Shown here one piece after another: positions 1 to 64,000 of a stretch of DNA of 64,000 bases. The notes beneath the pieces are model-generated. The model was not told the origin of the DNA. It did no database searches and saw only the letters and a program-made list of their open reading frames with translations. Location: contig CP058732.1 in the NCBI GenBank assembly GCA_013414795.1, positions 2,267,737 through 2,331,736 on the forward strand, read 5' to 3'. Source of the stretch: Candidatus Kapaibacterium sp. GTDB taxonomy: Bacteria > Bacteroidota > Ignavibacteria > Kapaibacteriales > UBA2268. The translations under genes and the position numbers were made by a program. Position 1 is the first letter of the stretch, and each line of letters starts with the position of its first letter.

Positions 1-1
1 A

Positions 2-1189
2 AACATACCAGAAGTAATCGAACATTCCCTTGTAGGCGAAATGCGCCGTTACTCCGAAATTGTATCCCAAGTCCACTTCCTTGTCTCAACAAACGAAAAC
101 CAAAAAGTTATCGATTACTTACAACAGCAATTTAATCTTATATTAGACGGTAATGTTATAACATTTTCAACAGACGAGGAAATTGATGTAAAAATTCAAC
201 TTACTGAACCGAAAAACTACATCTGGCTTCTACACAACTTGACTGGGAGCGAAAAATACATAAATTCGTTTGCAAAATATTTTACAGAAACAACAAGCCA
301 GCCTTTTAATTTCGAACAATTTCCATTGAGCAACAAGGTTTTAAAAAGCGAAAGCGAACTTTTTGAACTATTGGATTTGCAATACATACCGCCAGAACTT
401 AGAGAGAATGAATTGGCTATTATTCGAGCAAAAGAAAAGGCAATTCCAAAGTTGGTTTCCGAAAGAGACTTAAAAGGAATGATTCATGTTCATTCGTCTT
501 GGAGCGATGGTTTCAACACTATTGAACAAATGGCAAATGCCTCTCGTAATCTTGGTTTTGAATACATTGTAATTTGTGACCATAGTCAAACTGCAAAATA
601 TGCTAACGGACTCGAACCAGAAAGAGTTATTCAACAACACAAAGAAATTGATGAATTGAATTCCAAGAATATTGGAATAAAAATCCTTAAAGGAATTGAA
701 AGCGACATTCTTCCCGACGGAAGTCTCGACTATGATGAAGATATTTTGAAGAAATTCGATGTCGTTGTTGCTTCTGTTCATTCGCATTTCAAGATGAGCA
801 AAAACGAAATGACCCGAAGAATTATCTATGCAATAATGAGCCCTTATACACACATTTTGGGTCATCCAACGGGACGCCTACTTCTTTCCCGAGAGAGTTA
901 TGAAGTAGACATAAAATCCATAATTGAAGCAGCATCCGATTACGGAAAAATAATTGAATTGAACGCAAATCCATATCGTTTAGACTTGCCTTGGGAACAC
1001 ATCATTTATGCCAAAGAAAAGGGAGTAAAAATTGCAATCAATCCCGATTCGCACGATACTAATAGTCTAACAGATGTTTTCTATGGCGTTAAATTTGCCC
1101 GAAAAGGTTGGTTGGAACCAAACGACGTTGTCAATTGCCTTTCGCACGAAGAATTCTTGAAGTATATTAATTCTTTAGGCAAAAGTTAA
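2..1189 (+). CDS. polX: PolX-like protein with PHP phosphoesterase domain (5' end outside window)
   Basis: The frame is open to the left window edge, so the N-terminal third or so is missing (family about 570 aa, 395 visible). The C-terminal PHP domain is intact: HVH followed by WSDG, CDHS, GIESDIL, SVHSHF, GHPTGRLL and NPDSHD supply the usual metal-binding His/Asp residues of a 3'-5' exonuclease or phosphoesterase. The linker shows the family motif YIPPELREN. The visible polymerase palm aligns with family X (VGEMRRYSEIV against AGSxRRYxETV), but where the family has GDxDFLV this protein reads SQVHFLV, so two of three catalytic Asp are Gln (bases 68-70) and His (74-76). The third Asp (EIDVKI) and the TGS motif remain. 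In family X, PolX acts in base-excision repair gap filling. Here only the PHP activity looks supported. The next gene begins 1 nt after the stop. Confidence 0.85.
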   Translation, partial: NIPEVIEHSLVGEMRRYSEIVSQVHFLVSTNENQKVIDYLQQQFNLILDGNVITFSTDEEIDVKIQLTEPKNYIWLLHNLTGSEKYINSFAKYFTETTSQPFNFEQFPLSNKVLKSESELFELLDLQYIPPELRENELAIIRAKEKAIPKLVSERDLKGMIHVHSSWSDGFNTIEQMANASRNLGFEYIVICDHSQTAKYANGLEPERVIQQHKEIDELNSKNIGIKILKGIESDILPDGSLDYDEDILKKFDVVVASVHSHFKMSKNEMTRRIIYAIMSPYTHILGHPTGRLLLSRESYEVDIKSIIEAASDYGKIIELNANPYRLDLPWEHIIYAKEKGVKIAINPDSHDTNSLTDVFYGVKFARKGWLEPNDVVNCLSHEEFLKYINSLGKS

Positions 1190-1190
1190 A

Positions 1191-2171
1191 ATGAGAGCAA
1201 GTTTTTTTGGTGCTTTACTTTGGATAATCTTAACGCAAATTATTTTTGCACAAAATGATTCTTTGAAAAAAATTCTTATTTCTCAAATTGAATTTGGAAA
1301 AAACACACAAGGTTTAAACCAAACCAAAGTCGAAGCGGCAATGAACCTTGTGGCTCGGTTTTCCAACAAATTCGTAATTATTCCATTTGACATTCGAGAC
1401 TCTGTTGCAAAAACACTCGATACAAAACATATAGAGCCAACACCTTACAATTTAGCAAAAGAACTTTCGGCAGAATATATTTTCATTGTTCGTATAAACC
1501 GCCTTGCCAATGTGCTTCGGGTGGATATTTCAAGTTACAATATAAGTAACAACGAAATATCGAATGGAAAAGGCTACGCACTCATTCGCTATTTCAAAAA
1601 AGAAACGAACGAACCAGTACTCGACCCAGCACTTTTGACTGCGAGCCAGCGAGCCTTTGCCGAAGTGCTTAACGAACCATATATTTTTAACAATCTCGAA
1701 GGAAGCCTACGGGTTAAACCAGCACCAACATTGGTAATTGGCAGCATAAATTATATAGAAAACGACACATTGGCTAAATGGGATATTTTCCAGAAAAAAC
1801 AAGTTACCTCCTACTTTGCAATTGAAACAATATTTGAAATTGCAAAAAGTTCATCCGATTTTGTTGTTTTCGATAATGCAACCCGAGACTCCATTTACGC
1901 CTATTTCAACTTGTACGAACCAGAGAATTACTCTTCTCCCAACATAGAAGAAATTAAAGCACTTTTGAATTTCGAGGTAGAATATTACATCGCTGGCGAG
2001 TTTTTCTGGGAAAACAATACAGCCAAATTGAAGTTATATTTATGCAAAATCACAGACCAAGGTTTGGAAATAATAAAAGAAACAGTTAAAAATGTCGAAG
2101 AAGATAAACTCGATTCTTACAAAACTGCACTTGAAACTGCGACAAGAGAATTATTAAACATTAAGGAGTGA
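1191..2171 (+). CDS. Secreted protein with two related halves, CsgG/TolB-N-like, function unknown
   Basis: The 326-aa product starts with a signal peptide (MRASFFGALLWIILTQIIFA, cleavage likely before QND). There is no lipobox Cys, so it should be periplasmic or exported. Two halves look related: each has an Ile/Phe-rich strand, RDS, a helix, then AKELSAEYIFIVRI in the first and IKALLNFEVEYYIAGEF in the second, followed by a strand pair ending in LRVDI or LKLYL. This resembles the alpha/beta fold of CsgG, LpoB and TolB-N type envelope proteins, but I do not recognise a named family. It sits between polX (1 nt) and an alcohol dehydrogenase (4 nt), so the three genes are probably cotranscribed, although they share no obvious pathway. 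Confidence 0.7.
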   Translation: MRASFFGALLWIILTQIIFAQNDSLKKILISQIEFGKNTQGLNQTKVEAAMNLVARFSNKFVIIPFDIRDSVAKTLDTKHIEPTPYNLAKELSAEYIFIVRINRLANVLRVDISSYNISNNEISNGKGYALIRYFKKETNEPVLDPALLTASQRAFAEVLNEPYIFNNLEGSLRVKPAPTLVIGSINYIENDTLAKWDIFQKKQVTSYFAIETIFEIAKSSSDFVVFDNATRDSIYAYFNLYEPENYSSPNIEEIKALLNFEVEYYIAGEFFWENNTAKLKLYLCKITDQGLEIIKETVKNVEEDKLDSYKTALETATRELLNIKE

Positions 2172-2175
2172 TAAA

Positions 2176-3327
2176 ATGCAGAACTTTGTTTTCCATAATC
2201 CAACAAAGGTAATTTTTGGCAAAGGTACAATTCCAACAATTGGAAAAGAAATTGCAAAATCCAATGTCGGCAAAGTCCTTCTGCTTGCTGGTGGTGGTTC
2301 GATAAAAAACAATGGGGTTTATCAACAAGTTGTCGATTCACTTCGTGCGAATAAAATTGAATGGATTGAACATTGGGGTGTACGAGCGAATCCAGTGCTT
2401 TCGCACGCAAACGAAGGCATACGCATAATAAAAGAGAAAGGCTTGGAAGGAATACTTGCTGTCGGTGGTGGCTCGGTTATCGACGAAGGTAAATCCATCG
2501 CCGCTGGTGTTTTTCTGGATAATCTTTGGGACGCTTTCGAACGGAAAGTAAACATAACTAAAGCACTTCCGATTTTCACTGTTCTCACAATCTCTGCAAC
2601 TTGCTCGGAAATGGACCCCTACGCAGTTCTAACTAATGAAGAGGAAAATAAGAAGTGGAATATTGGCTCGCCAGTTCTTTATCCAAAAGTTTCAGTAGTC
2701 GACCCAAGCGTCCAATTCACTTTGCCTTGGCACCAAACTGTCTACGGAGCAATCGATGCTCTTTCGCACATAATGGAATTTTATTTTCAATCCAAAGGTG
2801 AGGAGCCAACAACTTCATTGGACGAAACTTTAATACTTAACATTTTTAGAAGTGTCGATACACTTCAAAAAGACCCAAAGAATTACGACGCTCGTGCAAC
2901 TCTTGCTTGGAGTGCAATTCTTGCTCTGAATGGCTTTTCAGCCGCTGGTCTTTACGGTGGCGATTGGGCTTGCCACACAATTGAACACGGAATTAGTGCA
3001 CTCCATCCAGAAGTTGCCCACGGGGCTGGGCTTGCAGTTGTTTTTCCAGCGTGGATAAAATATATTCATCCTCTAAACGAACCAACCTTCCTTCGTTGGG
3101 CAAAAAATATATTTAACAAGAATAATGTAGAATCCGCAGTGGTTGCACTCAAAGAAAAGTATAAATCTTGGGGAGCACCTGTTTCATTGCGAGACTTAAA
3201 CATCACAAAAGATGAAATATCCAAAATTGCCGAAATCATTTACAAAGCCACAGAAATAAGAAACATCGGAGAAATCAAAAACCTTGATTACAACGACATA
3301 ATCGAAATACTTAAAATTGCTTATTGA
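2176..3327 (+). CDS. Iron-containing alcohol dehydrogenase (butanol dehydrogenase/YqhD type)
   Basis: This 383-aa protein matches group III Fe-dependent alcohol dehydrogenases that reduce aldehydes with NADPH. It opens with the family start NFVFHNPTKVIFGKGT. The nucleotide-binding loops are AGGGS (residues 38-42) and GGGSVIDEGK (97-106). Metal ligands fall at the positions known for YqhD: Asp194 and His198 in GAIDALSH, His267 in WACHTIEHG, and His282 in EVAHGAGL. A good ribosome-binding site, AAGGAG, precedes the ATG and overlaps the end of the upstream gene, so translation may be coupled. Substrate cannot be read from sequence; detoxification of short aldehydes or alcohol formation are both plausible in the cytoplasm. 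Confidence 0.93.
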   Translation: MQNFVFHNPTKVIFGKGTIPTIGKEIAKSNVGKVLLLAGGGSIKNNGVYQQVVDSLRANKIEWIEHWGVRANPVLSHANEGIRIIKEKGLEGILAVGGGSVIDEGKSIAAGVFLDNLWDAFERKVNITKALPIFTVLTISATCSEMDPYAVLTNEEENKKWNIGSPVLYPKVSVVDPSVQFTLPWHQTVYGAIDALSHIMEFYFQSKGEEPTTSLDETLILNIFRSVDTLQKDPKNYDARATLAWSAILALNGFSAAGLYGGDWACHTIEHGISALHPEVAHGAGLAVVFPAWIKYIHPLNEPTFLRWAKNIFNKNNVESAVVALKEKYKSWGAPVSLRDLNITKDEISKIAEIIYKATEIRNIGEIKNLDYNDIIEILKIAY

Positions 3328-3333
3328 TAATTC

Positions 3334-3831
3334 TTAAAGTTGACTATTTTTTTCTACACTAATTTCCTCAACTACCAAATATTGGTAGGATGAGAAAAAT
3401 TTTTCTAAATATTTGTAAAGTCTTTCCCGTCGCCCGCTAATGTAAATCTGTTGAACATTTATAGTAAAAGCCAGATTTATCAATGAATGCCAGCCTTTCG
3501 CTTCAATCTCCAATTTTCCGACTTCATCAATGATTATAGTTTCACACTTTGGTAGATAATCCTTCATCTTTTGGTATCCATATTCAAAGGTGTCCAAATT
3601 AAAAGACCATCGGGGAAAAGTGTTTTTCGATTTCAATCTGCAAAGTTCCATTTGTTGTTCGTTTGGATAAAATATTGCATCGTAGCCAATTTTCTCCGAT
3701 ACATTGAAAACTGCAACAGAAACAACACCGCAGAAAGGCAGTTCCAAATTTTTCACTTGCGAGACGATTTCTTGCATTTTAGTGGTTTTCCCCGAGCCTT
3801 CGCTTCCTACTATCAAATGCAATTCACTCAC
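3334..3831 (-). CDS. THEP1-type nucleoside-triphosphatase
   Basis: A 165-aa P-loop protein with Walker A GSEGSGKTT (residues 9-17), a beta-strand region FCGVVS, and Walker B TIIIDEVGKLE. This combination, with the C-terminal segment QIYISGRRERL, is typical of THEP1 nucleotide triphosphatases (NTPase_1/DUF265), which hydrolyse NTPs slowly and whose cellular role is unclear. The likely start is GTG at 3831, which lies inside the end of nusB (8-nt overlap), so translation is probably coupled to nusB. No ATG offers a better start without losing the first beta strand. Its stop is convergent with the alcohol dehydrogenase, 6 nt away. Confidence 0.85.
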   Translation of the reverse strand: MSELHLIVGSEGSGKTTKMQEIVSQVKNLELPFCGVVSVAVFNVSEKIGYDAIFYPNEQQMELCRLKSKNTFPRWSFNLDTFEYGYQKMKDYLPKCETIIIDEVGKLEIEAKGWHSLINLAFTINVQQIYISGRRERLYKYLEKFFSSYQYLVVEEISVEKNSQL

Positions 3832-4435
3832 TGCTTTTGCTTTTCTTCTTTACAAGCCCTTCTTTCACATATTTTTTGTAAAGGCTATCGAGTACGCCGT
3901 TGACAAATATTCCGCTTTTATCTGTTGAGTACTGCTTTGCAGTTTCGATTGCTTCGTTGATTGTAACCTCGGGGTCGATTTCTGGGAAGTGGAGTAATTC
4001 AGCAATAGCCATTTCGAGAATGATACGGTCGACGATGGTTAATCGCTCGAATTCCCAATTAGCAATAGATTTTTTTATTTCCTCAACAGCAAATGGTCGA
4101 GTTTGCTGTGTTTTTTCTATCAATTCTTTTGCAAATTGTACATCCTCTTCGTCCCAAGAAATTGGAATATCCGCTTCCAATTCCATAATCTCTTCACGTG
4201 TGAGAAGTCTTTTAGTTTCGGGTTCGTCAGGGTCGAATTTAAATTCACGAAAGAAGATATGATTGAAAAGATTTTCAACTGGTTCCTGGCTAACTTCGTT
4301 TGCAAAGAGAACTTCGAGGACTTTGCCTCGGACCATACTGCGTGTGCCTTCAATTTTCTTTGTTTTGCTCAAGTAGAAAGCCTCCTGTTGGTTTTCGGTC
4401 GTCTTCTTTATTCGAGATTTCCCGCTTTTCGCCAT
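3824..4435 (-). CDS. nusB: Transcription antitermination factor NusB
   Basis: The 203-aa protein carries a long lysine-rich N-terminal extension of about 35 residues and then the NusB helical fold: RSMVRGKVLEVLFANEVS, a middle segment of acidic helices, LIEKT with RPFAVEEIKKSIANWEFERLT, and the highly conserved end VDRIILEMAIAELLHFPEIDPEV followed by INEAIETAKQYS and FVNGVLDSL. NusB binds boxA RNA with NusE (S10) and promotes antitermination of rRNA operons. The protein is longer than typical NusB (about 140-160 aa) because of the basic N-terminal tail and an insertion after the first helices. It heads a two-gene unit with the THEP1 gene and is transcribed divergently from the MlaE permease. 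Confidence 0.93.
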   Translation of the reverse strand: MAKSGKSRIKKTTENQQEAFYLSKTKKIEGTRSMVRGKVLEVLFANEVSQEPVENLFNHIFFREFKFDPDEPETKRLLTREEIMELEADIPISWDEEDVQFAKELIEKTQQTRPFAVEEIKKSIANWEFERLTIVDRIILEMAIAELLHFPEIDPEVTINEAIETAKQYSTDKSGIFVNGVLDSLYKKYVKEGLVKKKSKSSE

Positions 4436-4495
4436 TTTTCAATGTCCGAAAAAATTCATTATTTTGTGTTTGAACAAAAGTAATCATTTAAAAGT

Positions 4496-5635
4496 ATGAA
4501 AAACAAAAAACTAAATTACTACAATATTGAGAAACAATCAAATGTTGTTAGGATTGAATTCCTTGAAGCCTTTACTGTTGTTAATCTTCCATATTTCGAT
4601 AAAATAAAGCCGTTCGAGAAAACATTCAAGGGAGTTGAAAGAATTGAACTGGACTTTGGTCGAGTGGAAAATTTCGACTCGTCGTTAATTCTCTTCCTAA
4701 ATGAACTAAAATTCTGGACGAAAGAAAAAGGTATTACGCTTGAAGTGAAAGGGCTTTCGGAGCAAATGCAATCCTTTTGGGGAAAATTCGCAGACTTTCC
4801 AGTCATCAAAGCAAAAGAAATCCAACACGAAAATCCATTTATTCAATACTTTTCCTCTATTGGAGAAAAATTTCGTTTTCTCCTCTCCGACTACGCTGAA
4901 TTTTTCGACTTTTTTGGTGAATTGATTACTAAAACTTTGCTTTCTATTTTCCAAATAAAAAAAATACGCTGGGAAGACTTTCCAGTCCTTTTCTTGAAAA
5001 ACGGTGTCAATGCCTTGCCCATCGTTTCTTTAATACTTCTATTAATTGGAATAATCTCTGGCTACCAAGGAGCAATTCAATTGAAACAGTTCGGTGCAGA
5101 CATTTACATTGCCGATTTGATAGGCGTTTCAATTGTTAGAGAACTTGGACCTTTGATGACAGCAATACTTGTTGCGGGACGTTCGGGTTCCGCTTTTGCT
5201 GCTGAACTTGGCACAATGAAAGTCTCCGAAGAAATCGATGCACTTCGTTCGATGGGTTTCGAGCCGTTCAAATTCCTAATTCTACCAAGAGTTTTTGCGG
5301 TAACACTTTCGATTCCGCTTCTGACCATTTTCGGAAATGTTGCTGGAATACTTGGTGGCTTGATTTCTGGATTATCAATTTTAGACATCACCACTGCTGG
5401 ATATTTTACTGAATTGCAAATAGCAGTGGATTTGGGAGATTTATCATCTGGACTATTGAAAAGCATAATTTTTGGTTACCTTGTCGCTGGAATTGGTTGT
5501 TTTCGTGGCTTGCAAGTTAAAGGCGGAGCCGAGGGCGTCGGAACGGCAACAACAATTTCTGTCGTAAGTGGTATTTTTGCAATAATAATCGCAGATACAA
5601 TATTCACATTTATTTTCGATGCAATCGGTTTGTAA
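4496..5635 (+). CDS. mlaE: MlaE-family ABC transporter permease with N-terminal STAS-like domain
   Basis: Residues 1-110 look like a STAS/MlaB-type domain (VVRIEFLEAFTVVNLPYF through DSSLILFLNELKFWTKEKG). The remaining 260 residues form the MlaE/YrbE permease with about five membrane segments and the signature IVRELGPLMTAILVAGRSGS, then AAELGTMKVSEEIDALRSMG and LPRVFAV. MlaE works with an MlaF ATPase and an MlaD substrate-binding protein to move phospholipids across the envelope. The ATPase and MlaD genes are not in this window. Fusion of MlaB-like and MlaE functions in one chain is common outside Proteobacteria. The 60-nt gap to nusB should hold the promoter. Confidence 0.93.
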   Translation: MKNKKLNYYNIEKQSNVVRIEFLEAFTVVNLPYFDKIKPFEKTFKGVERIELDFGRVENFDSSLILFLNELKFWTKEKGITLEVKGLSEQMQSFWGKFADFPVIKAKEIQHENPFIQYFSSIGEKFRFLLSDYAEFFDFFGELITKTLLSIFQIKKIRWEDFPVLFLKNGVNALPIVSLILLLIGIISGYQGAIQLKQFGADIYIADLIGVSIVRELGPLMTAILVAGRSGSAFAAELGTMKVSEEIDALRSMGFEPFKFLILPRVFAVTLSIPLLTIFGNVAGILGGLISGLSILDITTAGYFTELQIAVDLGDLSSGLLKSIIFGYLVAGIGCFRGLQVKGGAEGVGTATTISVVSGIFAIIIADTIFTFIFDAIGL

Positions 5636-5645
5636 TTCAAAAAAT

Positions 5646-6422
5646 TCAGCCTTTTGGAGGAACCCAACCCTTACGATTCCAGCGAATTAATTCAATATTA
5701 ATGCTTCCAATGTAGACATTCATTTTGGCTTTAATTGGGATACTTGCCTCGTCGTCGCTAAACCAACCTTCGAAATATCCAGTTAATCCATAAATTCCAG
5801 TCCAATCGGCTTTGCCAGTAAAGTGTACTGTCCGAACTGGATAGCCAATGCTTGGTATTTCAATATTTTGGCGACCACCGTAAAAATTTATGTATGTATA
5901 GACTGTATCTTTATCCATTAAAGTTGGGATTTTTATGTTTTTGCCCGACTTTGTGAATTGCCGAGCAAGGAAAAAAATCGATAAACCATCATTCCATTTT
6001 TTAGTTGTTTTAATTTCCTTGTAAAAATACCTTTGGTTTTTCTTGTACTTCTCTACTTTTATTTTTTGTTCTTTGTAGTCAAAAATTATTTGGTCGAACA
6101 ACCAATAATCTTTTTCTTTCATACTCGAATTGAATTTATACGAGTATGTAATTGATGGGTCGAACCAACTCGTAAATACAGCGTGTAAATCGACAAAAGG
6201 AATTCCAGAGTAGGAATCAATGTATGCTTTTCCTTTGTGGACTAATTTTCCATCGAGCGTTTCATTTTCTTCGGTAACAATTCGAATCGTTCCAAGTTTT
6301 ATTCCTAAAAACGAAACTTCGTATAGCAAATCTTCCGATGGGAAAATCATTTTGGAAGTATTGGCAAATGATTCAATCGTAAAAAGCAAAACAAAAAAAA
6401 TAAGAGATAAAAGTTTTCTCAT
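5646..6422 (-). CDS. Exported DUF3108-like protein
   Basis: A 258-aa protein with a clear signal peptide (MRKLLSLIFFVLLFTIESFA). The mature part starts with FPSEDLLYEVSFLGIKLGTI, the typical opening of DUF3108 proteins, which are predicted periplasmic beta-rich proteins. Further family-like segments are AYIDSYSGIPFVDLHAVF, WNDGLSIFFLARQ, and the C-terminal VRTVHFTGKADWTGIYGLTG with FEGWFSDDEASIPIKAKMNV. The fold resembles lipid- or LPS-associated beta structures, but no activity is established. It converges on the MlaE permease with 10 nt between stops, which may be chance. A promoter presumably lies in the 69-nt gap before the small regulator-like gene. Confidence 0.75.
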   Translation of the reverse strand: MRKLLSLIFFVLLFTIESFANTSKMIFPSEDLLYEVSFLGIKLGTIRIVTEENETLDGKLVHKGKAYIDSYSGIPFVDLHAVFTSWFDPSITYSYKFNSSMKEKDYWLFDQIIFDYKEQKIKVEKYKKNQRYFYKEIKTTKKWNDGLSIFFLARQFTKSGKNIKIPTLMDKDTVYTYINFYGGRQNIEIPSIGYPVRTVHFTGKADWTGIYGLTGYFEGWFSDDEASIPIKAKMNVYIGSINIELIRWNRKGWVPPKG

Positions 6423-6491
6423 CGAAAGCCCAGATTAAATTCAAATTCTATTTAACGGAAAAAATGAAAATTATTGCAATGAGTTAGTCTA

Positions 6492-6752
6492 TTACTCTTC
6501 CAAATCAAGATGGACAAGTTTTGCTTTGACACTTTTCAACAAATTCAATTTTCGAGCGAGTTCCTCGTGCTTTTCTTTGTCTCCAACCATTTCGCATATA
6601 ATCAAGCCTTCTTCGGAACAATTGTCGAGCACTCCGTCGTGAATTCCCAACCGAGTTTTTATCAAACAACCCCAACCAGTTAATAACTTTTGAACATTAA
6701 CCGCTGCTTCGTTTCTTTTACCAACAAGGATAATCAAAATTGTCTTGCCCAT
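6492..6752 (-). CDS. Small ACT-like protein (TM1266/NikR C-terminal type)
   Basis: An 86-aa protein with a beta-alpha-beta pattern: ILIILVGKRNEAAVNVQKLL, GCLIKTRLGIHDG, GLIICEMVG, and ELARKLNLLKSVKAKLVHLDL. This is the ferredoxin-like ACT arrangement of the putative Fe-only hydrogenase regulator TM1266 family, related to the NikR C-terminal domain. No DNA-binding domain is present and no hydrogenase gene is nearby, so the regulator label should be treated as a family name only. A strong ribosome-binding site GGAGG lies 4 nt before the ATG. It follows the exonuclease III gene by 17 nt and is probably cotranscribed with it. Confidence 0.65.
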   Translation of the reverse strand: MGKTILIILVGKRNEAAVNVQKLLTGWGCLIKTRLGIHDGVLDNCSEEGLIICEMVGDKEKHEELARKLNLLKSVKAKLVHLDLEE

Positions 6753-6769
6753 TAGTCCTCCACAAAAAT

Positions 6770-7585
6770 TTATAACAAATCATCCGAAAGTTCTAAAACA
6801 ACGGGGCAATGGTCGGAACCGAACTCTTGTGGCAACATATAACAATTTTTCACAAAGGGCACCATCTCTTTCGAAACAAAGTGATAATCGACTCGCCAGC
6901 CAACGTTGTTCTCTCGGGCTCGCCCACGCTGGCTCCACCAAGAGTAATGCCCACCTTCCTTTGTAAACAACCTAAATGCGTCCACGAAACCCATTTCAAC
7001 TAATTCATCCAATTTCTCCCGTTCAATGGGAAGGAAGCCAGAAACATTTTGATTTTCTTTTGGTCGGGCAAGGTCGATTTCAGTGTGTGCTGTGTTGTAG
7101 TCGCCAGAAATAACGATATTTGGATATTTCTTTTTTAATTTTTTAATATACTTGTAAACCTCGTCGTAAAAATTCATTTTGAAGTCCAAACGCTCGTGGT
7201 CAGTATAGCCTTTGGGAAAATATATGTTTAACAAAACGAATTTATTGAAATCCAGTCGAATAAATCTACCTTCGCTATCAAATTCTTCCTTACCAATTTC
7301 AAAATGCACATCCTTTGGCTCAATCTTTGTAAAAACAGCAACCCCACTATAACCTTTTTTTATCTTGCAAGTATTATAATACGCAATGTATCCAGACGGC
7401 TTTTGCAGTTCTGGTTCGATTTGAGAAACATCCGCTTTAACCTCTTGAATGCAAATTATATCTGGTTGGTGCCTTTCGACGAAGTCGAAAAATTTATTCT
7501 CTTTGCTTACTTTATCATAACGCTTCGAAGGGTTTTGCCCAACGATGGAACGATATCCATTTACATTCCAAGTTACAATTTTCAT
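6770..7585 (-). CDS. xth: Exodeoxyribonuclease III (AP endonuclease)
   Basis: The 271-aa protein matches the ExoIII/Xth branch of the EEP nuclease superfamily, which cuts at abasic sites and trims 3' ends in base-excision repair. Key motifs in order are MKIVTWNVNGYRS (Asn metal ligand), CIQEVKAD (Glu), ISGDYNTAHTEIDLA (Asp/Asn), WWSQRGRARENNVGWRVDYH, and GSDHCPVVLEL (catalytic Asp-His). The length is normal. Two repair-type nucleases, this one and the PolX/PHP protein, lie within 8 kb but on opposite strands. The 89 nt upstream hold the groEL terminator, so this gene needs its own promoter. Confidence 0.96.
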   Translation of the reverse strand: MKIVTWNVNGYRSIVGQNPSKRYDKVSKENKFFDFVERHQPDIICIQEVKADVSQIEPELQKPSGYIAYYNTCKIKKGYSGVAVFTKIEPKDVHFEIGKEEFDSEGRFIRLDFNKFVLLNIYFPKGYTDHERLDFKMNFYDEVYKYIKKLKKKYPNIVISGDYNTAHTEIDLARPKENQNVSGFLPIEREKLDELVEMGFVDAFRLFTKEGGHYSWWSQRGRARENNVGWRVDYHFVSKEMVPFVKNCYMLPQEFGSDHCPVVLELSDDLL

Positions 7586-7621
7586 AAGCCAAACATTTTG
7601 TGAAAATTTAATTTAAGAAAA

Positions 7622-7654
7622 GAAAATAAAAAAAGCGGGCAAAAATGCCCGCTT
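7622..7654 (-). terminator. Rho-independent terminator after groEL
   Basis: On the minus strand, an 8-bp perfect stem (AAGCGGGC with GCCCGCTT, arms 7633-7640 and 7647-7654, loop 7641-7646) is followed by a T-rich stretch (plus-strand A run 7622-7634). It lies 21 nt after the groEL stop. Confidence 0.85.
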
Positions 7655-7674
7655 ATTCGAAAAGTTTCGTTGAA

Positions 7675-9297
7675 TTAATATTCGTCGTAACCACGTGGCA
7701 TTGGTGGTGTCTTCTCCTTCTCGGGTTTCTCGACAATAGTGCACTCTGTCGTCAACAGCAAACTTGCAACAGAGGCTGCGTTTTCCAAAGCAACTCGGGC
7801 AACTTTGGTTGGGTCGATTACGCCGCTTTCAAACAAATCCTCGAACTGTTCGGTTTGAGCATTGAAGCCAAAGGCACCAGTCCCTTCCTTAATCTTGTTG
7901 ATAATGACCGAAGGCTCAAGCCCAGCATTTGCGACAATTTGACGTGCTGGTTCCTCTAATGCACGGCGTACAATGTCAATACCAATCTTTTGGTCTTCGT
8001 TTTCTGGCTTCAACGAATCCAAAACGTGGAGACATCGCAAGTATGCAACCCCACCACCAGGAACAATGCCTTCCTCAACAGCAGCACGTGTTGCGTGCAA
8101 GGCATCTTCTACTCGGGCTTTCTTTTCCTTCATTTCGACTTCGGTTGCAGCACCAATCTTCAATACAGCAACGCCACCGCTCAACTTGGCAAGTCGTTCT
8201 TGCAATTTCTCCTTGTCGTATTCGCTGGTGGTTTTTTCTATTTGAATCTTGATTTCATTAATTCTCTTCTTAATTTCTTCTGGCTTTCCGCTACCTTCGA
8301 CAATAGTCGTGTTGTCTTTGTCGACAACAACTTTCTTTGCAGTGCCAAGATATGCTAATGTAGCATTTTCAAGTTTGAAGCCTTTCTCTTCGCTAATCAC
8401 AGTACCATTGGTAAGAATAGCAATATCTTCGAGCATTGCTTTTCTTCGGTCGCCAAATCCAGGGGCTTTCACAGCACAGACTTTCAAAGTTCCACGAAGT
8501 TTGTTAACTACCAAGGTTGCAAGAGCCTCGCCTTCAACATCTTCAGCAATAATCAACAATGAGCGACCCGATTGAGAAATCTTCTCCAAAATTGGAAGAA
8601 TATCCTTAACAGCAGAAATCTTCTTATCGTGAATTAAAATGTATGGATTTTCAAGCACTGCTTCCATTGTTTCGGCATCAGTAACGAAGTATGGAGAAAG
8701 ATAACCACGGTCGAATTGCATACCTTCGACAACTTCCATCGAAGTTTCTGTACCTTTTGCTTCCTCGACTGTGATGACACCATCTTTTCCAACTTTTTCC
8801 ATTGCCTCGGCAATCAACTCACCGATTGCACGGTCGTTATTAGCAGAAATTGCACCAACGTTAGCAATTTCTTTCTTGCCTTCAACATCTTTGCTAATTT
8901 TCTTCAATTCTTTTGTTACAGCCTCAACAGCCATATCAATTCCACGCTTCAAATCCATTGGATTTGCACCAGCAGTAACATTTTTCAAACCTTCGGAGAA
9001 TATTGCCTGTGCCAAAACTGTTGCAGTAGTTGTCCCGTCGCCAGCAACATCACTGGTTTTAGAAGCCACCTCACGAACCATTTGGGCTCCCATATTTTCG
9101 ATCGGGTCTTCGAGTTCGATCTCCTTGGCAACAGTTACGCCATCTTTTGTAACTGTTGGTGCACCGAACTTCTTATCAATTATAACATTTCGACCTTTCG
9201 GACCAAGGGTAACTTTAACTGCATTGGTTAATTGGTCAACACCTCGTTTTAAAGCACTTCGTGCTTCAAAATCAAAAGTTATTATCTTTGCTGCCAT
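7675..9297 (-). CDS. groEL: Chaperonin GroEL (60 kDa)
   Basis: A full-length 540-aa GroEL that forms the ATP-driven folding chamber with GroES. It shows [11 protein letters not shown] and the ATP motif GDGTTTAT (residues 86-93), then the apical domain and the conserved EEGIVPGGG. The C-terminus is unusual: it lacks the Gly-Gly-Met repeat tail of most GroELs and ends with a Pro-rich [10 protein letters not shown] after EKPEKEKT. That tail projects into the cavity, so its chemistry may differ here. The gene is 32 nt after groES and ends at a strong terminator. Two of only nine GATC sites in the whole window (9100, 9118) lie in this gene. Confidence 0.98.
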
Positions 9298-9330
9298 ATA
9301 CTACCTCCCTTAATTATTTAACATAATACA

Positions 9331-9618
9331 TTATTTAATGATTGCAAGAATATCTGCTTCTCGCATAATTAAAAATTGTTCGCCATTAATTTCTACTTCA
9401 GTTCCAGAGTACTTGCCGTAGAGGACTTTGTCCCCAACTTTTACCGTCAAAGGAATTAATTTTCCTTCCTCTGTCATTTTGCCCGGTCCAACTGCAATAA
9501 CTTCGCCTTGCATTGGCTTTTCCTTTGCAGTGTCGGGAATAATGATTCCACCTTTGGTAACTTCTTCTGGTTGTGAGGGCTTAATTATTACTCTGTCGTG
9601 CAATGGTGATAAGTTCAT
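9331..9618 (-). CDS. groES: Co-chaperonin GroES (10 kDa)
   Basis: A 95-aa protein with the standard GroES features: N-terminal [12 protein letters not shown], the mobile loop [18 protein letters not shown] that binds GroEL, and the C-terminal [16 protein letters not shown] with [12 protein letters not shown]. It caps the GroEL ring. The start ATG has a strong GGAGG site. A CIRCE operator lies about 40 nt upstream, so the operon should be repressed by HrcA and induced by heat. Confidence 0.98.
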
Positions 9619-9659
9619 AACTCCACCTCCTTATTTGTTCTACATTTTAACTTAAACTA

Positions 9660-9686
9660 TTAGCACTCACCATAGGCGAGTGCAAA
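9660..9686 (-). promoter_or_regulatory. CIRCE operator (HrcA binding site)
   Basis: The sequence TTAGCACTC, 9 nt spacer, GAGTGCAAA matches the CIRCE consensus (TTAGCACTC-N9-GAGTGCTAA) at 17 of 18 arm positions. It sits 41 nt upstream of the groES start, the usual position for HrcA repression of groESL. hrcA is not in this window. Confidence 0.95.
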
Positions 9687-9729
9687 TAATAAAACGATAA
9701 ATTATTTTTATTATTGTATTTTAGAAATG

Positions 9730-10212
9730 TCAAATTGCAAATTTTTCTTTTAATTTTTTGGCAACATAGGGCGGGACAAATTCATCTACATTGGCTCCGT
9801 AGCGGGCTAATTCTCTAATAATTGAGGAATTTAAGTAGGTATACTTTTCGTTTGGCATTAAGAAAATCGTGGTTACATCTGGACAAAGTTTCCTATTCAT
9901 CAAAGCAATTTGAAACTCGTACTCGAAATCGGACACTGCACGAATGCCACGAATTATTGCCTTTGCAGAAACTCGGCTGGCAAATTCTACAGTAAGATTA
10001 TCTGTTGCTTTGACTTCTATATTGTTTAAATGCTTGAGAGATTCACGAATCATTTCCAAGCGTTCTTCTTCGGAGAAAAGTGTTTGTTTTCTTGGATTTC
10101 TGGCGATGACGACAATTATTTTATCGAAAAGGACTGACGCACGTTCGATAACATCGATATGCCCATTTGTTATGGGATCAAAGGTTCCTGGGTAAATAGC
10201 AATGTTTGCCAC
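9730..10212 (-). CDS. coaD: Pantetheine-phosphate adenylyltransferase
   Basis: A 160-aa enzyme of CoA synthesis that joins 4'-phosphopantetheine and ATP to dephospho-CoA. It shows IAIYPGTFDPITNGH (nucleotidyltransferase T/HxGH motif as TNGH), RGIRAVSDFEYEFQIALMNR, and the C-terminal YTYLNSSIIRELARYG corresponding to the family ISSTxxR. Length is normal. The best start is a GTG at 10212, because no ATG precedes the conserved beta strand. This GTG overlaps the stop of the upstream permease in the form TAGTG, implying translational coupling, an unusual partner for a CoA enzyme. Confidence 0.96.
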   Translation of the reverse strand: MANIAIYPGTFDPITNGHIDVIERASVLFDKIIVVIARNPRKQTLFSEEERLEMIRESLKHLNNIEVKATDNLTVEFASRVSAKAIIRGIRAVSDFEYEFQIALMNRKLCPDVTTIFLMPNEKYTYLNSSIIRELARYGANVDEFVPPYVAKKLKEKFAI

Positions 10213-11486
10213 TATTTTTCTCCAACAAATTTATATCCAATTGCTTCGACGGCATTTTTGATTTGCTCCGTTGCAACATTGCCTTCGACTTTCGCAACCC
10301 CAGCCGAAAGATTAACTTCAACATTCGTTACACCTGGGACATTGCGTATAGCCTTTTCGACATTCATAACGCAATGGTTACAAGTCATACCATCAATTTT
10401 ATAGATTTTGGATGTGTTTGTGTTTTCCGCCATTTTTATTCCTTTTAATTTTCCATAAATTTTTCTATAATAAGAAGCAATTAACAAAATTAAGAAAAGT
10501 AGCCCATATATGAAATCTGTTGAATAGATTGATGCACTATGCGAATGCAAATGGGCGTGACTCATCTGTGTGTGGGGGTTGATTCCAGTAATTATGAAAA
10601 TCCAATCTAACAGCAAACCGAAAAGGATTGCCAAAATTATCACTGTTAAAATGTATATTATTATCAGTTTTTTTCCAAGAACTTTGGCAAGAATTACAAT
10701 TGATGCAGCGTTAGTAACAGGTCCAGCAACCAAAAAAACATAAGCAATGCCAGGCGAAAAACCTTTCATCATCAAAGAAACCGCAATTGGAATCGAAGCA
10801 GTTGCACAAACATACATTGGAATTGCGAAGAGAATAATCGCAAGTAATCCAAGGGCTTTGTTGTTGCCTAAGTATGAAGCGAAAAAATCATCGGGTACAA
10901 AATAGGCAATTGCTCCTGCAATAATCAAGCCAACAAGGAATTGAGTAGAAATATCGTCAACAAACTCAACAAAAGCATAGCGAAGGGATTTTTTGGCTCG
11001 ATTGAGAAAATTTCCGTCTTTGATAAGTTCTATTTCATCGAACTGAAAGTTGTCTTTCACCCTGTCTTTGTTGTGAAATGAATTTTGAAAAAACATAGTA
11101 ACGATTCCACCTATAATACCCATAACAAAGGCAGCGAGAGGGCGAAAAATTGCAAAAATGGGTCCAAGCATTCCATAGGTTGCAACAATACTGTCGATAC
11201 CAGTCTGCGGTGTAGAGATAAGAAAAGAAACAACAGATGGTTTGGAGGCACCACTTTTTTCCAAATACACGCTTGTAGGTACAACCCCACACGAACACAA
11301 AGGCAAAGGAATTCCAAAGACAGCAGTTTTTACAATTGAACCCAAATTGTTTCGGCTAACTTGCTTGGCAATAAAACTTTTTGAAACGAACAAATCCAGA
11401 ATAGCAACAAAAGAAATCCCCAGCAAAAGATAGGGGGACATTTCCAAAAACAAAGCCCACACTTTATGCAAAAATTCTATAATCAT
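10212..11486 (-). CDS. SO_0444-type metal efflux permease fused to an HMA domain
   Basis: The 424-aa protein begins with a DUF318/ArsP-like permease of eight or more membrane segments containing the motif PLPLCSCGVVPT and SFLISTPQTGIDS, typical of the SO_0444 family assigned to Cu/Zn efflux. A His-rich loop (HTQMSHAHLHSHSAS, about residues 310-325) lies before the last membrane segment. The C-terminal 65 residues form a heavy-metal-associated domain with DGMTCNHCVMNVEKAI (CxxC metal site) and GVTNVEVNLSAGVAKVEG. The fusion suggests cytosolic metal capture handed directly to the permease. The metal is inferred. A 30-bp AT-rich palindrome lies 19 nt before the start. Confidence 0.88.
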   Translation of the reverse strand: MIIEFLHKVWALFLEMSPYLLLGISFVAILDLFVSKSFIAKQVSRNNLGSIVKTAVFGIPLPLCSCGVVPTSVYLEKSGASKPSVVSFLISTPQTGIDSIVATYGMLGPIFAIFRPLAAFVMGIIGGIVTMFFQNSFHNKDRVKDNFQFDEIELIKDGNFLNRAKKSLRYAFVEFVDDISTQFLVGLIIAGAIAYFVPDDFFASYLGNNKALGLLAIILFAIPMYVCATASIPIAVSLMMKGFSPGIAYVFLVAGPVTNAASIVILAKVLGKKLIIIYILTVIILAILFGLLLDWIFIITGINPHTQMSHAHLHSHSASIYSTDFIYGLLFLILLIASYYRKIYGKLKGIKMAENTNTSKIYKIDGMTCNHCVMNVEKAIRNVPGVTNVEVNLSAGVAKVEGNVATEQIKNAVEAIGYKFVGEK

Positions 11487-11505
11487 TTTTAACTTTTCAA
11501 AATCA

Positions 11506-11535
11506 AAAACTTAAATTCGATTAAATTTAAGTTTT
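11506..11535. promoter_or_regulatory. 12-6-12 AT-rich perfect palindrome upstream of metal permease
   Basis: AAAACTTAAATT (11506-11517) and AATTTAAGTTTT (11524-11535) are perfect 12-nt inverted repeats around CGATTA. The site is 19 nt upstream of the permease ATG, where an operator for a metal-sensing repressor (ArsR/SmtB sites are AT-rich palindromes) would overlap the promoter. It could instead be a GC-poor terminator for the cupin gene, since a T-rich run follows on the minus strand. Confidence 0.5.
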
Positions 11536-11551
11536 ATTTTTGAAGAGGCTT

Positions 11552-11923
11552 TCAATCCCCTTTGGGTTTGATAGTGTCCAGTTCTATCATTATCACAATA
11601 GTTCTCTCTTTGGCTATTGGTCTGTGCAAAGTTCCTTTTGGAATGCAAACACCTTGATACTTATTCAAAACAAAAGTTCCTTTCTCTGTCTCGATAGTTA
11701 AATTCCCTTCAAGAACAAAGAAAAGTTCATCCTCGTTGAAATGTTTATGCCAATGGAATTCCCCTTCGAAAACACCCAATCTAAAAAAAGAATTATTAAC
11801 TCGACAAAGTGTTTGATTGAACCATTTTTCTTTGTTCTTTTTTAAAATATGTGGTAAATCAATTAACTCCAAATAACCAAAGGCGGGTTCAATATTAATG
11901 TGGTATTTGTCCGATTCATTCAT
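11552..11923 (-). CDS. Cupin-domain protein
   Basis: A single-domain cupin of 123 aa. Motif 1 is FHWHKHFNEDELFFVLEG (metal ligands His, His, Glu) and motif 2 is IPKGTLHRPIA (His). Small cupins of this type bind a metal and either act on small molecules or sense them; no substrate can be assigned. Start choice: an ATG at 11938 abuts the purD stop, but the ATG at 11923 has GGAGG 8 nt upstream and is the better start, which removes five residues. It follows purD directly and lies upstream of the metal permease. Confidence 0.8.
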   Translation of the reverse strand: MNESDKYHINIEPAFGYLELIDLPHILKKNKEKWFNQTLCRVNNSFFRLGVFEGEFHWHKHFNEDELFFVLEGNLTIETEKGTFVLNKYQGVCIPKGTLHRPIAKERTIVIMIELDTIKPKGD

Positions 11924-11938
11924 CAACTGATCCTCCAT

Positions 11939-13216
11939 CTAAACATATTTCAAACCTTTGGCACCAATATCCTTACGGAAATATTTGTTTTCGAAATGAA
12001 TTTTATCAACTCCATCGTATGATTTCTGGATTGCTTCTTGCAAGGTGTCCCCAAGAGCGACTACTCCCAAAACTCTTCCTCCATTTGAAACAAGTTTATT
12101 GTCAACTTTCAAGGTTCCCGAATGAAAAACAACGCATCCAAGAGATTCAGCCAACTCAATACCAGTTATTTCAAAGCCTTTCTGATATTCGTCTGGATAA
12201 CCTTTGGAAGCAAGAATTACACAGCAACTGAATTTGGATTCGTTTCCCTGGTAATAGTCTTTGTTCAATTTTCCATTGGCAGCAGAAAGAAGGAGAGAAG
12301 CAAAATCACCTTTAACCAATGGTAAAACTGCTTGCGTTTCGGGGTCGCCAAAACGACAGTTGAATTCAACAACTTTTGCTCGATTGTCCTTCACCATTAA
12401 TCCAGCATACAAGCACCCGACAAAAGGATACCCCTCGTTCGCCATTCCAACGATTGCTGGTCGAATAATTTCATTCTCAATTTGTTCCAGGGCAGGTCTA
12501 TTGATTAATGGAGTTGGTGAATAGGCTCCCATTCCGCCAGTATTTTTTCCTAAATCACCATCGAAAATCCTTTTATGGTCCTGCGAAGTTGGTAAAAGAA
12601 CATAATTTTCTCCATCAGTAATAGCCAGAACCGAGGCTTCCTCGCCTTCCAGAAACTCTTCGATAACGACTTTTTTCCCAGCCTCGGCAAATTCACCCGA
12701 AAACATTTGCTTAACTACTTTTATAGCCTCTTCTCTCGTTTGGCAAACAACAACACCTTTCCCAGCGGCAAGCCCATCGGCTTTGACAACTATTGGTGGA
12801 TGGAGTGAATTAATGAAATCGACAGCATCATTAAACTGCTCAATTGTAAAAGAACTGAATTGTGCAGTAGGAATTCCGTTCCTTCGCATAAATTCTTTGG
12901 CAAAGGATTTGGATGACTCTATTCTTGCAGCAAGTCTCGAAGGACCAAACACTGGGATTCCTTTTGCACGCAAAAAGTCAGCAATTCCATTTGCCAATGG
13001 GTCTTCTGGACCAACAACGACTAAATCAATTCTTCGTTCGAGGCAAAATTTTGAAATTTCTTCATAATTTTTTTCATCAATAGAAACGAAGTTTGCTATA
13101 CTTTGTATTCCCGCATTCTTACTCGGAGAAAAGATTTCAACATCATTTGCAGAATTTTTCAATTTCCAGGCAAGACAATGCTCTCGTCCGCCATTTCCTA
13201 CAAGAAAAATCCTCAT
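11939..13216 (-). CDS. purD: Phosphoribosylamine-glycine ligase
   Basis: A 425-aa ATP-grasp enzyme for the second step of purine synthesis (phosphoribosylamine + glycine + ATP to GAR). N-terminal MRIFLVGNGGREHCLAWKL, then VVGPEDPLANGIADFLR, the ATP-grasp core PPIVVKADGLAAGKGVVV, EEFLEGEEASVLAITDG, and VEFNCRFGDPETQAVLPL are all standard. The downstream cupin gene begins immediately at its stop, and the large secreted protein upstream ends 12 nt before its start, so the three may share a transcript although their functions differ. Confidence 0.97.
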   Translation of the reverse strand: MRIFLVGNGGREHCLAWKLKNSANDVEIFSPSKNAGIQSIANFVSIDEKNYEEISKFCLERRIDLVVVGPEDPLANGIADFLRAKGIPVFGPSRLAARIESSKSFAKEFMRRNGIPTAQFSSFTIEQFNDAVDFINSLHPPIVVKADGLAAGKGVVVCQTREEAIKVVKQMFSGEFAEAGKKVVIEEFLEGEEASVLAITDGENYVLLPTSQDHKRIFDGDLGKNTGGMGAYSPTPLINRPALEQIENEIIRPAIVGMANEGYPFVGCLYAGLMVKDNRAKVVEFNCRFGDPETQAVLPLVKGDFASLLLSAANGKLNKDYYQGNESKFSCCVILASKGYPDEYQKGFEITGIELAESLGCVVFHSGTLKVDNKLVSNGGRVLGVVALGDTLQEAIQKSYDGVDKIHFENKYFRKDIGAKGLKYV

Positions 13217-13228
13217 TTTTCCACCAGA

Positions 13229-15772
13229 TTATTCATTAATCAGCAAAATTGGAATAACTTTTGTAAAACCACCTTGTGAAAACTTTGCAAAATACAAACC
13301 ATTGGCAAAAGAATTCAAATTGATTGTAATTTTCGACGTGGTGTTATTCCACTCGGATATGTTAAGTAGTTTGTTTCCAATTATATTATAGACTTCGCAA
13401 GAAATTGGGTCTACCAAATCGGAATCAACAACAAATTCGAAAGTATTTTTTTCTTTTTTAACCAGATGAATATCGAAGCCACAGTTGATAATTTCGACTC
13501 CACTTCCACCAACTACATTTGCTCTTATTGGTATTGAAACAAGCGGATTCTTTTTGTCATTTGATGAAAAAGTTAAACTGGTCGAAACTTTCCCGTATTT
13601 CTTTGGGGAAAGTTTAAGCAATATTTTGGCGGAGTCTCCTTTCCCTAATGTAATTTTTTGGTCTTGCCCAGGAACTGGTTCAATGCTTTGAATAGAAACT
13701 CCTTTAATTTCTCCGAGTACTACCTTGAAGTCCCAAATCGATATGGGCTTTTCGTTTGCTGGTTTAACAAGGACATTAGCAAAATATTCGGAATCCATCG
13801 ACACATCACCAAAATCTATCGTATCGGGAATAACTGCTACTGTTGGCTGGTCTTCTGCAATAAATGAATAGTAGATACTACTTCCAAAGTCTACGTTCGG
13901 TTGGAAAAGAATTAGATTATCCGAACGGACTTGAAACAATCCATCTCTCAATCCAAACAACTGCCTATAGTACCAAAAACCTAATCCACATTGAAGATAA
14001 CTTATTAAATTTAAATCGTAGCAACCATCTCTCAAATTAACATAATATTCGTTTTCAGAATCCTGGGGAGGTTCTTCATCTAAAAATTTGCTTCCAGCAC
14101 TATCTTTCATTTCAATTTTGTAAGCCAAGAAATTTTTATCATTGACCAAGACCTCAGAATTGTTTGTCCAAATGTAGATGGTTAAATCTTTGTAAATAGA
14201 TGGGGGTGGTTGAAATCGAGAATATCCAACATTGTTCGAAGGATATTCATCTGGCTTTCCATTTACTTCAAGTATCTCAACGCGAAAAGTTCTTGAATCT
14301 GTCTTCCATTCAGAACAAGCCATTGGTGGAAGAAGAATATTTTTGGATTCAAGAGATTTTATACTTCCAGACCAATTGTAAATGTATTCACCCCCACCAA
14401 CTATTCCATATTTAATTTTCAAACTTCTAATTTCTTCTTTGCCCCGATTCTTAACCATAATCAAAGGCGAAGTTGAAGTGGGATTCAACCGTTTGTAAAC
14501 ATCCTTTGTGCTTGGAGACAAAATATCATACAACTCTGCATCAGTTGTGAAATTCAAATCAGAGTAAGAAATAATATAAGCAGTGATAATCCATCGTCCG
14601 ATGGTATTGCTCCCGCTGGAATATGGTTTGTCGTAGTAATCCATATCATAGTCATAGGTAAAAGACCGATAGTTCCCTATAAACGGAGTCAGTTCAAAAT
14701 CGTAAGGTTGAACTTCTGCCCCTGGGCACCAATTTGTTCTGTTGAACAACCAGGTGCCACCTTGTGGATATAAGGGATTAGTTCCACATTCCCGCCAAAC
14801 TTCTTTGGTATATCTAACTGTATCGTTGACTTTAACATAAGCATTCTTCTTGCAAAACTCACAGCAGTTATCTTCGTTTCCGCCAAAACCGTGACCAGTT
14901 TGAATTACTTTCAATCGAAACATTTTCTCTTCGGGCGAAATTTGTTTCCGTTGTTTTGAAATTTTGTTTTCAAAATTCTTGTCGTAAACGACATCGTAGA
15001 AGTCGTATATTCTTTCAAGGCGAATAATATTCCTTTCTGGAATACCTTCGATAAAATCGAAAGTGATTTCAATTGGCTCTTGCTGATTTGGTGCATCGAG
15101 GTAAACCTTCCCAGTGAGTAAGGGGGCAAAATCTGTTACATCCATTGTCCAAGTAAAACCATCACCAACATCAAGTCCAATCCCATATGGTGTAACATAT
15201 CGCATAATTTCATATCTTTCGGTTATTGCAATGGGGTCGTTTGTATAAATTCTTCTCTTGGAAAGATATATTGTCGTATCTGGGGGAACAAGAACAGAAT
15301 CAATCACATTCCCATTGTTATCAAAAGTGTATCGGTAATAAGTATCCCAAACATATTTGTAAGAAGTCCTTCGGGTTGGATTTGAAGGATCTTCGTAAAA
15401 TTCCAGGAGCCTTGCTTTCTTGGGGATTGAATCGACTACAAGTTTGCCATTAACAATCTTTGTTGAATATGTCCAAGCAGTATCATACATAAAAGAATAT
15501 TCGTTGACTACGGTACTGTCGACTCGAAAATTGGGTGCAAAAAATTGTTTAACAAAAACCATCGCAAGATAATCCCACTCACCGCAAGGACATTTGATTT
15601 TATAATTCATCAAGATTTTCTGGAAAGTTTTTGTAGAGTCGGGAAAATCGAACCATCCATATTTGGGCTGACCAAATTCGATGGTTCTGATTTTGATGGT
15701 GTCCCCATCTTTCCCAAGCAAGATAAAAGAACTTGATAACAATAATAAAATTGTTGATAAAATCCTTTTCAT
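13229..15772 (-). CDS. Secreted PNGase F-like protein with T9SS C-terminal sorting domain
   Basis: An 847-aa exported protein with a signal peptide (MKRILSTILLLLSSSFILLG). Residues about 25-260 resemble the N-terminal region of peptide-N-glycosidase F proteins: FPDSTKTFQKILMNYKIKCP, CGEWDYLAMVFV, YEIMRYVTPYGIGLDVGDGF and TWTMDVTDFAPLLTG. The middle part is a further beta-rich, Cys-containing region (EDNCCEFCKKN, WLFNRTNWCPG). Around residues 650-760 lies an ASPM-SPD2-Hydin-like Ig domain (TIDFGDVSM through SIPIRANVVG). The last 80 residues are a type A T9SS sorting domain (VYNIIGNKLL, SFANGLYFAKFSQGG). It is thus likely attached to or released from the outer surface by T9SS. Removal of N-glycans is the family activity; the catalytic residues were not mapped, so enzymatic function is inferred. 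Confidence 0.8.
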   Translation of the reverse strand: MKRILSTILLLLSSSFILLGKDGDTIKIRTIEFGQPKYGWFDFPDSTKTFQKILMNYKIKCPCGEWDYLAMVFVKQFFAPNFRVDSTVVNEYSFMYDTAWTYSTKIVNGKLVVDSIPKKARLLEFYEDPSNPTRRTSYKYVWDTYYRYTFDNNGNVIDSVLVPPDTTIYLSKRRIYTNDPIAITERYEIMRYVTPYGIGLDVGDGFTWTMDVTDFAPLLTGKVYLDAPNQQEPIEITFDFIEGIPERNIIRLERIYDFYDVVYDKNFENKISKQRKQISPEEKMFRLKVIQTGHGFGGNEDNCCEFCKKNAYVKVNDTVRYTKEVWRECGTNPLYPQGGTWLFNRTNWCPGAEVQPYDFELTPFIGNYRSFTYDYDMDYYDKPYSSGSNTIGRWIITAYIISYSDLNFTTDAELYDILSPSTKDVYKRLNPTSTSPLIMVKNRGKEEIRSLKIKYGIVGGGEYIYNWSGSIKSLESKNILLPPMACSEWKTDSRTFRVEILEVNGKPDEYPSNNVGYSRFQPPPSIYKDLTIYIWTNNSEVLVNDKNFLAYKIEMKDSAGSKFLDEEPPQDSENEYYVNLRDGCYDLNLISYLQCGLGFWYYRQLFGLRDGLFQVRSDNLILFQPNVDFGSSIYYSFIAEDQPTVAVIPDTIDFGDVSMDSEYFANVLVKPANEKPISIWDFKVVLGEIKGVSIQSIEPVPGQDQKITLGKGDSAKILLKLSPKKYGKVSTSLTFSSNDKKNPLVSIPIRANVVGGSGVEIINCGFDIHLVKKEKNTFEFVVDSDLVDPISCEVYNIIGNKLLNISEWNNTTSKITINLNSFANGLYFAKFSQGGFTKVIPILLINE

Positions 15773-15923
15773 TTTTTCACCTTTTTTTAAACCTTAAAAT
15801 TATTTAAAAAATATGCAAAAAATTAAAAATATTTATTAAATTTGTAATTGGTAATGTTAAAAAATTGAAGTTTGTTTATCGAAAAATCTCGCCTTTCTGA
15901 TAAATAATAAACAATTTTTAGAT

Positions 15924-15931
15924 TAATTTTG
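15924..15931 (+). promoter_or_regulatory. TAATTTTG box, putative -7 element for hutU
   Basis: TAATTTTG matches the Bacteroidetes -7 consensus TAnnTTTG, with 19 nt to the hutU ATG. No clear -33 TTG is visible. The rest of the 178-nt gap is AT-rich; the minus-strand start of the PNGase F-like gene has an AAGGTG site. Confidence 0.5.
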
Positions 15932-15950
15932 TAGTTTTTTTGGGTAAAAA

Positions 15951-17603
15951 ATGAGAACGGTAAAAGTACCCCGTGGTACACAATTAACTTGTAAAAACTG
16001 GCAGATTGAGGCTGCCTATCGAATGATACAACACAACGTCGACCCAGAAAATGCCGAGAAACCCGAGCAACTTATAGTGTACGGCGGATATGGCAAAGCA
16101 GCCCGAAATTGGGAATGCTTCGATGCTATTCTCGACGCTTTGCGAAATCTTGAACCAGACGAAACGCTGTTAGTCCAATCGGGAAAACCTGTAGGAATTG
16201 TCCAAACCTACACACTTGCTCCAAGAGTAATTATTGCAAACTCAAACCTGGTACCTAAATGGGCTACCTGGGAGGAGTTCCGCCGACTTGACAAACTCGG
16301 CTTAATAATGTTTGGACAGATGACCGCTGGAAGTTGGATTTACATCGGTACACAGGGCATCCTACAAGGCACTTACGAAACATTTGCAGCCGTCGCTCGG
16401 CAACATTTCGGTGGAGACCTCTACGGTAGATTCTTGCTAACTGCTGGTATGGGTGGAATGGGCGGTGCCCAACCCCTTGCAGCGTATTTTGCTGGTGCTG
16501 CTTCTCTCACAGTTGAAATAGACGAAAAACGTATCGATAAAAGAATCCACGACGGCTACTGCCAAATGAAAGTTCACAGCCTCGACGAAGCATTGCAAAT
16601 TGTTCTAAAAGCGAAAGAAGAAAAGCGAGCAGTTTCTGTCGGACTCGTTGGCAACGCCGCCGAAATTCATCCCGAAATTCTCCGTCGAGGAATTATCCCC
16701 GACGTTGTAACAGACCAAACTGCTGCACACGACCCGCTGAATGGCTACTATCCAGCAGGCTACACCAAAGAGGAAGCCGACCGCTTGCGAGTTGAAAATC
16801 CAGAAAAATATCTCCAAGAAGCATATAAATCCATTGCAACTCACGTACGAACAATGATTGAGTTCAAGAACCGTGGTGCAATTGTTTTCGATTATGGCAA
16901 CAACATTCGTGGCATTGCAAAAGAATATGGTGGTGTCGAGAATGCTTTCGCATTTCCTGGCTTTGTCCCCGAGTACATTCGTCCGCTTTTCTGCGATGGA
17001 AAAGGTCCTTTCCGCTGGGTTGCATTATCGGGCGACCCCAAAGATATTTACAAAACTGACGAAGCAATTATGGATACATTTCCAAATGATACCGCACTTC
17101 ATAGATGGATTAAAAATGCTCAAAAACACGTTCGATTCCAAGCCTTACCCGCAAGAATTTGTTGGTTGGGATACGGCGACCGCCTCAAGGCTGGCTTGCT
17201 TTTCAACGAACTTGTGAAAAGCGGGGAAGTGTCTGCTCCGATTGTGATTGGTCGGGACCATTTGGATTGTGGCTCGGTTGCGTCCCCTTACAGAGAAACA
17301 GAAAATATGAAAGACGGTTCCGATGCAATTGCTGATTGGGTATATTTCAACTTTGCTCTAAATGCAATTGGCGGAGCCAGTTGGGTGTCGTTCCACCACG
17401 GTGGCGGTGTTGGTATGGGACTTTCCCTCCACGCAGGTATGGTCGTCGTCGCAGATGGAACAGAGGAAGCGGAAATTCGATTGCGTCGAGTACTAACCTA
17501 CGACCCAATGACTGGAATAATTCGACACGCTGACGCAGGATACGAAAGAGCAATTGAAAACGCTAAAAAATTTGGCATAAAAATTCCTATGCTAAAAATT
17601 TGA
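15951..17603 (+). CDS. hutU: Urocanate hydratase
   Basis: A 550-aa urocanase, the NAD-dependent second enzyme of histidine breakdown (urocanate to imidazolonepropionate). Conserved segments are [69 protein letters not shown] (NAD-binding glycine-rich loop), [10 protein letters not shown] (the conserved Cys region), and [19 protein letters not shown]. The length is typical. hutH, hutI and hutG are not adjacent, so the pathway is split in this genome. A possible weak terminator follows, with a structured leader of a sigma factor gene beyond it. Confidence 0.97.
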
Positions 17604-17631
17604 AGAAAGTGAAACTTTTTTGATTTTTTTG
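17603..17631 (+). terminator. Weak hairpin with T-run after hutU
   Basis: An AT-rich stem with a GAA loop (AAGAAAGT pairing with ACTTTTTT, one G-T wobble) is followed by TGATTTTTTT. The low stem stability makes it only a possible terminator. Confidence 0.4.
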
Positions 17632-17717
17632 TGTCTATATATTTTGGGGTTTGTGAAAAAATTTGAAAATAACATAAATGTTTTAAATTATACCATTTTA
17701 CGAGGGGCTATGGTGAA

Positions 17718-17734
17718 TTGATACTCGTTATCAA
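17718..17734. promoter_or_regulatory. Inverted repeat TTGATA-N5-TATCAA in sigma-factor leader
   Basis: TTGATA CTCGT TATCAA is a perfect 6-bp dyad. The same half-site recurs 56 nt downstream as TTGATAATTATCAA. A dimeric regulator binding upstream of the sigma factor is a reasonable inference. Confidence 0.45.
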
Positions 17735-17754
17735 TCAACAAATTAAGGGACCAA

Positions 17755-17859
17755 ATGGAAAAAAGAATTTGCATTGATAATTATCAAAACCGAAAAGCAT
17801 CTGACTTTTTGTCAGAAAGTTCGGAGTTTCCCCGAGTAAAATGGTGTAATTTAAAATAA
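17755..17859 (+). CDS. Candidate 34-aa leader ORF before ECF sigma factor
   Basis: An ATG at 17755, preceded by AAGGGA with a 4-nt spacer, opens a 34-codon frame ending in TAA at 17857-17859. The product begins MEKRICIDNYQNRKASDF and ends KWCNLK; it matches no family I know. Its stop overlaps the AAAGGAGG ribosome-binding site of the sigma factor gene, so ribosomes finishing it would arrive at the sigma start. Two hairpins (17774-17787, 17801-17815) lie inside it. This arrangement fits a regulatory leader peptide, but a chance ORF cannot be excluded. Confidence 0.4.
   Translation: MEKRICIDNYQNRKASDFLSESSEFPRVKWCNLK
17774..17787. promoter_or_regulatory. Perfect palindrome TTGATAATTATCAA
   Basis: A 14-nt perfect dyad within the small leader ORF, sharing the TTGATA/TATCAA arms of the site at 17718-17734. 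It could be a second operator or an RNA hairpin. Confidence 0.45.
17801..17815 (+). other. Hairpin CTGAC-T5-GTCAG in leader
   Basis: A perfect 5-bp stem with a T5 loop lies 55 nt before the sigma-factor start and inside the leader ORF. It may affect ribosome movement or RNA folding in the leader. Confidence 0.35.
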
Positions 17860-17869
17860 AGGAGGCACT

Positions 17870-18427
17870 ATGGATTTGCAATCTCAAATCGAACAATTAT
17901 TCAAGACCGAACGCAAGAAGTTTCTTGGGTTCATACGGCAAAGAGTCCGTAGCCAAGAAGAAGCCGAAGACATATTGCAAGACGTTTTCACAAACGTACT
18001 AGCAGCATCGCAGCAAATGCAAAAGCCCATCGAGAACATCGCTTCATGGGTATTCACCGCAATACGCAATCGTATCATCGACTCGTACAGAAAGAAACGT
18101 GCAGAAACATTTTCAGATATGCAACTTCCAAGCGCCAGCGAGGATCCCTCGGATACATTCGAAAGTTTCATATCAGACAAAACCTCTGACCCCGACACTG
18201 AACTTCTTCGCAAAACAATTTGGGAAAGAGTGCAAGAAGGTCTTGCTGAACTTCCACCAGAACAACGCGATGTCTTCATCAAAAACGAGTTTCAAGGTAT
18301 TTCTTTCCGCGAAATGTCGGAAGAAACTGGTGTTAATATAAATACTTTACTTGCTCGAAAACGCTACGCCGTGCTTCACCTCAGGAAAAAGCTCAAAGAG
18401 CTTTACGATTCAATGAATGGCAACTGA
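17870..18427 (+). CDS. ECF-type sigma-70 family RNA polymerase sigma factor
   Basis: A 185-aa alternative sigma factor. Region 2 (about residues 8-78) reads FLGFIRQRVRSQEEAEDILQ then DVFTNVL and ASWVFTAIRNRIIDSYRKKR (promoter melting and -10 contact). Region 4 (about 118-172) reads ELPPEQRDVFIKNEFQGISF, REMSEETGVNINTLLARKRY (helix-turn-helix for -35). A flexible acidic linker separates them. No anti-sigma gene follows, so control is probably at the leader, which contains inverted repeats and a small ORF. The ribosome-binding site AAAGGAGG, 4 nt from ATG, is one of the strongest in the window. Confidence 0.93.
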   Translation: MDLQSQIEQLFKTERKKFLGFIRQRVRSQEEAEDILQDVFTNVLAASQQMQKPIENIASWVFTAIRNRIIDSYRKKRAETFSDMQLPSASEDPSDTFESFISDKTSDPDTELLRKTIWERVQEGLAELPPEQRDVFIKNEFQGISFREMSEETGVNINTLLARKRYAVLHLRKKLKELYDSMNGN

Positions 18428-18444
18428 TTTTTTCAGTTGTTGAT

Positions 18445-18480
18445 ATGACAAAAAGGCAGTCTTCGGACTGCCTTTGTCAT
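18445..18480. terminator. Bidirectional terminator with UUCG loop
   Basis: GGCAGTC TTCG GACTGCC forms a 7-bp stem with a stable UUCG loop on the plus strand, extended by ATGACA and TGTCAT arms. On the minus strand the stem is followed by TTTTT, so it should end the yciO transcript as well as the sigma transcript. A second hairpin, CAACTGA-T5-TCAGTTG (18421-18439), overlaps the sigma stop codon. Confidence 0.8.
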
Positions 18481-18514
18481 TTTGTCAGAATTTTTTTACA
18501 TACTGTCAGAAAAT

Positions 18515-19153
18515 CTACTCACTTATCTCCAAAACTTCCATCACCTTGTTGAATCCAGCACCTTTACGAATTAATTTAAATTCGTCGGTAGTCATATCAA
18601 TAACTGTTGATTCACCAAGGAAGTTATATTCGTCCGTTTTAACTGCTACATCAACAAGATTTAGAAACTTTTCGAGCAATTCCTCGGGATGGGTATATTC
18701 AAACCCTTCGATTTTAGCACTAATGGAAATAATTGGTGAACCTAACTCCTCCAACAAGGCTTGCGAAAGAATATGGTCTGGAACACGAATTCCAGCAGTT
18801 TTCCTCTTGGGGTCTTGTGCATAGCGAGGCACTTCTTTCGAAGCGGGCAAAATGAATGTGTACGGTCCAGGTATCAACTTCTTGATGGCTTTGTAGGCAA
18901 GATTGCTAACTTTTGCAAATTCAGAGATATTCGATAAATCTTTGCAAAGGAATGTAAGCGCTTTCTCCTCGGGAATTTTTCGTATTTGGCGAATCTTCTG
19001 GATTGCATCTTTGTTTGCCAAGGCACAACCCAAAGTAAACCCAGTGTCAGTCGGATATATTATAACCCCACCTTCGTACAACACTTCGCAAACTTTTTGC
19101 AACTTTCTTCTTTCGGGATTCTTTGAATGAATTGTAAAAACTAAAGCCGACAT
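18515..19153 (-). CDS. yciO: YciO/Sua5-YrdC family protein
   Basis: The 212-aa protein belongs to the YrdC/Sua5 fold that makes threonylcarbamoyl-AMP for t6A tRNA modification. It aligns best with the YciO branch: GGVIIYPTDTGFTLGCALAN, IRQIRKIPEEKALTFLCKDL, KLIPGPYTFILPASKEVPR, RKTAGIRVPDHILSQALLEE and LGSPIISISA. YciO proteins have weak or uncertain t6A activity compared with TsaC, so the role is uncertain. A GGAG site lies 6-8 nt before the ATG. It follows the APC permease/polysaccharide genes with the start 20 nt downstream of the permease stop. Confidence 0.9.
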   Translation of the reverse strand: MSALVFTIHSKNPERRKLQKVCEVLYEGGVIIYPTDTGFTLGCALANKDAIQKIRQIRKIPEEKALTFLCKDLSNISEFAKVSNLAYKAIKKLIPGPYTFILPASKEVPRYAQDPKRKTAGIRVPDHILSQALLEELGSPIISISAKIEGFEYTHPEELLEKFLNLVDVAVKTDEYNFLGESTVIDMTTDEFKLIRKGAGFNKVMEVLEISE

Positions 19154-19173
19154 ATATTACTCCTCGTTATATT

Positions 19174-20640
19174 TTAAGAAAAATCTTTTCCTTTTCGCCT
19201 TTTTCTCATAAAGTAAAAATAAAAAGGAATTCCAATTAAAACAAGAACTGTACCAAAAATTGAATTAATAAACTCGCTTTCGCCAGAACGATACATTTGT
19301 ATGTCATTGAAAATTGTAAAGATAACAAATGTAAATGCAAACAGAACAAATATTGCAGGGACAAACGGATAGCCTATTACTTTGTAAAGCCTTTTTGCAT
19401 CGGGCATTTTCTTTCTCAATATGAATACCCCTAATGCACCCATTGCATAAAAGAACCAACTCACAAAAATAAGCATATCAGTTAGAATATCAAAAGTACC
19501 AGTTATCACCAAAACACTAGTCCAAATTGCTTGCCAAAGAAGCGATTTCGAAGGGGTACGAAAAATCGGATGAACATAAGATATATTTTTGAAAAACAAT
19601 CCTTCCTTTGCCATTGAATAATATAGACGAGCACTGACCATTATCGTTCCGTTCGATGTTCCAAAAGTAGAGACCATAACAGCAAACGATACAAAAGTGC
19701 CACCAAAAACACCCAACACACTTGTTGCCGTGTCGGCAGCAACTAAAGTTGAATTCGCGATTTTATCGATTGGAAGGATGTAAAGATATGCCAAATTTAT
19801 TAAAATGTAAACTGCAATAACGATTATAGTTCCAATTGTCAAAGCCAAAGGAATAGTTCTTCGAGGGTTTTTCACTTCCCCAGCAACATAGGTAATATTA
19901 TTCCAGCCATCAAAAGCCCAAAAAGCCGCCGAAAGCGCAACCATAATTCCAGTAAATAGATTGAGATTCCCTTTGCTATATGCTTCTGTATCTTTCCAAA
20001 AGTTATTAAAGTCACCATTTCCAAAGCCAAAAGCAACGAAAACAAGAAACACAATAGCAGAAACTTTCATAAAAGTAAAGATTGCAGAAACGCTTCCCCC
20101 TAAAACAACGCCTCGAATATTTATAAAAGTTAAAAAGAAAATCAACAGAATGGTTAGGATTTTAACACCCAAATTTGCCAAAGGATATATGTTACCAATG
20201 AATGGAATAAAAATTCTAATCGAATGTTCCAAATGTTCATCAAAACGGGGAAGTTTTATAAAGAATTGGGCATAATCGGAAAAAATGTACGAAATCGAGG
20301 CAATCGAACCAGTTTGGACAACAACGAACATTGCCCAACCGTAGAGCCAAGCAAAAAAATTTCCATACATTGCCTCGAAGAACTTGTATTGTCCGCCCGT
20401 TTCAGAAATAAAACTGGCAATTTCGGCATTTGTCAGAGCCCCAATTAAAGTGATAAGTCCAGCGACAAGCCAAACAATTAGCATCAATTCTGGGGAACCA
20501 AGCATTTGTGCCATAACAGTTGGCTTCTTGAAAATCCCCGAACCGATTACGGCACCAACCACAACTGCAATAGTAGTAACTAACCCAAGGCCTCGGATTA
20601 GTTCGCCGTTGGTTTTTTCGCTTTCGTTTACAATTTTCAA
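19174..20640 (-). CDS. APC-family amino acid permease
   Basis: A 488-aa integral membrane protein with about twelve membrane segments. The start of the first helix, [21 protein letters not shown], is the APC signature whose broken helix binds the amino acid, and [20 protein letters not shown] is the conserved helix 6-7 region of LAT-like exchangers. It likely imports or exchanges amino acids, in keeping with the amino-acid-degrading gene set. The start appears to be TTG at 20640, since no ATG precedes the first helix. It is 7 nt after the DegT aminotransferase gene and ends 20 nt before yciO, so the genes form one transcript. Confidence 0.92.
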
Positions 20641-20647
20641 AGAAAAT

Positions 20648-21757
20648 CTATATTAATTTGCAAATCAATTCAATTTCTTCATCGGTCAAATATGGATGCA
20701 TTGGCAAAGAGAAAATACGCTTGGAAATAGACTCGGAAACTGGAAAATCCCCAAACTTATACCCAAGGTCGCTGTTCACTTTTTGCAAATGCAAGGGCAG
20801 TGGGTAATAAATCGCTGTTGGTATTCCATTTTCTTTAAGTCTTTGAATTATCTCATTTCGATGGTTTTCGTCTTTGGCTAATACGGAAAACTGCGCCCAG
20901 GAGGAAAAATAGCCTTCTGGCACAAAAGGTGGTTCCACTTTTCCAGAGAGAAGTTCTGTATACTTTTTCGCAACAAGATTTCGCTTCGCCAGTTCATTCT
21001 CGAAAATTTCAAGTTTAGTCAAAAGAACCACAGCCTGGATTGTGTCGAGTCGTCCATTAATACCAAGTCTAACATTTTCGTACTTGTCTTTTCCTTGTCC
21101 GTGCACACGAATAGACAAAAGAAGTTCATACATTTCTTTGTCATCTGTGAAGACTGCACCTCCGTCGCCGTAACAACCCAAGGGCTTTGCTGGGAAGAAT
21201 GAAGTTGCAGAAACTTCACCAAAGGAACAAGCCCGTTTACCGTTGAGTGACCCACCGAAACCTTGAGCAGCATCTTCGAGCACAAGCAAGTTATATCTTT
21301 TGGCAATTTCAAGAATTTTATCGTAATCTGCTGGAAGACCAAACAAATCAACTGGAATAACAGCCTTGGGTGTAAGTTCACCTTTTTCGATTGTTTCGAT
21401 AATTTTGGCTTCTAGGTGTTCTGAAGAAATGTTAAAAGTTTTTGGGTCGATGTCTACGAATACGGGTGTTGCACCAACCAAACGAATGACTTCCGATGTG
21501 GCAACAAAAGTAAAAGGAGTGGTGAATACCGCATCCCCTTTTCCCACTCCCCAAGCCATCAATGGCATCAGAAGGGCATCTGTACCAGAAGAACAAGATA
21601 CGCAGTATTTCCGCCCAACGAAATCGGCAAGTCTCTTTTCAAGTTCTTCAACTTCGGGCCCAAGAATAAATTTACAACTTGAAAGCACTTTTAATATTCG
21701 TGAATCGAGAACATTTTTGATTCGTTCATACTGTCTTTGCAAATCAATAAATTGCAT
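20648..21757 (-). CDS. DegT/DnrJ/EryC1/StrS sugar aminotransferase
   Basis: A 369-aa PLP enzyme that aminates a keto-sugar nucleotide. Motifs are [20 protein letters not shown] (cofactor phosphate cup), EDAAQGFGG (Asp contacting the pyridine), [19 protein letters not shown] (Schiff-base Lys in FPAKPLG), and [13 protein letters not shown]. It resembles WbpE/WlbC enzymes that make UDP-2-acetamido-3-amino-uronates. The neighbouring UDP-sugar dehydrogenase supplies the uronate precursor, which supports that assignment. A GGGAGATAA sequence serves as its ribosome-binding site and overlaps the dehydrogenase stop codon. Confidence 0.92.
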
Positions 21758-21760
21758 TCG

Positions 21761-23032
21761 TTATCTCCCTATACCTTTATAATATATTCCATACTTCTGA
21801 ATGTCTTCTTTATCGAGGAAGTTCCTGCCATCAATGACAACTTTAACTTCATATTTAGACAACAACTCCCCGTTAATAACTCGGAACTCGTTATGCGCCG
21901 TAGCAAGCAATATTGCAAACGCACCAGTGAGTGCTTCTTCTATTGATGCAACGTTGGAGAACTCCTTAACATATGGGTCGAAGCATACAAGGTCTGCTTC
22001 TTTTTCTTCGAGTAGTTTCTTAATTTTCAATGCGGGGCTTTCCCGCAAATCACCAAGATTAGGCTTATAGGAAAGACCTAAAAGGGCGATGCGAGTACCT
22101 TTTACAGACTTAGAAAACTTGTTCAAAGCATCAACCAAATGATTAACTGTATGAGCGGGCATTGAATTGTTGATTTCTCTTGCCAGTTTCAAAAACTTAT
22201 GGTCAAACCCGCTTTTCGAGGCTCTGTCGATAAGGTAATAAGGGTCAACGGGAATGCAATGCCCACCAACACCACAACCAGGATAATGTGGCAGAAATGC
22301 AAAAGGCTTATTCGAGGCACCATTTATTACAGCAAGGATATCAATCCCCAAAACTTCGAAACTTTTGGCAAGTTCATTAACAAAAGCAATGTTAATATCA
22401 CGGAATGTGTTCTCAATAATCTTGGTTGCCTCGGTTGTCTTCAAATCGGGCATTTCGTGGATTTCTGCATCAAGCACGCTTCTGTAAAAATCGGCTATAA
22501 ATTTCGTCGCTTCTGGTGAAGTTGAACCAATATTTCTTGGTATATTGTAAACATTCCACTTTGGGTCGCCAGGATTTATTCTTTCGGGACAGTGTACAAC
22601 ATTGAAATCCTTGACTACCTTCAAACCGGTTAAATTTTCCAACATTGGAACAACTAGTTCATCACAAACACCAGGATTTACAGTTGACTCAATCACCACA
22701 TACTGACCACGGTGCAAAAATTTTGCAATTGTTTCAATGGCAGATGTTAGAGGTCTTAAATCGGGCGTATAGTCATCCAGAACTGGAGTTGGAACGCATA
22801 CAAAGTAAATATCCGAGCCGTCAATTATCTCCTCGTTTGTGGAGGCTTTAAGTTTAACTTCTTTCAAATCCCTTTCTGCTTGAGCATCTTCGATTGGACA
22901 AATTCCTTTGAGTATCTTATCTACTTTTTCTGCTTTTGGGTCATAGCCAACAACATCGTGATTTGTTCTCTTCTTTATTGCAAGAGCAAGTGGCAAACCA
23001 ACGTAACCCAAACCTAAAACTGCAACTTTCAT
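21761..23032 (-). CDS. Nucleotide sugar dehydrogenase (UDP-HexNAc 6-dehydrogenase type)
   Basis: A 423-aa UDP-glucose/GDP-mannose dehydrogenase family member. N-terminal Rossmann motif GLGYVGLPLALA, then VCVPTPV, VVIESTVNPGV, and the catalytic Cys in HYPGCGVGGHCIPVDPYYL; the C-terminal UDP-binding domain shows LGLSYKPNLGDLRESPALKI. The sequence style resembles WbpA/TviB enzymes acting on UDP-GlcNAc rather than UDP-glucose. It is the first gene of the set with the DegT aminotransferase and APC permease. Its product likely feeds surface polysaccharide. A TAATTTTG box lies 19 nt upstream. Confidence 0.92.
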   Translation of the reverse strand: MKVAVLGLGYVGLPLALAIKKRTNHDVVGYDPKAEKVDKILKGICPIEDAQAERDLKEVKLKASTNEEIIDGSDIYFVCVPTPVLDDYTPDLRPLTSAIETIAKFLHRGQYVVIESTVNPGVCDELVVPMLENLTGLKVVKDFNVVHCPERINPGDPKWNVYNIPRNIGSTSPEATKFIADFYRSVLDAEIHEMPDLKTTEATKIIENTFRDINIAFVNELAKSFEVLGIDILAVINGASNKPFAFLPHYPGCGVGGHCIPVDPYYLIDRASKSGFDHKFLKLAREINNSMPAHTVNHLVDALNKFSKSVKGTRIALLGLSYKPNLGDLRESPALKIKKLLEEKEADLVCFDPYVKEFSNVASIEEALTGAFAILLATAHNEFRVINGELLSKYEVKVVIDGRNFLDKEDIQKYGIYYKGIGR

Positions 23033-23051
23033 TTTTGCTTCAAAAAAAATA

Positions 23052-23059
23052 CAAAATTA
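23052..23059 (-). promoter_or_regulatory. TAATTTTG box, putative -7 element for nucleotide sugar dehydrogenase
   Basis: On the minus strand CTAATTTTGTA occurs with 19 nt to the ATG at 23032. It matches TAnnTTTG and the other boxes in this window. Confidence 0.5.
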
Positions 23060-23156
23060 GAAATATTTACAATTGTAAAATTTGCATTAAAACAAAACTG
23101 TTGCAATAACAAATAAAAAATATTGTCTTTAATTCTTTTAATTATTCTCTTGTGAA

Positions 23157-23759
23157 ATGATTAAAAAAGTTTCGATATACTCAATTTTTGTTCTAATAAT
23201 TCTAATTCTGGTTCTTTTGTATCAAAAACAAAACTCTGTGACATCGCAAGAAGTATCGATAAACAACAAGGAGCACAGTATGGAAAAGGCATATTTCGCT
23301 GGCGGTTGCTTTTGGGGCGTCGAGCATCTTCTAAAACGACTCGATGGTGTAGTTTCTACAACTTGTGGCTACTGTGGTGGCACCAAGGACAATCCAACAT
23401 ACGAAGAAGTTTGCACTGGCGAAACTGGTCACGCCGAAACCGTCGAAATTGTCTTCGACCCGCAAAAGATAAGTTTCCGCGAACTTGCCAAATATTTCTT
23501 CGAAATTCACGACCCCACTCAATTAAATCGACAAGGTCCAGACGTTGGCTACCAATACCGCTCGGCAATTTTCTATACAAACGACGAGCAGAAGAGAATT
23601 GCAGAGGAACTGGTCGAAATACTAAAATCCAAAGGTTATGATGTAAAAACCCAAATTGAACCGTTTTCCAAATTCTGGGTTGCCGAGGACTACCACCAAG
23701 ATTATTACACAAGAACTGGAAAAGCACCATACTGCCACTTTTACCAAAAGAGATTTTAA
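23157..23759 (+). CDS. msrA: Peptide methionine sulfoxide reductase MsrA, membrane-anchored form
   Basis: A 200-aa MsrA that reduces methionine-S-sulfoxide in proteins. The catalytic motif GGCFWGVEH, then TTCGYCGGTKDNPTYEEVCT and the end QDYYTRTGKAPYCH are all present. The first 41 residues form a membrane anchor or signal (VSIYSIFVLIILILVLLYQK), pointing to a periplasmic or envelope location. A second in-frame ATG at 23281 has AAGGAG 7 nt upstream and begins exactly at the enzyme domain (MEKAYFAGGCFWG), whereas the first ATG has no visible ribosome-binding site. Both exported and cytoplasmic forms could be made. Confidence 0.94.
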   Translation: MIKKVSIYSIFVLIILILVLLYQKQNSVTSQEVSINNKEHSMEKAYFAGGCFWGVEHLLKRLDGVVSTTCGYCGGTKDNPTYEEVCTGETGHAETVEIVFDPQKISFRELAKYFFEIHDPTQLNRQGPDVGYQYRSAIFYTNDEQKRIAEELVEILKSKGYDVKTQIEPFSKFWVAEDYHQDYYTRTGKAPYCHFYQKRF

Positions 23760-24448
23760 TCTTCGCGAAACATTTGAAGAATGTAAGAATTGTCTCGCAA
23801 CCATTTTTCTTTTTCGCTGTAATTACTCGAATATTGAGACACGAAATATTTAAACTGCTTTGAATGGTTGCGGTAGACAAGATGGGCAAGTTCGTGAATA
23901 ACAATATGTTGCATTATCGGCTTTGGAAGAAGAATTAATCTCCAATTCAAGTTAATAACTCCATTTTTCCCGCAAGAACCCCAAAGCCTTTTTGCATCTT
24001 TAAGCCTAAAAGAAGTATACTCCAATCCCATTATGTTAGACCATCTGTCAAGTTCTTCTTTTAAAATTTTCCGTGCTTGCTCATAATAAAAAAGTTTTAA
24101 TTTGCGGTAAAGAGTTGTATGTTCTCCGTAGGGCAAATAAAGAACTTTATTTTTTTCATCAAGGAGGACATCGGATTTATTGTGGAAATCAATTTTAAAG
24201 TTTTCACCAAGAAAAAGTATGCTTTCTCCCTTAACAAATTTCAAAGGTTTTGTTTTCTGTAAATTTCGCAAAACTACCTCTCGGGTTTTCAAAATCCAAT
24301 TTGCTTTTTTTTGAATTACTTTGCGAATATCGTTTTCTGTGGCGTAGTATGGTGCAATTACGATTAAATCGCCATTTTCATCTATTCGTAGACAAAATCC
24401 TTTTCTCCTTCTGTAAATCAATTCCTTTACTTCAATTAGCATATCCAT
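23756..24448 (-). CDS. YgjP/SprT-like zinc metallopeptidase (DUF45)
   Basis: About 230 aa, with the zinc motif HELAHLVYRNHSKQFKYFV (HExxH plus a third ligand) and LKDAKRLWGSCGKNGVINLN, both diagnostic of the YgjP/WLM metallopeptidase family. An N-terminal beta-rich part (ELIYRRRKGFCLRIDENGDL) precedes it. Physiological substrates are not established. The start is uncertain: a TTG at 24481 overlaps glmS, while ATGs at 24448 and 24442 are simpler choices; I use 24448. Its stop overlaps the msrA stop convergently by 4 nt. It is probably cotranscribed with glmS. Confidence 0.85.
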   Translation of the reverse strand: MDMLIEVKELIYRRRKGFCLRIDENGDLIVIAPYYATENDIRKVIQKKANWILKTREVVLRNLQKTKPLKFVKGESILFLGENFKIDFHNKSDVLLDEKNKVLYLPYGEHTTLYRKLKLFYYEQARKILKEELDRWSNIMGLEYTSFRLKDAKRLWGSCGKNGVINLNWRLILLPKPIMQHIVIHELAHLVYRNHSKQFKYFVSQYSSNYSEKEKWLRDNSYILQMFRED

Positions 24449-24473
24449 CAAGAGAATTTGAACTGTTGGGTAA

Positions 24474-26306
24474 TCATTCAACAGTTACACTTTTAGCAAG
24501 ATTTCGGGGTTGGTCTACATTGCAACCCAATTCAACCGCCATATAATAAGCCAAAAGTTGCAACGGAATCACCGTTAGTATGGGAGTTAGCATTGGTAAA
24601 GTATCGGGAACATAAATGACCCGCTCGGCAAATTTTGTAATTCGCTCATCATTTTCCGTGGCAACAGCAATAACCCGACCTTTGCGGGAACGAACTTCTT
24701 CTATATTGGAAATTACCTTGTCGTAAATTTCATCTTTCGGTGCAATAAAAACAACTGGCATATTTTCGTCAATCAACGCAATCGGTCCGTGTTTCATTTC
24801 AGCAGATGGATAACCTTCGGCGTGGATATAGGAGATTTCCTTCAATTTTAAAGCACCTTCCAATGCAACTGGAAAATTATATCCACGACCAAGGTACAAG
24901 AAATTTCGAGAGTAGGAAAATTCTCTTGCAATTTCCCTTATCTGTTCGGCTTTATCAAGAATTTTTTCTACTTGCGAAGGTAATTCTTTAATTGCACGGG
25001 CAATTTGAATCCCTTCTATCTTCGATAAGTTTCGCATTCTCCCAAGAAACAATGCAATCAAGGAGAGAACCACCAATTGGGAAGTGAACGCTTTCGTTGA
25101 AGCCACTCCAATTTCTGGTCCAGCGTGGATGTAAACCCCAGCATTTGTCTCCCTTGCAATTGAACTACCGACGACGTTCACAATTCCCAAAACCGTGGCG
25201 TTTTTTTGTTTTGCTTCTTGCACTGCCGCCAATGTATCCGCAGTTTCCCCACTCTGTGAAATTGCAATTACTATATCATTCTTTCTAATGATGGGATTTC
25301 TATATCGAAATTCCGAGGCATATTCAACTTCAACGGGAATCCCGCAAAGATTTTCAATCAAATACTCGCCAACTAATCCAGCGTGCCAGGATGTTCCACA
25401 TCCAGTGATGATAATCCTATCGACTTCTCGCAATTTATCCAAAACTGGAAGCAAGCCACCAAGCCGTGCTTCCCCTTCTTCAACAAGCAATCTCCCACGA
25501 AAGGAATCTCGAATTGTTTGTGGTTGTTCAAATATCTCTTTGAGCATAAAATGCTCGAAACCACCTTTCTCGATTTTGCTTAAGTCAAAATCTACAAGAT
25601 GGATAATATTGTTCGTAACTACGTTATCGATTGTTTTTGTGTTGTAACTTTCACGGTTGAGAGTAACCATTTCGTTGTCAGACAAATAAATCACTTGCCT
25701 GGTATACTGGATAATTGCAGCAGCGTCCGAAGCAACTATGAATTCGTTTTCTCCAATCCCCACTATCATTGGACTCCCACGACGTGCGGCAATAATTTTG
25801 TCTGGCTCGTAGGACGAAAGAACAGCAATTCCAAAAGTTCCTTGTACTTCTGAAAGAGCAGTTCTGACTGCTTCTTCGAGGTCTTTCGTTTTTTCGTAAA
25901 AATACCCGATAAGAACAGCAAGAACCTCTGTGTCGGTTTCCGAAACAAAAGTATATCCTTTGGAAATCAACATCTGTTTAAGCGAATGGTAATTTTCGAT
26001 AATTCCATTATGGACTATCGATATTTTCCCAGAGTTATCGGTGTGGGGATGGGCATTAATATCACTTGGCTCGCCGTGGGTTGCCCAACGAGTGTGAGCA
26101 ATTCCAACAGTTGAATCAAAATTTCGGTCTTCGAGCAATTTGACCAACTCTGCGACCTTGCCTTTTTTCTTGAATGTGACCAGTTCGCCGTTTTCAACAA
26201 TTGACAAGCCAGCAGAGTCGTATCCACGATACTCAAGCCGTTGCAATCCGTTTATAAGAACCTTAACAGCGTTTCGTTTTCCAATATAACCAACAATACC
26301 ACACAT
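24474..26306 (-). CDS. glmS: Glutamine-fructose-6-phosphate aminotransferase
   Basis: A 610-aa class II amidotransferase that makes glucosamine-6-phosphate for peptidoglycan and LPS. Cys2 (MCGIVGYIG) is the glutaminase nucleophile; HTRWATHGEPSDINAHPH and HNGIIENYHSLK follow. Two SIS sugar-isomerase domains occupy about residues 290-430 and 460-600 (GCGTSWHAGLVGEY, SQSGETADT, GRGYNFPVALEGALKLKEIS), and the end DQPRNLAKSVTVE is the conserved C-terminal tail that couples the domains. No glmS ribozyme is apparent in the 58-nt upstream gap. Confidence 0.98.
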   Translation of the reverse strand: MCGIVGYIGKRNAVKVLINGLQRLEYRGYDSAGLSIVENGELVTFKKKGKVAELVKLLEDRNFDSTVGIAHTRWATHGEPSDINAHPHTDNSGKISIVHNGIIENYHSLKQMLISKGYTFVSETDTEVLAVLIGYFYEKTKDLEEAVRTALSEVQGTFGIAVLSSYEPDKIIAARRGSPMIVGIGENEFIVASDAAAIIQYTRQVIYLSDNEMVTLNRESYNTKTIDNVVTNNIIHLVDFDLSKIEKGGFEHFMLKEIFEQPQTIRDSFRGRLLVEEGEARLGGLLPVLDKLREVDRIIITGCGTSWHAGLVGEYLIENLCGIPVEVEYASEFRYRNPIIRKNDIVIAISQSGETADTLAAVQEAKQKNATVLGIVNVVGSSIARETNAGVYIHAGPEIGVASTKAFTSQLVVLSLIALFLGRMRNLSKIEGIQIARAIKELPSQVEKILDKAEQIREIAREFSYSRNFLYLGRGYNFPVALEGALKLKEISYIHAEGYPSAEMKHGPIALIDENMPVVFIAPKDEIYDKVISNIEEVRSRKGRVIAVATENDERITKFAERVIYVPDTLPMLTPILTVIPLQLLAYYMAVELGCNVDQPRNLAKSVTVE

Positions 26307-26364
26307 TTTTACAATTCTTAAATTTTAAATTAGTACTTTTAATTATGCAAAAAATTGCAAATTA

Positions 26365-28233
26365 ATGGAAAAATTTAACATAAACTCATTACCAATTATA
26401 AAATTGCTTACCCTCATTTTCGTTTCAATCTCAATTTCATTTATACTTCCTAAAACATTTTTAATAGCAATAATTTTAATTCTTGGTGCATTTGGCTTGC
26501 TCTTGTTTTTGTTTAAGAAAGACCACTTTGCATATCTGTTTTTGGCTTTTGCTATTGGTTTTATAATCTCTACAAATTTCGAACAAATTAAAATTATCGA
26601 AACCACGGAAAAGTTCACATCTGCTAAAATGAAAGTATTCGGAAAAGTTACAGACATTATTATGCAAAGCCAAAAAATGGCAAATGTTCGTCTTCAATGC
26701 CAACTAAACAATGAACAAATCCAGAACTATTCTACTTCACTTTCTTTAATTATTCACAAAACAGATGGTAAATTTCCAGAACTTCAAATAGGAGACATAA
26801 TTTTATGCATTGCAAAAGTCAAACTCCCAAGAGTATCCAATCTACCGACCGACCCCGCAGAAGTTCAAACCGCACTATCCAACGATGTTGAACTTTTAGC
26901 ATCGACAAACGAAAAAAATATTATCAAGATTTGGAAAAATCCCTCTGGATTACATCAAACTCTTGGAAGTATTAAAAACTGCCTAAATAACAAAATCTAC
27001 AACTTTGTTAGTCAAGAAAATTTCCCATATTTCACTTCACTCTTACTTGGAAATCGAACAATGCTCGAAAGCGAACAAAGGGAAAAGTTTGCTACTACTG
27101 GAATGTCTCACATCCTTGCTTTAAGCGGTTTTCATTTTGGTATTCTTGCCACAATTGTGTTCTATTTATTTTCATTTTTAAAAAATAACTGGATTAAATT
27201 CGTATTAGTTGTTTCTGTTCTTCTGACTTTCCTTGCAATTATAGGTTTTCCCCCATCTGGAATTCGTGCTTCTATAATGATAATTGCTATTCTATATTCG
27301 CTTACGCTCGAAAGGAAAACTTCAATCTTTAACATATTAGGATTAATCATACTTGTAGTACTAATCTTTTCACCATCAAGCATTTTTAACGTTGGTTTCC
27401 AATTATCTTTTTTTGCTGTTCTGGGAATAGTTCTTTTCAATAAAAGATTCTATTTCGCTTTGAATAAAATTGTTAAAGTCGAAAATAATATACTTAATTT
27501 CTTTCTTCAAATTCTTGCAACAACAATTTCTGCACAAATATTTACAGCCCCACTTGTTGCTTACTATTTCGGCTACTACACATTCATCTCTTTCTTCTCC
27601 AATCTATTGCTTCTTCCAATCTTTTCATTAGCGATAGGTTTTGGATTTAATGCTCTATTTTTATCATTGATTTCCATAGATTTAGCAAAAATATTTGGAA
27701 CAACAGCCGATTTCCTTCTGGCTCTGGCTATTCGAATAAACGAGTTCCTTGCAGATAACTTCAAAGAATTAGTCCTCAACCACAATAGTAGTTTGTTGGT
27801 TTCAATTTTTGTCTCTTTGTTTACACTTTGGGTTGTTTATTCAACCGATAAAAAAATTCTATTTACGAGGCTCGCAATTTCAATAATCTCTTTAGTCACG
27901 CTTCTGTTTAATTTAAATCAAAATAACAGAGACCAAATACAAATTTTCCCTCGTGAGAAATATATTGCAATTGTAATTCCAGACCCACAAAGAACTGTGT
28001 GTCTGCTTCTGGATAGAAAACCAAGGCTTTTGCCGTCAAGTGATAAACCTATGGAAAAATACCTAACCCAAATTGAAGGGGAACTTGTTCTTGGAGTTTC
28101 TGGTAATGTTGGAATTGCTATTACAGACCGAATAAAAAGAACGAAACGAATTAAGATTGTCGAACTTCCCAAAGAAATCCAAAGAGAAATTTCAAAAAAA
28201 TTAGTCGGAGATTATGGAATATTTAAATTGTGA
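26365..28233 (+). CDS. comEC: ComEC/Rec2-family competence protein without nuclease domain
   Basis: A 622-aa polytopic protein. An N-terminal pair of membrane helices and a DUF4131-like soluble region precede the Competence domain with SLLLGNRTMLESEQREKFAT and MSHILALSGFHFGILA, FPPSGIRASIMIIAILYSL, then further helices to about residue 510. ComEC forms the inner-membrane channel for DNA uptake in natural transformation. The metallo-beta-lactamase nuclease domain found in many homologues is absent; the last 100 residues are a short beta-rich tail (YIAIVIPDPQRTVCLLLDRK). Its last 20 nt overlap the YfiH-like gene. Confidence 0.9.
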   Translation: MEKFNINSLPIIKLLTLIFVSISISFILPKTFLIAIILILGAFGLLLFLFKKDHFAYLFLAFAIGFIISTNFEQIKIIETTEKFTSAKMKVFGKVTDIIMQSQKMANVRLQCQLNNEQIQNYSTSLSLIIHKTDGKFPELQIGDIILCIAKVKLPRVSNLPTDPAEVQTALSNDVELLASTNEKNIIKIWKNPSGLHQTLGSIKNCLNNKIYNFVSQENFPYFTSLLLGNRTMLESEQREKFATTGMSHILALSGFHFGILATIVFYLFSFLKNNWIKFVLVVSVLLTFLAIIGFPPSGIRASIMIIAILYSLTLERKTSIFNILGLIILVVLIFSPSSIFNVGFQLSFFAVLGIVLFNKRFYFALNKIVKVENNILNFFLQILATTISAQIFTAPLVAYYFGYYTFISFFSNLLLLPIFSLAIGFGFNALFLSLISIDLAKIFGTTADFLLALAIRINEFLADNFKELVLNHNSSLLVSIFVSLFTLWVVYSTDKKILFTRLAISIISLVTLLFNLNQNNRDQIQIFPREKYIAIVIPDPQRTVCLLLDRKPRLLPSSDKPMEKYLTQIEGELVLGVSGNVGIAITDRIKRTKRIKIVELPKEIQREISKKLVGDYGIFKL

Positions 28234-28972
28234 AGAGAAACAACTAAAAATAATAAAACCAAAAATTTTCCCCGAAACAAAAGTTATTGCTGGGGTAACG
28301 GAACGAAACCAACATTTGCACCCAATTGGGTTTTCATTCTGCGAAACAGACTCAATTGACCATAACACGGCATTTGAGCATCAAAAATTGCTTGCTAAAC
28401 ATCTTGGCGTCGAAATTACTGATTTTGCTTATTTGAAGCAAATCCATAGTGATAAAATCATAATCGTGAATGAAAAATTCAAAATGCAAGAGGGGGACGG
28501 TTTAATTACAAATTTGAAAGGCAAAATCCTTGTTGTTAAGATAGCCGACTGTGCTGGGATTCTTGTTTACGACCCAGTCAATGAAGTTGTTTCAGCAATT
28601 CACTCTGGATGGAGAGGAAGCCACCAAGAAATCATAGCCAAGGCAATAGTATTGATGGAAAAAAATTTCGGCTCGAAGCCCGAAAAACTATTAGTCTACA
28701 TTTCCCCACTTGCTTCGGTTGAAAATTACGAAGTTGGGGAGGAAGTTGCCAGCCTTTTTCCTTATTCCATTGTAGCGAATGGACAAGGAAAATACTATTT
28801 TGATAACAGAAAAGAAATATTTCGGCAATTGATAGGAATTGGTGTTAAACAAGAAAACATCGAATATTCTGAACTGTGCACAATTTCAAATTTGAATCTC
28901 CATTCTTACAGAAGAGACAAAGAAAAGTCTGGACGAATGGCAGCCTTTATTGGGTTAAGAAGTGACTATTAA
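28214..28972 (+). CDS. YfiH/LACC1-family purine nucleoside phosphorylase-like protein
   Basis: A 252-aa protein of the DUF152/YfiH fold, whose members cleave purine nucleosides and have been called polyphenol oxidases. Motifs are LKQIHSDKI, ADCAGILVYDP (zinc-site Cys in the ADC motif, although Pro of the usual ADCxP is replaced by Gly), and AIHSGWRGSHQEII (His and Arg of the HAGWRG motif). The C-terminal SELCTISNLNLHSYRRDKEK with SGRMAAFIG is conserved. The start overlaps the end of comEC, suggesting coupling. It converges with rfbD with a 4-nt overlap of stops. Confidence 0.88.
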   Translation: MEYLNCEEKQLKIIKPKIFPETKVIAGVTERNQHLHPIGFSFCETDSIDHNTAFEHQKLLAKHLGVEITDFAYLKQIHSDKIIIVNEKFKMQEGDGLITNLKGKILVVKIADCAGILVYDPVNEVVSAIHSGWRGSHQEIIAKAIVLMEKNFGSKPEKLLVYISPLASVENYEVGEEVASLFPYSIVANGQGKYYFDNRKEIFRQLIGIGVKQENIEYSELCTISNLNLHSYRRDKEKSGRMAAFIGLRSDY

Positions 28973-29820
28973 TTCTTTGAGGCAAAAATGCTAAGGAAAT
29001 TAACCAATTCTTCTCGCCAGGGAGGAATTTCAATGCCAAGTAGTTCGGATATTTTTTCGTTACTCATCGCAGAGAATTTTGGTCTTCGTGCAGGAAGTTG
29101 AAACTCTTCGCTCTTTGCTGGAACGACATTAACACGCAAACCAAGTTGCTTTTTTAATTCCAGTGCCCATTCGTATCGAGAGGCGAATCCAGAATTTGTC
29201 AAATGGTATACTCCAGCCAAGCCTTCTTCCAAGGCTTTCATCGTTACATTTACAACAGTTTTGGTGGACGTCGGAATAGAAACTTCGTCAATAGAAACAC
29301 GAACAGTGTCGCTTTCCTCGCTCCAAATTAAAAACTTTGTAATAAAGTTCTGGGTACCAAAACCATAGAGCCAACTTACACGCAAAATCAGAAACAATTC
29401 CAATTCTTCGCTAATTGCTTGCTCACCAAAATATTTAGTCCATCCATAAAAATTTATTGGATTGGGTTTGTCTTCTTCGACATACAGAGTAGGCTTTTCT
29501 CCATCGAAAATATAATCGGAACTAAAATGCACCAGAAAGGAATTATGCTTTCTGCAAACATAAGCAAGGTTTCTTGGACCAATAGTGTTCACTCGCAAAG
29601 CGTTCCATCGGTCAAATTCAGCCCTATCAACATAATTGTATGCCGAACAATTGATTACTATCTCTGGTTTGACCGTAGAAATTATTTTTTCCACGTCATC
29701 TAATTTTCCAACATCAAGGGTGGGCAAATCAGTTTCATAGAACTGGATACTTTTGAGATGAAAAAAATTTTTAAATTCAGTACCAAGTTGTCCCAAACTG
29801 CCAATCAAAAGATATTTCAT
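28969..29820 (-). CDS. rfbD: dTDP-4-dehydrorhamnose reductase
   Basis: A 283-aa SDR enzyme that uses NAD(P)H to make dTDP-L-rhamnose. The N-terminal LLIGSLGQLGTEF is the nucleotide loop; IVINCSAYNYVDRAEFD and RWNALRVNTIGPRNLAYVCR are RfbD-typical; SSDYIFDG and YGWTKYFGEQ supply the Ser-Tyr-Lys catalytic set; the C-terminal PARRPKFSAMSNEKISEL is the substrate end. It is the last gene of rfbC-rfbB-rfbD, each overlapping the next by 4 nt (ATGA). Confidence 0.95.
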   Translation of the reverse strand: MKYLLIGSLGQLGTEFKNFFHLKSIQFYETDLPTLDVGKLDDVEKIISTVKPEIVINCSAYNYVDRAEFDRWNALRVNTIGPRNLAYVCRKHNSFLVHFSSDYIFDGEKPTLYVEEDKPNPINFYGWTKYFGEQAISEELELFLILRVSWLYGFGTQNFITKFLIWSEESDTVRVSIDEVSIPTSTKTVVNVTMKALEEGLAGVYHLTNSGFASRYEWALELKKQLGLRVNVVPAKSEEFQLPARRPKFSAMSNEKISELLGIEIPPWREELVNFLSIFASKN

Positions 29821-30878
29821 AACCTTCTACCGTAATTAATTTCAATCCATCTTAGGTATTCACCACTTCGAACTTTATTTAGCCATTCTAAATGTGATAA
29901 ATACCAGGAAACTGTCAAATCGAGCCCCGTCTCAAAGTCGACCGATTGACTCCACCCTAACTCGTTTTTAATTTTATCACAATTTATTGCATATCTTCTG
30001 TCGTGCCCTGGTCTATCTTTTACGAAATTAATTAATTTTTTATACTTTGAACTATTTTCACCAGTTTTGCTGGCAACAACTTCACAAAGATACTCTATTA
30101 GGCGAATATTTTCCCATTCATTCTCTCCGCCTATGTTATACGTTTCGCCAATCTTACCTTTTGTTAAAATTGCCCAAACAGCAGTGCAATGGTCGTAGAC
30201 AAATAACCAATCACGCACATTTTTCCCGTCTCCATAAATTGGCAAAGGCTTGCCTTCGAGCATATTAATAATCATCAAAGGAATCAACTTTTCGGGAAAT
30301 TGATAAGGACCATAGTTGTTCGAGCAAATCGAAATGGTAACTGGCAAACCATAAGTATTGTGATAGGCTCGCACCAAATGGTCTGATGCGGCTTTCGATG
30401 CTGAATATGGGCTTCGAGGTTGGTATGGAGTTGTTTCAGTGAAATACCCAATCGGACCAAGGGAACCATAGACTTCGTCGGTGCTAATATGATGGAATCG
30501 AATTTCTATCCCAGCCTCAAATTTTTTTCGAATCGCCTCGAGCAAAGAAAATGTCCCAAATACATTTGTCTGAATAAAATCCGAAGGACCGACAATGGAA
30601 CGGTCTACGTGGGACTCTGCTGCAAAGTGGACAATGGTGTCGACTTCGTACTTTTCAATAATTTCCAAAATCTTAATCTGGTCGCAAATATCTACTTTTT
30701 CAAAAAAGTATCTGTTGGGGAATTGATTTTGGATATCTTCCAAATTTTCTGGATTTGCTGCATAGGTTAGTTTATCTACATTTACAACAACAAAATCCTT
30801 ATCTGGCAAATCGAAAAGGAACCGAATAAAATTTGTCCCGATGAAACCACAACCACCAGTTACAAGTATTGATTTCAT
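29817..30878 (-). CDS. rfbB: dTDP-glucose 4,6-dehydratase
   Basis: A 353-aa extended SDR that converts dTDP-glucose to dTDP-4-keto-6-deoxyglucose. Seen are GGCGFIGTNFIRFLFD (NAD loop), HFAAESHVDRSI, HISTDEVYGSLG (catalytic Thr-Asp-Glu), YSASKAASDHLVRAYHNTYG (Tyr-Lys), CSNNYGPYQFPEKLIPLMI, and GDGKNVRDWLFVYDHCTA. The length is typical. Neighbours rfbC and rfbD overlap it by 4 nt. The first enzyme, RfbA, is not in this window. Confidence 0.97.
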   Translation of the reverse strand: MKSILVTGGCGFIGTNFIRFLFDLPDKDFVVVNVDKLTYAANPENLEDIQNQFPNRYFFEKVDICDQIKILEIIEKYEVDTIVHFAAESHVDRSIVGPSDFIQTNVFGTFSLLEAIRKKFEAGIEIRFHHISTDEVYGSLGPIGYFTETTPYQPRSPYSASKAASDHLVRAYHNTYGLPVTISICSNNYGPYQFPEKLIPLMIINMLEGKPLPIYGDGKNVRDWLFVYDHCTAVWAILTKGKIGETYNIGGENEWENIRLIEYLCEVVASKTGENSSKYKKLINFVKDRPGHDRRYAINCDKIKNELGWSQSVDFETGLDLTVSWYLSHLEWLNKVRSGEYLRWIEINYGRRL

Positions 30879-31492
30879 AATTCTAATTCATTGTTCAAAC
30901 TACTAACCAAGGGAGCATTTCTGTCTTTGTCCGATACGATGAAATTATCGACGACTTTTGGCCAAGGAATATTAATTTGAGGGTCGTCGTATAGGATTAC
31001 TCTGTCGTGCTCTCGTGAATATTTGTTATCAGTGAAGTAAAGCACTTCGGTAGAAGGCAACAAAGTTAAATAGCCGTGGGCAAAGCCTCGTGGTATTAAT
31101 AATTTGTCGGGATATTGAATTAAATAGTCATATTGAATAGGAAAATCAAAATTTTTCGGGTCGAAGTTGCTATTATGCGAAACAATAAGAAAGCATTGAA
31201 AATTCAAAAAGTTGGGGCTATATGGTCTTATATCAACTGCTACATCAAAGATTGCGCCCCTTGTACAGGTGACGATTTTCGATTGTTCAAACGGCTTAGT
31301 TTGAAAGTGCAAACCACGCAAAGTTCCAACTTGTTCATTGTATGAATGATTAACTTGTACAATATCAAATTTTAGCCCTATTTTTTTCAAATCTTCGATA
31401 TTTAACACTTCTGTAAAAAAGCCTCTTGAATCAAAATAGATATGTGATTTTAAAATCAATATTTCTGGTATTTTAGTCTGCAATTTTTCCAT
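30875..31492 (-). CDS. rfbC: dTDP-4-dehydrorhamnose 3,5-epimerase
   Basis: A 205-aa cupin-fold epimerase. Conserved segments include HIYFDSRGFFTEVLNIEDLK, VQVNHSYNEQVGTLRGLHFQ (catalytic His), GAIFDVAVDIRPYSPNF, and IPRGFAHGYLTLLPSTEVLY, followed by EHDRVILYDDPQINIPWP. The best start is the ATG at 31492; a TTG four codons upstream is less likely. It is somewhat longer than typical (about 185 aa). It heads the rfbC-rfbB-rfbD unit and is divergent from the CAP-domain protein. Confidence 0.95.
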   Translation of the reverse strand: MEKLQTKIPEILILKSHIYFDSRGFFTEVLNIEDLKKIGLKFDIVQVNHSYNEQVGTLRGLHFQTKPFEQSKIVTCTRGAIFDVAVDIRPYSPNFLNFQCFLIVSHNSNFDPKNFDFPIQYDYLIQYPDKLLIPRGFAHGYLTLLPSTEVLYFTDNKYSREHDRVILYDDPQINIPWPKVVDNFIVSDKDRNAPLVSSLNNELEL

Positions 31493-31592
31493 AGCAACAT
31501 TCAAATAAAAGTAAAATTACAAAAAAGTGCCTCTAAATTTTTGAATTCTCTTGTGGAAATTGTAACAATTTTTTTAGTTCCAGTTACTAAAT

Positions 31593-31600
31593 TAATTTTG
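31593..31600 (+). promoter_or_regulatory. TAATTTTG box, putative -7 element for CAP-domain gene
   Basis: TTAATTTTGTAATT occurs with 36 nt to the ATG at 31637 and matches TAnnTTTG. A related TAATTTTAC occurs on the minus strand of the same 144-nt gap, possibly for rfbC. Confidence 0.5.
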
Positions 31601-31636
31601 TAATTTATAATTAATTAATAATATTTGGGATGTAAA

Positions 31637-33430
31637 ATGAAGAGAATTTTATTTGTTTGGGTGGCTCTCTTATTTGGAATTTATCTAAATGCACAAGATT
31701 TTCCATTAGCCACGATGAGCGAACTTTATGACGAAAACCCCGACGTCGCAAATTGCTACGAAGGCAAACTCAAAGAATCCGAAAAGCAGAAAGCAATGCA
31801 ATATCTTAATTATATTCGCTCTTTTCACAATTTGAAACCAGTTCAATACAATTCCACCTATGACAAAGAAACTGCAAAAAGCGCTTTAATTAATGTTGCA
31901 AATGCTCTTTTGGACCATTTCCCAAAATCAAACTATCAATGTTATACCCAAGACGGATACAATGGAAGCACCACTTCCAATCTTTACCTTGCTTCTGCTT
32001 TATCACCAAATAACCTTCCAGGTACTGAAAAAGGTATGCAATCTTGGATAATTGATGCAAATGTTGAAGACTTGGGACATAGACGCAATCTATTGAATCC
32101 ATTTTTGAAATATACATCATTCGGGCGTGTCGACGGAAATTCGAAAACGCAACCAAGTTATTTGCTTACCGCTATGTCTATCAAAGTTCATCAATTTCCA
32201 GATTATCACAATCTTTCGGATTGGACCCCAGAATTCATTGCCTATCCTTACAATGATTACCCAAGTGCCTATGTTGACCCAACTTGGTATCTTTCATTTA
32301 TTGTCGTTGCAGACAAGAATAACATTTGGAACAACGACAACAAAACAGTCGATTACTCACAAGCCACTGTCGAGGTTAAAGACCCAAGCAATAATAAATT
32401 ACAAATTTCAAATCTCAAATACGACTATCTAGGCTATGGTGTGCCAAATTGTATCTATTGGAAAACTTCTGGACTGCAAAAAGAAGTCAAATACACAGTA
32501 ACCATTTCAAACGTAAAGGTAAAAGGAACACCAAAAACATTTACCTATTGGTTCAGAATCACAGATAATCCACCGTCCGCCAATCTTCAACCTCCGACTC
32601 CACTGTCTCCACCAGACAACGCAACTAATGTTGAAATCCCAGTAACATTATCTTGGTCGCAAGTTTCGGGTGCACAATTCTATGCCCTTCAAGTTTCCCA
32701 AAATTCAGATTTAACCAACCCAATTGTCGACTTAAAAAATTTAACCACCAACAATTACACATTGTCCGCACTTAATCCAAGTATCAAATACTACTGGCGT
32801 GTTGCTGCAATCAAAGACCAACAAATGAGTAACTGGTCGCAAACATTTTCGTTTACTACGAAAGATGTTCCGCTTACGGCTCCAATCACTATTACACCGC
32901 TCGACGGGGAAACAAATGTCGATTTGAAACCCACTTTTGTATGGACCAAAGTCCCATTAGCAGACCGATACCATCTTCAAGTTTGCCTCGATGATACCTT
33001 CGACGACTTTGCTTTAATAATTAACCAGGACAATATTTCGGACACTGTTTATACATCAGCAACAAAATTCTTTCCCAAGACAATTTACTACTGGCGTGTT
33101 CGCTCTGCAAAATCGACAAGTTACAGCAATTGGTCCAATGTCAAAACATTTTGGACACTCGACCCAAACACTGTTGAATATGAACAAAACTCTCAACCTA
33201 ACTATATTCTCATCGACGAACCAAGCAAAGCATTTATCTCATTAGATATATCCTATGCTAAATCAATTATGCTTTACAATATTTTTGGGGAAAAACTAAA
33301 TCTTTCCGAAACCATTCAACGACCAAATTTAATTGAAATCCCATATCAAAAATTAACAAATGGATTTTGGGTGCTTGAAATTAAAACTGATGACAAAATT
33401 GAAACAAAGTTTTTAATGATAATCAAATAG
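31637..33430 (+). CDS. Secreted CAP-domain protein with fibronectin III-like repeats and T9SS sorting domain
   Basis: About 597 aa, starting at the ATG at 31637 (the TTG four codons earlier would spoil the signal peptide MKRILFVWVALLFGIYLNA). Residues about 50-200 look like a CAP/SCP domain: AMQYLNYIRSFHNLKPVQYN and EDLGHRRNLLNPFLKYTSFG give the usual helix and GHR motifs. Two tandem fibronectin III-like modules follow (about 320-410 and 415-510), each with PPDNATNVE or PLDGETNVD, LSWSQV or FVWTKV, and YYWRV. The C-terminal MLYNIFGEKLN and NGFWVLEIKT form a type A T9SS sorting signal. It should be surface-located or released. The function of the CAP domain here is unknown. Confidence 0.78.
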   Translation: MKRILFVWVALLFGIYLNAQDFPLATMSELYDENPDVANCYEGKLKESEKQKAMQYLNYIRSFHNLKPVQYNSTYDKETAKSALINVANALLDHFPKSNYQCYTQDGYNGSTTSNLYLASALSPNNLPGTEKGMQSWIIDANVEDLGHRRNLLNPFLKYTSFGRVDGNSKTQPSYLLTAMSIKVHQFPDYHNLSDWTPEFIAYPYNDYPSAYVDPTWYLSFIVVADKNNIWNNDNKTVDYSQATVEVKDPSNNKLQISNLKYDYLGYGVPNCIYWKTSGLQKEVKYTVTISNVKVKGTPKTFTYWFRITDNPPSANLQPPTPLSPPDNATNVEIPVTLSWSQVSGAQFYALQVSQNSDLTNPIVDLKNLTTNNYTLSALNPSIKYYWRVAAIKDQQMSNWSQTFSFTTKDVPLTAPITITPLDGETNVDLKPTFVWTKVPLADRYHLQVCLDDTFDDFALIINQDNISDTVYTSATKFFPKTIYYWRVRSAKSTSYSNWSNVKTFWTLDPNTVEYEQNSQPNYILIDEPSKAFISLDISYAKSIMLYNIFGEKLNLSETIQRPNLIEIPYQKLTNGFWVLEIKTDDKIETKFLMIIK

Positions 33431-33438
33431 GAAAAATC

Positions 33439-34101
33439 TTGAAAGAAGATAAAGATACAATCATAAGGGTCTTACAATCTTTAAGAAGAGACTATCAACA
33501 AGGGAAATTCGACGAAACCACAGCAAAAGATAATCCCTTCGACCAATTTAGCCAATGGTTCGAGGAAGTGCTTAACGCCAACTTCCTCGAGCCGAACGCA
33601 ATGGTTGTTTCGACTGTCAACAGCGAAGGGGTTCCCTCTTCTCGGGTTGTACTTTTAAAAAAGTTTGACGAAAGAGGTTTTGTCTTTTTCACTAATTACG
33701 AAAGCCAGAAAGCAAGCGAAATTGCAATCAATCCAAATGTTTCGCTACTTTTCTATTGGGACAAACTTGAACGCCAAGTTCGAATAAATGGAAAAGCAGA
33801 AAAGATTCCGCCAGAAGAATCTGATGAATACTTCCAAACAAGGCCTTATCTATCAAAAATTGGGGCTTGGGCTTCCAAGCAAAGCCAGCCATTAAAATCC
33901 CGTTTTACTTTGATGCGAGAAGTTGCAAAACTTACACTGAAATTCCCCGCTTATGTACCATTACCGCCATTCTGGGGTGGCTATCGTGTTGTACCAAATT
34001 ATTTTGAATTTTGGCAAGGTAGACCCAGCCGCCTTCACGACAGAATCGCATATAAATTACAATCGGACGGTTCTTGGTCGAAACAAAGGCTCTATCCCTA
34101 A
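33439..34101 (+). CDS. pdxH: Pyridoxamine 5'-phosphate oxidase
   Basis: A 220-aa FMN enzyme that makes PLP. Conserved segments are SLRRDYQQGKFDE, PFDQFSQWFEEVLNANFLEP, NAMVVSTVNSEGVPSSRVVL, FTNYESQKASEIAINPNVSL, FYWDKLERQVRINGKAEKIP, WASKQSQPL, and the C-terminal FWQGRPSRLHDRIAYKLQ. The only start that keeps the N-terminal substrate-binding part is TTG at 33439, 8 nt after the upstream stop. It ends exactly one base before the stop codon of the carboxylase gene on the other strand, leaving no intergenic terminator. Confidence 0.95.
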   Translation: MKEDKDTIIRVLQSLRRDYQQGKFDETTAKDNPFDQFSQWFEEVLNANFLEPNAMVVSTVNSEGVPSSRVVLLKKFDERGFVFFTNYESQKASEIAINPNVSLLFYWDKLERQVRINGKAEKIPPEESDEYFQTRPYLSKIGAWASKQSQPLKSRFTLMREVAKLTLKFPAYVPLPPFWGGYRVVPNYFEFWQGRPSRLHDRIAYKLQSDGSWSKQRLYP

Positions 34102-35709
34102 TCACATTCGGAAGACACCATACTTTTGGTCTGGAATTGGTGCGTTCAAAGCCATCGAAATTCCAAGAGCAAGAGCATTTCTTGTATCCAGTGGGTCGAG
34201 GATACCATCATCCCAGAGCCTTGCAGTGCTATAGTATGGGCTTGCTTCGTCCTCGTATTTTTTTATTATTGGCTCGCGAATAGCCCTTATTTCTTCCTCG
34301 GTTAATGTTTTACCTTGCGCTTCAAGTTGTTTAATTTTCACTGTTGCCAGAACATCTGCCGCTTGTTCACCCCCCATCACAGAAATACGACCGTGAGGCC
34401 ACATCCATAAAAGTCGAGGATTGTATCCCCTTCCACACATCGCATAATTTCCAGCGCCATAGGAACCACCAACAATTACAGTGAACTTAGGCACATCGGC
34501 ATTTGCAACTGCGTGAACCAGTTTGGCTCCGTCTTTTGCAATTCCACCGTGTTCGTATTTTTTACCAACAATGAAACCAGTAATGTTTTGCAAGAAGATT
34601 AATGGAATTTTTCGGATAGTGCAAAGTTCGATAAAATGGGCTCCCTTCAAACTCGATTCAGAAAACAGAACTCCGTTATTCGCAAGAATACCAACGGGAT
34701 AGCCCATTATTCGAGCAAAACCAGTTACCAGAGTTGTCCCATAATATTCTTTGAATTCCTGAAATCTGCTGCCATCAACAATTCGTGCAATGATTTCTCG
34801 AATGTCAAATGGCATTCGAATATTTTTTGGAATAATGCCGTAAATTTCTTCGGGGTCGTAATAAGGCTCCTCTGGCTCTTCGCGTCCAATGTCAAATTTA
34901 TCGGCTTTTCCAAGGTTTTCGACGATGTTCCGTGCAATCTGCAAAGCATGTTCATCGTTCAAAGCATAATGGTCGGAAACACCAGATATTTTGCAATGGA
35001 CATCTGCACCCCCAAGTTCCTCATCGGTAACAACTTCTCCAGTTGCAGCCTTGACAAGAGGGGGTCCACCAATAAAAATCGTGGCTTGGTTCCGCACCAT
35101 AATAGTTTCGTCGCTCATTGCTGGGACATAAGCACCACCAGCAGTGCAAGAACCCATAACAACGGCTATTTGGGGAATATTCATAGCAGACATTCGAGCC
35201 TGGTTGTAGAAAATTCTACCAAAATGCTCCTTGTCGGGGAAGGTCTCTGACTGGTATGGTAGGAAAATCCCACCAGAATCTACCAGATAGATACAAGGCA
35301 GACGGTTTTGCATTGCAACTTCTTGAGCCCGAACGTGTTTTTTAATTGTCATTGGGAAATAAGTTCCCCCCTTGACTGTTGCATCGTTTGCAACAATCAT
35401 ACATTCGCGACCTTTTACAACTCCAATTCCTGTGATAATTCCGGCGCAAGGGGCTTCGTTGTCATACATATCCCACGCTGCGAGTGGAGAGAGTTCGAGG
35501 AATGGGGTATCGGGGTCACACAACTTGCGAATCCTTTCTCTTGGCAATAATTTCCCTCGACTAATATGCTTTTCGCGGGCTTTTTCTGGTCCTCCTTGCT
35601 TGACCTTCTCAAGCCGTTCTTTTAATTCGTTAACTAAACGGATTGAATTTTCATAGTTTTCTTTGAACTCGGGCGACTTTGTGTTGATTTTCGACTTAAA
35701 TCTTTCCAT
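34102..35709 (-). CDS. Acyl-CoA carboxylase carboxyltransferase (beta) subunit, methylcrotonyl-CoA carboxylase type
   Basis: The 535-aa protein has the two crotonase-fold halves of biotin-dependent carboxyltransferases. It matches the methylcrotonyl/geranyl-CoA branch: [86 protein letters not shown], and [20 protein letters not shown]. The C-terminal half has the oxyanion glycine loop [20 protein letters not shown]. It would carboxylate 3-methylcrotonyl-CoA in leucine breakdown, but specificity is inferred. The biotin carboxylase (alpha) subunit is not in the window. A small DUF6125-like gene is 6 nt upstream and icmF overlaps that gene, forming a unit. Confidence 0.9.
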
Positions 35710-35715
35710 TTACTC

Positions 35716-36234
35716 CTATTCCTTTAAAGTAAACTTCCAAATACAATAAAATTCTGGATTTGTAATATCTGGCGGGCACGAAACTGCCTCGGTTTCTATT
35801 CTGCAATCAATAGTTTTTGCAAACAATGAATACTCGACAATTCCAACAGATTTGCAAGGGAAATCCGGTAAGCCTTTTCGACGTCGGGCTTCTTGCACAC
35901 GGCAAGCTTTTACATAATGGACTAGTTCATTCGGGGTAATATATTTGGAAAACTGTTCGTTGATTGTAGAATAAAGTCGAAATTTCAAGGCTTTGCGTAA
36001 GCCTTCCAAGCCAGAATTGTTTTCCAATTTCAAGAATTCCTTAATTCTTCGAGCCTCAATTTGCGTGAATTGTTCCCAAGCGTCTCGGTCAAACTCAATC
36101 GCTTTTTCAATTCCCAACTTCTTTTCAATTGCAAGAAACCAACAACCGTCGTGGGCAAGCCAATTTTTTGCATATATTTTAACCAACTCTAACAGTTCTG
36201 CACTATCCAATGATTCAATACTATCTTTTGCCAT
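35716..36234 (-). CDS. DUF6125-like protein between icmF and carboxylase
   Basis: A 172-aa cytosolic protein without signal or membrane segments. Conserved-looking features are NWLAHDGCWFLAIEKKLGIE (AHDGxWF motif), QIEARRIKEFL, and a Cys-rich C-terminal half with HYVKACRVQEARRRKGLPDF, PCKSVGIVEYSLFAK and AVSCPPDI. This pattern is that of DUF6125, related to L-2-amino-thiazoline-4-carboxylate hydrolase-like proteins; no function is established. Conserved Cys in ACR, PCK and SCPPD suggest a metal or redox site. Its ATG overlaps the icmF stop by one base (TAATG), so it is translated coupled to the mutase. Confidence 0.6.
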   Translation of the reverse strand: MAKDSIESLDSAELLELVKIYAKNWLAHDGCWFLAIEKKLGIEKAIEFDRDAWEQFTQIEARRIKEFLKLENNSGLEGLRKALKFRLYSTINEQFSKYITPNELVHYVKACRVQEARRRKGLPDFPCKSVGIVEYSLFAKTIDCRIETEAVSCPPDITNPEFYCIWKFTLKE

Positions 36235-39200
36235 TACATTCCTCTACGATACTTGCCACCAATTTCATAGAGAAGATGGGTTATTTCTCCCATAGTGCAA
36301 TACTCGACAGCATTCAGCAACTCTTCGAAAATATTTCCTTTGGAAATCGCAACATTACGCAAACGGTCGAGTGCCTCTTGTTTCTTGTCCTTATGTTTTT
36401 CCTTGAATTCGGCAACGTGTCTCAATCGTTCTTCTTTCTCTTCAATTGAAGCACGCGTTACTTTCATATTATCGTAATAATTCACTGGGTTCTCGTTTAT
36501 AAATGTATTTACACCAATTATTGGATACTCGCCACTTTCTTTGAGCGATTCATAATAAAGCGACTGTTCTTGAATTTTCGAGCGTTGGTATTGGGTTTCC
36601 ATTGCACCCAGCACGCCCCCTCGCCGAGAAAGTGCAAGGAATTCGTCGAGCACAGCCTCTTCGACAAGGTCGGTCAATTCTTCGATGATAAAGGAACCTT
36701 GATTCGGGTTTTCGTTTTTGAGAACACCAAATTCCTTCGATAGAATTAACTGAATTGCCATTGCCCGACGAACCGATTCTTCCGTCGGCGTTGTTATTGC
36801 TTCATCATAAGAATTGGTATGCAACGAGTTGCAATTATCATACATAGCAAGCAAGCCTTGGAGTGTGGTTCGAATATCATTGAAATCAATTTCTTGGGCG
36901 TGTAAACTTCTTCCAGAAGTTTGAATATGGTATTTCAATTTTTGGCTTCGTTCATTTGCGCCATAAACATATTTCATTGCAATAGCCCAAATTCGGCGGG
37001 CAACCCTTCCAATCACAGAATATTCTGGGTCCATACCATTCGAGAAAAAGAAGGAAAGGTTGGGGGCAAAATCGTCGACTGGAATACCACGGTTTAAGAA
37101 ATATTCCACATAAGTGAAACCATTTGCAAGTGTGAAAGCAAGTTGAGTAATTGGATTGGCTCCCGCCTCTGCTATATGGTAACCACTAATACTCAACGAA
37201 TAATAATTTCTAATTTTATGTTTGGAAAGATATTCTTGCACATCCCCAATCAATCTCATTGCAAAGTCAATGGAAAAAATGCAAGTGTTCTGCCCTTGGT
37301 CCTCTTTCAGCATATCTGCTTGAACTGTCCCACGCAACTTTCTAAATGTTTCGATTTTAAGTTTTTCTTTATCCTCTTCCGATAATTCAATTCCTTGTGC
37401 TTTTAACTTTTCGAGTTCACGCTTGTAGGCAACCATAAAATAGAAGGCAACCATAATCGGAGCGGGAGCATTTATTGTCATCGAAACGGAAGTTAGCGGG
37501 TCGGTCTGGTCGAAACCATCCAGAAGCACATCCATATCGTCGATAGTGCAAACCGAAACGCCACTTTCGCCAATTTTGCCGTAAATATCGGGGTCCCGTG
37601 CAGGGTCTTCACCATAAAGTGTTACACCATCGAAAGCAACGGAAAGTCTTTTGGCTCGGTCATTTTTGGTTAAGTAATGAAATCTTTTGTTTGTACGAGC
37701 AGGTCCACCTTCGCCAGCAAATTGACGCTTCGGGTCTTCTGTCGTCCGTTTAAAAGGAAAAACGCCAGCGGTATATGGGAAGTATCCTGGTAGATTTTCT
37801 AAATAGAGAAACTTCAATAAATTGCTCCAATCTTCGAATTTCGGCAGGGCAACTTTTGGTATATATGTCCCGCAAATCGATTTGTTGTAAAGGTCAATTT
37901 CAACTTCTTGGTTTTGTATTTTGTATTTTAATCGGTCCTGTTGGTAAAGCCTTTTTCTTTCTTCCCAGGTGAGGAGAAGTTCTTGCGAATCTTTGGACAA
38001 CTCATTCCACTTCTTTTGAAAAAGTTCATTCAGTCGATGCATTAATTCGCCGTTTTGATTTTCGCTTTTAAGAACGTCAATACTCTTCTTTAATGAATAA
38101 GCCTCCTCGGCAATTTTGCATTGCTCTTTGACCATTTTTTTGTACTTACGGACAGTTTCAGCAATTTCGGCAAGGTAGTTTATTCGCTTATTGTTTATAA
38201 GCCCGAAATCTTTTTGCAAATCAGTCGGAAGAAGTTCAATGACATCCTCTTTTACACCGTAATCACCCTTTTTGACATCAATCAACAATTTCAGTAGCGC
38301 CTTGAAAAATTTGTTTACACCGTGATTGTTGAATTGATTGCTGCTACAAGCAAAAATCGGTAAATCAAGAGACTCAAGAGGCACACCACGCGGTACTTGA
38401 AGTTGATGAGTTCGAATGTAATGGATAATCACTTCTCGGAGAGCATCTTCAGAACCAATTTTTTCGAATTTGTTTATCACAATGAAGTTAGCGAGGTCCA
38501 ACATATCGATTTTTTCCAACTGGCTTGGTGCTCCGAATTCTGCGGTCATCACATATACGGAATAATCTACCAGCGAGGTAACCTGGCTATCGCCTTGACC
38601 AATTCCAGGCGTTTCTACAAATATTAGGTCGAAGCCACAAGTTTTCAGCAATTTGATTGAGTCGTGGACAAATTGTCCAAAATCACTTCCACTATTTCTT
38701 GTTGCAAAACTACGGAAAAATACCCTTGGGTCGTATATGTGATTGTAACGAATGCGGTCTCCAAGAAGAGCGCCGCCCGTCGTGCTTTTTGTTGGGTCGC
38801 TGGCAAGCACTGCAATGTTAATTTTTGGAGCATATGCAAGGAATCGCCCGATGATTTCATCAATTAATGAACTTTTCCCAGCGCCGCCTGGACCGGTGAA
38901 CCCTATTACAAGTGATTTACCCTTATCGTATTTATCAAACAATTCTCTTAATCGTTCAGCATTTTCGTGGTTGGGCAATTGTTCTTCAATGTATGTGATT
39001 TGCTTGGAAATAAGAAAGTGGTCATTAACATTGTTGTTACTAAGAATTTCTTCAGAAATTTCTTTAAGCCACTTTGCTTCAATTCTTGGCTTGTTTTCCT
39101 TTATCCTTCGAATAATGTCGTCGGCAATACCATTTATTCCTAATTTTTGGCCATCAACAGCGTGGTAAAGTTTCGTAACGCCGTACTCCTCCAAGGCTTT

Positions 39201-39500
39201 GATTTCCGAAGGTAGTATCACACCACCGCCTCCACCAAAAATTTGTTTTTCTTCGGCATTGTACTCTCGCAATTGGTCAACCAGAAAACGAAAATATTCG
39301 TTGTGTCCACCTTGGTAGGAACTAATAAGCAAGGCATCAACATCTTCTTGAATTGCAACAGTTACAACTTCACGAACTGAACGATTGTGCCCAAGATGGA
39401 TTACTTCTGCACCACGCTTTTGAAGAAGCCTTCGGAAAATATTAACAGAAACATCGTGACCATCGAACAATGCCGTGGCTGTTAAAACTTTTATGTTCAT
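36234..39500 (-). CDS. icmF: Fused isobutyryl-CoA mutase IcmF
   Basis: A 1088-aa adenosylcobalamin enzyme. Domains in order: cobalamin-binding N-terminus (FDGHDVSVNIFRRLLQKRGA, IHLGHNRSVREVV, about 1-135), a MeaB-like GTPase chaperone (Walker A GPGGAGKSS near residue 205, ETPGIGQGDS, NKFEK), a helical linker, and the mutase TIM barrel (about 560-1088). The substrate pocket reads LPGYFPYTAGVFPFKRTTED and GEGGPARTNKRFHYL, the IcmF form with Phe where methylmalonyl-CoA mutase has Tyr. It interconverts isobutyryl-CoA and n-butyryl-CoA and can act on isovaleryl-CoA. Here it would route valine carbon into butyryl-CoA oxidation. It overlaps the DUF6125 gene by one base. Confidence 0.96.
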   Translation of the reverse strand: MNIKVLTATALFDGHDVSVNIFRRLLQKRGAEVIHLGHNRSVREVVTVAIQEDVDALLISSYQGGHNEYFRFLVDQLREYNAEEKQIFGGGGGVILPSEIKALEEYGVTKLYHAVDGQKLGINGIADDIIRRIKENKPRIEAKWLKEISEEILSNNNVNDHFLISKQITYIEEQLPNHENAERLRELFDKYDKGKSLVIGFTGPGGAGKSSLIDEIIGRFLAYAPKINIAVLASDPTKSTTGGALLGDRIRYNHIYDPRVFFRSFATRNSGSDFGQFVHDSIKLLKTCGFDLIFVETPGIGQGDSQVTSLVDYSVYVMTAEFGAPSQLEKIDMLDLANFIVINKFEKIGSEDALREVIIHYIRTHQLQVPRGVPLESLDLPIFACSSNQFNNHGVNKFFKALLKLLIDVKKGDYGVKEDVIELLPTDLQKDFGLINNKRINYLAEIAETVRKYKKMVKEQCKIAEEAYSLKKSIDVLKSENQNGELMHRLNELFQKKWNELSKDSQELLLTWEERKRLYQQDRLKYKIQNQEVEIDLYNKSICGTYIPKVALPKFEDWSNLLKFLYLENLPGYFPYTAGVFPFKRTTEDPKRQFAGEGGPARTNKRFHYLTKNDRAKRLSVAFDGVTLYGEDPARDPDIYGKIGESGVSVCTIDDMDVLLDGFDQTDPLTSVSMTINAPAPIMVAFYFMVAYKRELEKLKAQGIELSEEDKEKLKIETFRKLRGTVQADMLKEDQGQNTCIFSIDFAMRLIGDVQEYLSKHKIRNYYSLSISGYHIAEAGANPITQLAFTLANGFTYVEYFLNRGIPVDDFAPNLSFFFSNGMDPEYSVIGRVARRIWAIAMKYVYGANERSQKLKYHIQTSGRSLHAQEIDFNDIRTTLQGLLAMYDNCNSLHTNSYDEAITTPTEESVRRAMAIQLILSKEFGVLKNENPNQGSFIIEELTDLVEEAVLDEFLALSRRGGVLGAMETQYQRSKIQEQSLYYESLKESGEYPIIGVNTFINENPVNYYDNMKVTRASIEEKEERLRHVAEFKEKHKDKKQEALDRLRNVAISKGNIFEELLNAVEYCTMGEITHLLYEIGGKYRRGM

Positions 39501-39526
39501 TTTGTATTTGCAAAATGTTTAACAAA

Positions 39527-40666
39527 TTATTTCAATAGATGTCTTGAAATTATTAATCTTTGGATTTCGCTTGTACCCTCGTAAATTTCAGTAATTTTTG
39601 CATCCCTATAATAACGTTCGACGTTAAAATCTTCGGTGTAACCGTAACCGCCGTGAATTTGGATTGCTTTACGGGCAGCGTCCATTGCAACCTCGGAAGC
39701 CTTCAGTTTTGCCATAGAGGCTTCGACAGAATAAGGAAGCCCTTTGTCTTTCATCCAAGAAGCTCGCCAAGTGAGTAGCCAAGCTGCGTTGTATTCCATC
39801 CACATATCTGCAAGCATCCATTGAATTGCTTGGAAATTGGCAATTGGTTGGTCAAATTGAACACGCTCTTTTGCATATTTAACCGAATCTTCTATGCAAG
39901 CACGAGCAATCCCGAGCGCCTGTGCTGCAATACCTAAACGACCACCGTCAAGGGTCACCATTGCAACTTTAAACCCTTGATTTAATTCTCCGAGCAAATT
40001 TTCCTCTGGTACCTCTACATTTTCGAGAATAATTTCAGCAGTCGAAGAAGCCCGAATACCCAATTTTCGCTCGATTTTGCCAATTCTATAGCCCGGCATA
40101 TCTTTTTCAACTATGAAGGCGCTAACTCCTTTGGTCTTCTTTCCCGGGTCAGTTGAAGCAATTAGAACAAAAATATCGGCTTCCGCACCATTGGTTGCAA
40201 ACAACTTAGAGCCATTGAGTATCCATTTGTTCCCAACTTTTACAGCAGTCGTTTTCGTGTTCCCAGCATCGGAGCCGGCTTGCGCCTCGGTCAACGAGAA
40301 ACTTCCAATTTTCTTACCAGAGAGTAAATCTGGTAAGTACTTTCTCTTTTGCTCTTCGGTACCAAATCTGTAAATTGGGTCGCAAACCAAAGACGAATGG
40401 GCAGAAATTATTACCCCAGTGGAGGCACACCAACGGGAGATTTCCTCAATTGCTAGGAAATAGGATACGAAATCCATACCGGCGCCCCCATATTCTTGCG
40501 GGTATGCAATGCCCATAAGACCAAGTTCCCCCGCTTCTCGGATTATATCCCAAGGGAAGCGGTGATTTCGCTCGTTATCAGCGGCGACGGGGGCAATTTT
40601 CTCTTTCGCAAACTTCGAAACCATCTCTCGAAGCATTTTCTGTTCTTCTGTCAACAAGTAATCCAT
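39527..40666 (-). CDS. Acyl-CoA dehydrogenase (short-chain/butyryl-CoA type)
   Basis: A 379-aa flavoprotein. Motifs are LTEEQKMLREMVSKFAKEKI, the FAD motif FSLTEAQAGSDAGNTKTTA, YGGAGMDFVSYFLAIEEISR, GGRLGIAAQALGIARA, HGGYGYTEDFNVERYYRDAK, and ITEIYEGTSEIQRL with the catalytic Glu. It removes hydrogens from saturated acyl-CoAs, passing electrons to ETF. The start is the ATG at 40666, which has AAAGGAG 5 nt upstream; an upstream in-frame extension of 52 AT-rich codons is not credible. It lies 26 nt upstream of icmF, so butyryl-CoA made by IcmF is the likely substrate. Confidence 0.95.
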   Translation of the reverse strand: MDYLLTEEQKMLREMVSKFAKEKIAPVAADNERNHRFPWDIIREAGELGLMGIAYPQEYGGAGMDFVSYFLAIEEISRWCASTGVIISAHSSLVCDPIYRFGTEEQKRKYLPDLLSGKKIGSFSLTEAQAGSDAGNTKTTAVKVGNKWILNGSKLFATNGAEADIFVLIASTDPGKKTKGVSAFIVEKDMPGYRIGKIERKLGIRASSTAEIILENVEVPEENLLGELNQGFKVAMVTLDGGRLGIAAQALGIARACIEDSVKYAKERVQFDQPIANFQAIQWMLADMWMEYNAAWLLTWRASWMKDKGLPYSVEASMAKLKASEVAMDAARKAIQIHGGYGYTEDFNVERYYRDAKITEIYEGTSEIQRLIISRHLLK

Positions 40667-40687
40667 AACAACTCCTTTACAAAAACA

Positions 40688-40695
40688 CAAAATTA
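40688..40695 (-). promoter_or_regulatory. TAATTTTG box, putative -7 element for acyl-CoA dehydrogenase
   Basis: On the minus strand CTAATTTTGTG lies 21 nt before the ATG at 40666. The 139-nt divergent gap also serves the second acyl-CoA dehydrogenase on the plus strand, whose promoter is not clear. Confidence 0.5.
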
Positions 40696-40805
40696 GTTTG
40701 ATAATTAAAAAAAATTTTGTTAATATTATATTTTCAATATATAAAAATTCTTCGTAACTAAAAAAGCGATATTTAAAATTTGTATAGAAAACCTTAAAAA
40801 GCTTT

Positions 40806-41966
40806 ATGGAAAACAAGTTCAACTTAACAAGCGAACAACAAATCCTTCGAGAGACTGTCCGACGCTTCGCAGAAGAGGAAATAAAACCAAAAGTACGAGA
40901 ACTCGATGAAAAAGAGGAGTTCTCCTATGAACTAACTGCAAAAATGGCTGAAATGGGTTTCCTTGGTTGTTTCATACCAGAAGAATATGGTGGCTCGAAC
41001 TTGGATTATCTTTCCTACATCATGATTGTAGAAGAAATAACACGAGTGGATAGTTCACAAGGAGCAACAGTTGCAGCCCACAATTCTCTCGGCATCGGTC
41101 CAATTTATTATTTCGGCAACGAAGAACAGAAGCGAAAGTATTTGCCAAAATTAGCTTCGGGATACCTCTGGGGTTTCGGTTTGACCGAACCCGAGGCTGG
41201 AAGCGACGCTGGCAACACTAAAACAACAGCCGTAAAATCTGGAGACAAGTGGATAATTAATGGAACGAAAATTTTCATTACCAACGCATCGACTGACGTA
41301 ACTCTTGGCTCGACAATTTTAGCAGTAACCGGAACATTGCCCAACGGGAAGAAAGAATACACTTGCTTTCTCGTCGAAAACGGAACACGTGGATTTACAG
41401 CACGCCCGATGAAGCACAAAATGATGTGGCGTGCCTCGAACACGAGCGAACTCATTCTCGAAGATGTCGAAGTGCCCGAGGAAAACATCCTTGGCAAACG
41501 AGGCGATGGCTTTAAACAAATGCTCAAAACTCTCGACAACGGACGGCTTTCCATCGCTGCAATGGGTTTGGGGCTTGCCCAAGGTGCGTTCGAATATGCT
41601 CTGAATTATGCAAAGACACGTAAAACTTTCGGACAGCCAATTTCCACACACCAAGCGATTGCTTTCAAACTTGCAGATATGCAAATGCAAATCGACCTTG
41701 CTCGTACATATTTATATAATGTTTGCAGAATGTTGGACAACGGACAAAAAATAACGATGGAATCGGCAATTGCAAAATTATATTGTTCGGAAGTTGCCCA
41801 CTCCTGCGCCAATCATTGTGTTCAAATTCTTGGCGGTTACGGCTTGATGAAAGAATACGATGCAGAGCGATTTTATCGCGACCAAAAAATCCTTGAAATA
41901 GGCGAAGGTACTAGCGAAATCCAACGACTCGTCATTGCTCGATCTATTGGTTGTTTTGATATTTAG
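40806..41966 (+). CDS. Acyl-CoA dehydrogenase (second)
   Basis: A 386-aa homologue of the divergent gene: LTSEQQILRETVRRFAEEEI, GFGLTEPEAGSDAGNTKTTA, AVKSGDKWIINGTKIFITNA, NGRLSIAAMGLGLAQGAFEY, LGGYGLMKEYDAERFYRDQK and ILEIGEGTSEIQRLVIARSI (catalytic Glu region). Identity to its divergent neighbour is moderate, so they probably act on different acyl chains, for example isovaleryl/isobutyryl-CoA against butyryl-CoA; the exact substrate cannot be read. It starts the plus-strand run that continues into the unknown protein and the HMG-CoA synthase operon. Confidence 0.95.
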   Translation: MENKFNLTSEQQILRETVRRFAEEEIKPKVRELDEKEEFSYELTAKMAEMGFLGCFIPEEYGGSNLDYLSYIMIVEEITRVDSSQGATVAAHNSLGIGPIYYFGNEEQKRKYLPKLASGYLWGFGLTEPEAGSDAGNTKTTAVKSGDKWIINGTKIFITNASTDVTLGSTILAVTGTLPNGKKEYTCFLVENGTRGFTARPMKHKMMWRASNTSELILEDVEVPEENILGKRGDGFKQMLKTLDNGRLSIAAMGLGLAQGAFEYALNYAKTRKTFGQPISTHQAIAFKLADMQMQIDLARTYLYNVCRMLDNGQKITMESAIAKLYCSEVAHSCANHCVQILGGYGLMKEYDAERFYRDQKILEIGEGTSEIQRLVIARSIGCFDI

Positions 41967-41975
41967 GTTTTGTAT

Positions 41976-42686
41976 ATGCCAATAAATAAGCACTTTATAC
42001 AGAATTTACCAACAAACCCACTACTTGGAGAAACAAAAATTATCGAAGAATTCAGAAGAATTCTCGACGAAGCCAACAAAACTGGAAATCGCGATTCATT
42101 TTACGAAGATTTTCTTGACCTGTTTAGCCTTTATCAAGTTTATGCTGCAAAGCATTCGCTTGAAATTCTTTTTCCACCATTAACCAACGACAAAAAAATA
42201 AACACTGGAATTATCATAAATTTTTTTGAAACAAGACAGAAAGAAATCAACGAACAGTTGGAAGACGTGTTGGCTTTGAAAACTCTTGCCGAGAAGAAAA
42301 CTGCTTTCGAAACTATACTCAGCCGCGATACAACATACAATTTAACAGATAAAGATTTGAACGATTTATACCACAAAATCGATTCCATTATTGATTCAAT
42401 TAATGAAAATTTTGATATAAAACGAAATCTGAAATCGAGGCTTATAAATTTGCTTGGAAATTTAAAAAGAGATTTGAAACCAGAGATGGCTAATTTCGAT
42501 AAATTTTGGGCATTAGTTGGGTATACTGGTATCCTCTATGGTCTGTACGAAGAGAAGGTAATGAAAATTCTTGACCGAATCAAAGATGTTCTAAATTATA
42601 TTTGGAAAATTCAAGCAAAAGCAGAAGGTGTCCCAACGACTAATCCAGTAATCACTATTATTTTCAAAGAAATTTCACAAAAATGA
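41976..42686 (+). CDS. Helical cytosolic protein of unknown function
   Basis: About 236 aa, start ATG at 41976 (the TTG two codons earlier is less likely). The product is highly charged and predicted all-alpha, with no signal, membrane segment or recognised motif. Segments such as KKTAFETILSRDTTYNLTDK and DLNDLYHKIDSIIDSINENF and the C-terminal FWALVGYTGILYGLYEEKVM suggest a four-helix-type domain. I do not recognise the family. It is placed between an acyl-CoA dehydrogenase (9 nt) and the HMG-CoA synthase (25 nt), so it is likely cotranscribed with acyl-CoA genes. Confidence 0.75.
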   Translation: MPINKHFIQNLPTNPLLGETKIIEEFRRILDEANKTGNRDSFYEDFLDLFSLYQVYAAKHSLEILFPPLTNDKKINTGIIINFFETRQKEINEQLEDVLALKTLAEKKTAFETILSRDTTYNLTDKDLNDLYHKIDSIIDSINENFDIKRNLKSRLINLLGNLKRDLKPEMANFDKFWALVGYTGILYGLYEEKVMKILDRIKDVLNYIWKIQAKAEGVPTTNPVITIIFKEISQK

Positions 42687-42711
42687 TTTTATTCACAAAT
42701 GGAGTAGCATT

Positions 42712-43764
42712 ATGGTTGGAATTGTTGGATATGGCGCATATGTTCCAATCTATCGAATCAAAAGCGCTACAATAGCAAACCAATGGGGAAGCGATCCTGC
42801 ATCTATTGAAAAAGGGCTGATGTTGATTGAAAAGACCGTTCCCGGACCAGATGAAGACACAATAACCATCGCAATCGCTGCGGCTAAAAATGCTCTTAAA
42901 AGGGCTCGAATCGACCCACAAAAAATTGGAGCAGTTTACATTGGCTCGGAATCCCATCCATACGCTGTTAAGCCGTCCGGAACCGTTTTAATCGACGCAT
43001 TGGGAATTGGACCACACGTCCACGTCGCCGACTTTGAATTTGCTTGCAAGGCTGGGTCAGAAGCGATGTATGTAGCATATAGCCACGTCAAGAGTGGAGA
43101 AATGGAATATGCGATGGGAATTGGAGCAGATACCTCCCAAGGAGCCCCGGGTGATGCTCTTGAATACAGCGCATCTGCTGGCGGTTCTGCCTTCATATTT
43201 GGGAAAGAAAATGTTGTTGCCGAGGTTCTATATACGCATTCATTCACAAGCGACACGGCTGACTTTTGGAGACGTGAACATCAAATTTATCCCCGACACG
43301 GCGGTAGGTTCACAGGCGAGCCAGCCTATTTCAAACATATTCTTGGTTGTGGAAAAGCATTGCTGGAGAAATCTGGAATGAAACCCGAGGATTTCCAATA
43401 TGCTGTTTTCCATATGCCAAATGGAAGGTTCCCATTGAAGGCTGGGAAAGAACTTGGCTTCAAACAAGAACAAATGTCCGAAGGCTGGATTGTCAACATT
43501 ATGGGCAACACATATTCGGGTTCGTCAATCACGGGATTAACTGCAATACTTGATGTGGCAAAGCCGGGCGATTTGATTTTTATGGTTTCCTTCGGTTCTG
43601 GGGCAGGAAGCGATGGCTTTATTTTTAGAGTTACCGATAAAATTACCGAAGTCCAAAATCTTGCACCCAAGACTCGCGAAATGTTAAACACACCACACAA
43701 AGTCTATCTTGATTACGGGAAGTATGTTGCTTACAGGAAGAAAATTCAATTCAATGAATATTAA
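42712..43764 (+). CDS. Archaeal-type hydroxymethylglutaryl-CoA synthase
   Basis: A 350-aa thiolase-fold enzyme that closely follows the archaeal HMG-CoA synthase pattern: MVGIVGYGAYVPIYRIK, IGAVYIGSESHPYAVKPSGT (Glu80 in SES), FEFACKAGSEAMYVA (nucleophile Cys112), MGIGADTSQGAPGDALEYSA, and FHMPNGRFPLKAGKELGF (His234). The catalytic triad is complete. It condenses acetyl-CoA with acetoacetyl-CoA, or runs in reverse. Mevalonate genes are absent from the window. A GGAG site 7 nt from the ATG supports the start. Thiolase and DUF35 genes follow within 18 and 1 nt, the order known in archaea where the three form one complex. Confidence 0.93.
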   Translation: MVGIVGYGAYVPIYRIKSATIANQWGSDPASIEKGLMLIEKTVPGPDEDTITIAIAAAKNALKRARIDPQKIGAVYIGSESHPYAVKPSGTVLIDALGIGPHVHVADFEFACKAGSEAMYVAYSHVKSGEMEYAMGIGADTSQGAPGDALEYSASAGGSAFIFGKENVVAEVLYTHSFTSDTADFWRREHQIYPRHGGRFTGEPAYFKHILGCGKALLEKSGMKPEDFQYAVFHMPNGRFPLKAGKELGFKQEQMSEGWIVNIMGNTYSGSSITGLTAILDVAKPGDLIFMVSFGSGAGSDGFIFRVTDKITEVQNLAPKTREMLNTPHKVYLDYGKYVAYRKKIQFNEY

Positions 43765-43782
43765 CAAAATGTGAGGTAATCG

Positions 43783-44931
43783 ATGCGAGAAGTTGCTATT
43801 ATAGGAGTAGGAATGACAAAGTTCGGCGAACTTTGGGAACAAAGCATTCGCGATATGTTCGCCGAAGCGGCTTTAAAAGCAATGGAAAATGCAAAAGTTG
43901 AAAAAATCGACGCATTATATGTTGGGGCTATGTCGAGCGGTCTTTATGCATACCAGGAACATCTTGCTTCATTGATGGCAGATTACGTTGGACAAATCGG
44001 TGTTCCCGCAGTTCGAGTTGAATCTGCTTGCTCTTCCGGCGGTCAAGCAGTAAGAATGGGATATATCGATGTTGCTTCTGGAATGCACGACATTGTCCTT
44101 GTTGGTGGCGTTGAGAAAATGTGGGATGTTGAAGACGGAACTTTTGTCCTTGCAACTGCCTCGGACCAAGAGTATGAAGCATACAATGGAGTAACCTTTC
44201 CCGGTCTTTATGCAATGATTGCACGGGCATATATGGAACGTTACGGATTAACTCGGGAAGAATTGGCGCAAGTTCCAATCAAAAACCACAAGCACGCAGT
44301 CAACAATCCTAATGCCCAATATCCATTTGAAATTGATTTAAAAACCGTTTTAAATTCGTCGATGGTTGCGGACCCATTAAGGCTTATGGATTGCTCACCT
44401 ATAACAGACGGCGCAGCCTGTGTTATTCTTTGTCCACTCGACCGGGCAAAGGAATTTACTGACAAATATGTTAAAATACGTGGAGTTGGCGCGGCAACTG
44501 GACCAATCGCTTTGCACGACCACAAAGATTTGACACGGCTCGAGGCAGTCAATATTGCAGCACAAAGGGCTTACAAAATGGCTGGCGTCGGACCCGAAGA
44601 TATTGATTTCGTCGAGGTACACGATTGCTTCTCCATTGCCGAAATAGTTGTTGCCGAGGAACTTGGCTTCTTCGAATATGGTAAAGCTGGGAAAGCAATT
44701 GCCGAAGGGCAAGGCACATACGGCGGGAAAATTGTCATAAATCCCAGCGGTGGTTTAAAAGCAAAAGGACATCCAGTTGGCGCTACTGGCGTTGCACAAA
44801 TCATCGAAGCCTACTACCAGTTGACAAATCAGGCTGGGAAGCGTCAAGTCCAAAATGCTCGCTTAGGAATGACCCAGAATATGGGTGGTTCAGGTGGAAG
44901 TTGTGTTGTTCATATTTTGGAGGGAATGTAA
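43783..44931 (+). CDS. Archaeal-type thiolase (acetyl-CoA acetyltransferase)
   Basis: A 382-aa thiolase of the short archaeal class. It begins [20 protein letters not shown]; nucleophile Cys83 lies in [35 protein letters not shown] and [17 protein letters not shown] supply the later active-site residues. It interconverts two acetyl-CoA and acetoacetyl-CoA plus CoA. In archaea this enzyme, HMG-CoA synthase and a DUF35 protein form a complex that passes acetoacetyl-CoA on directly. The operon order here (HMGS, thiolase, DUF35) is the same. A GAGG site is 6 nt from the ATG. Confidence 0.92.
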
Positions 44932-44932
44932 A

Positions 44933-45325
44933 ATGGCAAATAGTCAAAGATATACAAGGGAAATACCACACCGCTATCGTCTGGAAGCCCAAAAGTTTCC
45001 GAGCGGTTTCGTTTCTTTGCCAAATCGTTATGTTGACCCAATTTCTGGCAAAAAAGAATTCGAAAAAATCAAACTTCAAGGGTTTGGAACTATCTTATCA
45101 TATACTATTATCCACATTGCAAGCGACCAGTTTAAATTGCTAACTCCTTATGCAGTTGCAATAATCGAAACAGACGAAGGCGCCAGAGTTACTGCAATGA
45201 TAACCGACACCAACTTCGAAGACTTAAAAATCGGAGCACGTGTTGAATTTGTATTAAGGAAAATTATGGAAGAGGGCGCAAGCGGAATTATTAATTATGG
45301 ATATAAAGCAAAAGTAATTGGCTAA
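44933..45325 (+). CDS. DUF35 OB-fold protein lacking zinc-ribbon cysteines
   Basis: A 130-aa protein starting at the ATG at 44933, which has GGAGGG 8 nt upstream and follows the thiolase stop by one base. The C-terminal OB-fold is normal: LQGFGTILSYTIIHIA, LTPYAVAIIETDEGARVTAM, DLKIGARVEFVLRKI, and INYGYKAKVIG. The N-terminal part keeps the family frame HRYRLEAQKF and LPNRYV and EFEKIKL, but the four zinc-binding Cys expected between them are all replaced (F-PSG and DPIS), and the whole protein contains no Cys. In archaea DUF35 bridges thiolase and HMG-CoA synthase and shares their CoA site. The loss of zinc is therefore notable. Confidence 0.88.
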   Translation: MANSQRYTREIPHRYRLEAQKFPSGFVSLPNRYVDPISGKKEFEKIKLQGFGTILSYTIIHIASDQFKLLTPYAVAIIETDEGARVTAMITDTNFEDLKIGARVEFVLRKIMEEGASGIINYGYKAKVIG

Positions 45326-45345
45326 AAGACGTCCTATTAGTCCCC

Positions 45346-45378
45346 AAGCCCCCGCGAAGTTGCGGGGGCTTTTCTTTT
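45346..45378 (+). terminator. Strong terminator after HMGS-thiolase-DUF35 operon
   Basis: A 10-bp GC-rich stem, AAGCCCCCGC with GCGGGGGCTT, and a 6-nt loop are followed by TTCTTTT. It lies 20 nt after the DUF35 stop and one base from the convergent phosphoesterase stop. Confidence 0.9.
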
Positions 45379-46054
45379 AATAATCGCAATTGAAAGTGTA
45401 GTACAACTTGCCTTTATCAATGTCAAATGCACAAAGATATCCTAATGTTTTTTTAAATGGTGAATTGGCATAAACGCATCCGCCGTCAAGGAAAATTTTC
45501 CAATGATTCAATGAATCTAATATTTTGTCCAAAGGAGTGGGTGTGTGTCCCACGATTAATTTCCTCATACCAATTTTGGCTGGGTCAACTCTTTGGCTTC
45601 GACCCCAAACAATGTAATGTTTATCCTCGAAAGGGTCATCTAAATCGAAATTTAAGTCTCCGTGTGCAAGCACATAGTTTTCGAGTTCCACATAAAACGG
45701 CATAGATTCAAAAAAATGAATGTAATCGACAGGTATATCTTTGGGATGGTCTACTCCAAAACCCTTCAATGTTGCATCGCATCCATTGTATTCCCAGTTT
45801 ATCAAAGCAAAAGGGTCATCGATAGCATTTAAAAGCATATCCTCGTGGTTTCCCCGAACTGACAACGCCTTTCCTCTTTCCCATAAATCTTTTACAAAAT
45901 CCACAGTTTGTTTAACTCTTGGTCCGCGGTCAATCAAATCTCCCAAGAAATAAATGAAATCTGATGAAGTTATTTTTACCACTTCGAAAAGCAATTTTTT
46001 CAAAGTTAGGAAACAACCGTGAACATCGCCAACCACAATTCTTGATGTCACCAT
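45377..46054 (-). CDS. Metallophosphoesterase (PPP-type phosphatase)
   Basis: A 225-aa calcineurin-like phosphatase with all motifs in order: VVGDVHGCFLTL (GDxHG), FLGDLIDRGP (GDxxDRG), SVRGNHEDML (GNHE), AHGDLNFDL and IVGHTPTP (GHxxP). Those residues bind two metals. It resembles bacterial serine/threonine phosphatases and bis(5'-nucleosyl)tetraphosphatases (ApaH-like); the substrate is open. It is transcribed divergently from the E1 gene with a 103-nt gap and convergently with the DUF35 operon. Confidence 0.92.
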   Translation of the reverse strand: MVTSRIVVGDVHGCFLTLKKLLFEVVKITSSDFIYFLGDLIDRGPRVKQTVDFVKDLWERGKALSVRGNHEDMLLNAIDDPFALINWEYNGCDATLKGFGVDHPKDIPVDYIHFFESMPFYVELENYVLAHGDLNFDLDDPFEDKHYIVWGRSQRVDPAKIGMRKLIVGHTPTPLDKILDSLNHWKIFLDGGCVYANSPFKKTLGYLCAFDIDKGKLYYTFNCDY

Positions 46055-46096
46055 AAGTAAAATTTCTTATATTGTGATTTTTGTTTAACCAAAAAA

Positions 46097-46104
46097 CAAA
46101 ATTA
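46097..46104 (-). promoter_or_regulatory. TAATTTTG box upstream of metallophosphoesterase
   Basis: On the minus strand ATAATTTTGTT lies 42 nt before the ATG at 46054, fitting TAnnTTTG. Confidence 0.45.
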
Positions 46105-46157
46105 TCTTTTTTCGTCAATAAAAATTTATGTTAGTTTAACAAAATAAATATAAAGTT

Positions 46158-48296
46158 ATGAAGAATTCAACTACTGCAAAGAAAAAAACAAAGAAAGCAG
46201 AAACAAACGGAAGCAATGAAATCGTTAAAATAATTTATCTCGGAAAAGAACGCGAAGTAGAACTTTACAGTAAATTCGATTTTGAAGGTTTCGACAGAGA
46301 AACAATTCTTAAATGGTATAAATTAAACCAACTTGGAAGACGCCTCGACGAAAAGGCTGCTCTTTACTTAAAGATGGCAAAAGGATGGTCCTACCACGCC
46401 CCATTCGGTGGGCACGACGGAATACAATTGGCTTTGGGACAAGTCTTTCGTGCTGGCAAAGACTTCCTATTCCCCTACTACCGCGATATGCTTACCTCCC
46501 TTTCTGCTGGAATAACCCCGTACGAAATAATTTTAAACGGTTTGAGCAAAGAATACGATGTTGCTGGGGGTGGTCGCCATATGAGCAATCATTTCGCTAA
46601 ACCATCGATTCGTATCCAAAATGTCTCTTCTTGCACTGGAAACCACGCCCAACACGCCGCAGGCCTTGGTCGAGCAATTAAAAGATATGGTGGAGACGAA
46701 ATTGTTTTCTGTTCCACTGGGGAATCTGCAACTGCCGAAGGCTATTACTACGAAGCAGTCAACAGTGCTTCCACAGAAAAACTTCCCGTTGTGTTCGTAA
46801 TTCAAAACAATAAATACGGAATTTCGGTTCCCCTGCACGAAGTAATGGGAAATTTAAATGTTGCAGAAAATTTCGCTGGTTTTAAAAATCTTAAAATTAT
46901 TAGTTGCGACGGACGGGACCCATTCGATTCCTATCGAGCATTAATGTCTGCTATTGAATGGGTCAAGTCGGGAAATGGACCCGCAATGGTTCACGCTGAT
47001 TGCGATAGAATAGGTTCCCACTCCAATTCTGACAACCACGAACTTTATCGTTCCCCAGAAGAACTGACAACGGTTATGCGTCGCGACCCACTTCTTCAAT
47101 TCCGTTATCACATATTAAACAAAAACATAGCAACAGAAGAAGAACTTCAAGAAATTGAATCAGAAAATCAAAAAATAATTTTCGAGGCAGCAGACAAAGC
47201 AGAACAAACCCCTGATGCAGACGGAAGCCAATGGAACAAATTCATTATACCAGAACCCTACATTCCGAAAGACGCGAAAACAGAAGAATATGAACCCGAA
47301 CCCAATGCTCCGCTTATTTCACTTCGAGAAGCAATTAACCAGACATTGATTGAGGAGTTCCAACGAAATCCAAATACATTCCTTTGGGGACAAGATATTG
47401 GCAAAGGAGGCGTATTCAACGTCGTTAAAGGAATGCCCCAAATGTTTGGCAAAGAACGTGTATTTAATGCACCAATTGCCGAAGATAATATTGTTGGAAC
47501 TGCTAACGGTTTCTGCCGATACCGTGACGATATTCGAGTAGTCATCGAAGGGGCAGAATTTGCTGATTACTTCTGGCCAGCAATGGAACAGTTGGTCGAA
47601 TGTTCCCACGACTACTGGCGAACAAAAGGACAATTTACTCCAAATATTGTTATTCGATTGGCAAGTGGTGGATACATTCAAGGAGGACTATACCATTCAC
47701 AAAACATCGAAGGGGCTTTGGTAACTCTGCCTGGCATTAGAATTGTAACTCCAGCCTTCGCCGACGATGCAGTTGGTTTGATGCGAAACGCAATCCGCTC
47801 TCGCGGGGTTACAATGTACCTCGAACCAAAATTTCTTTACAACTTTAAGAATGCATTTGCTCCCAAGCCCCATCCAGAATTTGTTGTTCCTTTCGGAAAA
47901 GCAAAAATCCGAAGGGAAGGAAAAGATGTAACTGTTGTTGCATACGGTACCGCTGTCCACTTATCATTGTTCGCCGCTAAGGAATTGGAACGCGAAGGCA
48001 TTTCTGTCGAAGTTATCGACTTGCGTTCTTTGATACCCTGGGACGAAGAACTGGTATTCGAATCGATAAAGAAAACAAACCGAGTTGTTATTGCCCACGA
48101 GGATAAAGTTACTGGTGGCTTCGGTGGTGAAATTGCAGCAAAGATAAGTGAATTTGCATTTAATTACCTCGATGCGCCGATTGTCAGAGTTGGTTCGAAA
48201 GACGTCCCTGTCGGCTTTGCAAAAAGTTACGAAAATGCCATTCTACCAAACACTAACGATGTGATAAACGCAATCAAGAAGGTTTTAAACTTTTAA
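46158..48296 (+). CDS. Fused alpha/beta 2-oxoacid dehydrogenase E1 (branched-chain type)
   Basis: A 712-aa thiamine diphosphate enzyme with the two E1 subunits in one chain. After a Lys-rich N-terminal tail, the alpha part (about 40-340) shows RRLDEKAALYLKMAKGW, FPYYRDMLTSLSAGI, GGGRHMSNHFA, GNHAQHAAGLGRAIKRYG and the ThDP motif region STGESATAEGYYYEAVNSAS with NNKYGISVP. The beta part (about 385-712) has LREAINQTLIEEFQRNP, GQDIGKGGVFNV, NAPIAEDNIVGTANG, FADYFWPAMEQLV, and VEVIDLRSLIPWDEELV with VTGGFGGEIAAKI. It decarboxylates a branched 2-oxoacid and loads the acyl group onto E2; E2 and E3 are not in the window. Similar fused E1s are common in Bacteroidetes. It fits supply of isobutyryl- and isovaleryl-CoA to neighbouring genes. 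Confidence 0.93.
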   Translation: MKNSTTAKKKTKKAETNGSNEIVKIIYLGKEREVELYSKFDFEGFDRETILKWYKLNQLGRRLDEKAALYLKMAKGWSYHAPFGGHDGIQLALGQVFRAGKDFLFPYYRDMLTSLSAGITPYEIILNGLSKEYDVAGGGRHMSNHFAKPSIRIQNVSSCTGNHAQHAAGLGRAIKRYGGDEIVFCSTGESATAEGYYYEAVNSASTEKLPVVFVIQNNKYGISVPLHEVMGNLNVAENFAGFKNLKIISCDGRDPFDSYRALMSAIEWVKSGNGPAMVHADCDRIGSHSNSDNHELYRSPEELTTVMRRDPLLQFRYHILNKNIATEEELQEIESENQKIIFEAADKAEQTPDADGSQWNKFIIPEPYIPKDAKTEEYEPEPNAPLISLREAINQTLIEEFQRNPNTFLWGQDIGKGGVFNVVKGMPQMFGKERVFNAPIAEDNIVGTANGFCRYRDDIRVVIEGAEFADYFWPAMEQLVECSHDYWRTKGQFTPNIVIRLASGGYIQGGLYHSQNIEGALVTLPGIRIVTPAFADDAVGLMRNAIRSRGVTMYLEPKFLYNFKNAFAPKPHPEFVVPFGKAKIRREGKDVTVVAYGTAVHLSLFAAKELEREGISVEVIDLRSLIPWDEELVFESIKKTNRVVIAHEDKVTGGFGGEIAAKISEFAFNYLDAPIVRVGSKDVPVGFAKSYENAILPNTNDVINAIKKVLNF

Positions 48297-51089
48297 CTTT
48301 TCTTCATTGATTTTGTTGAATTTATAGAACTCCCTTAGGGCTTTGCCTGTATGGGAGTTTTTGCACTTGGCTATTTTCTCTGGACTTCCAGTGCAGACAA
48401 CTCTTCCGCCGTCTTCTCCTGCTTCGGGTCCGAGGTCAATGACATAATCCGCAGCAGAAATTACGTAAAGATTGTGTTCAATAATGATAACGGTATTTCC
48501 GCTGTCTACAAGTTTGTCGAAGCAGAGAAGAAGTTTCGATATATCGTCAAGGTGCAAACCAGTTGTTGGCTCGTCGAAAAGTAGAACCACATTTTCGGTA
48601 TCGGGTTGGTCTAAATAAGATGCAAGTTTGATTCTTTGCGATTCGCCACCAGAAAATGTATTCGATGGCTGTCCAAGTTTAACGTAACCCAAACCAATAT
48701 CTTGATAGATTTGCAATTTTTGTACAATCCTTGGTTCCTCGTAAAAGAAATCTATAGCCTCGTCGACAGTCATTTCCAAGACATCAATTATCGACTTGTC
48801 CTTATAAAGAATATTTCGGACTTCTTTTTTATAGCGAGTTCCTTTACAGGCTTCGCAAACAAGTTGAACATCTGGTAAGAATTGCATATCGATTGTCACT
48901 AAACCTTCGCCCTGGCATACTTCACACCTTCCACCAGGAATATTGAAGGAGAAATAGCCAGGTTTCAACCCCAATTGCTTTGCAAGAGGCGTCGAAGCGT
49001 AAAGTTCCCTAATCAAATCGAAAACTTTTGAGAAAGTAGCAAGAGTGGAACGGCTCGACTTCCCTATCGGATTTTGGTCTACAAGTTCAACACGGCTGAA
49101 AAAGCCATCGACATCCACCTTATCGAATGCAGTTGTCGAGGCTTCGTTTTTAATCATAATGTCGCGTAAGCCTTTATAAATCACATCGTAAAGCAAAGTG
49201 CTCTTTCCAGAACCAGAAACGCCTGTGATAACAGTCATCAATCCAAGCGGAATTTCAAGGTAATCTATCTTTAAATTATGCTGTTTCGCATTGAAAATCC
49301 GAATTGTACCCATTCCTTCGTCACGTTTTTGTTTATCAATTCGGACCTTCTTTTTGCCAGAAAGGTATTGTCCAGTAATCGACTTCTTCGACTTCAAAAT
49401 TTCGTTGTAAGTACCTTGGAAAATGATATTTCCACCTTTATCGCCAGCACCAGGTCCCAAATCGATTATCATATCTGCTTGACGGATTATGTCTGGGTCG
49501 TGTTCGACAATAAGTATTGTGTTACCAGCATCACGCAGTCGAAAAAGAATTTGCAACAGTCTATCAGTATCGCGAGGATGCAATCCAATACTTGGTTCGT
49601 CCAACACAAACAAAGTTTCGACGAGGGAGGAACCAAGAGCATTTGCAAGTTGAATCCTTTGCATTTCCCCGCCCGAAAGCGTGTGGGCAAGCCTTTCGAG
49701 AGTTAAATAATGCAAACCAATATCTATCAAAAGTTTCAAACGCCATTTAATGTGTTCTATTACTTGGCCAACAACTTTGAACTCGTACTCGGTTAAATTA
49801 ATATTTTCAAAAAATTCGTACAATTTATCTAAGGGATATTTAATCAATTCTGGAATGTTTTTGCCAGCAACGAAAACTTGACGTGCAGAGGTACGAATTC
49901 GCGAACCTCCACAAGCCCGACAAGTGGTGTAGCCTCGATATCTTGCAAGCATAATGCGATTTTGAACTTTATAACTTTTTTCTTGCAAGTAACGGAAATA
50001 CTCGTTTAAGCCCCAGAAATGTTCGTTTCCGTTCCAAAGGAAATCCATTTCTTCGGGTGTAAAATCCTTAATAGGCTTATCAATCGAAATTCCACTTTTT
50101 ACTGCAGCATCGAGAATTTCATTCATAATGTTCGTGAAAGAATTAGTGCGGAAAGGATGAAGTGCTCCTTGACGAAGGCTTTTGGACTTATCTGGAATCA
50201 CAAGGTCTTCGTCAATATCCATCGTTCGACCAAAGCCTTGACAAACTGGACAAGCCCCATAAGGATTATTGAAAGAAAATAGTCTTGGTTCAGGCTCTTT
50301 ATAAATTATTTCGCAATCTGCACATTCATAGAGATTGCTAAATTTTTTTATTCTGTTTTCATCTACGAAAACAATCCATGCTCTGCCATCACCAAAACTG
50401 AACGCAATTTCGAGCGAATCTATAATTCTCGATTTTGTCTCGTCGTCTTTTCGGAAAACAACACGGTCCGCTACGATTGCATAATTCTTGAAGTTCATTA
50501 CATCTGTGATATCGACATCTTCGAGAAGTTGTACTTCTTTCTCTTTAATGTTGTATACCCGTGTAAATCCTTGCTCAATTATTTTATTTTTAAATTCGGT
50601 AATTTTACGATAGTTCTCACTTGGTGGAAAGGCTAATAGAAGTTTTTTGCCTTCGGGAAGATTTTTACTCAAATACTCATAAACAGATTGTGAATTATCC
50701 TTTTTGACTTCTTGACGACACTTTTTACATATTGTCTTGCCTATCCTACCAAAAACTAAACGAATATAATCATATATTTCAGTCAAAGTTCCAACAGTAG
50801 AACGTGGGTTTTTGGATTGAGTTCTCTGTTGTATTGCTATTGCTGGTGGTATCCCAGAAATGCTTTCCACATCGGGACGTGGCATTCGTTCAAGGAATTG
50901 CCTGGTGTATGCAGACATAGATTCGACGAAACGTCTTTGCCCTTCGGCATAAATTGTATCGAAAGCAAGCGAAGACTTCCCAGAACCGCTCACTCCCGTA
51001 ATCACTACGAGTTTCCTATGGGGAATTTTTAGGTCGATAGCCTTTAAATTGTGGGTCGATGCTTTCTTAATTTCAATGAACCTGTCCAT
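48285..51089 (-). CDS. uvrA: Excinuclease ABC subunit A
   Basis: A complete 934-aa UvrA, the damage-recognition ATPase of nucleotide excision repair. Two ABC modules show GVSGSGKSSLAFDTIYAEGQ (residues 32-51) and GVSGSGKSTLLYDVIYKGL, with signature motifs LSGGEMQRIQLA and FSGGESQRIKLA and Walker B VLDEPSIGLHPRD and LFDEPTTGLHLDD. Zinc modules are CKKCRQE, CADCEIIY with CPVCQGFG, and CEVCQGEG with CEACKGTRY. It overlaps the end of the convergent E1 gene by 12 nt. The DUF58 gene ends 17 nt upstream of its start. Confidence 0.98.
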   Translation of the reverse strand: MDRFIEIKKASTHNLKAIDLKIPHRKLVVITGVSGSGKSSLAFDTIYAEGQRRFVESMSAYTRQFLERMPRPDVESISGIPPAIAIQQRTQSKNPRSTVGTLTEIYDYIRLVFGRIGKTICKKCRQEVKKDNSQSVYEYLSKNLPEGKKLLLAFPPSENYRKITEFKNKIIEQGFTRVYNIKEKEVQLLEDVDITDVMNFKNYAIVADRVVFRKDDETKSRIIDSLEIAFSFGDGRAWIVFVDENRIKKFSNLYECADCEIIYKEPEPRLFSFNNPYGACPVCQGFGRTMDIDEDLVIPDKSKSLRQGALHPFRTNSFTNIMNEILDAAVKSGISIDKPIKDFTPEEMDFLWNGNEHFWGLNEYFRYLQEKSYKVQNRIMLARYRGYTTCRACGGSRIRTSARQVFVAGKNIPELIKYPLDKLYEFFENINLTEYEFKVVGQVIEHIKWRLKLLIDIGLHYLTLERLAHTLSGGEMQRIQLANALGSSLVETLFVLDEPSIGLHPRDTDRLLQILFRLRDAGNTILIVEHDPDIIRQADMIIDLGPGAGDKGGNIIFQGTYNEILKSKKSITGQYLSGKKKVRIDKQKRDEGMGTIRIFNAKQHNLKIDYLEIPLGLMTVITGVSGSGKSTLLYDVIYKGLRDIMIKNEASTTAFDKVDVDGFFSRVELVDQNPIGKSSRSTLATFSKVFDLIRELYASTPLAKQLGLKPGYFSFNIPGGRCEVCQGEGLVTIDMQFLPDVQLVCEACKGTRYKKEVRNILYKDKSIIDVLEMTVDEAIDFFYEEPRIVQKLQIYQDIGLGYVKLGQPSNTFSGGESQRIKLASYLDQPDTENVVLLFDEPTTGLHLDDISKLLLCFDKLVDSGNTVIIIEHNLYVISAADYVIDLGPEAGEDGGRVVCTGSPEKIAKCKNSHTGKALREFYKFNKINEEKLKV

Positions 51090-51106
51090 AACTCCTAAAA
51101 CTCTAA

Positions 51107-52000
51107 TTAAAGTGTTGCCCTCTTGGTTAAATATTGTCTTAATGCTTTATCGAATGGCTCGTCAGTGCGAATTACATTAAAATCGATATTTCTTTCGAAA
51201 CATTCTCTTTTTATTTGGTTTATAAAATCAACTACCTTTTCACGATAAAATTTTTTCAACTGCAACGGTTGAGTTTGCAAAGTTTCGGCAGTTTCCATAT
51301 CCTTAAACAAAACTGAACCAGAGTATTTAAAATCTATTTCTTGTGGGTCCAAAACTTGAAAAGCAATTACTTCGTGCTTTTTATGTCGAAAATGTTTTAA
51401 CGCATTCAACACAGATTCTGGGTCGTCGAAGAAATCGCTGAAAATCACGACTAAACCACGGCGGACAATTTTCTCGGCTAATTGATTTAATGCCTTGGCT
51501 GTACCAGTCCTATCCGTAGGATAGGTTTTGTCGATTGTTTTCAAAATTTCTGCAATGTATGATGATTTAGAGCGTGGCGGCAAATATGTATGCAAAGTTT
51601 CGTCGTAAAGAGCAAGCCCAACTGCATCCCGTTGCTTCATTAATAGATAGGCAAGCGCAGCAGCAAGGTAGGCTGAATATTCGTATTTACTTATGTTATT
51701 CTTAGAAGCAAAACGCATAGAAGCACTTTTGTCAATTGCAATAATGCACCGCAGATTGGTTTCCTCTTCGAATTGCTTAACAAAATATTTATCTGTGCGA
51801 GCAAAAACTTTCCAGTCAATGTGCTTAATTTCATCCCCAGGATTATATTGGCGATGTTCAGCGAATTCGACGCTAAAACCGTGGTACGGAGAGCGATGCA
51901 AACCAGTCATAAAGCCTTCGACTACAAGTCGAGCCTTGAGTTCAATACTTTTCAGTTGAGCAACAACGCTCGGTTGCAAAAACCGACGATAATCATCCAT
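51107..52000 (-). CDS. DUF58 domain protein (vWA-like)
   Basis: A 297-aa cytosolic DUF58 protein: GFMTGLHRSPYHGFSVEFAE, HRQYNPGDEIKHIDWKVFAR, TDKYFVKQFEEETNLRCIIA, and IDKSASMRF (vWA-like DxSxS metal site), then FSDFFDDPESVLNALKHFRH. DUF58 proteins usually accompany MoxR AAA ATPases and vWA membrane proteins in protein-maturation operons. Here those partners are absent; instead the gene overlaps serS by one base (TAATG). Function is unknown. Confidence 0.9.
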   Translation of the reverse strand: MDDYRRFLQPSVVAQLKSIELKARLVVEGFMTGLHRSPYHGFSVEFAEHRQYNPGDEIKHIDWKVFARTDKYFVKQFEEETNLRCIIAIDKSASMRFASKNNISKYEYSAYLAAALAYLLMKQRDAVGLALYDETLHTYLPPRSKSSYIAEILKTIDKTYPTDRTGTAKALNQLAEKIVRRGLVVIFSDFFDDPESVLNALKHFRHKKHEVIAFQVLDPQEIDFKYSGSVLFKDMETAETLQTQPLQLKKFYREKVVDFINQIKRECFERNIDFNVIRTDEPFDKALRQYLTKRATL

Positions 52001-53268
52001 TATTTAGTTATTTTTTCGAACTTAGTATATTGACGAAGGACTTCGGGGATTGTTACACTTCCGTCCTCGGGATTATAATAATTTTCCAGAAGAGCAACAA
52101 TCAAACGGGAAGTTGCAAGTCCACTACCATTAAGTGTATGAACAAATTCTGGTTTGTCGTTTGGAGTTCGTTTAAATCGAATGTTAGCCCGCCTTGCCTG
52201 GAAATCTTCGAAATTGCTACAACTTGAAACTTCAAGCCACTTCTTTTCAGCAGGCGACCAAACCTCAATATCGTAAGTCTTTGCACTTGAAAAACTTGTA
52301 TCACCACTACAAAGTAAAACCACTCGATATGGTATATTCAAATCCTGCAAAATCGATTCAGCATCTTTTGTCAAAAGTTCTAATTCTTCGTAAGAAGTTT
52401 CGGGCGTGGTATATTTTACCAGTTCAACCTTGTTGAATTGGTGAACACGGAGAAATCCTTTCGTCTCTTTTCCATAACTGCCAGCCTCTCTACGAAAGCA
52501 AGGCGTATATGCAACAAATTTTTTGGGCAAATCCTCAATGTTCAAAACCTCGTTTGAATGGTAATTTGTAACTGGTACCTCGGCTGTTGGAATAAGATAC
52601 AATTCATCTTTGTCAATGTAGTACATATCATCAGCGAGTTTGGGAATTTGACCAGTTCCAATCATAGCATTTTCGTTCACAACCAAAGGCGGGAGCATTT
52701 CCAAATAATTGTGCTCATAAATGTGTTTCTCGAGCATATAAGTTATCAATGCTCGTTCCAAAGCCGCACCTTTGCCAATGTAATACGCAAAGCCAGAACC
52801 AGTTACTTTGGCACCACGCTCGAAATCGAGTATGTTCAACGCTTTTGAAATTTGTATGTGGTCTGGCACATTTTTTTCCAAAGGAATGCCCCAAGCACGC
52901 ACCACAACATTGTCGTTCGAGTCCTTTCCAGCGGGCACACTTTGATGCAACATATTAGGAATTTTTAACAGTTCGGCTCTGATTTTCGTTTCAATTTCCC
53001 GTAGTTCGTCGTCCATTGCCTTGATCTGGTCGGAGACTACTCGCATTTCTTCGATTTTAGCCGTGGCGTCTTGCTTTTCCTTTTTCAGCCTTGCAATTTC
53101 GTTCGAAACAACATTGCGATGATGTTTCAACCGCTCGACCTCGGCAATAATTTTTCGTCGATTCTCATCCAATTCAAGAAGAAAATCAATATTCGCATTT
53201 TCGCCTTTTAACTCAATGTTTTTGCGAACTAATTCGGGATTCTCTCGAATAAATTTTAAATCCAGCAT
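52000..53268 (-). CDS. serS: Serine-tRNA ligase
   Basis: A 422-aa class II synthetase. MLDLKFIRENPELVRKNIEL begins the tRNA-binding coiled coil (about 1-110), followed by GSGFAYYIGKGAALERAL, YLEMLPPLVVNENAMIGTGQ, TAEVPVTNYHSNEVL (motif near TxE), FRREAGSYGKETKGFLRVHQ (motif 2), and the motif 3 region NGSGLATSRLIVALLENY. The start is the ATG at 53268, with TAGGA upstream and a TAATTTTG box 18 nt before it; a 12-codon upstream extension would read through that box. The DUF58 start overlaps its stop. Confidence 0.97.
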   Translation of the reverse strand: MLDLKFIRENPELVRKNIELKGENANIDFLLELDENRRKIIAEVERLKHHRNVVSNEIARLKKEKQDATAKIEEMRVVSDQIKAMDDELREIETKIRAELLKIPNMLHQSVPAGKDSNDNVVVRAWGIPLEKNVPDHIQISKALNILDFERGAKVTGSGFAYYIGKGAALERALITYMLEKHIYEHNYLEMLPPLVVNENAMIGTGQIPKLADDMYYIDKDELYLIPTAEVPVTNYHSNEVLNIEDLPKKFVAYTPCFRREAGSYGKETKGFLRVHQFNKVELVKYTTPETSYEELELLTKDAESILQDLNIPYRVVLLCSGDTSFSSAKTYDIEVWSPAEKKWLEVSSCSNFEDFQARRANIRFKRTPNDKPEFVHTLNGSGLATSRLIVALLENYYNPEDGSVTIPEVLRQYTKFEKITK

Positions 53269-53286
53269 AATTCCTACAAAAAAATA

Positions 53287-53294
53287 CAAAATTA
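53287..53294 (-). promoter_or_regulatory. TAATTTTG box, putative -7 element for serS
   Basis: On the minus strand GTAATTTTGTATTT is 18 nt upstream of the serS ATG. On the plus strand of the same gap TAAATTTG (53403-53410) lies 31 nt before pruA and also fits TAnnTTTG. Confidence 0.5.
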
Positions 53295-53441
53295 CCAAAA
53301 ACAATTCATCTTTATTCGAAATCTGTTCGCAAACAACAAGATTTGCAACACGGAAATAGTTGATTATTCAATAAGTATAGGAAGTAGTAAAGTTAAAATT
53401 CTTAAATTTGTTTTTTTGTTCAACTTAAAAGGTAAAAAAAT

Positions 53442-54995
53442 ATGAAACCTTTTGCAAATCAAACATATTTGGATTTCTCCGACCCAAAGGTTTTGCAGCG
53501 TCAAAAACAAGCAATCGAAAAAGTTCGAGCACAATTTGGCAAGGAGTATCCAAACATTATCAATGGTAAAGAAGTTTATACTGAACGCAAGACCAAATCA
53601 ATCAATCCAGCACACCCAGACGAAGTTGTTGGCATCTTCCAAAAGTCTGGGAAAGAAGATGCAGAACGAGCAATTCAAGCAGCAGTCGAAGCATTCGAAT
53701 TCTGGAAGAAAGTTCCAGCAAGAACCAGAGCAAACTATCTATTCAAAGCAGCAGCAGAATTGAGAAGACGACGATATGAAATTAATGCCTGGATGATTTC
53801 CGAAGTTGGCAAAAATTATTTGGAAGCGGACGCCGATACTTGCGAAGCAATAGATTTCCTCGAATTCTATGGTCGAGAAGCAATTCGATATGCACAAAAG
53901 CAACCACTGACAAAAATCAAAGGCGAAAAGAACGAGTATTTCTATATTCCTCTTGGCGTCGGTCTTATTATTCCACCTTGGAACTTTCCGCTTGCAATTT
54001 TGACGGGAATGACTTCGGCAGCGATTGTTACTGGCAACACAGTTGTTTTGAAACCTTCTTCCGACTCTCCAATGATGGGATGGATTTTGTACGAAACATT
54101 TAAGAAAGTTGGTCTACCCGACGGCGTTCTCAATTACCTTGTGGCAAGTGGAGCCGAAGCGGGCGATTACCTTGTTACCCATCCAAAGACAAGATTCATT
54201 TCTTTCACTGGTTCGATGGAAGTTGGTCTTCGAATTAATGAACTTGCTGCAAAAGTATCCCCAGGACAAATCTGGATTAAACGTGTCATAGCAGAAATGG
54301 GTGGAAAAGATGCAATAATAGTCGATTCAGAAGCAGATTTGGACGAAGCGGTCAAAGGCGTTGTGGTTTCTGCTTTCGGTTTCCAAGGACAAAAATGCTC
54401 CGCTTGCTCACGTGCAATTGTCGATAAAAAAGTATACGATGTGTTTGTCGAAAAACTTAAAGCAGAAGTCGAAAAAATTCAAATCGGTGACCCAAAGGAT
54501 AACTATCAAATGGGTCCAGTTATTAACGCTTCGGCTGAAAAAAGCATTCTTTCCTATATTGAAATTGGGAAAAAAGAAGGAAAATTAATCCACGGTGGCA
54601 ACAAAGTCGCTGGTCTGGATGGATACTATATTGAGCCAACAGTAATAATAGATGTTGACTCTAAAGCAAGAATAGCACAAGAAGAAATATTTGGACCAGT
54701 TCTTGCTGTAATTAAAGCAGAGGATTTCGACCACGCACTTCAAATTGCAAACGATACAATATATGGACTGACTGGTTCAGTTTACTCGAACAACAGAGAG
54801 AAACTGATGAGAGCCCGTGATGAATTCCACGTTGGCAATTTATACTTCAACCGTAAGTGCACTGGTGCTTTGGTCGATGTTCACCCATTTGGTGGATTCA
54901 ATATGAGCGGAACCGATTCAAAGGCTGGCGGACGTGATTATCTATTACTCTTCTTGCAAGGAAAATCCGTTAGCGAAAAGATTTTGAAAAAGTAA
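53442..54995 (+). CDS. pruA: L-glutamate gamma-semialdehyde dehydrogenase (P5C dehydrogenase)
   Basis: A 517-aa aldehyde dehydrogenase of the RocA/PruA class: FANQTYLDFSDPKVLQRQKQ, NIINGKEVYTERKTKSINP, IPLGVGLIIPPWNFPLAILT, GNTVVLKPSSDSPMMGW, FTGSMEVGLRINELAAKV, IAEMGGKDAIIVD (catalytic Glu), FGFQGQKCSACSRAIV (catalytic Cys), and the C-terminal NLYFNRKCTGALVDVHPFGG with MSGTDSKAGGRDYL. It oxidises glutamate semialdehyde from proline or arginine to glutamate. Proline dehydrogenase is not adjacent and is not fused, unlike PutA. Confidence 0.97.
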   Translation: MKPFANQTYLDFSDPKVLQRQKQAIEKVRAQFGKEYPNIINGKEVYTERKTKSINPAHPDEVVGIFQKSGKEDAERAIQAAVEAFEFWKKVPARTRANYLFKAAAELRRRRYEINAWMISEVGKNYLEADADTCEAIDFLEFYGREAIRYAQKQPLTKIKGEKNEYFYIPLGVGLIIPPWNFPLAILTGMTSAAIVTGNTVVLKPSSDSPMMGWILYETFKKVGLPDGVLNYLVASGAEAGDYLVTHPKTRFISFTGSMEVGLRINELAAKVSPGQIWIKRVIAEMGGKDAIIVDSEADLDEAVKGVVVSAFGFQGQKCSACSRAIVDKKVYDVFVEKLKAEVEKIQIGDPKDNYQMGPVINASAEKSILSYIEIGKKEGKLIHGGNKVAGLDGYYIEPTVIIDVDSKARIAQEEIFGPVLAVIKAEDFDHALQIANDTIYGLTGSVYSNNREKLMRARDEFHVGNLYFNRKCTGALVDVHPFGGFNMSGTDSKAGGRDYLLLFLQGKSVSEKILKK

Positions 54996-55004
54996 TCTTT
55001 TTAA

Positions 55005-55043
55005 AATTAAAAAAGGCGGGTTTAAAGCCCGCCTTTTGTTTTT
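55005..55043. terminator. Bidirectional terminator between pruA and outer-membrane protein gene
   Basis: AAAAGGCGGG and CCCGCCTTTT (55011-55020, 55028-55037) form a strong stem with T-runs on both strands (TTTTGTTTTT on plus, TTTTTTAATTTT on minus), so it can end both convergent transcripts. Confidence 0.88.
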
Positions 55044-55053
55044 ATATAAATGA

Positions 55054-56280
55054 CTACTCGCGTCTAAATGGTACAAACCAAGTCTCGCCAAGGGTTATTT
55101 CCAATATCATTCGACCGAAATACTCTTTTGGCAAGGAACTTATTTCTGGTAATCTTGCACCGAAAACAAAACCAGCATTGAACATTGCAGAGCCAACAAT
55201 TGGAAATTCAAACCCAAAACTAAAAGCATACTCCTTAATGTTCGCACCATCGACTTTTGGGTACAATTGTTTGTAGTACCCACCCAAATTATACGTCACT
55301 CGGTCGCTATACGAAGTGAAAAGGGATTTGCTTCCAAGATAGGAAACGCCAAAAGCAAGTTTTTCCTCTTTGCCCAAACTTGTTCTTGGTCCAAGATTGT
55401 AGTTCATTTGGGTAAAGTTTCTTTGGGTGTATTCAGTTGTGAAAAGGGTTCTCCCGATAGTGTATGAAAACCCAAGACCGAAAGAACTTGGCATATCGAC
55501 TTTGGTTTCATTCACAAAAGTTGTATCAAGAGTTAATTCGTAAACATATTGTGTTTGCGATTTCAAGTTTGCCCGATTATTTGCCTCGTAGAAAAAGCCG
55601 ATATACCCTTTTGATATTGGATTTACAACAAACCCAACTCGAAAGCCCAAACCAATGAAATAATCATTTTTTTCAGTAATTGCCGAGGAGGCATAATTTC
55701 CCCAAACAAGAGTTCTATTGTAGTAATTGATTGTTCCAAAATTTGTAACGATTGCCCCACCAAGATACAACTGCTTCAAAGGACGATAGGAAGCCCCAAG
55801 AAATGCTTGAGAAATTCCACCACTGCCTTGATAAACATTGTTACCTTGTAAGTAATAATCATCCAGAACAATTTCAATGCGTTTCGAAATGTAATAGTTT
55901 ACAGTGCTATAAGTATTGAACCCAAAAACGATGCTGGCACCAACACTTGTATCAATAGCAAGACCATAGGAGATTCCGTCGACTTTGCCATTGTTTTGCC
56001 AAAGATGTGCATTCCCCGACTCGACATAGTTCTGGTTAAATCGATAGCCAGCACGAATACGAGTTTGCGTTAAAAAGCCCCAAAGAGCGGGATTAACCAG
56101 ATTTATCGAGTTTTCCTTGGGTAAAGCAACAGCAGAACTACCCAAAGCATCGTAAACAGCACTGCTGTTGTGCATTATATCCCCAATTCCAAAAATGGAA
56201 AAATTTGAACCGCCTTGCGAAATGAGTTTGAAATTCAATCCAACCAAAATGGCCAAAGTAAATAGACAAAACTTTTTCAT
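55054..56280 (-). CDS. Outer-membrane beta-barrel protein (FadL/PorV-like style)
   Basis: A 408-aa exported protein with signal peptide MKKFCLFTLAILVGLNFKLIS. It begins FSIFGIGDIMHNSSAVYDAL and LVNPALWGFLTQTRIRAGYR, a pattern common in Bacteroidetes barrels, and continues with alternating aromatic beta strands ending in MILEITLGETWFVPFRRE, where a C-terminal aromatic strand suits BAM assembly. About 14 strands could be drawn, as in OmpP1/FadL-type barrels; the precise family is not recognised. It overlaps the upstream lipoprotein gene by 4 nt (ATGA), so the two are made together. Confidence 0.75.
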   Translation of the reverse strand: MKKFCLFTLAILVGLNFKLISQGGSNFSIFGIGDIMHNSSAVYDALGSSAVALPKENSINLVNPALWGFLTQTRIRAGYRFNQNYVESGNAHLWQNNGKVDGISYGLAIDTSVGASIVFGFNTYSTVNYYISKRIEIVLDDYYLQGNNVYQGSGGISQAFLGASYRPLKQLYLGGAIVTNFGTINYYNRTLVWGNYASSAITEKNDYFIGLGFRVGFVVNPISKGYIGFFYEANNRANLKSQTQYVYELTLDTTFVNETKVDMPSSFGLGFSYTIGRTLFTTEYTQRNFTQMNYNLGPRTSLGKEEKLAFGVSYLGSKSLFTSYSDRVTYNLGGYYKQLYPKVDGANIKEYAFSFGFEFPIVGSAMFNAGFVFGARLPEISSLPKEYFGRMILEITLGETWFVPFRRE

Positions 56281-57503
56281 ATTGTTTTCCGACTTGAATA
56301 AATTATCTTTAATCTTGGTCGTTTCCGTGGGTCTGGTGCATTCAATCCATAGAAAGAAATTCGATTTAGTGTTCGGCTTTCATTCCAATAGTAGGAATAC
56401 AAAACAATTTCGCCTTTCCCATTTTCTTTCAGCCAAAGTTCAATTGGAGAAGACACTTTGTAGAAAGTTACTTTGGTGCCTTCACGGCGACCAAGAAATG
56501 AAATCATTGGGACGCTGTCCAAAGGATTTGTTCCAAAATATCCCCCAGTAAAGATTGTATCCAAACCACTATTTCCGTAAATAGTATTTTCTGGGTCTAT
56601 GAACATTTCGAGTTGGGCGTAGTGAATTGCCGAAAATTTTGGAATTTTCGACACATCGAACTCAATTGCTACTCGGTAGGAAAAACCACTTTGAATAGTC
56701 AAAGAATTTAAAGTATCTACTTTCGGGACATCTATAACAGAAGCGTCGATTGCAGAATGGATATACCAGACTCTGTCGGTGGAATCCAAATATTTGTAAT
56801 GAACAACAATTTGCGGGTGGCTAACCTTTTCTTCTGTAACAAATTGAGCACTAATGCGATGTATCACATTACAACTTTGGTCTGGTGCAATTAGTATTCC
56901 CCATATCGGAATTGAATCTTTATTCTTTTTAAGCCAATCAAGAATAAAACTCTTTTGGAGCGAGATGGAAAGTTCGGCAATTGAATCATTTAGATTTACT
57001 TTACCAGAAAATGAACCAATTGGTGTTGGGTTTATAAATGGCTTGGGAGTCCAGTTGTCAAAAACTGAATCCCAAGTTACTTGATTTGTCCAGTACTGAT
57101 TTATCAAAAACACTTTAAACGAAAGATTTGAATTTAAACTATCGCCAAAAACATAGTTTTGAAAAGGAAGGACAAGTCGGACGCTGTCGATTCGGTCTTC
57201 GGTGAGCCAAAGCAAAGTATCGGGCAAGTTCGACTCCTTGAAACGAAGCAAAGAAGCCGAGCGAAAACCATTCCAACCGCCAACAAATATTGCCCCAACA
57301 TTAAAAATTTTAGCGAAAACATACTTTGTTCTACCCTGGACAAAGAAATTGACGCTGTCGGAAGAAATGGGCAAAACAGTTGTCGTATCGTAAAGCAAGG
57401 AGTAGGTAATTTCAGTAGGCAATTCGTTGCACGAGGAAAGCAAAGCCTCGATAATTATTAATAACAGTAAAAAATGACCCAACTTGCTGATAATTGATTT
57501 CAT
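56277..57503 (-). CDS. Lipoprotein of unknown function paired with outer-membrane protein
   Basis: A 408-aa protein with a lipoprotein signal: FLLLLIIIEALLSSC gives a lipobox ending in Cys24. The mature part is beta-rich with paired segments such as SVRLVLPFQNYVFGDSLNS and GEIVLYSYYWNESRTLNRIS and a likely jelly-roll or DNRLRE-like arrangement. I do not recognise the family. It ends inside the start of the barrel gene (4-nt overlap), so a surface or periplasmic complex with that barrel is possible. Confidence 0.7.
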   Translation of the reverse strand: MKSIISKLGHFLLLLIIIEALLSSCNELPTEITYSLLYDTTTVLPISSDSVNFFVQGRTKYVFAKIFNVGAIFVGGWNGFRSASLLRFKESNLPDTLLWLTEDRIDSVRLVLPFQNYVFGDSLNSNLSFKVFLINQYWTNQVTWDSVFDNWTPKPFINPTPIGSFSGKVNLNDSIAELSISLQKSFILDWLKKNKDSIPIWGILIAPDQSCNVIHRISAQFVTEEKVSHPQIVVHYKYLDSTDRVWYIHSAIDASVIDVPKVDTLNSLTIQSGFSYRVAIEFDVSKIPKFSAIHYAQLEMFIDPENTIYGNSGLDTIFTGGYFGTNPLDSVPMISFLGRREGTKVTFYKVSSPIELWLKENGKGEIVLYSYYWNESRTLNRISFYGLNAPDPRKRPRLKIIYSSRKTI

Positions 57504-57583
57504 TCCTCTTTTTCTTGAAACTCTTTTAAACGGAAATGCTCTATTTTTATGATTGAGTGATTGTAAATTTTTGAGCCCAAAAC

Positions 57584-59059
57584 CTATTTAATTAAATTAC
57601 GGTAAATTTCCACATATTGTTCAGCCGAATCCTTCCAAGAAAATGATTTTGAAAGACAATTTTGAATGATTTTATCCCACAATTCCTTATTTCGATATGC
57701 GTCCAATGCCTCTTTGAATTTCTTAACAAGAGATGAAGGAGTGGCTTCATCAAAAACAAAACCAACGCCTTCGCCAGTTTCGGGATTAAACGGTTCGATG
57801 GAATCAATTAAACCACCAGTTGCCCGAACTATTGGAACAGTTCCGTAAACCACAGAATAAATTGCATTATACCCACAAGGTTCATAAATTGATGGCATAA
57901 GGAAAATGTCCGAGCCAGCCTCGATTTTGTGTGCAAGTTGTTCATCGTAAACGTTTTTGAAAACAAACTTTTGTGGGTATTTTTCAGCCACCTTTTGCAA
58001 TCTTTTGGTCAAATTTGGGTCGCCAGTTCCCAAAAAAACGAAGTAAACATCTTCTTTCAAAATTTTATCAATTGATTCGAGTAAAAGTTTTATTCCTTTA
58101 AACTCCTCAATGTGGGAAATCATACCTATCAAGGGAAACTCAAGATTTAGTTCTAAGCCAAGAGTTCGCAACAAATCCTCCTTATTGCATTTTTTATAGG
58201 AAGCGAAGTTACTATTTTGCAATTTGCAAGCAATATCGTCATCAAAACGTGGATTCCATTGCCAAGGGTCAATTCCGTTTAGAATACCAGCGAAATTACT
58301 ATTCAATTCAATCAGTATTTTATTCAATCCTTTGGTGTGAACTTCATCTTGCAGAACTTCTTTTGCGTAGGTAGGCGAAACTGTTGTAACAAAGTCGGAA
58401 AATAAAATTCCACCTTTAAGAAAATTAAATTTCCCGTTGTGCATCAATTTTTCCTTTACTTCCGTTGGCAAACCAGTTTTGTCGAAAGTCGACTCGGGAA
58501 ATTCTCCTTGGTTTGCAAAATTATGAACAGTGAGTACAAACTTTGTCTTTTTAAATTTATTTGGATATAAGGTTTTAGCCAAAACTGGAATTAGTGCAGT
58601 CTGCCAATCATTGCAATGGAGGATTTCGGGAAACCAATTCAATAGCAAACAAGTTTTCACAACAGAGTGAGCAAACAAAATAAAGCGTTCGTCGTTGTCT
58701 GGGAAAGGTTTTCCAGTCACTGGGTCGTTGTAAATTGCTTTCCTTTGGTCAAAATAGTTGAAATTTGTAGTTATGTAGGATTGAACTTTGTAGCGTCCAT
58801 TGGTAATAGAAGAAGATTTGACAGTGAATAACTCTTCTTTACCAGCAATATTAATAGGAATGTCCTGCAATCTTTTGATGAAGTGGATTTGATGCTTTCG
58901 CTCGGAAATATTGCCATATCGGGGCATCATAACTCGCACATCGTGTCCAAGGGCTCGGAGGGCAAGAGTGAAGGAGTAGGAAAAATCGGCAACACCACCA
59001 AACTTAATGTAAGGAAAAATCTCACTCGCTGCAAAAAGAACGGTAATAGATTTTGCCAT
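57584..59059 (-). CDS. glgA: Glycogen/starch synthase (GT5)
   Basis: A 491-aa GT5 glycosyltransferase that extends alpha-1,4-glucan from ADP- or UDP-glucose. The N-terminal ITVLFAASEIFPYIKFGGVA keeps the KxGG sugar-nucleotide motif as KFGG rather than the common KTGG. Further segments are LHCNDWQTALIPVLAKTLYP, VLTVHNFANQGEFP, VSPTYAKEVLQDEV, GILNGIDPWQWNPRFD, and PSIYEPCGYNAIYSVVYGTV with RATGGLIDSIE (donor site). Glycogen branching and ADP-glucose genes are not nearby. A TAATTTTG box lies 27 nt upstream. Confidence 0.95.
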   Translation of the reverse strand: MAKSITVLFAASEIFPYIKFGGVADFSYSFTLALRALGHDVRVMMPRYGNISERKHQIHFIKRLQDIPINIAGKEELFTVKSSSITNGRYKVQSYITTNFNYFDQRKAIYNDPVTGKPFPDNDERFILFAHSVVKTCLLLNWFPEILHCNDWQTALIPVLAKTLYPNKFKKTKFVLTVHNFANQGEFPESTFDKTGLPTEVKEKLMHNGKFNFLKGGILFSDFVTTVSPTYAKEVLQDEVHTKGLNKILIELNSNFAGILNGIDPWQWNPRFDDDIACKLQNSNFASYKKCNKEDLLRTLGLELNLEFPLIGMISHIEEFKGIKLLLESIDKILKEDVYFVFLGTGDPNLTKRLQKVAEKYPQKFVFKNVYDEQLAHKIEAGSDIFLMPSIYEPCGYNAIYSVVYGTVPIVRATGGLIDSIEPFNPETGEGVGFVFDEATPSSLVKKFKEALDAYRNKELWDKIIQNCLSKSFSWKDSAEQYVEIYRNLIK

Positions 59060-59086
59060 TTTTAAAATAATAATTTTCTTAAATTA

Positions 59087-59094
59087 CAAAATTA
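59087..59094 (-). promoter_or_regulatory. TAATTTTG box, putative -7 element for glgA
   Basis: On the minus strand GTAATTTTGTAATT lies 27 nt before the glgA ATG at 59059, fitting TAnnTTTG. The rest of the 150-nt divergent gap is AT-rich without further clear signal. Confidence 0.5.
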
Positions 59095-59209
59095 CAAAAA
59101 AATCACTATGATTTTTCTTGATTTTGAATTATATTCCATTTGCGATAATTTCTTTTGTATTTTAAAACTTTTTTCCTATTTTGCTTTCTGATAAAGTTTG
59201 GAGTTTTAA

Positions 59210-59647
59210 ATGAAAAATATCCCAAAAGTTAAAGATATTATGTCCAAAGACTTGTTCTTTGTTTCTTGGAATGATACTTTGCGAAAAGTTTTGGATTTTA
59301 TCAAAATCGAAAAAGTCCGACACATACCAGTAGTCGAGGATGGAAAATTTGTTGGACTAATTGATGAGAACCGTGTAAACGAGTATATAAGAAAGAAAAT
59401 CTACGACCCCGAGGAAGAAATCGAAGAGGCAGAGTTTTCAACCATTTCCGATTTTGATTACCTTGTGAAACGTGATGTTAAAGTTCTCTTCCCAGAAGAT
59501 TCAATCTTAAAGGCATTGGAATTATTCATCAAAAAGAAAGGTGAATGTTTTCCAGTAGTTGACGAAGATTTCAATCTTCTTGGCATTGTTTCATATATTG
59601 ACTTATTGCTTTTTATGTATAAAGATTTGTCTGAAAAAGCAAATTAA
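59210..59647 (+). CDS. Tandem CBS-domain protein
   Basis: A 145-aa protein made of two CBS motifs: VKDIMSKDLFFVSWNDTLRK with IPVVEDGKFVGLIDENRV (about 6-65), and VKRDVKVLFPEDSILKALEL with FPVVDEDFNLLGIVSYIDLL (about 85-140). Paired CBS domains bind adenine nucleotides and usually regulate another protein; none is fused here. A GGAG site lies 6 nt before the ATG. The gene is 3 nt upstream of comM, likely in one transcript, though a functional link is not known. Confidence 0.92.
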   Translation: MKNIPKVKDIMSKDLFFVSWNDTLRKVLDFIKIEKVRHIPVVEDGKFVGLIDENRVNEYIRKKIYDPEEEIEEAEFSTISDFDYLVKRDVKVLFPEDSILKALELFIKKKGECFPVVDEDFNLLGIVSYIDLLLFMYKDLSEKAN

Positions 59648-59650
59648 AAA

Positions 59651-61192
59651 ATGTATTCCAAAATTCAATCTGCAAGCGTTCTTGGAATTAATGCTTTCCT
59701 TGTAGAAATTGAAACGCATTTAGATAATGCTCTCCCAAACTTTATAATTGTCGGTTTGCCAGATTCGGCAGTCAAAGAATCCAAAGAAAGAGTTACTGCT
59801 GCAATTAAAAATAGCGGTATCCCTTTCCCAGCGAAGAAAATCACCATCAATCTTGCCCCTGCAGATGTCCGAAAAGAAGGAAGTGCCTTCGACCTTCCAA
59901 TTGCCTTGGGAATACTTTCCGCAATAAACATTATCCCACCCGAATCGACTGAAAGCATACTTTTCCTTGGTGAACTTTCGCTCGAAGGGGCTTTGCGACC
60001 AATTCACGGTGCTTTGCCAATTGCCTACGAAGCAAAAAAATTGGGTTTCCGTGCCATTGCTCTTCCAGAATCAAATGCAAACGAAGCCGCCCTCGTCGAC
60101 GACATCGACGTTTTACCCTTTTCATCTTTGTTGCAAATTGTTAATTACCTAAATGGCAACGAAAGTGTTGAACCAAGAGTTGTTGACAAATATAAAATTT
60201 TCGAGGAAAGTCAATTTAACTACAATCTGGATTTTGCTGATGTAAAAGGACAACAAAATGTAAAGCGAGCATTGGAAGTCGCCGCCGCTGGTGGGCACAA
60301 TATTTTGATGATTGGACCTCCAGGTTCTGGAAAAACTATGCTTGCCAAGCGAATTCCTTCGATATTGCCTCCTTTGACTTTGGACGAAGCCTTGGAAACT
60401 ACAAAAATTCACTCAGTGGCTGGACTGCTACAAAATAATGAAGCACTCATTACCGTTCGTCCCTTTCGCTCGCCACACCACACAATAAGCGACGCTGCAC
60501 TGGTTGGTGGCGGAATGAACAAAATCAAGCCAGGCGAAATTTCGCTTGCCCACCACGGCGTGCTCTTCCTCGACGAGTTACCAGAGTTTGCAAGAAATGT
60601 ATTGGAAGTTCTACGCCAGCCACTCGAAGACAAAAAGATTTGCATTTCTAGAACAAAGATGACAATTGAATATCCAGCGAATTTTATGCTCGTCTGTTCA
60701 ATGAACCCTTGTCCGTGTGGAAATTATGGCAACCCTTATCAAGAATGCACTTGCAGTCCAGGACAGATTCAAAAGTATCAATCCAAAATCTCTGGTCCAC
60801 TACTCGATAGAATCGATATTCACATCGAAGTTCCAGCAGTTAAATATCAAGAACTCACAGATAAGTCTTCGGGCGAGCGTTCCGAAGAAATTCGAAAAAG
60901 AGTAATAAAAGCACGTCAAATCCAAGCCGAACGTTTCAAAAATTACAAGAATATTTTCAAAAATGCTGATATGGGCTCGAAGGAAATTCGAAAATTCTGT
61001 CAATTGGACGAAAAGTCGCAAGAAATCTTAAGAATTGCAATGAATAGGCTTGCATTATCTGCTCGTGCTTACGACAAAATCTTGAAAGTTAGCCGAACCA
61101 TTGCAGATTTGGAAAATTCCGAAATAATCAAACCACACCACATTAGCGAAGCAATACAATATCGCAGTCTCGACCGTGGATTCTGGCATTAA
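59651..61192 (+). CDS. comM: YifB-family Mg-chelatase-like AAA+ ATPase (ComM)
   Basis: A 513-aa protein with an N-terminal Lon-like/S5 domain (VEIETHLDNALPNFIIVGLP, DSAVKESKERVTAAI), an AAA+ core with Walker A GPPGSGKTMLAKRIPSILPP and Walker B FLDELPEF, a Cys-rich loop SMNPCPCGNYGNP with CTCSPGQIQKYQ, and a C-terminal Mg-chelatase helical part (LSARAYDKILKVSRTIADLE). ComM is a helicase that extends recombination branches during natural transformation. With comEC elsewhere in the window it supports DNA uptake capacity. Confidence 0.95.
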   Translation: MYSKIQSASVLGINAFLVEIETHLDNALPNFIIVGLPDSAVKESKERVTAAIKNSGIPFPAKKITINLAPADVRKEGSAFDLPIALGILSAINIIPPESTESILFLGELSLEGALRPIHGALPIAYEAKKLGFRAIALPESNANEAALVDDIDVLPFSSLLQIVNYLNGNESVEPRVVDKYKIFEESQFNYNLDFADVKGQQNVKRALEVAAAGGHNILMIGPPGSGKTMLAKRIPSILPPLTLDEALETTKIHSVAGLLQNNEALITVRPFRSPHHTISDAALVGGGMNKIKPGEISLAHHGVLFLDELPEFARNVLEVLRQPLEDKKICISRTKMTIEYPANFMLVCSMNPCPCGNYGNPYQECTCSPGQIQKYQSKISGPLLDRIDIHIEVPAVKYQELTDKSSGERSEEIRKRVIKARQIQAERFKNYKNIFKNADMGSKEIRKFCQLDEKSQEILRIAMNRLALSARAYDKILKVSRTIADLENSEIIKPHHISEAIQYRSLDRGFWH

Positions 61193-61258
61193 TTAGAAAG
61201 ATTACCCAAATTTCATTCAAGAAACAGAATTCCATTTATTTAGTTAAAATCCTTTATA

Positions 61259-61283
61259 GAATTTTTAATAAGCCTAAAAATTC
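61259..61283. terminator. AT-rich hairpin between comM and flippase gene
   Basis: GAATTTTTA and TAAAAATTC are perfect 9-nt arms around ATAAGCC in the 140-nt convergent gap. It may act as a weak two-way terminator. Nothing else stands out in this gap. Confidence 0.4.
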
Positions 61284-61332
61284 CAAAAAACTTTTTTAAT
61301 ATCTAAATAATATACAACAGAAAAGGAAGGAA

Positions 61333-62652
61333 TTACTTTTTCGTTTTTGCAATGACAAATGCAGTTACGTCTTTAACCCCTTGAAACAAATGTATAAAAC
61401 GAAATTGGTAATCTTTTTTCATATTAAAGTATAGCAAAATTCCGAAAAATGAGTAATATGTAACCAAACCCAAAGGCGTTAAATTAACTAAACCAAAGTA
61501 TCCGACAATAACAAACACCAAAACAGAAGCAAGCGAAGAAAGGAAAATATATTTTGCCACCAAACGCACTTTATTCTCTGCAATCATAACGGAAGCACTC
61601 AATTGCAAAGGCATAAAGACAGTTGCAATAAGCATAAAATTGAAAAATGAAATTGCCATCGAATAGCGTTCGGGAAGAAAGAGATTTATGAAAAACTTAC
61701 TACCTCCGAATTCCAGTGCAATAAACAAAAGCATTAAAAACAAAAAAGTAAACGAAGTCGATTTAACTATAAGGCTGAACAATTCCTCTTTACGATTCTT
61801 TGCTATCAATCTTACTGCTGTGGGATAAACCAAGCCATAGCCAGCATTTAAACCCTCTTCAAAAAGGCGAAACAGTGTCTTCGCTGAATAATAAAGCCCG
61901 ACAATACGGCTTTCGAAAAAGTATTGCAGAAACAACACATCCAGTTGTCGAGGAATGCTTTGAAATAGAGAATAACTCATCATTGGCAACCCAAAAGAGA
62001 AATACTCGCGCAGTTTCAAATTTCCCCGAAAGCCGAATCGAATGTTTTTCCGTAAAATCAATATTGCTACAAGCGAACTTATAATTGTGCCAGAGAAATA
62101 GATTTCCATTTGGGTTTCAAATCTAAACACTGGCTTTTGAAAGTAGAACACTACCGTCAAAATGCTCATTGGAATAAAAAATGCTGAATTCACAAGGAAA
62201 AGTTTGAACATATTCGAATGCTTGAAAGCAAATTTCAAGCAGAAAACTCTTGGAAGGGTTAAAATCGAAAGGAAGGGCAAATAGAATGCAACTTTCTTCA
62301 ATCCTTGTTCTTTGAAGAAATATACCCAAAAATCAGAAAAAACTGAAAAAACAAAAGTAAAAAGAAAAACGAAAGCAAAAGATAACAAGAAAGCAAGCGT
62401 ATTCGCTCTACGCTCGGTCTCTTCTTTAAATCCAAATTGAATAATCGCTTGGTAGAACAAAGAATCGGTAATAATGAAAATCCAAGTGTGAATTCCAATT
62501 AAAATTCCATAAAGACCAAGTTCAGAAGGTTCTAATCGACGAATTTGCAGTAGGACAACAAATCCATAAAGGACATAAAGCCCTTTATCGAGAGCACTCC
62601 AAACAACTTTGTCGATATTTTCGCTTAACTTCAAGAATTTGCAAAAAAACAA
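61333..62652 (-). CDS. Polysaccharide flippase-like protein (MOP/Wzx superfamily)
   Basis: A roughly 439-aa membrane protein with about twelve helices, including DKGLYVLYGFVVLLQIRRLE, PSELGLYGILIGIHTWIFII, YFSFGLPMMSYSLFQSIPRQ with LDVLFLQYFF, and YYSAKTLFRLFEEGLNAGYG. This pattern matches oligosaccharide flippases that move lipid-linked sugars across the inner membrane; the rhamnose and aminouronate genes in the window would supply sugars. No ATG is available: TTG at 62652 lies inside a TAATTTTG box, so a second TTG at 62634 may be the true start. It lies 16 nt after the kinase stop. Confidence 0.82.
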   Translation of the reverse strand: MFFCKFLKLSENIDKVVWSALDKGLYVLYGFVVLLQIRRLEPSELGLYGILIGIHTWIFIITDSLFYQAIIQFGFKEETERRANTLAFLLSFAFVFLFTFVFSVFSDFWVYFFKEQGLKKVAFYLPFLSILTLPRVFCLKFAFKHSNMFKLFLVNSAFFIPMSILTVVFYFQKPVFRFETQMEIYFSGTIISSLVAILILRKNIRFGFRGNLKLREYFSFGLPMMSYSLFQSIPRQLDVLFLQYFFESRIVGLYYSAKTLFRLFEEGLNAGYGLVYPTAVRLIAKNRKEELFSLIVKSTSFTFLFLMLLFIALEFGGSKFFINLFLPERYSMAISFFNFMLIATVFMPLQLSASVMIAENKVRLVAKYIFLSSLASVLVFVIVGYFGLVNLTPLGLVTYYSFFGILLYFNMKKDYQFRFIHLFQGVKDVTAFVIAKTKK

Positions 62653-62657
62653 AATTA
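62650..62657 (-). promoter_or_regulatory. TAATTTTG box overlapping the possible flippase start
   Basis: On the minus strand GTAATTTTGTTTTT fits TAnnTTTG and overlaps the first possible TTG codon of the flippase gene. If it is a real promoter the gene starts downstream, at the TTG at 62634. Confidence 0.4.
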
Positions 62658-62668
62658 CGAAGGGAATT

Positions 62669-64000
62669 CTAATTTACTGGCAAATGTATGATAAACTTCG
62701 TTCCCTTTCCTTCCTCGCTTTCAACTTGGATGTTCCCGTCGTGGAGGAGGATTATGTGTTTGACAATAGACAATCCAAGCCCCGTCCCACCATACTTTCG
62801 TGAGCGAGATTTATCGACCGTGTAGAATCGTTCGAAAATTCTTTCTTGGTGTTCTTTTGGAATGCCAATTCCTTCGTCGCTAATAATTATCTTGACTGTC
62901 TCGTCATCAACTTTCCGTAGTTCAATTCTAATCGTTCCCTTTTCAGAATATTTTATGGCATTATCAATGAGATTAATGAAAACTTGCTCTAAACGAAATG
63001 CGTCGGCATTAATATTCGGGAAATCGTCTTCGCAAATTACTTCGATTTTAAGATTTTTCTCCTCCAATTTGTGCTTAAATGTGGGAACGACTTGATGAAC
63101 AAGTTCGCACAAATTCACTTCTGTAACAAATAAACGAGCATTTGCGTCTTCGAGCGAGACCAAATTCAATAGGTCATCAACAATATAAATAATTCTTTCG
63201 GTGTTCTTCTTGATTGTTTCAATGTACTTAAACTGTTCGCAAGGAATTTCCTCTTCGAGTGTTTCGATATATCCTTTTATTGCAGTAAGCGGAGTTCTCA
63301 ATTCGTGGGAAACATTTGCAACAAGGTCTCTTTTGATATTTTCAACTTTTTTAATCATTGAAATGTCGTAAAGAATATGCAAAATCTGGGTTGTATCTTC
63401 CAAAGTTCGTACCGAAGACAAAAATATTTTGTCTCCAATTTGAACTTCGATTGTGGAATCCTTCCGACCGTTTATGATTTCATTTAATTGATTTAGGATA
63501 TTTTCATTTTCAATATTATCGAAACTCTCACCATTTTTCAAAACCAAAGACTTATAGTATCTGTTACAAAAAATAATATCTTTGTTCTTTGTAATGATTG
63601 CAACCGCTTGTTCGAGTGCATTTATCAGATTATTCATAAAATTTCTTTGTTGAATAACTTGTTGAAGATTTTTACGAATTTCAGCAACCATTTCATTGAA
63701 ATTGTGTTTAAGGAAAGATATTTCCGAATCTCCTCGCTCGTCCAGTTGAATGCTAAAATCTCCTTCTGCAACTTTCTTGGAGGCATCGACCAATTCAAGT
63801 ATCGGTTTGGTCAATCTTTTTGAAAGGAATAGTGAAATTAACATTACAGAGCCAAACAAGGCAAGAAAAGTAAAAATTACTTTCTCCTGGACATTTGCGA
63901 AAAATGCATTAAGATTTTTCATAGGAACGCTGGTTCGAAGGAAGACGTAGGTGTCATTATTCAAATTCATCTTTTTTGCAAAATATATGTAATCGGCTTT
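62669..64000 (-). CDS. Sensor histidine kinase, PhoR/WalK type (5' end outside window)
   Basis: The frame stays open to the right window edge, so the N-terminal sensor part is missing; 443 residues are visible. They contain the end of an extracytoplasmic region, a membrane helix (VIFTFLALFGSVMLISLFL), a HAMP domain (RLTKPILELVDASKKVAEGD), a PAS-like domain (LEQAVAIITKNKDIIFCNRY), HisKA with DLVANVSHELRTPLTAIKGY (phosphorylated His), and HATPase with FINLIDNAIKYS (N box), ISDEGIGIPKEHQERIFERF and GGTGLGLSIVKHI. It phosphorylates a response regulator not in the window. The class resembles PhoR/WalK. Confidence 0.93.
   Translation of the reverse strand, partial: KADYIYFAKKMNLNNDTYVFLRTSVPMKNLNAFFANVQEKVIFTFLALFGSVMLISLFLSKRLTKPILELVDASKKVAEGDFSIQLDERGDSEISFLKHNFNEMVAEIRKNLQQVIQQRNFMNNLINALEQAVAIITKNKDIIFCNRYYKSLVLKNGESFDNIENENILNQLNEIINGRKDSTIEVQIGDKIFLSSVRTLEDTTQILHILYDISMIKKVENIKRDLVANVSHELRTPLTAIKGYIETLEEEIPCEQFKYIETIKKNTERIIYIVDDLLNLVSLEDANARLFVTEVNLCELVHQVVPTFKHKLEEKNLKIEVICEDDFPNINADAFRLEQVFINLIDNAIKYSEKGTIRIELRKVDDETVKIIISDEGIGIPKEHQERIFERFYTVDKSRSRKYGGTGLGLSIVKHIILLHDGNIQVESEEGKGTKFIIHLPVN

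Follow-up and report, generated by a model that had tools for sequence, protein, structure and literature searches.

Leucine catabolism is held to end, as a standard, with HMG-CoA lyase, whereas HMG-CoA synthase (HMGS) is seen as a forward, committed step whose reaction normally runs strongly in that direction. In the liu operon of Pseudomonas the genes follow the order methylcrotonyl-CoA carboxylase (MCC) beta, hydratase, MCC alpha and HMG-CoA lyase. The isovaleryl-CoA pathway of Myxococcus (MvaS, LiuC and AibABC) reportedly uses an HMGS of the bacterial MvaS type in the forward direction. In archaea a thiolase, an HMGS and a DUF35 protein form one complex (6ESQ) with a shared CoA site, from which acetoacetyl-CoA is not released (PMC12329534). 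An HMGS-like, a thiolase-like and a DUF35 protein likewise make up the acyltransferase complex PhlABC (5M3K).

The window (the whole stretch of 64,000 nucleotides from Candidatus Kapaibacterium sp. that was analysed) encodes counterparts of all three archaeal proteins in the archaeal gene order, as stated in the preliminary description. It differs from the archaeal systems in that the trio is bacterial, lies beside leucine-catabolic genes and belongs to a genome without HMG-CoA reductase. The features of the region are as follows.

34102-35709, minus strand: MCC beta (carboxyltransferase), 535 aa
35716-36234, minus strand: DUF6125 protein (PF19620, 251 bits)
36234-39500, minus strand: IcmF, fused isobutyryl-CoA mutase/GTPase (NF045497, 1584 bits, cut-off 1500)
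39527-40822, minus strand: acyl-CoA dehydrogenase (family profile match)
40806-41966, plus strand: acyl-CoA dehydrogenase upstream of the trio (family profile match)
41970-42686, plus strand: 238-aa protein between dehydrogenase and HMGS (no family match)
42712-43764, plus strand: archaeal-type HMGS, 350 aa (TIGR00748, PRK04262, 6esq_I)
43783-44931, plus strand: SCP2-type acetoacetyl-CoA thiolase, 382 aa (PRK06064, 6esq_A)
44933-45325, plus strand: DUF35 OB-fold scaffold protein, 130 aa (PF01796, 6esq_E, alignment)
45346-45371, plus strand: terminator-like hairpin (stem of 11 pairs, T run)
46158-48296, plus strand: fused E1 alpha-beta of a 2-oxoacid dehydrogenase (family profile match)

Profile and structure matches confirm the archaeal-type HMGS-thiolase-DUF35 trio that had been proposed for positions 42712-45325. 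HMGS scored 507 bits with TIGR00748 (curated cut-off 353), which makes it a member of the archaeal equivalog, and 530 bits with PRK04262 (cut-off 244). The thiolase belonged to the broader subfamily PRK06064 (543 bits, cut-off 420); with the acetyl-CoA acetyltransferase equivalog NF053570 (AcCoTHIOL_METTL) it came close but stayed below the cut-off (548 against 600 bits). The third open reading frame matched OB_ChsH2_C (DUF35; PF01796) with 63.5 bits, scored on a longer frame. Its start is most likely the ATG at 44933, one base past the thiolase stop, because the alignment of homologues begins there and the GTG at 44885 is merely the first start of the frame. Chains of 6ESQ were the closest solved relatives of all three proteins (HMGS 426 bits with 6esq_I, thiolase 413 with 6esq_A, DUF35 77.8 with 6esq_E), whereas PhlABC, a more distant relative, reached 196 bits with HMGS and 125 with the thiolase.

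The active sites were intact, as had been noted before. All 85 aligned homologues of HMGS share its Glu80, Cys112 and His234; of the thiolase residues, Cys83 is kept in all 80 aligned homologues and His330 in all 75. We take these to be the catalytic residues of their families. The thiolase gave dN/dS ratios of 0.035 and 0.039 against two relatives; only finite ratios were used, because saturation of synonymous distances affected HMGS, DUF35, MCC beta and, against the locus L004, IcmF. In the alignment the window DUF35 protein, unlike that of the archaeal complex, lacks cysteines at the zinc-ribbon site; the exact CxxC..CxxC pattern was present in 54 of 72 DUF35 homologues. The terminator reported at the end of the trio was recovered as the 11-pair hairpin 3' of DUF35, the longest stem in the region by far; terminator-like sites as such were not enriched (6 versus 5.2 in shuffled sequences).

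Since the gene trio is the same as in archaea, and since 6 of 53 HMGS genomes contain HMG-CoA reductase, these bacteria might be thought to have taken over a mevalonate pathway from archaea, to which the trio belongs or of which it is what is left. The window genome speaks against this. The search for HMG-CoA reductase that the preliminary description had proposed found no PF00368 in it although the positive controls were found, and dxr of the MEP route was present (477 bits); therefore the trio is not for mevalonate here. Furthermore, dxr was detected in 46 of the 47 HMGS genomes without reductase, and the intact active sites of HMGS and thiolase and the low thiolase dN/dS do not suit a remnant. 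For the window genome the remnant reading is largely refuted, and overall we regard it as very improbable. Two genomes in which MCC beta follows the trio (G171 and G183) possess HMG-CoA reductase but no dxr, so the trio may serve mevalonate there too.

What else the trio may do is suggested by its relatives. Patterns derived from the window HMGS protein found at least 580 of these, and the loci of the best 80 were compared; nearly all are metagenome bins to judge by their titles, for which completeness is not stated and taxon names may be wrong. Among these best 80 of at least 580, a thiolase gene lay 3' of HMGS in 76 loci and DUF35 in 69, and in 22 an MCC beta gene followed the trio on the same strand, at no more than 475 bases from DUF35 in 21 of them and at 1.8 kb in the other (L072). 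Fifteen of the 22 showed the order HMGS, thiolase, DUF35, MCC beta, hydratase, biotin carboxylase and biotin carrier, in some of them interrupted by further genes. By record title they include Aminicenantes, Zixibacteria, Coatesbacteria, Gemmatimonadota, Ignavibacterium and a deltaproteobacterium. The one operon hydratase that was scanned (L053) matched best with PRK07468 and gamma-carboxygeranoyl-CoA hydratase, under both cut-offs. In these 15 loci MCC beta, hydratase and MCC alpha are thus arranged as in liu-type leucine/isovalerate operons, but the trio precedes MCC beta, and the 19 operon genomes searched have no lyase over the cut-off (see below). The liu-type version with lyase was seen in G173, where a cluster of MCC beta, hydratase, biotin carboxylase and carrier terminates in a leucine-type lyase. 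No MCC beta was found downstream of the trio in 58 of the 80 loci, the contig end being the reason in some; where 7 kb of downstream sequence was available, 26 of 42 loci lacked it. In the HMGS tree, which like the biotin-carboxylase tree was a quick search, the window fell inside a clade of 47 rows in which MCC linkage is rare.

The profile search detected HMG-CoA lyase over the curated cut-off in none of 19 genomes with a trio-MCC beta operon: 12 had no match, six had matches of at most 60 bits and one (G177) had fragments. These 19 genomes represent the 22 operon loci with L051, L054 and L080 left out. G194 and G116 are the same genome and were counted once, and lyases were classed except for the fragments in G156 and G158. 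Assembly gaps can hardly account for the lyase missing from the 19, since each of them gave a citrate synthase match and all but one gave dxr or HMG-CoA reductase (18 genomes). Trio and leucine-type lyase are not strictly exclusive, because both occur in G173 and G196. The contrast for leucine-type lyase is weak (0 of 19 operon genomes versus 2 of 34 other HMGS genomes); for any lyase over the cut-off Fisher's test gave 0.002, a value that ignores kinship, mixes lyase classes and was given no weight. In the phylum sample a closely related MCC beta without HMGS occurred in G109 only. This genome of the window's family has an MCC beta of 76% identity and a lyase homologue that, at 189 bits, stays under its cut-off; it lacks an HMGS that passes the cut-off. 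Other Bacteroidota have MCC-like carboxyltransferases with about 50% identity, but these were dropped as the control of MCC-bearing genomes that lack HMGS: some accompany a lyase homologue and others do not, and they may act on other substrates.

The explanation for these observations may lie in a reversal of the archaeal reaction. We give a probability of roughly 0.6 to the reading that the archaeal-type complex serves leucine (and isovalerate) catabolism in these bacteria and runs in reverse, rather than serving mevalonate synthesis. MCC and methylglutaconyl-CoA hydratase would produce HMG-CoA, which HMGS in reverse would convert to acetoacetyl-CoA and an acetyl-enzyme. CoA would free acetyl-CoA from the enzyme, and the thiolase, acting at the shared CoA site, would immediately cleave acetoacetyl-CoA with a second CoA. 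In sum HMG-CoA and two CoA would give three acetyl-CoA and water, a route that would stand in for HMG-CoA lyase as well as for the subsequent activation of acetoacetate. That this more specific picture holds, with a channelled thiolase/HMGS/DUF35 machine distributed over about six phylum-level bacterial groups as judged by record titles, seems to us an even bet. Complex formation, the direction of the reaction and the same working in the window genome, with its scattered genes, are what we infer; the data beneath are gene linkage, the lyase result for the 19 genomes, the lack of HMG-CoA reductase in most genomes and the conserved active sites. Judged from sequence, the trio among leucine-breakdown genes probably runs backwards in the window bacterium and in many others. 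Reverse splitting of HMG-CoA had been the central suggestion of the preliminary description. For the wider family it is well supported, by MCC linkage in 22 of the best 80 loci and by the lyase count; for the window genome it is only partly supported, given a lyase homologue and no dedicated hydratase (see below).

The same genes would be needed if the module were synthetic, converting three acetyl-CoA via HMG-CoA and methylglutaconyl-CoA to methylcrotonyl-CoA (by decarboxylation through MCC) and on to isovaleryl-CoA for iso-branched fatty acids. An alternative route of this kind is said to exist in Myxococcus, which shares HMGS and a LiuC-type hydratase with the loci described here. HMGS normally works forward, and a lyase, none of which exceeded the cut-off in the 19 operon genomes, would counteract such a route. 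However, Myxococcus reportedly uses the decarboxylase AibAB and the reductase AibC, whereas here an archaeal-type HMGS is combined with thiolase, DUF35 and biotin-dependent MCC. The gene order matches that of catabolic liu operons, acyl-CoA dehydrogenases lie near the module in several loci, and a 2-oxoacid dehydrogenase E1, the fused alpha-beta protein noted earlier as a branched-chain E1, is encoded in the window. We consider the synthetic direction unlikely. In several relatives a dehydrogenase whose EIGEGTSEIQR motif resembles that of the one upstream of the trio (40806-41966) lies next to the module or to the carboxyltransferase. A point against the catabolic reading is that both dehydrogenases adjoining the trio in the window keep the Glu whose replacement is the mark of isovaleryl-CoA dehydrogenase. 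The gene at 39527-40822 probably starts at 40666, at the codon of Met53, the first residue covered by its best family match.

The window genome has complete MCC genes, with beta in the window and alpha and carrier elsewhere. The MCC-like subunit noticed near the trio is indeed MCC beta, scoring 795 bits with human MCCB and 778 with the P. aeruginosa enzyme as against at most 289 in the separate PCC-beta group; one top match, 9TPS (812 bits), carries the name propionyl-CoA carboxylase. The MCC alpha that had been sought was found in a biotin carboxylase/carrier pair (G000:C1:2386242) that groups with carboxylases of Kapabacterial MCC clusters (SH-aLRT 100). The search for methylglutaconyl-CoA hydratase, also proposed earlier, gave no dedicated LiuC-type enzyme in the window genome: the best candidate was a generic crotonase, 34% identical to the Kapabacterial hydratase and 47% and 46% identical to the hydratases of the loci L042 and L028.

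The last enzyme on the list, HMG-CoA lyase, which the trio had been thought to replace, does have a homologue over the cut-off in this genome (G000:C1:158415-159290, 293.7 bits). The contrary case named in the preliminary description, an ordinary lyase alongside a full mevalonate pathway, does not apply here, as the reductase is missing and dxr is present. If the homologue is a true HMG-CoA lyase, as its score and matches of up to 197 bits to solved HMG-CoA lyases would allow, the trio of this lineage could have another role, such as ketogenesis-like formation of HMG-CoA or acetoacetate. Several observations make this unlikely. The gene sits in a conserved Iso_dh-lyase-CaiB-aconitase cluster, which G014 and G097 also contain although neither has an HMGS that passes the cut-off. 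Its motif is GGCPFTKQPAGN, whereas the lyase in an MCC cluster has GGCPYAPGASGN and reaches 272 bits against the same solved enzyme. Motif and neighbours (isocitrate dehydrogenase, CaiB, aconitase) point to a substrate other than HMG-CoA, so far as sequence can indicate one. In three Gemmatimonadota loci, moreover, Iso_dh and/or aconitase genes lie near HMGS together with CitE- and CitF-like genes, which we also count against a true lyase. A role of the lyase-CaiB pair as a replacement of citrate synthase was rejected for the window genome because citrate synthase is present (314 bits).

In the openly licensed literature we recognised no paper on the trio in leucine degradation; such a paper may exist outside that scope. 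If reverse operation is true, the lyase-free route would account for the way in which many uncultured bacteria could complete leucine breakdown without free acetoacetate, and one coupled complex would operate in both directions. The annotation of the trio genes as part of the mevalonate pathway could then be corrected.

DUF6125 was considered as a stand-in hydratase and rejected: its predicted structure, of low confidence, is similar to the folds of phenol sensors and Bet3 (a phenol-sensor domain gave the best match in the PDB, E 1.3e-3), and no crotonase was among the 50 matches listed. The 238-aa protein encoded at 41970-42686 had no match in Pfam or NCBIfam. Among the loci compared, both proteins are confined to the window clade, which lacks the dedicated hydratase.

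The trio of archaeal-type HMG-CoA synthase (HMGS), SCP2-type thiolase and DUF35 protein claimed in the preliminary description is real and intact, with gaps of 18 and 1 bases between its genes and a terminator-like hairpin behind them. It was proposed to run in reverse in leucine catabolism, cleaving HMG-CoA to acetyl-CoA instead of HMG-CoA lyase. The genes lie as follows:

34102-35709, minus strand: methylcrotonyl-CoA carboxylase (MCC) beta
35716-36234, minus strand: DUF6125 protein, flanked by MCC beta and IcmF
minus strand, same block as the two preceding genes: IcmF
minus strand, same block as IcmF: first acyl-CoA dehydrogenase
plus strand, 5' of the 238-aa protein: second acyl-CoA dehydrogenase
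41970-42686, plus strand: 238-aa protein, no family match, between dehydrogenase and HMGS
42712-43764, plus strand: HMGS
43783-44931, plus strand: thiolase
44933-45325, plus strand: DUF35 protein, start most likely 44933
45346-45371: terminator-like hairpin, 3' of the trio
45377-46054, minus strand: ORF between the trio and the fused E1
46158-48296: 2-oxoacid dehydrogenase E1, alpha and beta fused, 712 aa

The active sites, described as intact, carry the expected residues, which showed no variation among homologues. All three proteins found their best match among solved structures in chains of 6ESQ, the archaeal thiolase/HMGS/DUF35 complex. Synonymous change was saturated for HMGS, DUF35 and MCC beta; where it was estimable, the thiolase gave dN/dS values of 0.035 and 0.039, and IcmF and the dehydrogenase gave 0.015-0.051. 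In the archaeal complex thiolase and synthase use one CoA-binding site, DUF35 holds them and acetoacetyl-CoA is not released (PMC12329534). On chemical reasoning, thiolysis in a reverse run would pull the unfavourable HMGS step. In an alignment of homologues, DUF35 of the window has no cysteine at the zinc-ribbon site, so its scaffold may not be the same as that of 6ESQ. The exact CxxC..CxxC pattern occurs in 54 of 72 DUF35 homologues and a C-x-C variant in two of the other 18 (at loci L039 and L059).

The MCC-like subunit said to lie nearby was likewise found, its identity being assigned by score: MCC beta of the window reaches 795 bits with the human and 778 with the Pseudomonas MCC beta, 476 with geranyl-CoA carboxylase and at most 289 with a separate PCC-beta group. 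Its top match is 9TPS (812 bits), named propionyl-CoA carboxylase, and the AccD1 entry 4Q0G (774 bits) is named acetyl-/propionyl-CoA carboxylase, so naming in this score range is not uniform. All genes between MCC beta and the trio, both included, stay together in the four nearest relatives, L002 to L005, although the contig end cuts MCC beta in L005. Among the loci examined, the 238-aa protein and the DUF6125 protein are both confined to the clade of the window, the one without the dedicated hydratase; a low-confidence model of the DUF6125 protein (pLDDT 70) resembled phenol-sensor and Bet3-like folds, with E-values no better than 1.3e-3.

Linkage to leucine genes was surveyed in the top 80 of at least 580 HMGS relatives from one scan of the genome_contigs collection, with every frame annotated and genes counted within 8 kb downstream of HMGS on the same strand. 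The closest of these 80 were mostly titled Kapabacteria or Ignavibacteria, and the nearest (L002, 95%) lies on an RCNO01 contig. PMC6338057 assigns RCNO01 to 'Candidatus Thermonerobacter thiotrophicus' (Ca. Kapabacteria), bin MS-B_bin-24, from hot-spring mats. Within the 80 loci HMGS was followed by thiolase in 76, DUF35 in 69, MCC beta in 22, a hydratase in 18 (all but one of which also have MCC beta), biotin carboxylase in 17 and carrier in 15. MCC beta was present in 16 of the 42 loci having at least 7 kb on the downstream side; most of these thus do not show the linkage. Fifteen loci share one order, namely HMGS, thiolase, DUF35, MCC beta, hydratase, biotin carboxylase, carrier, with extra genes in between in a few and the carrier of L043 just past 8 kb. 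Five of the remaining seven MCC-beta loci reach a contig end or stop just short of one; L038 has MCC beta linked and the hydratase missing, and in L072 MCC beta lies 1.8 kb further on, with no carboxylase or carrier detected. The one operon hydratase scanned (L053) was nearest to PRK07468 and gamma-carboxygeranoyl-CoA hydratase, both below cut-off.

The main rival reading has the trio working in the synthetic direction, from acetyl-CoA to isovaleryl-CoA; the biotin-dependent MCC and the liu-like gene order both speak against it and for catabolism. In genome G174 a second site (L186:6348-12807) carries thiolase, DUF35, MCC beta, hydratase, biotin carboxylase and carrier, then four acyl-CoA dehydrogenase frames, with no HMGS adjoining the thiolase-DUF35 pair; HMG-CoA lyase gave no match in G174. 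Of eight regions around more distant carboxyltransferases (39-46%) of HMGS genomes, six, all Gemmatimonadota by title, place the carboxyltransferase with a mutase and a hydratase. The protein families themselves are already known, and the archaeal work reportedly notes that the complex occurs in some bacteria too; searches of openly licensed literature listed no paper on a role in leucine catabolism that replaces the lyase.

The window genome, a single contig of 2.66 Mb (97.65% complete) on which the window spans C1:2267737-2331736, had been proposed for a search for HMG-CoA reductase. None was found there, while positive controls matched, and dxr of the MEP route is present; we read the role of its trio as one other than mevalonate synthesis. 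Reductase occurs in 6 of 53 different HMGS-bearing genomes (leaving out G179, whose 52-bit match covers part of the profile, though over the Pfam cut-off), and dxr in 46 of the 47 without it. Four of the six lack dxr (G157, G171, G183, G195), and since G171 and G183 have an MCC-linked trio, one trio may there serve mevalonate and leucine alike.

With the curated model NF004283 and its cut-off, HMG-CoA lyase was found in none of 19 tested genomes in which MCC beta follows the trio on the same strand (operon genomes), as against 12 of 34 other HMGS genomes. Twelve of the 19 gave no match, and six gave matches of at most 60 bits. In G177 two fragments at contig ends reach 135 and 109 bits; they belong to class C (defined below), and one adjoins Iso_dh. 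Assembly gaps hardly account for this, because all 19 have a citrate synthase match (in G172, G175 and G188 a weaker one of about 100-120 bits) and 18 of them have dxr or reductase. The lyases over cut-off in HMGS genomes fall into two motif classes. G173 and G196 have class A (GGCPYAPGA.GN), which in G173 ends a cluster of MCC beta, hydratase, biotin carboxylase, carrier and lyase; since both genomes carry the trio elsewhere, the two are not mutually exclusive. Class C (GGCPFTK...GN) was seen in 10 genomes, including that of the window. Seven of these have Iso_dh, a CaiB-type CoA transferase and aconitase all nearby, and the other three have one or two of them within the examined stretch. In the window genome this conserved cluster runs:

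L082:6393-11457 (contig C1, about 155.4-160.5 kb): Iso_dh, HMG-CoA-lyase-like protein, CaiB CoA transferase, aconitase large subunit

Its class C protein matches solved HMG-CoA lyases less well than class A of G173, the top scores being 197 and 272 bits. Class C probably acts on a substrate other than HMG-CoA, and with the transferase may form a system related to or resembling citrate lyase; the window genome has a citrate synthase as well. At three Gemmatimonadota loci, the Iso_dh and/or aconitase genes close to HMGS have CitE- and CitF-like genes as companions instead. Counting the leucine-type lyase alone, the contrast is weak (0 of 19 operon against 2 of 34 other HMGS genomes), and class A occurs in 1 of 36 genomes with a close MCC beta relative (at least 64%). 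The argument for lyase replacement by the trio is that operon genomes combine MCC and hydratase with the lack of any known enzyme for HMG-CoA.

Further searches of the window genome addressed MCC alpha, HMG-CoA lyase and methylglutaconyl-CoA hydratase, as suggested. Its MCC beta is the one in the window, and MCC alpha was located as a biotin carboxylase and carrier at C1:2386242, 83 kb away; on a quick-search tree this carboxylase falls together with those of Kapabacterial MCC clusters (SH-aLRT 100), and the two other biotin carboxylases of the genome lie outside that group. The lyase search returned the class C homologue over cut-off and no class A. A dedicated methylglutaconyl-CoA hydratase was not found there, the best match to a Kapabacterial one (34%) being a short-chain crotonase that is 47% identical to the L042 hydratase and 46% to that of L028; one step of the pathway thus has no assigned gene in this genome. 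The nearest relatives G148-G151, as well as G153 and G157, likewise gave at most 34%; five other Kapabacteria-like genomes, one of which supplied the query, keep the dedicated hydratase (57-100%). G109, of the same family, has MCC beta (76%), no HMGS over cut-off and a full-length lyase homologue (189 bits, below cut-off), a single case suggestive of a lyase-for-trio swap.

On a quick-search HMGS tree (85 rows, 6ESQ as outgroup) the operon linkage is scattered, with 10 changes for 22 rows, mostly on lower branches; the clade that holds the window is well supported and has 47 rows, one of them an operon-linked locus. This fits an old linkage that was later dispersed, the alternative being repeated joining. 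Close to the trio, two loci carry another HMGS-like frame, encoded on the other strand (L017:6759-7418 and L018:4968-5999).
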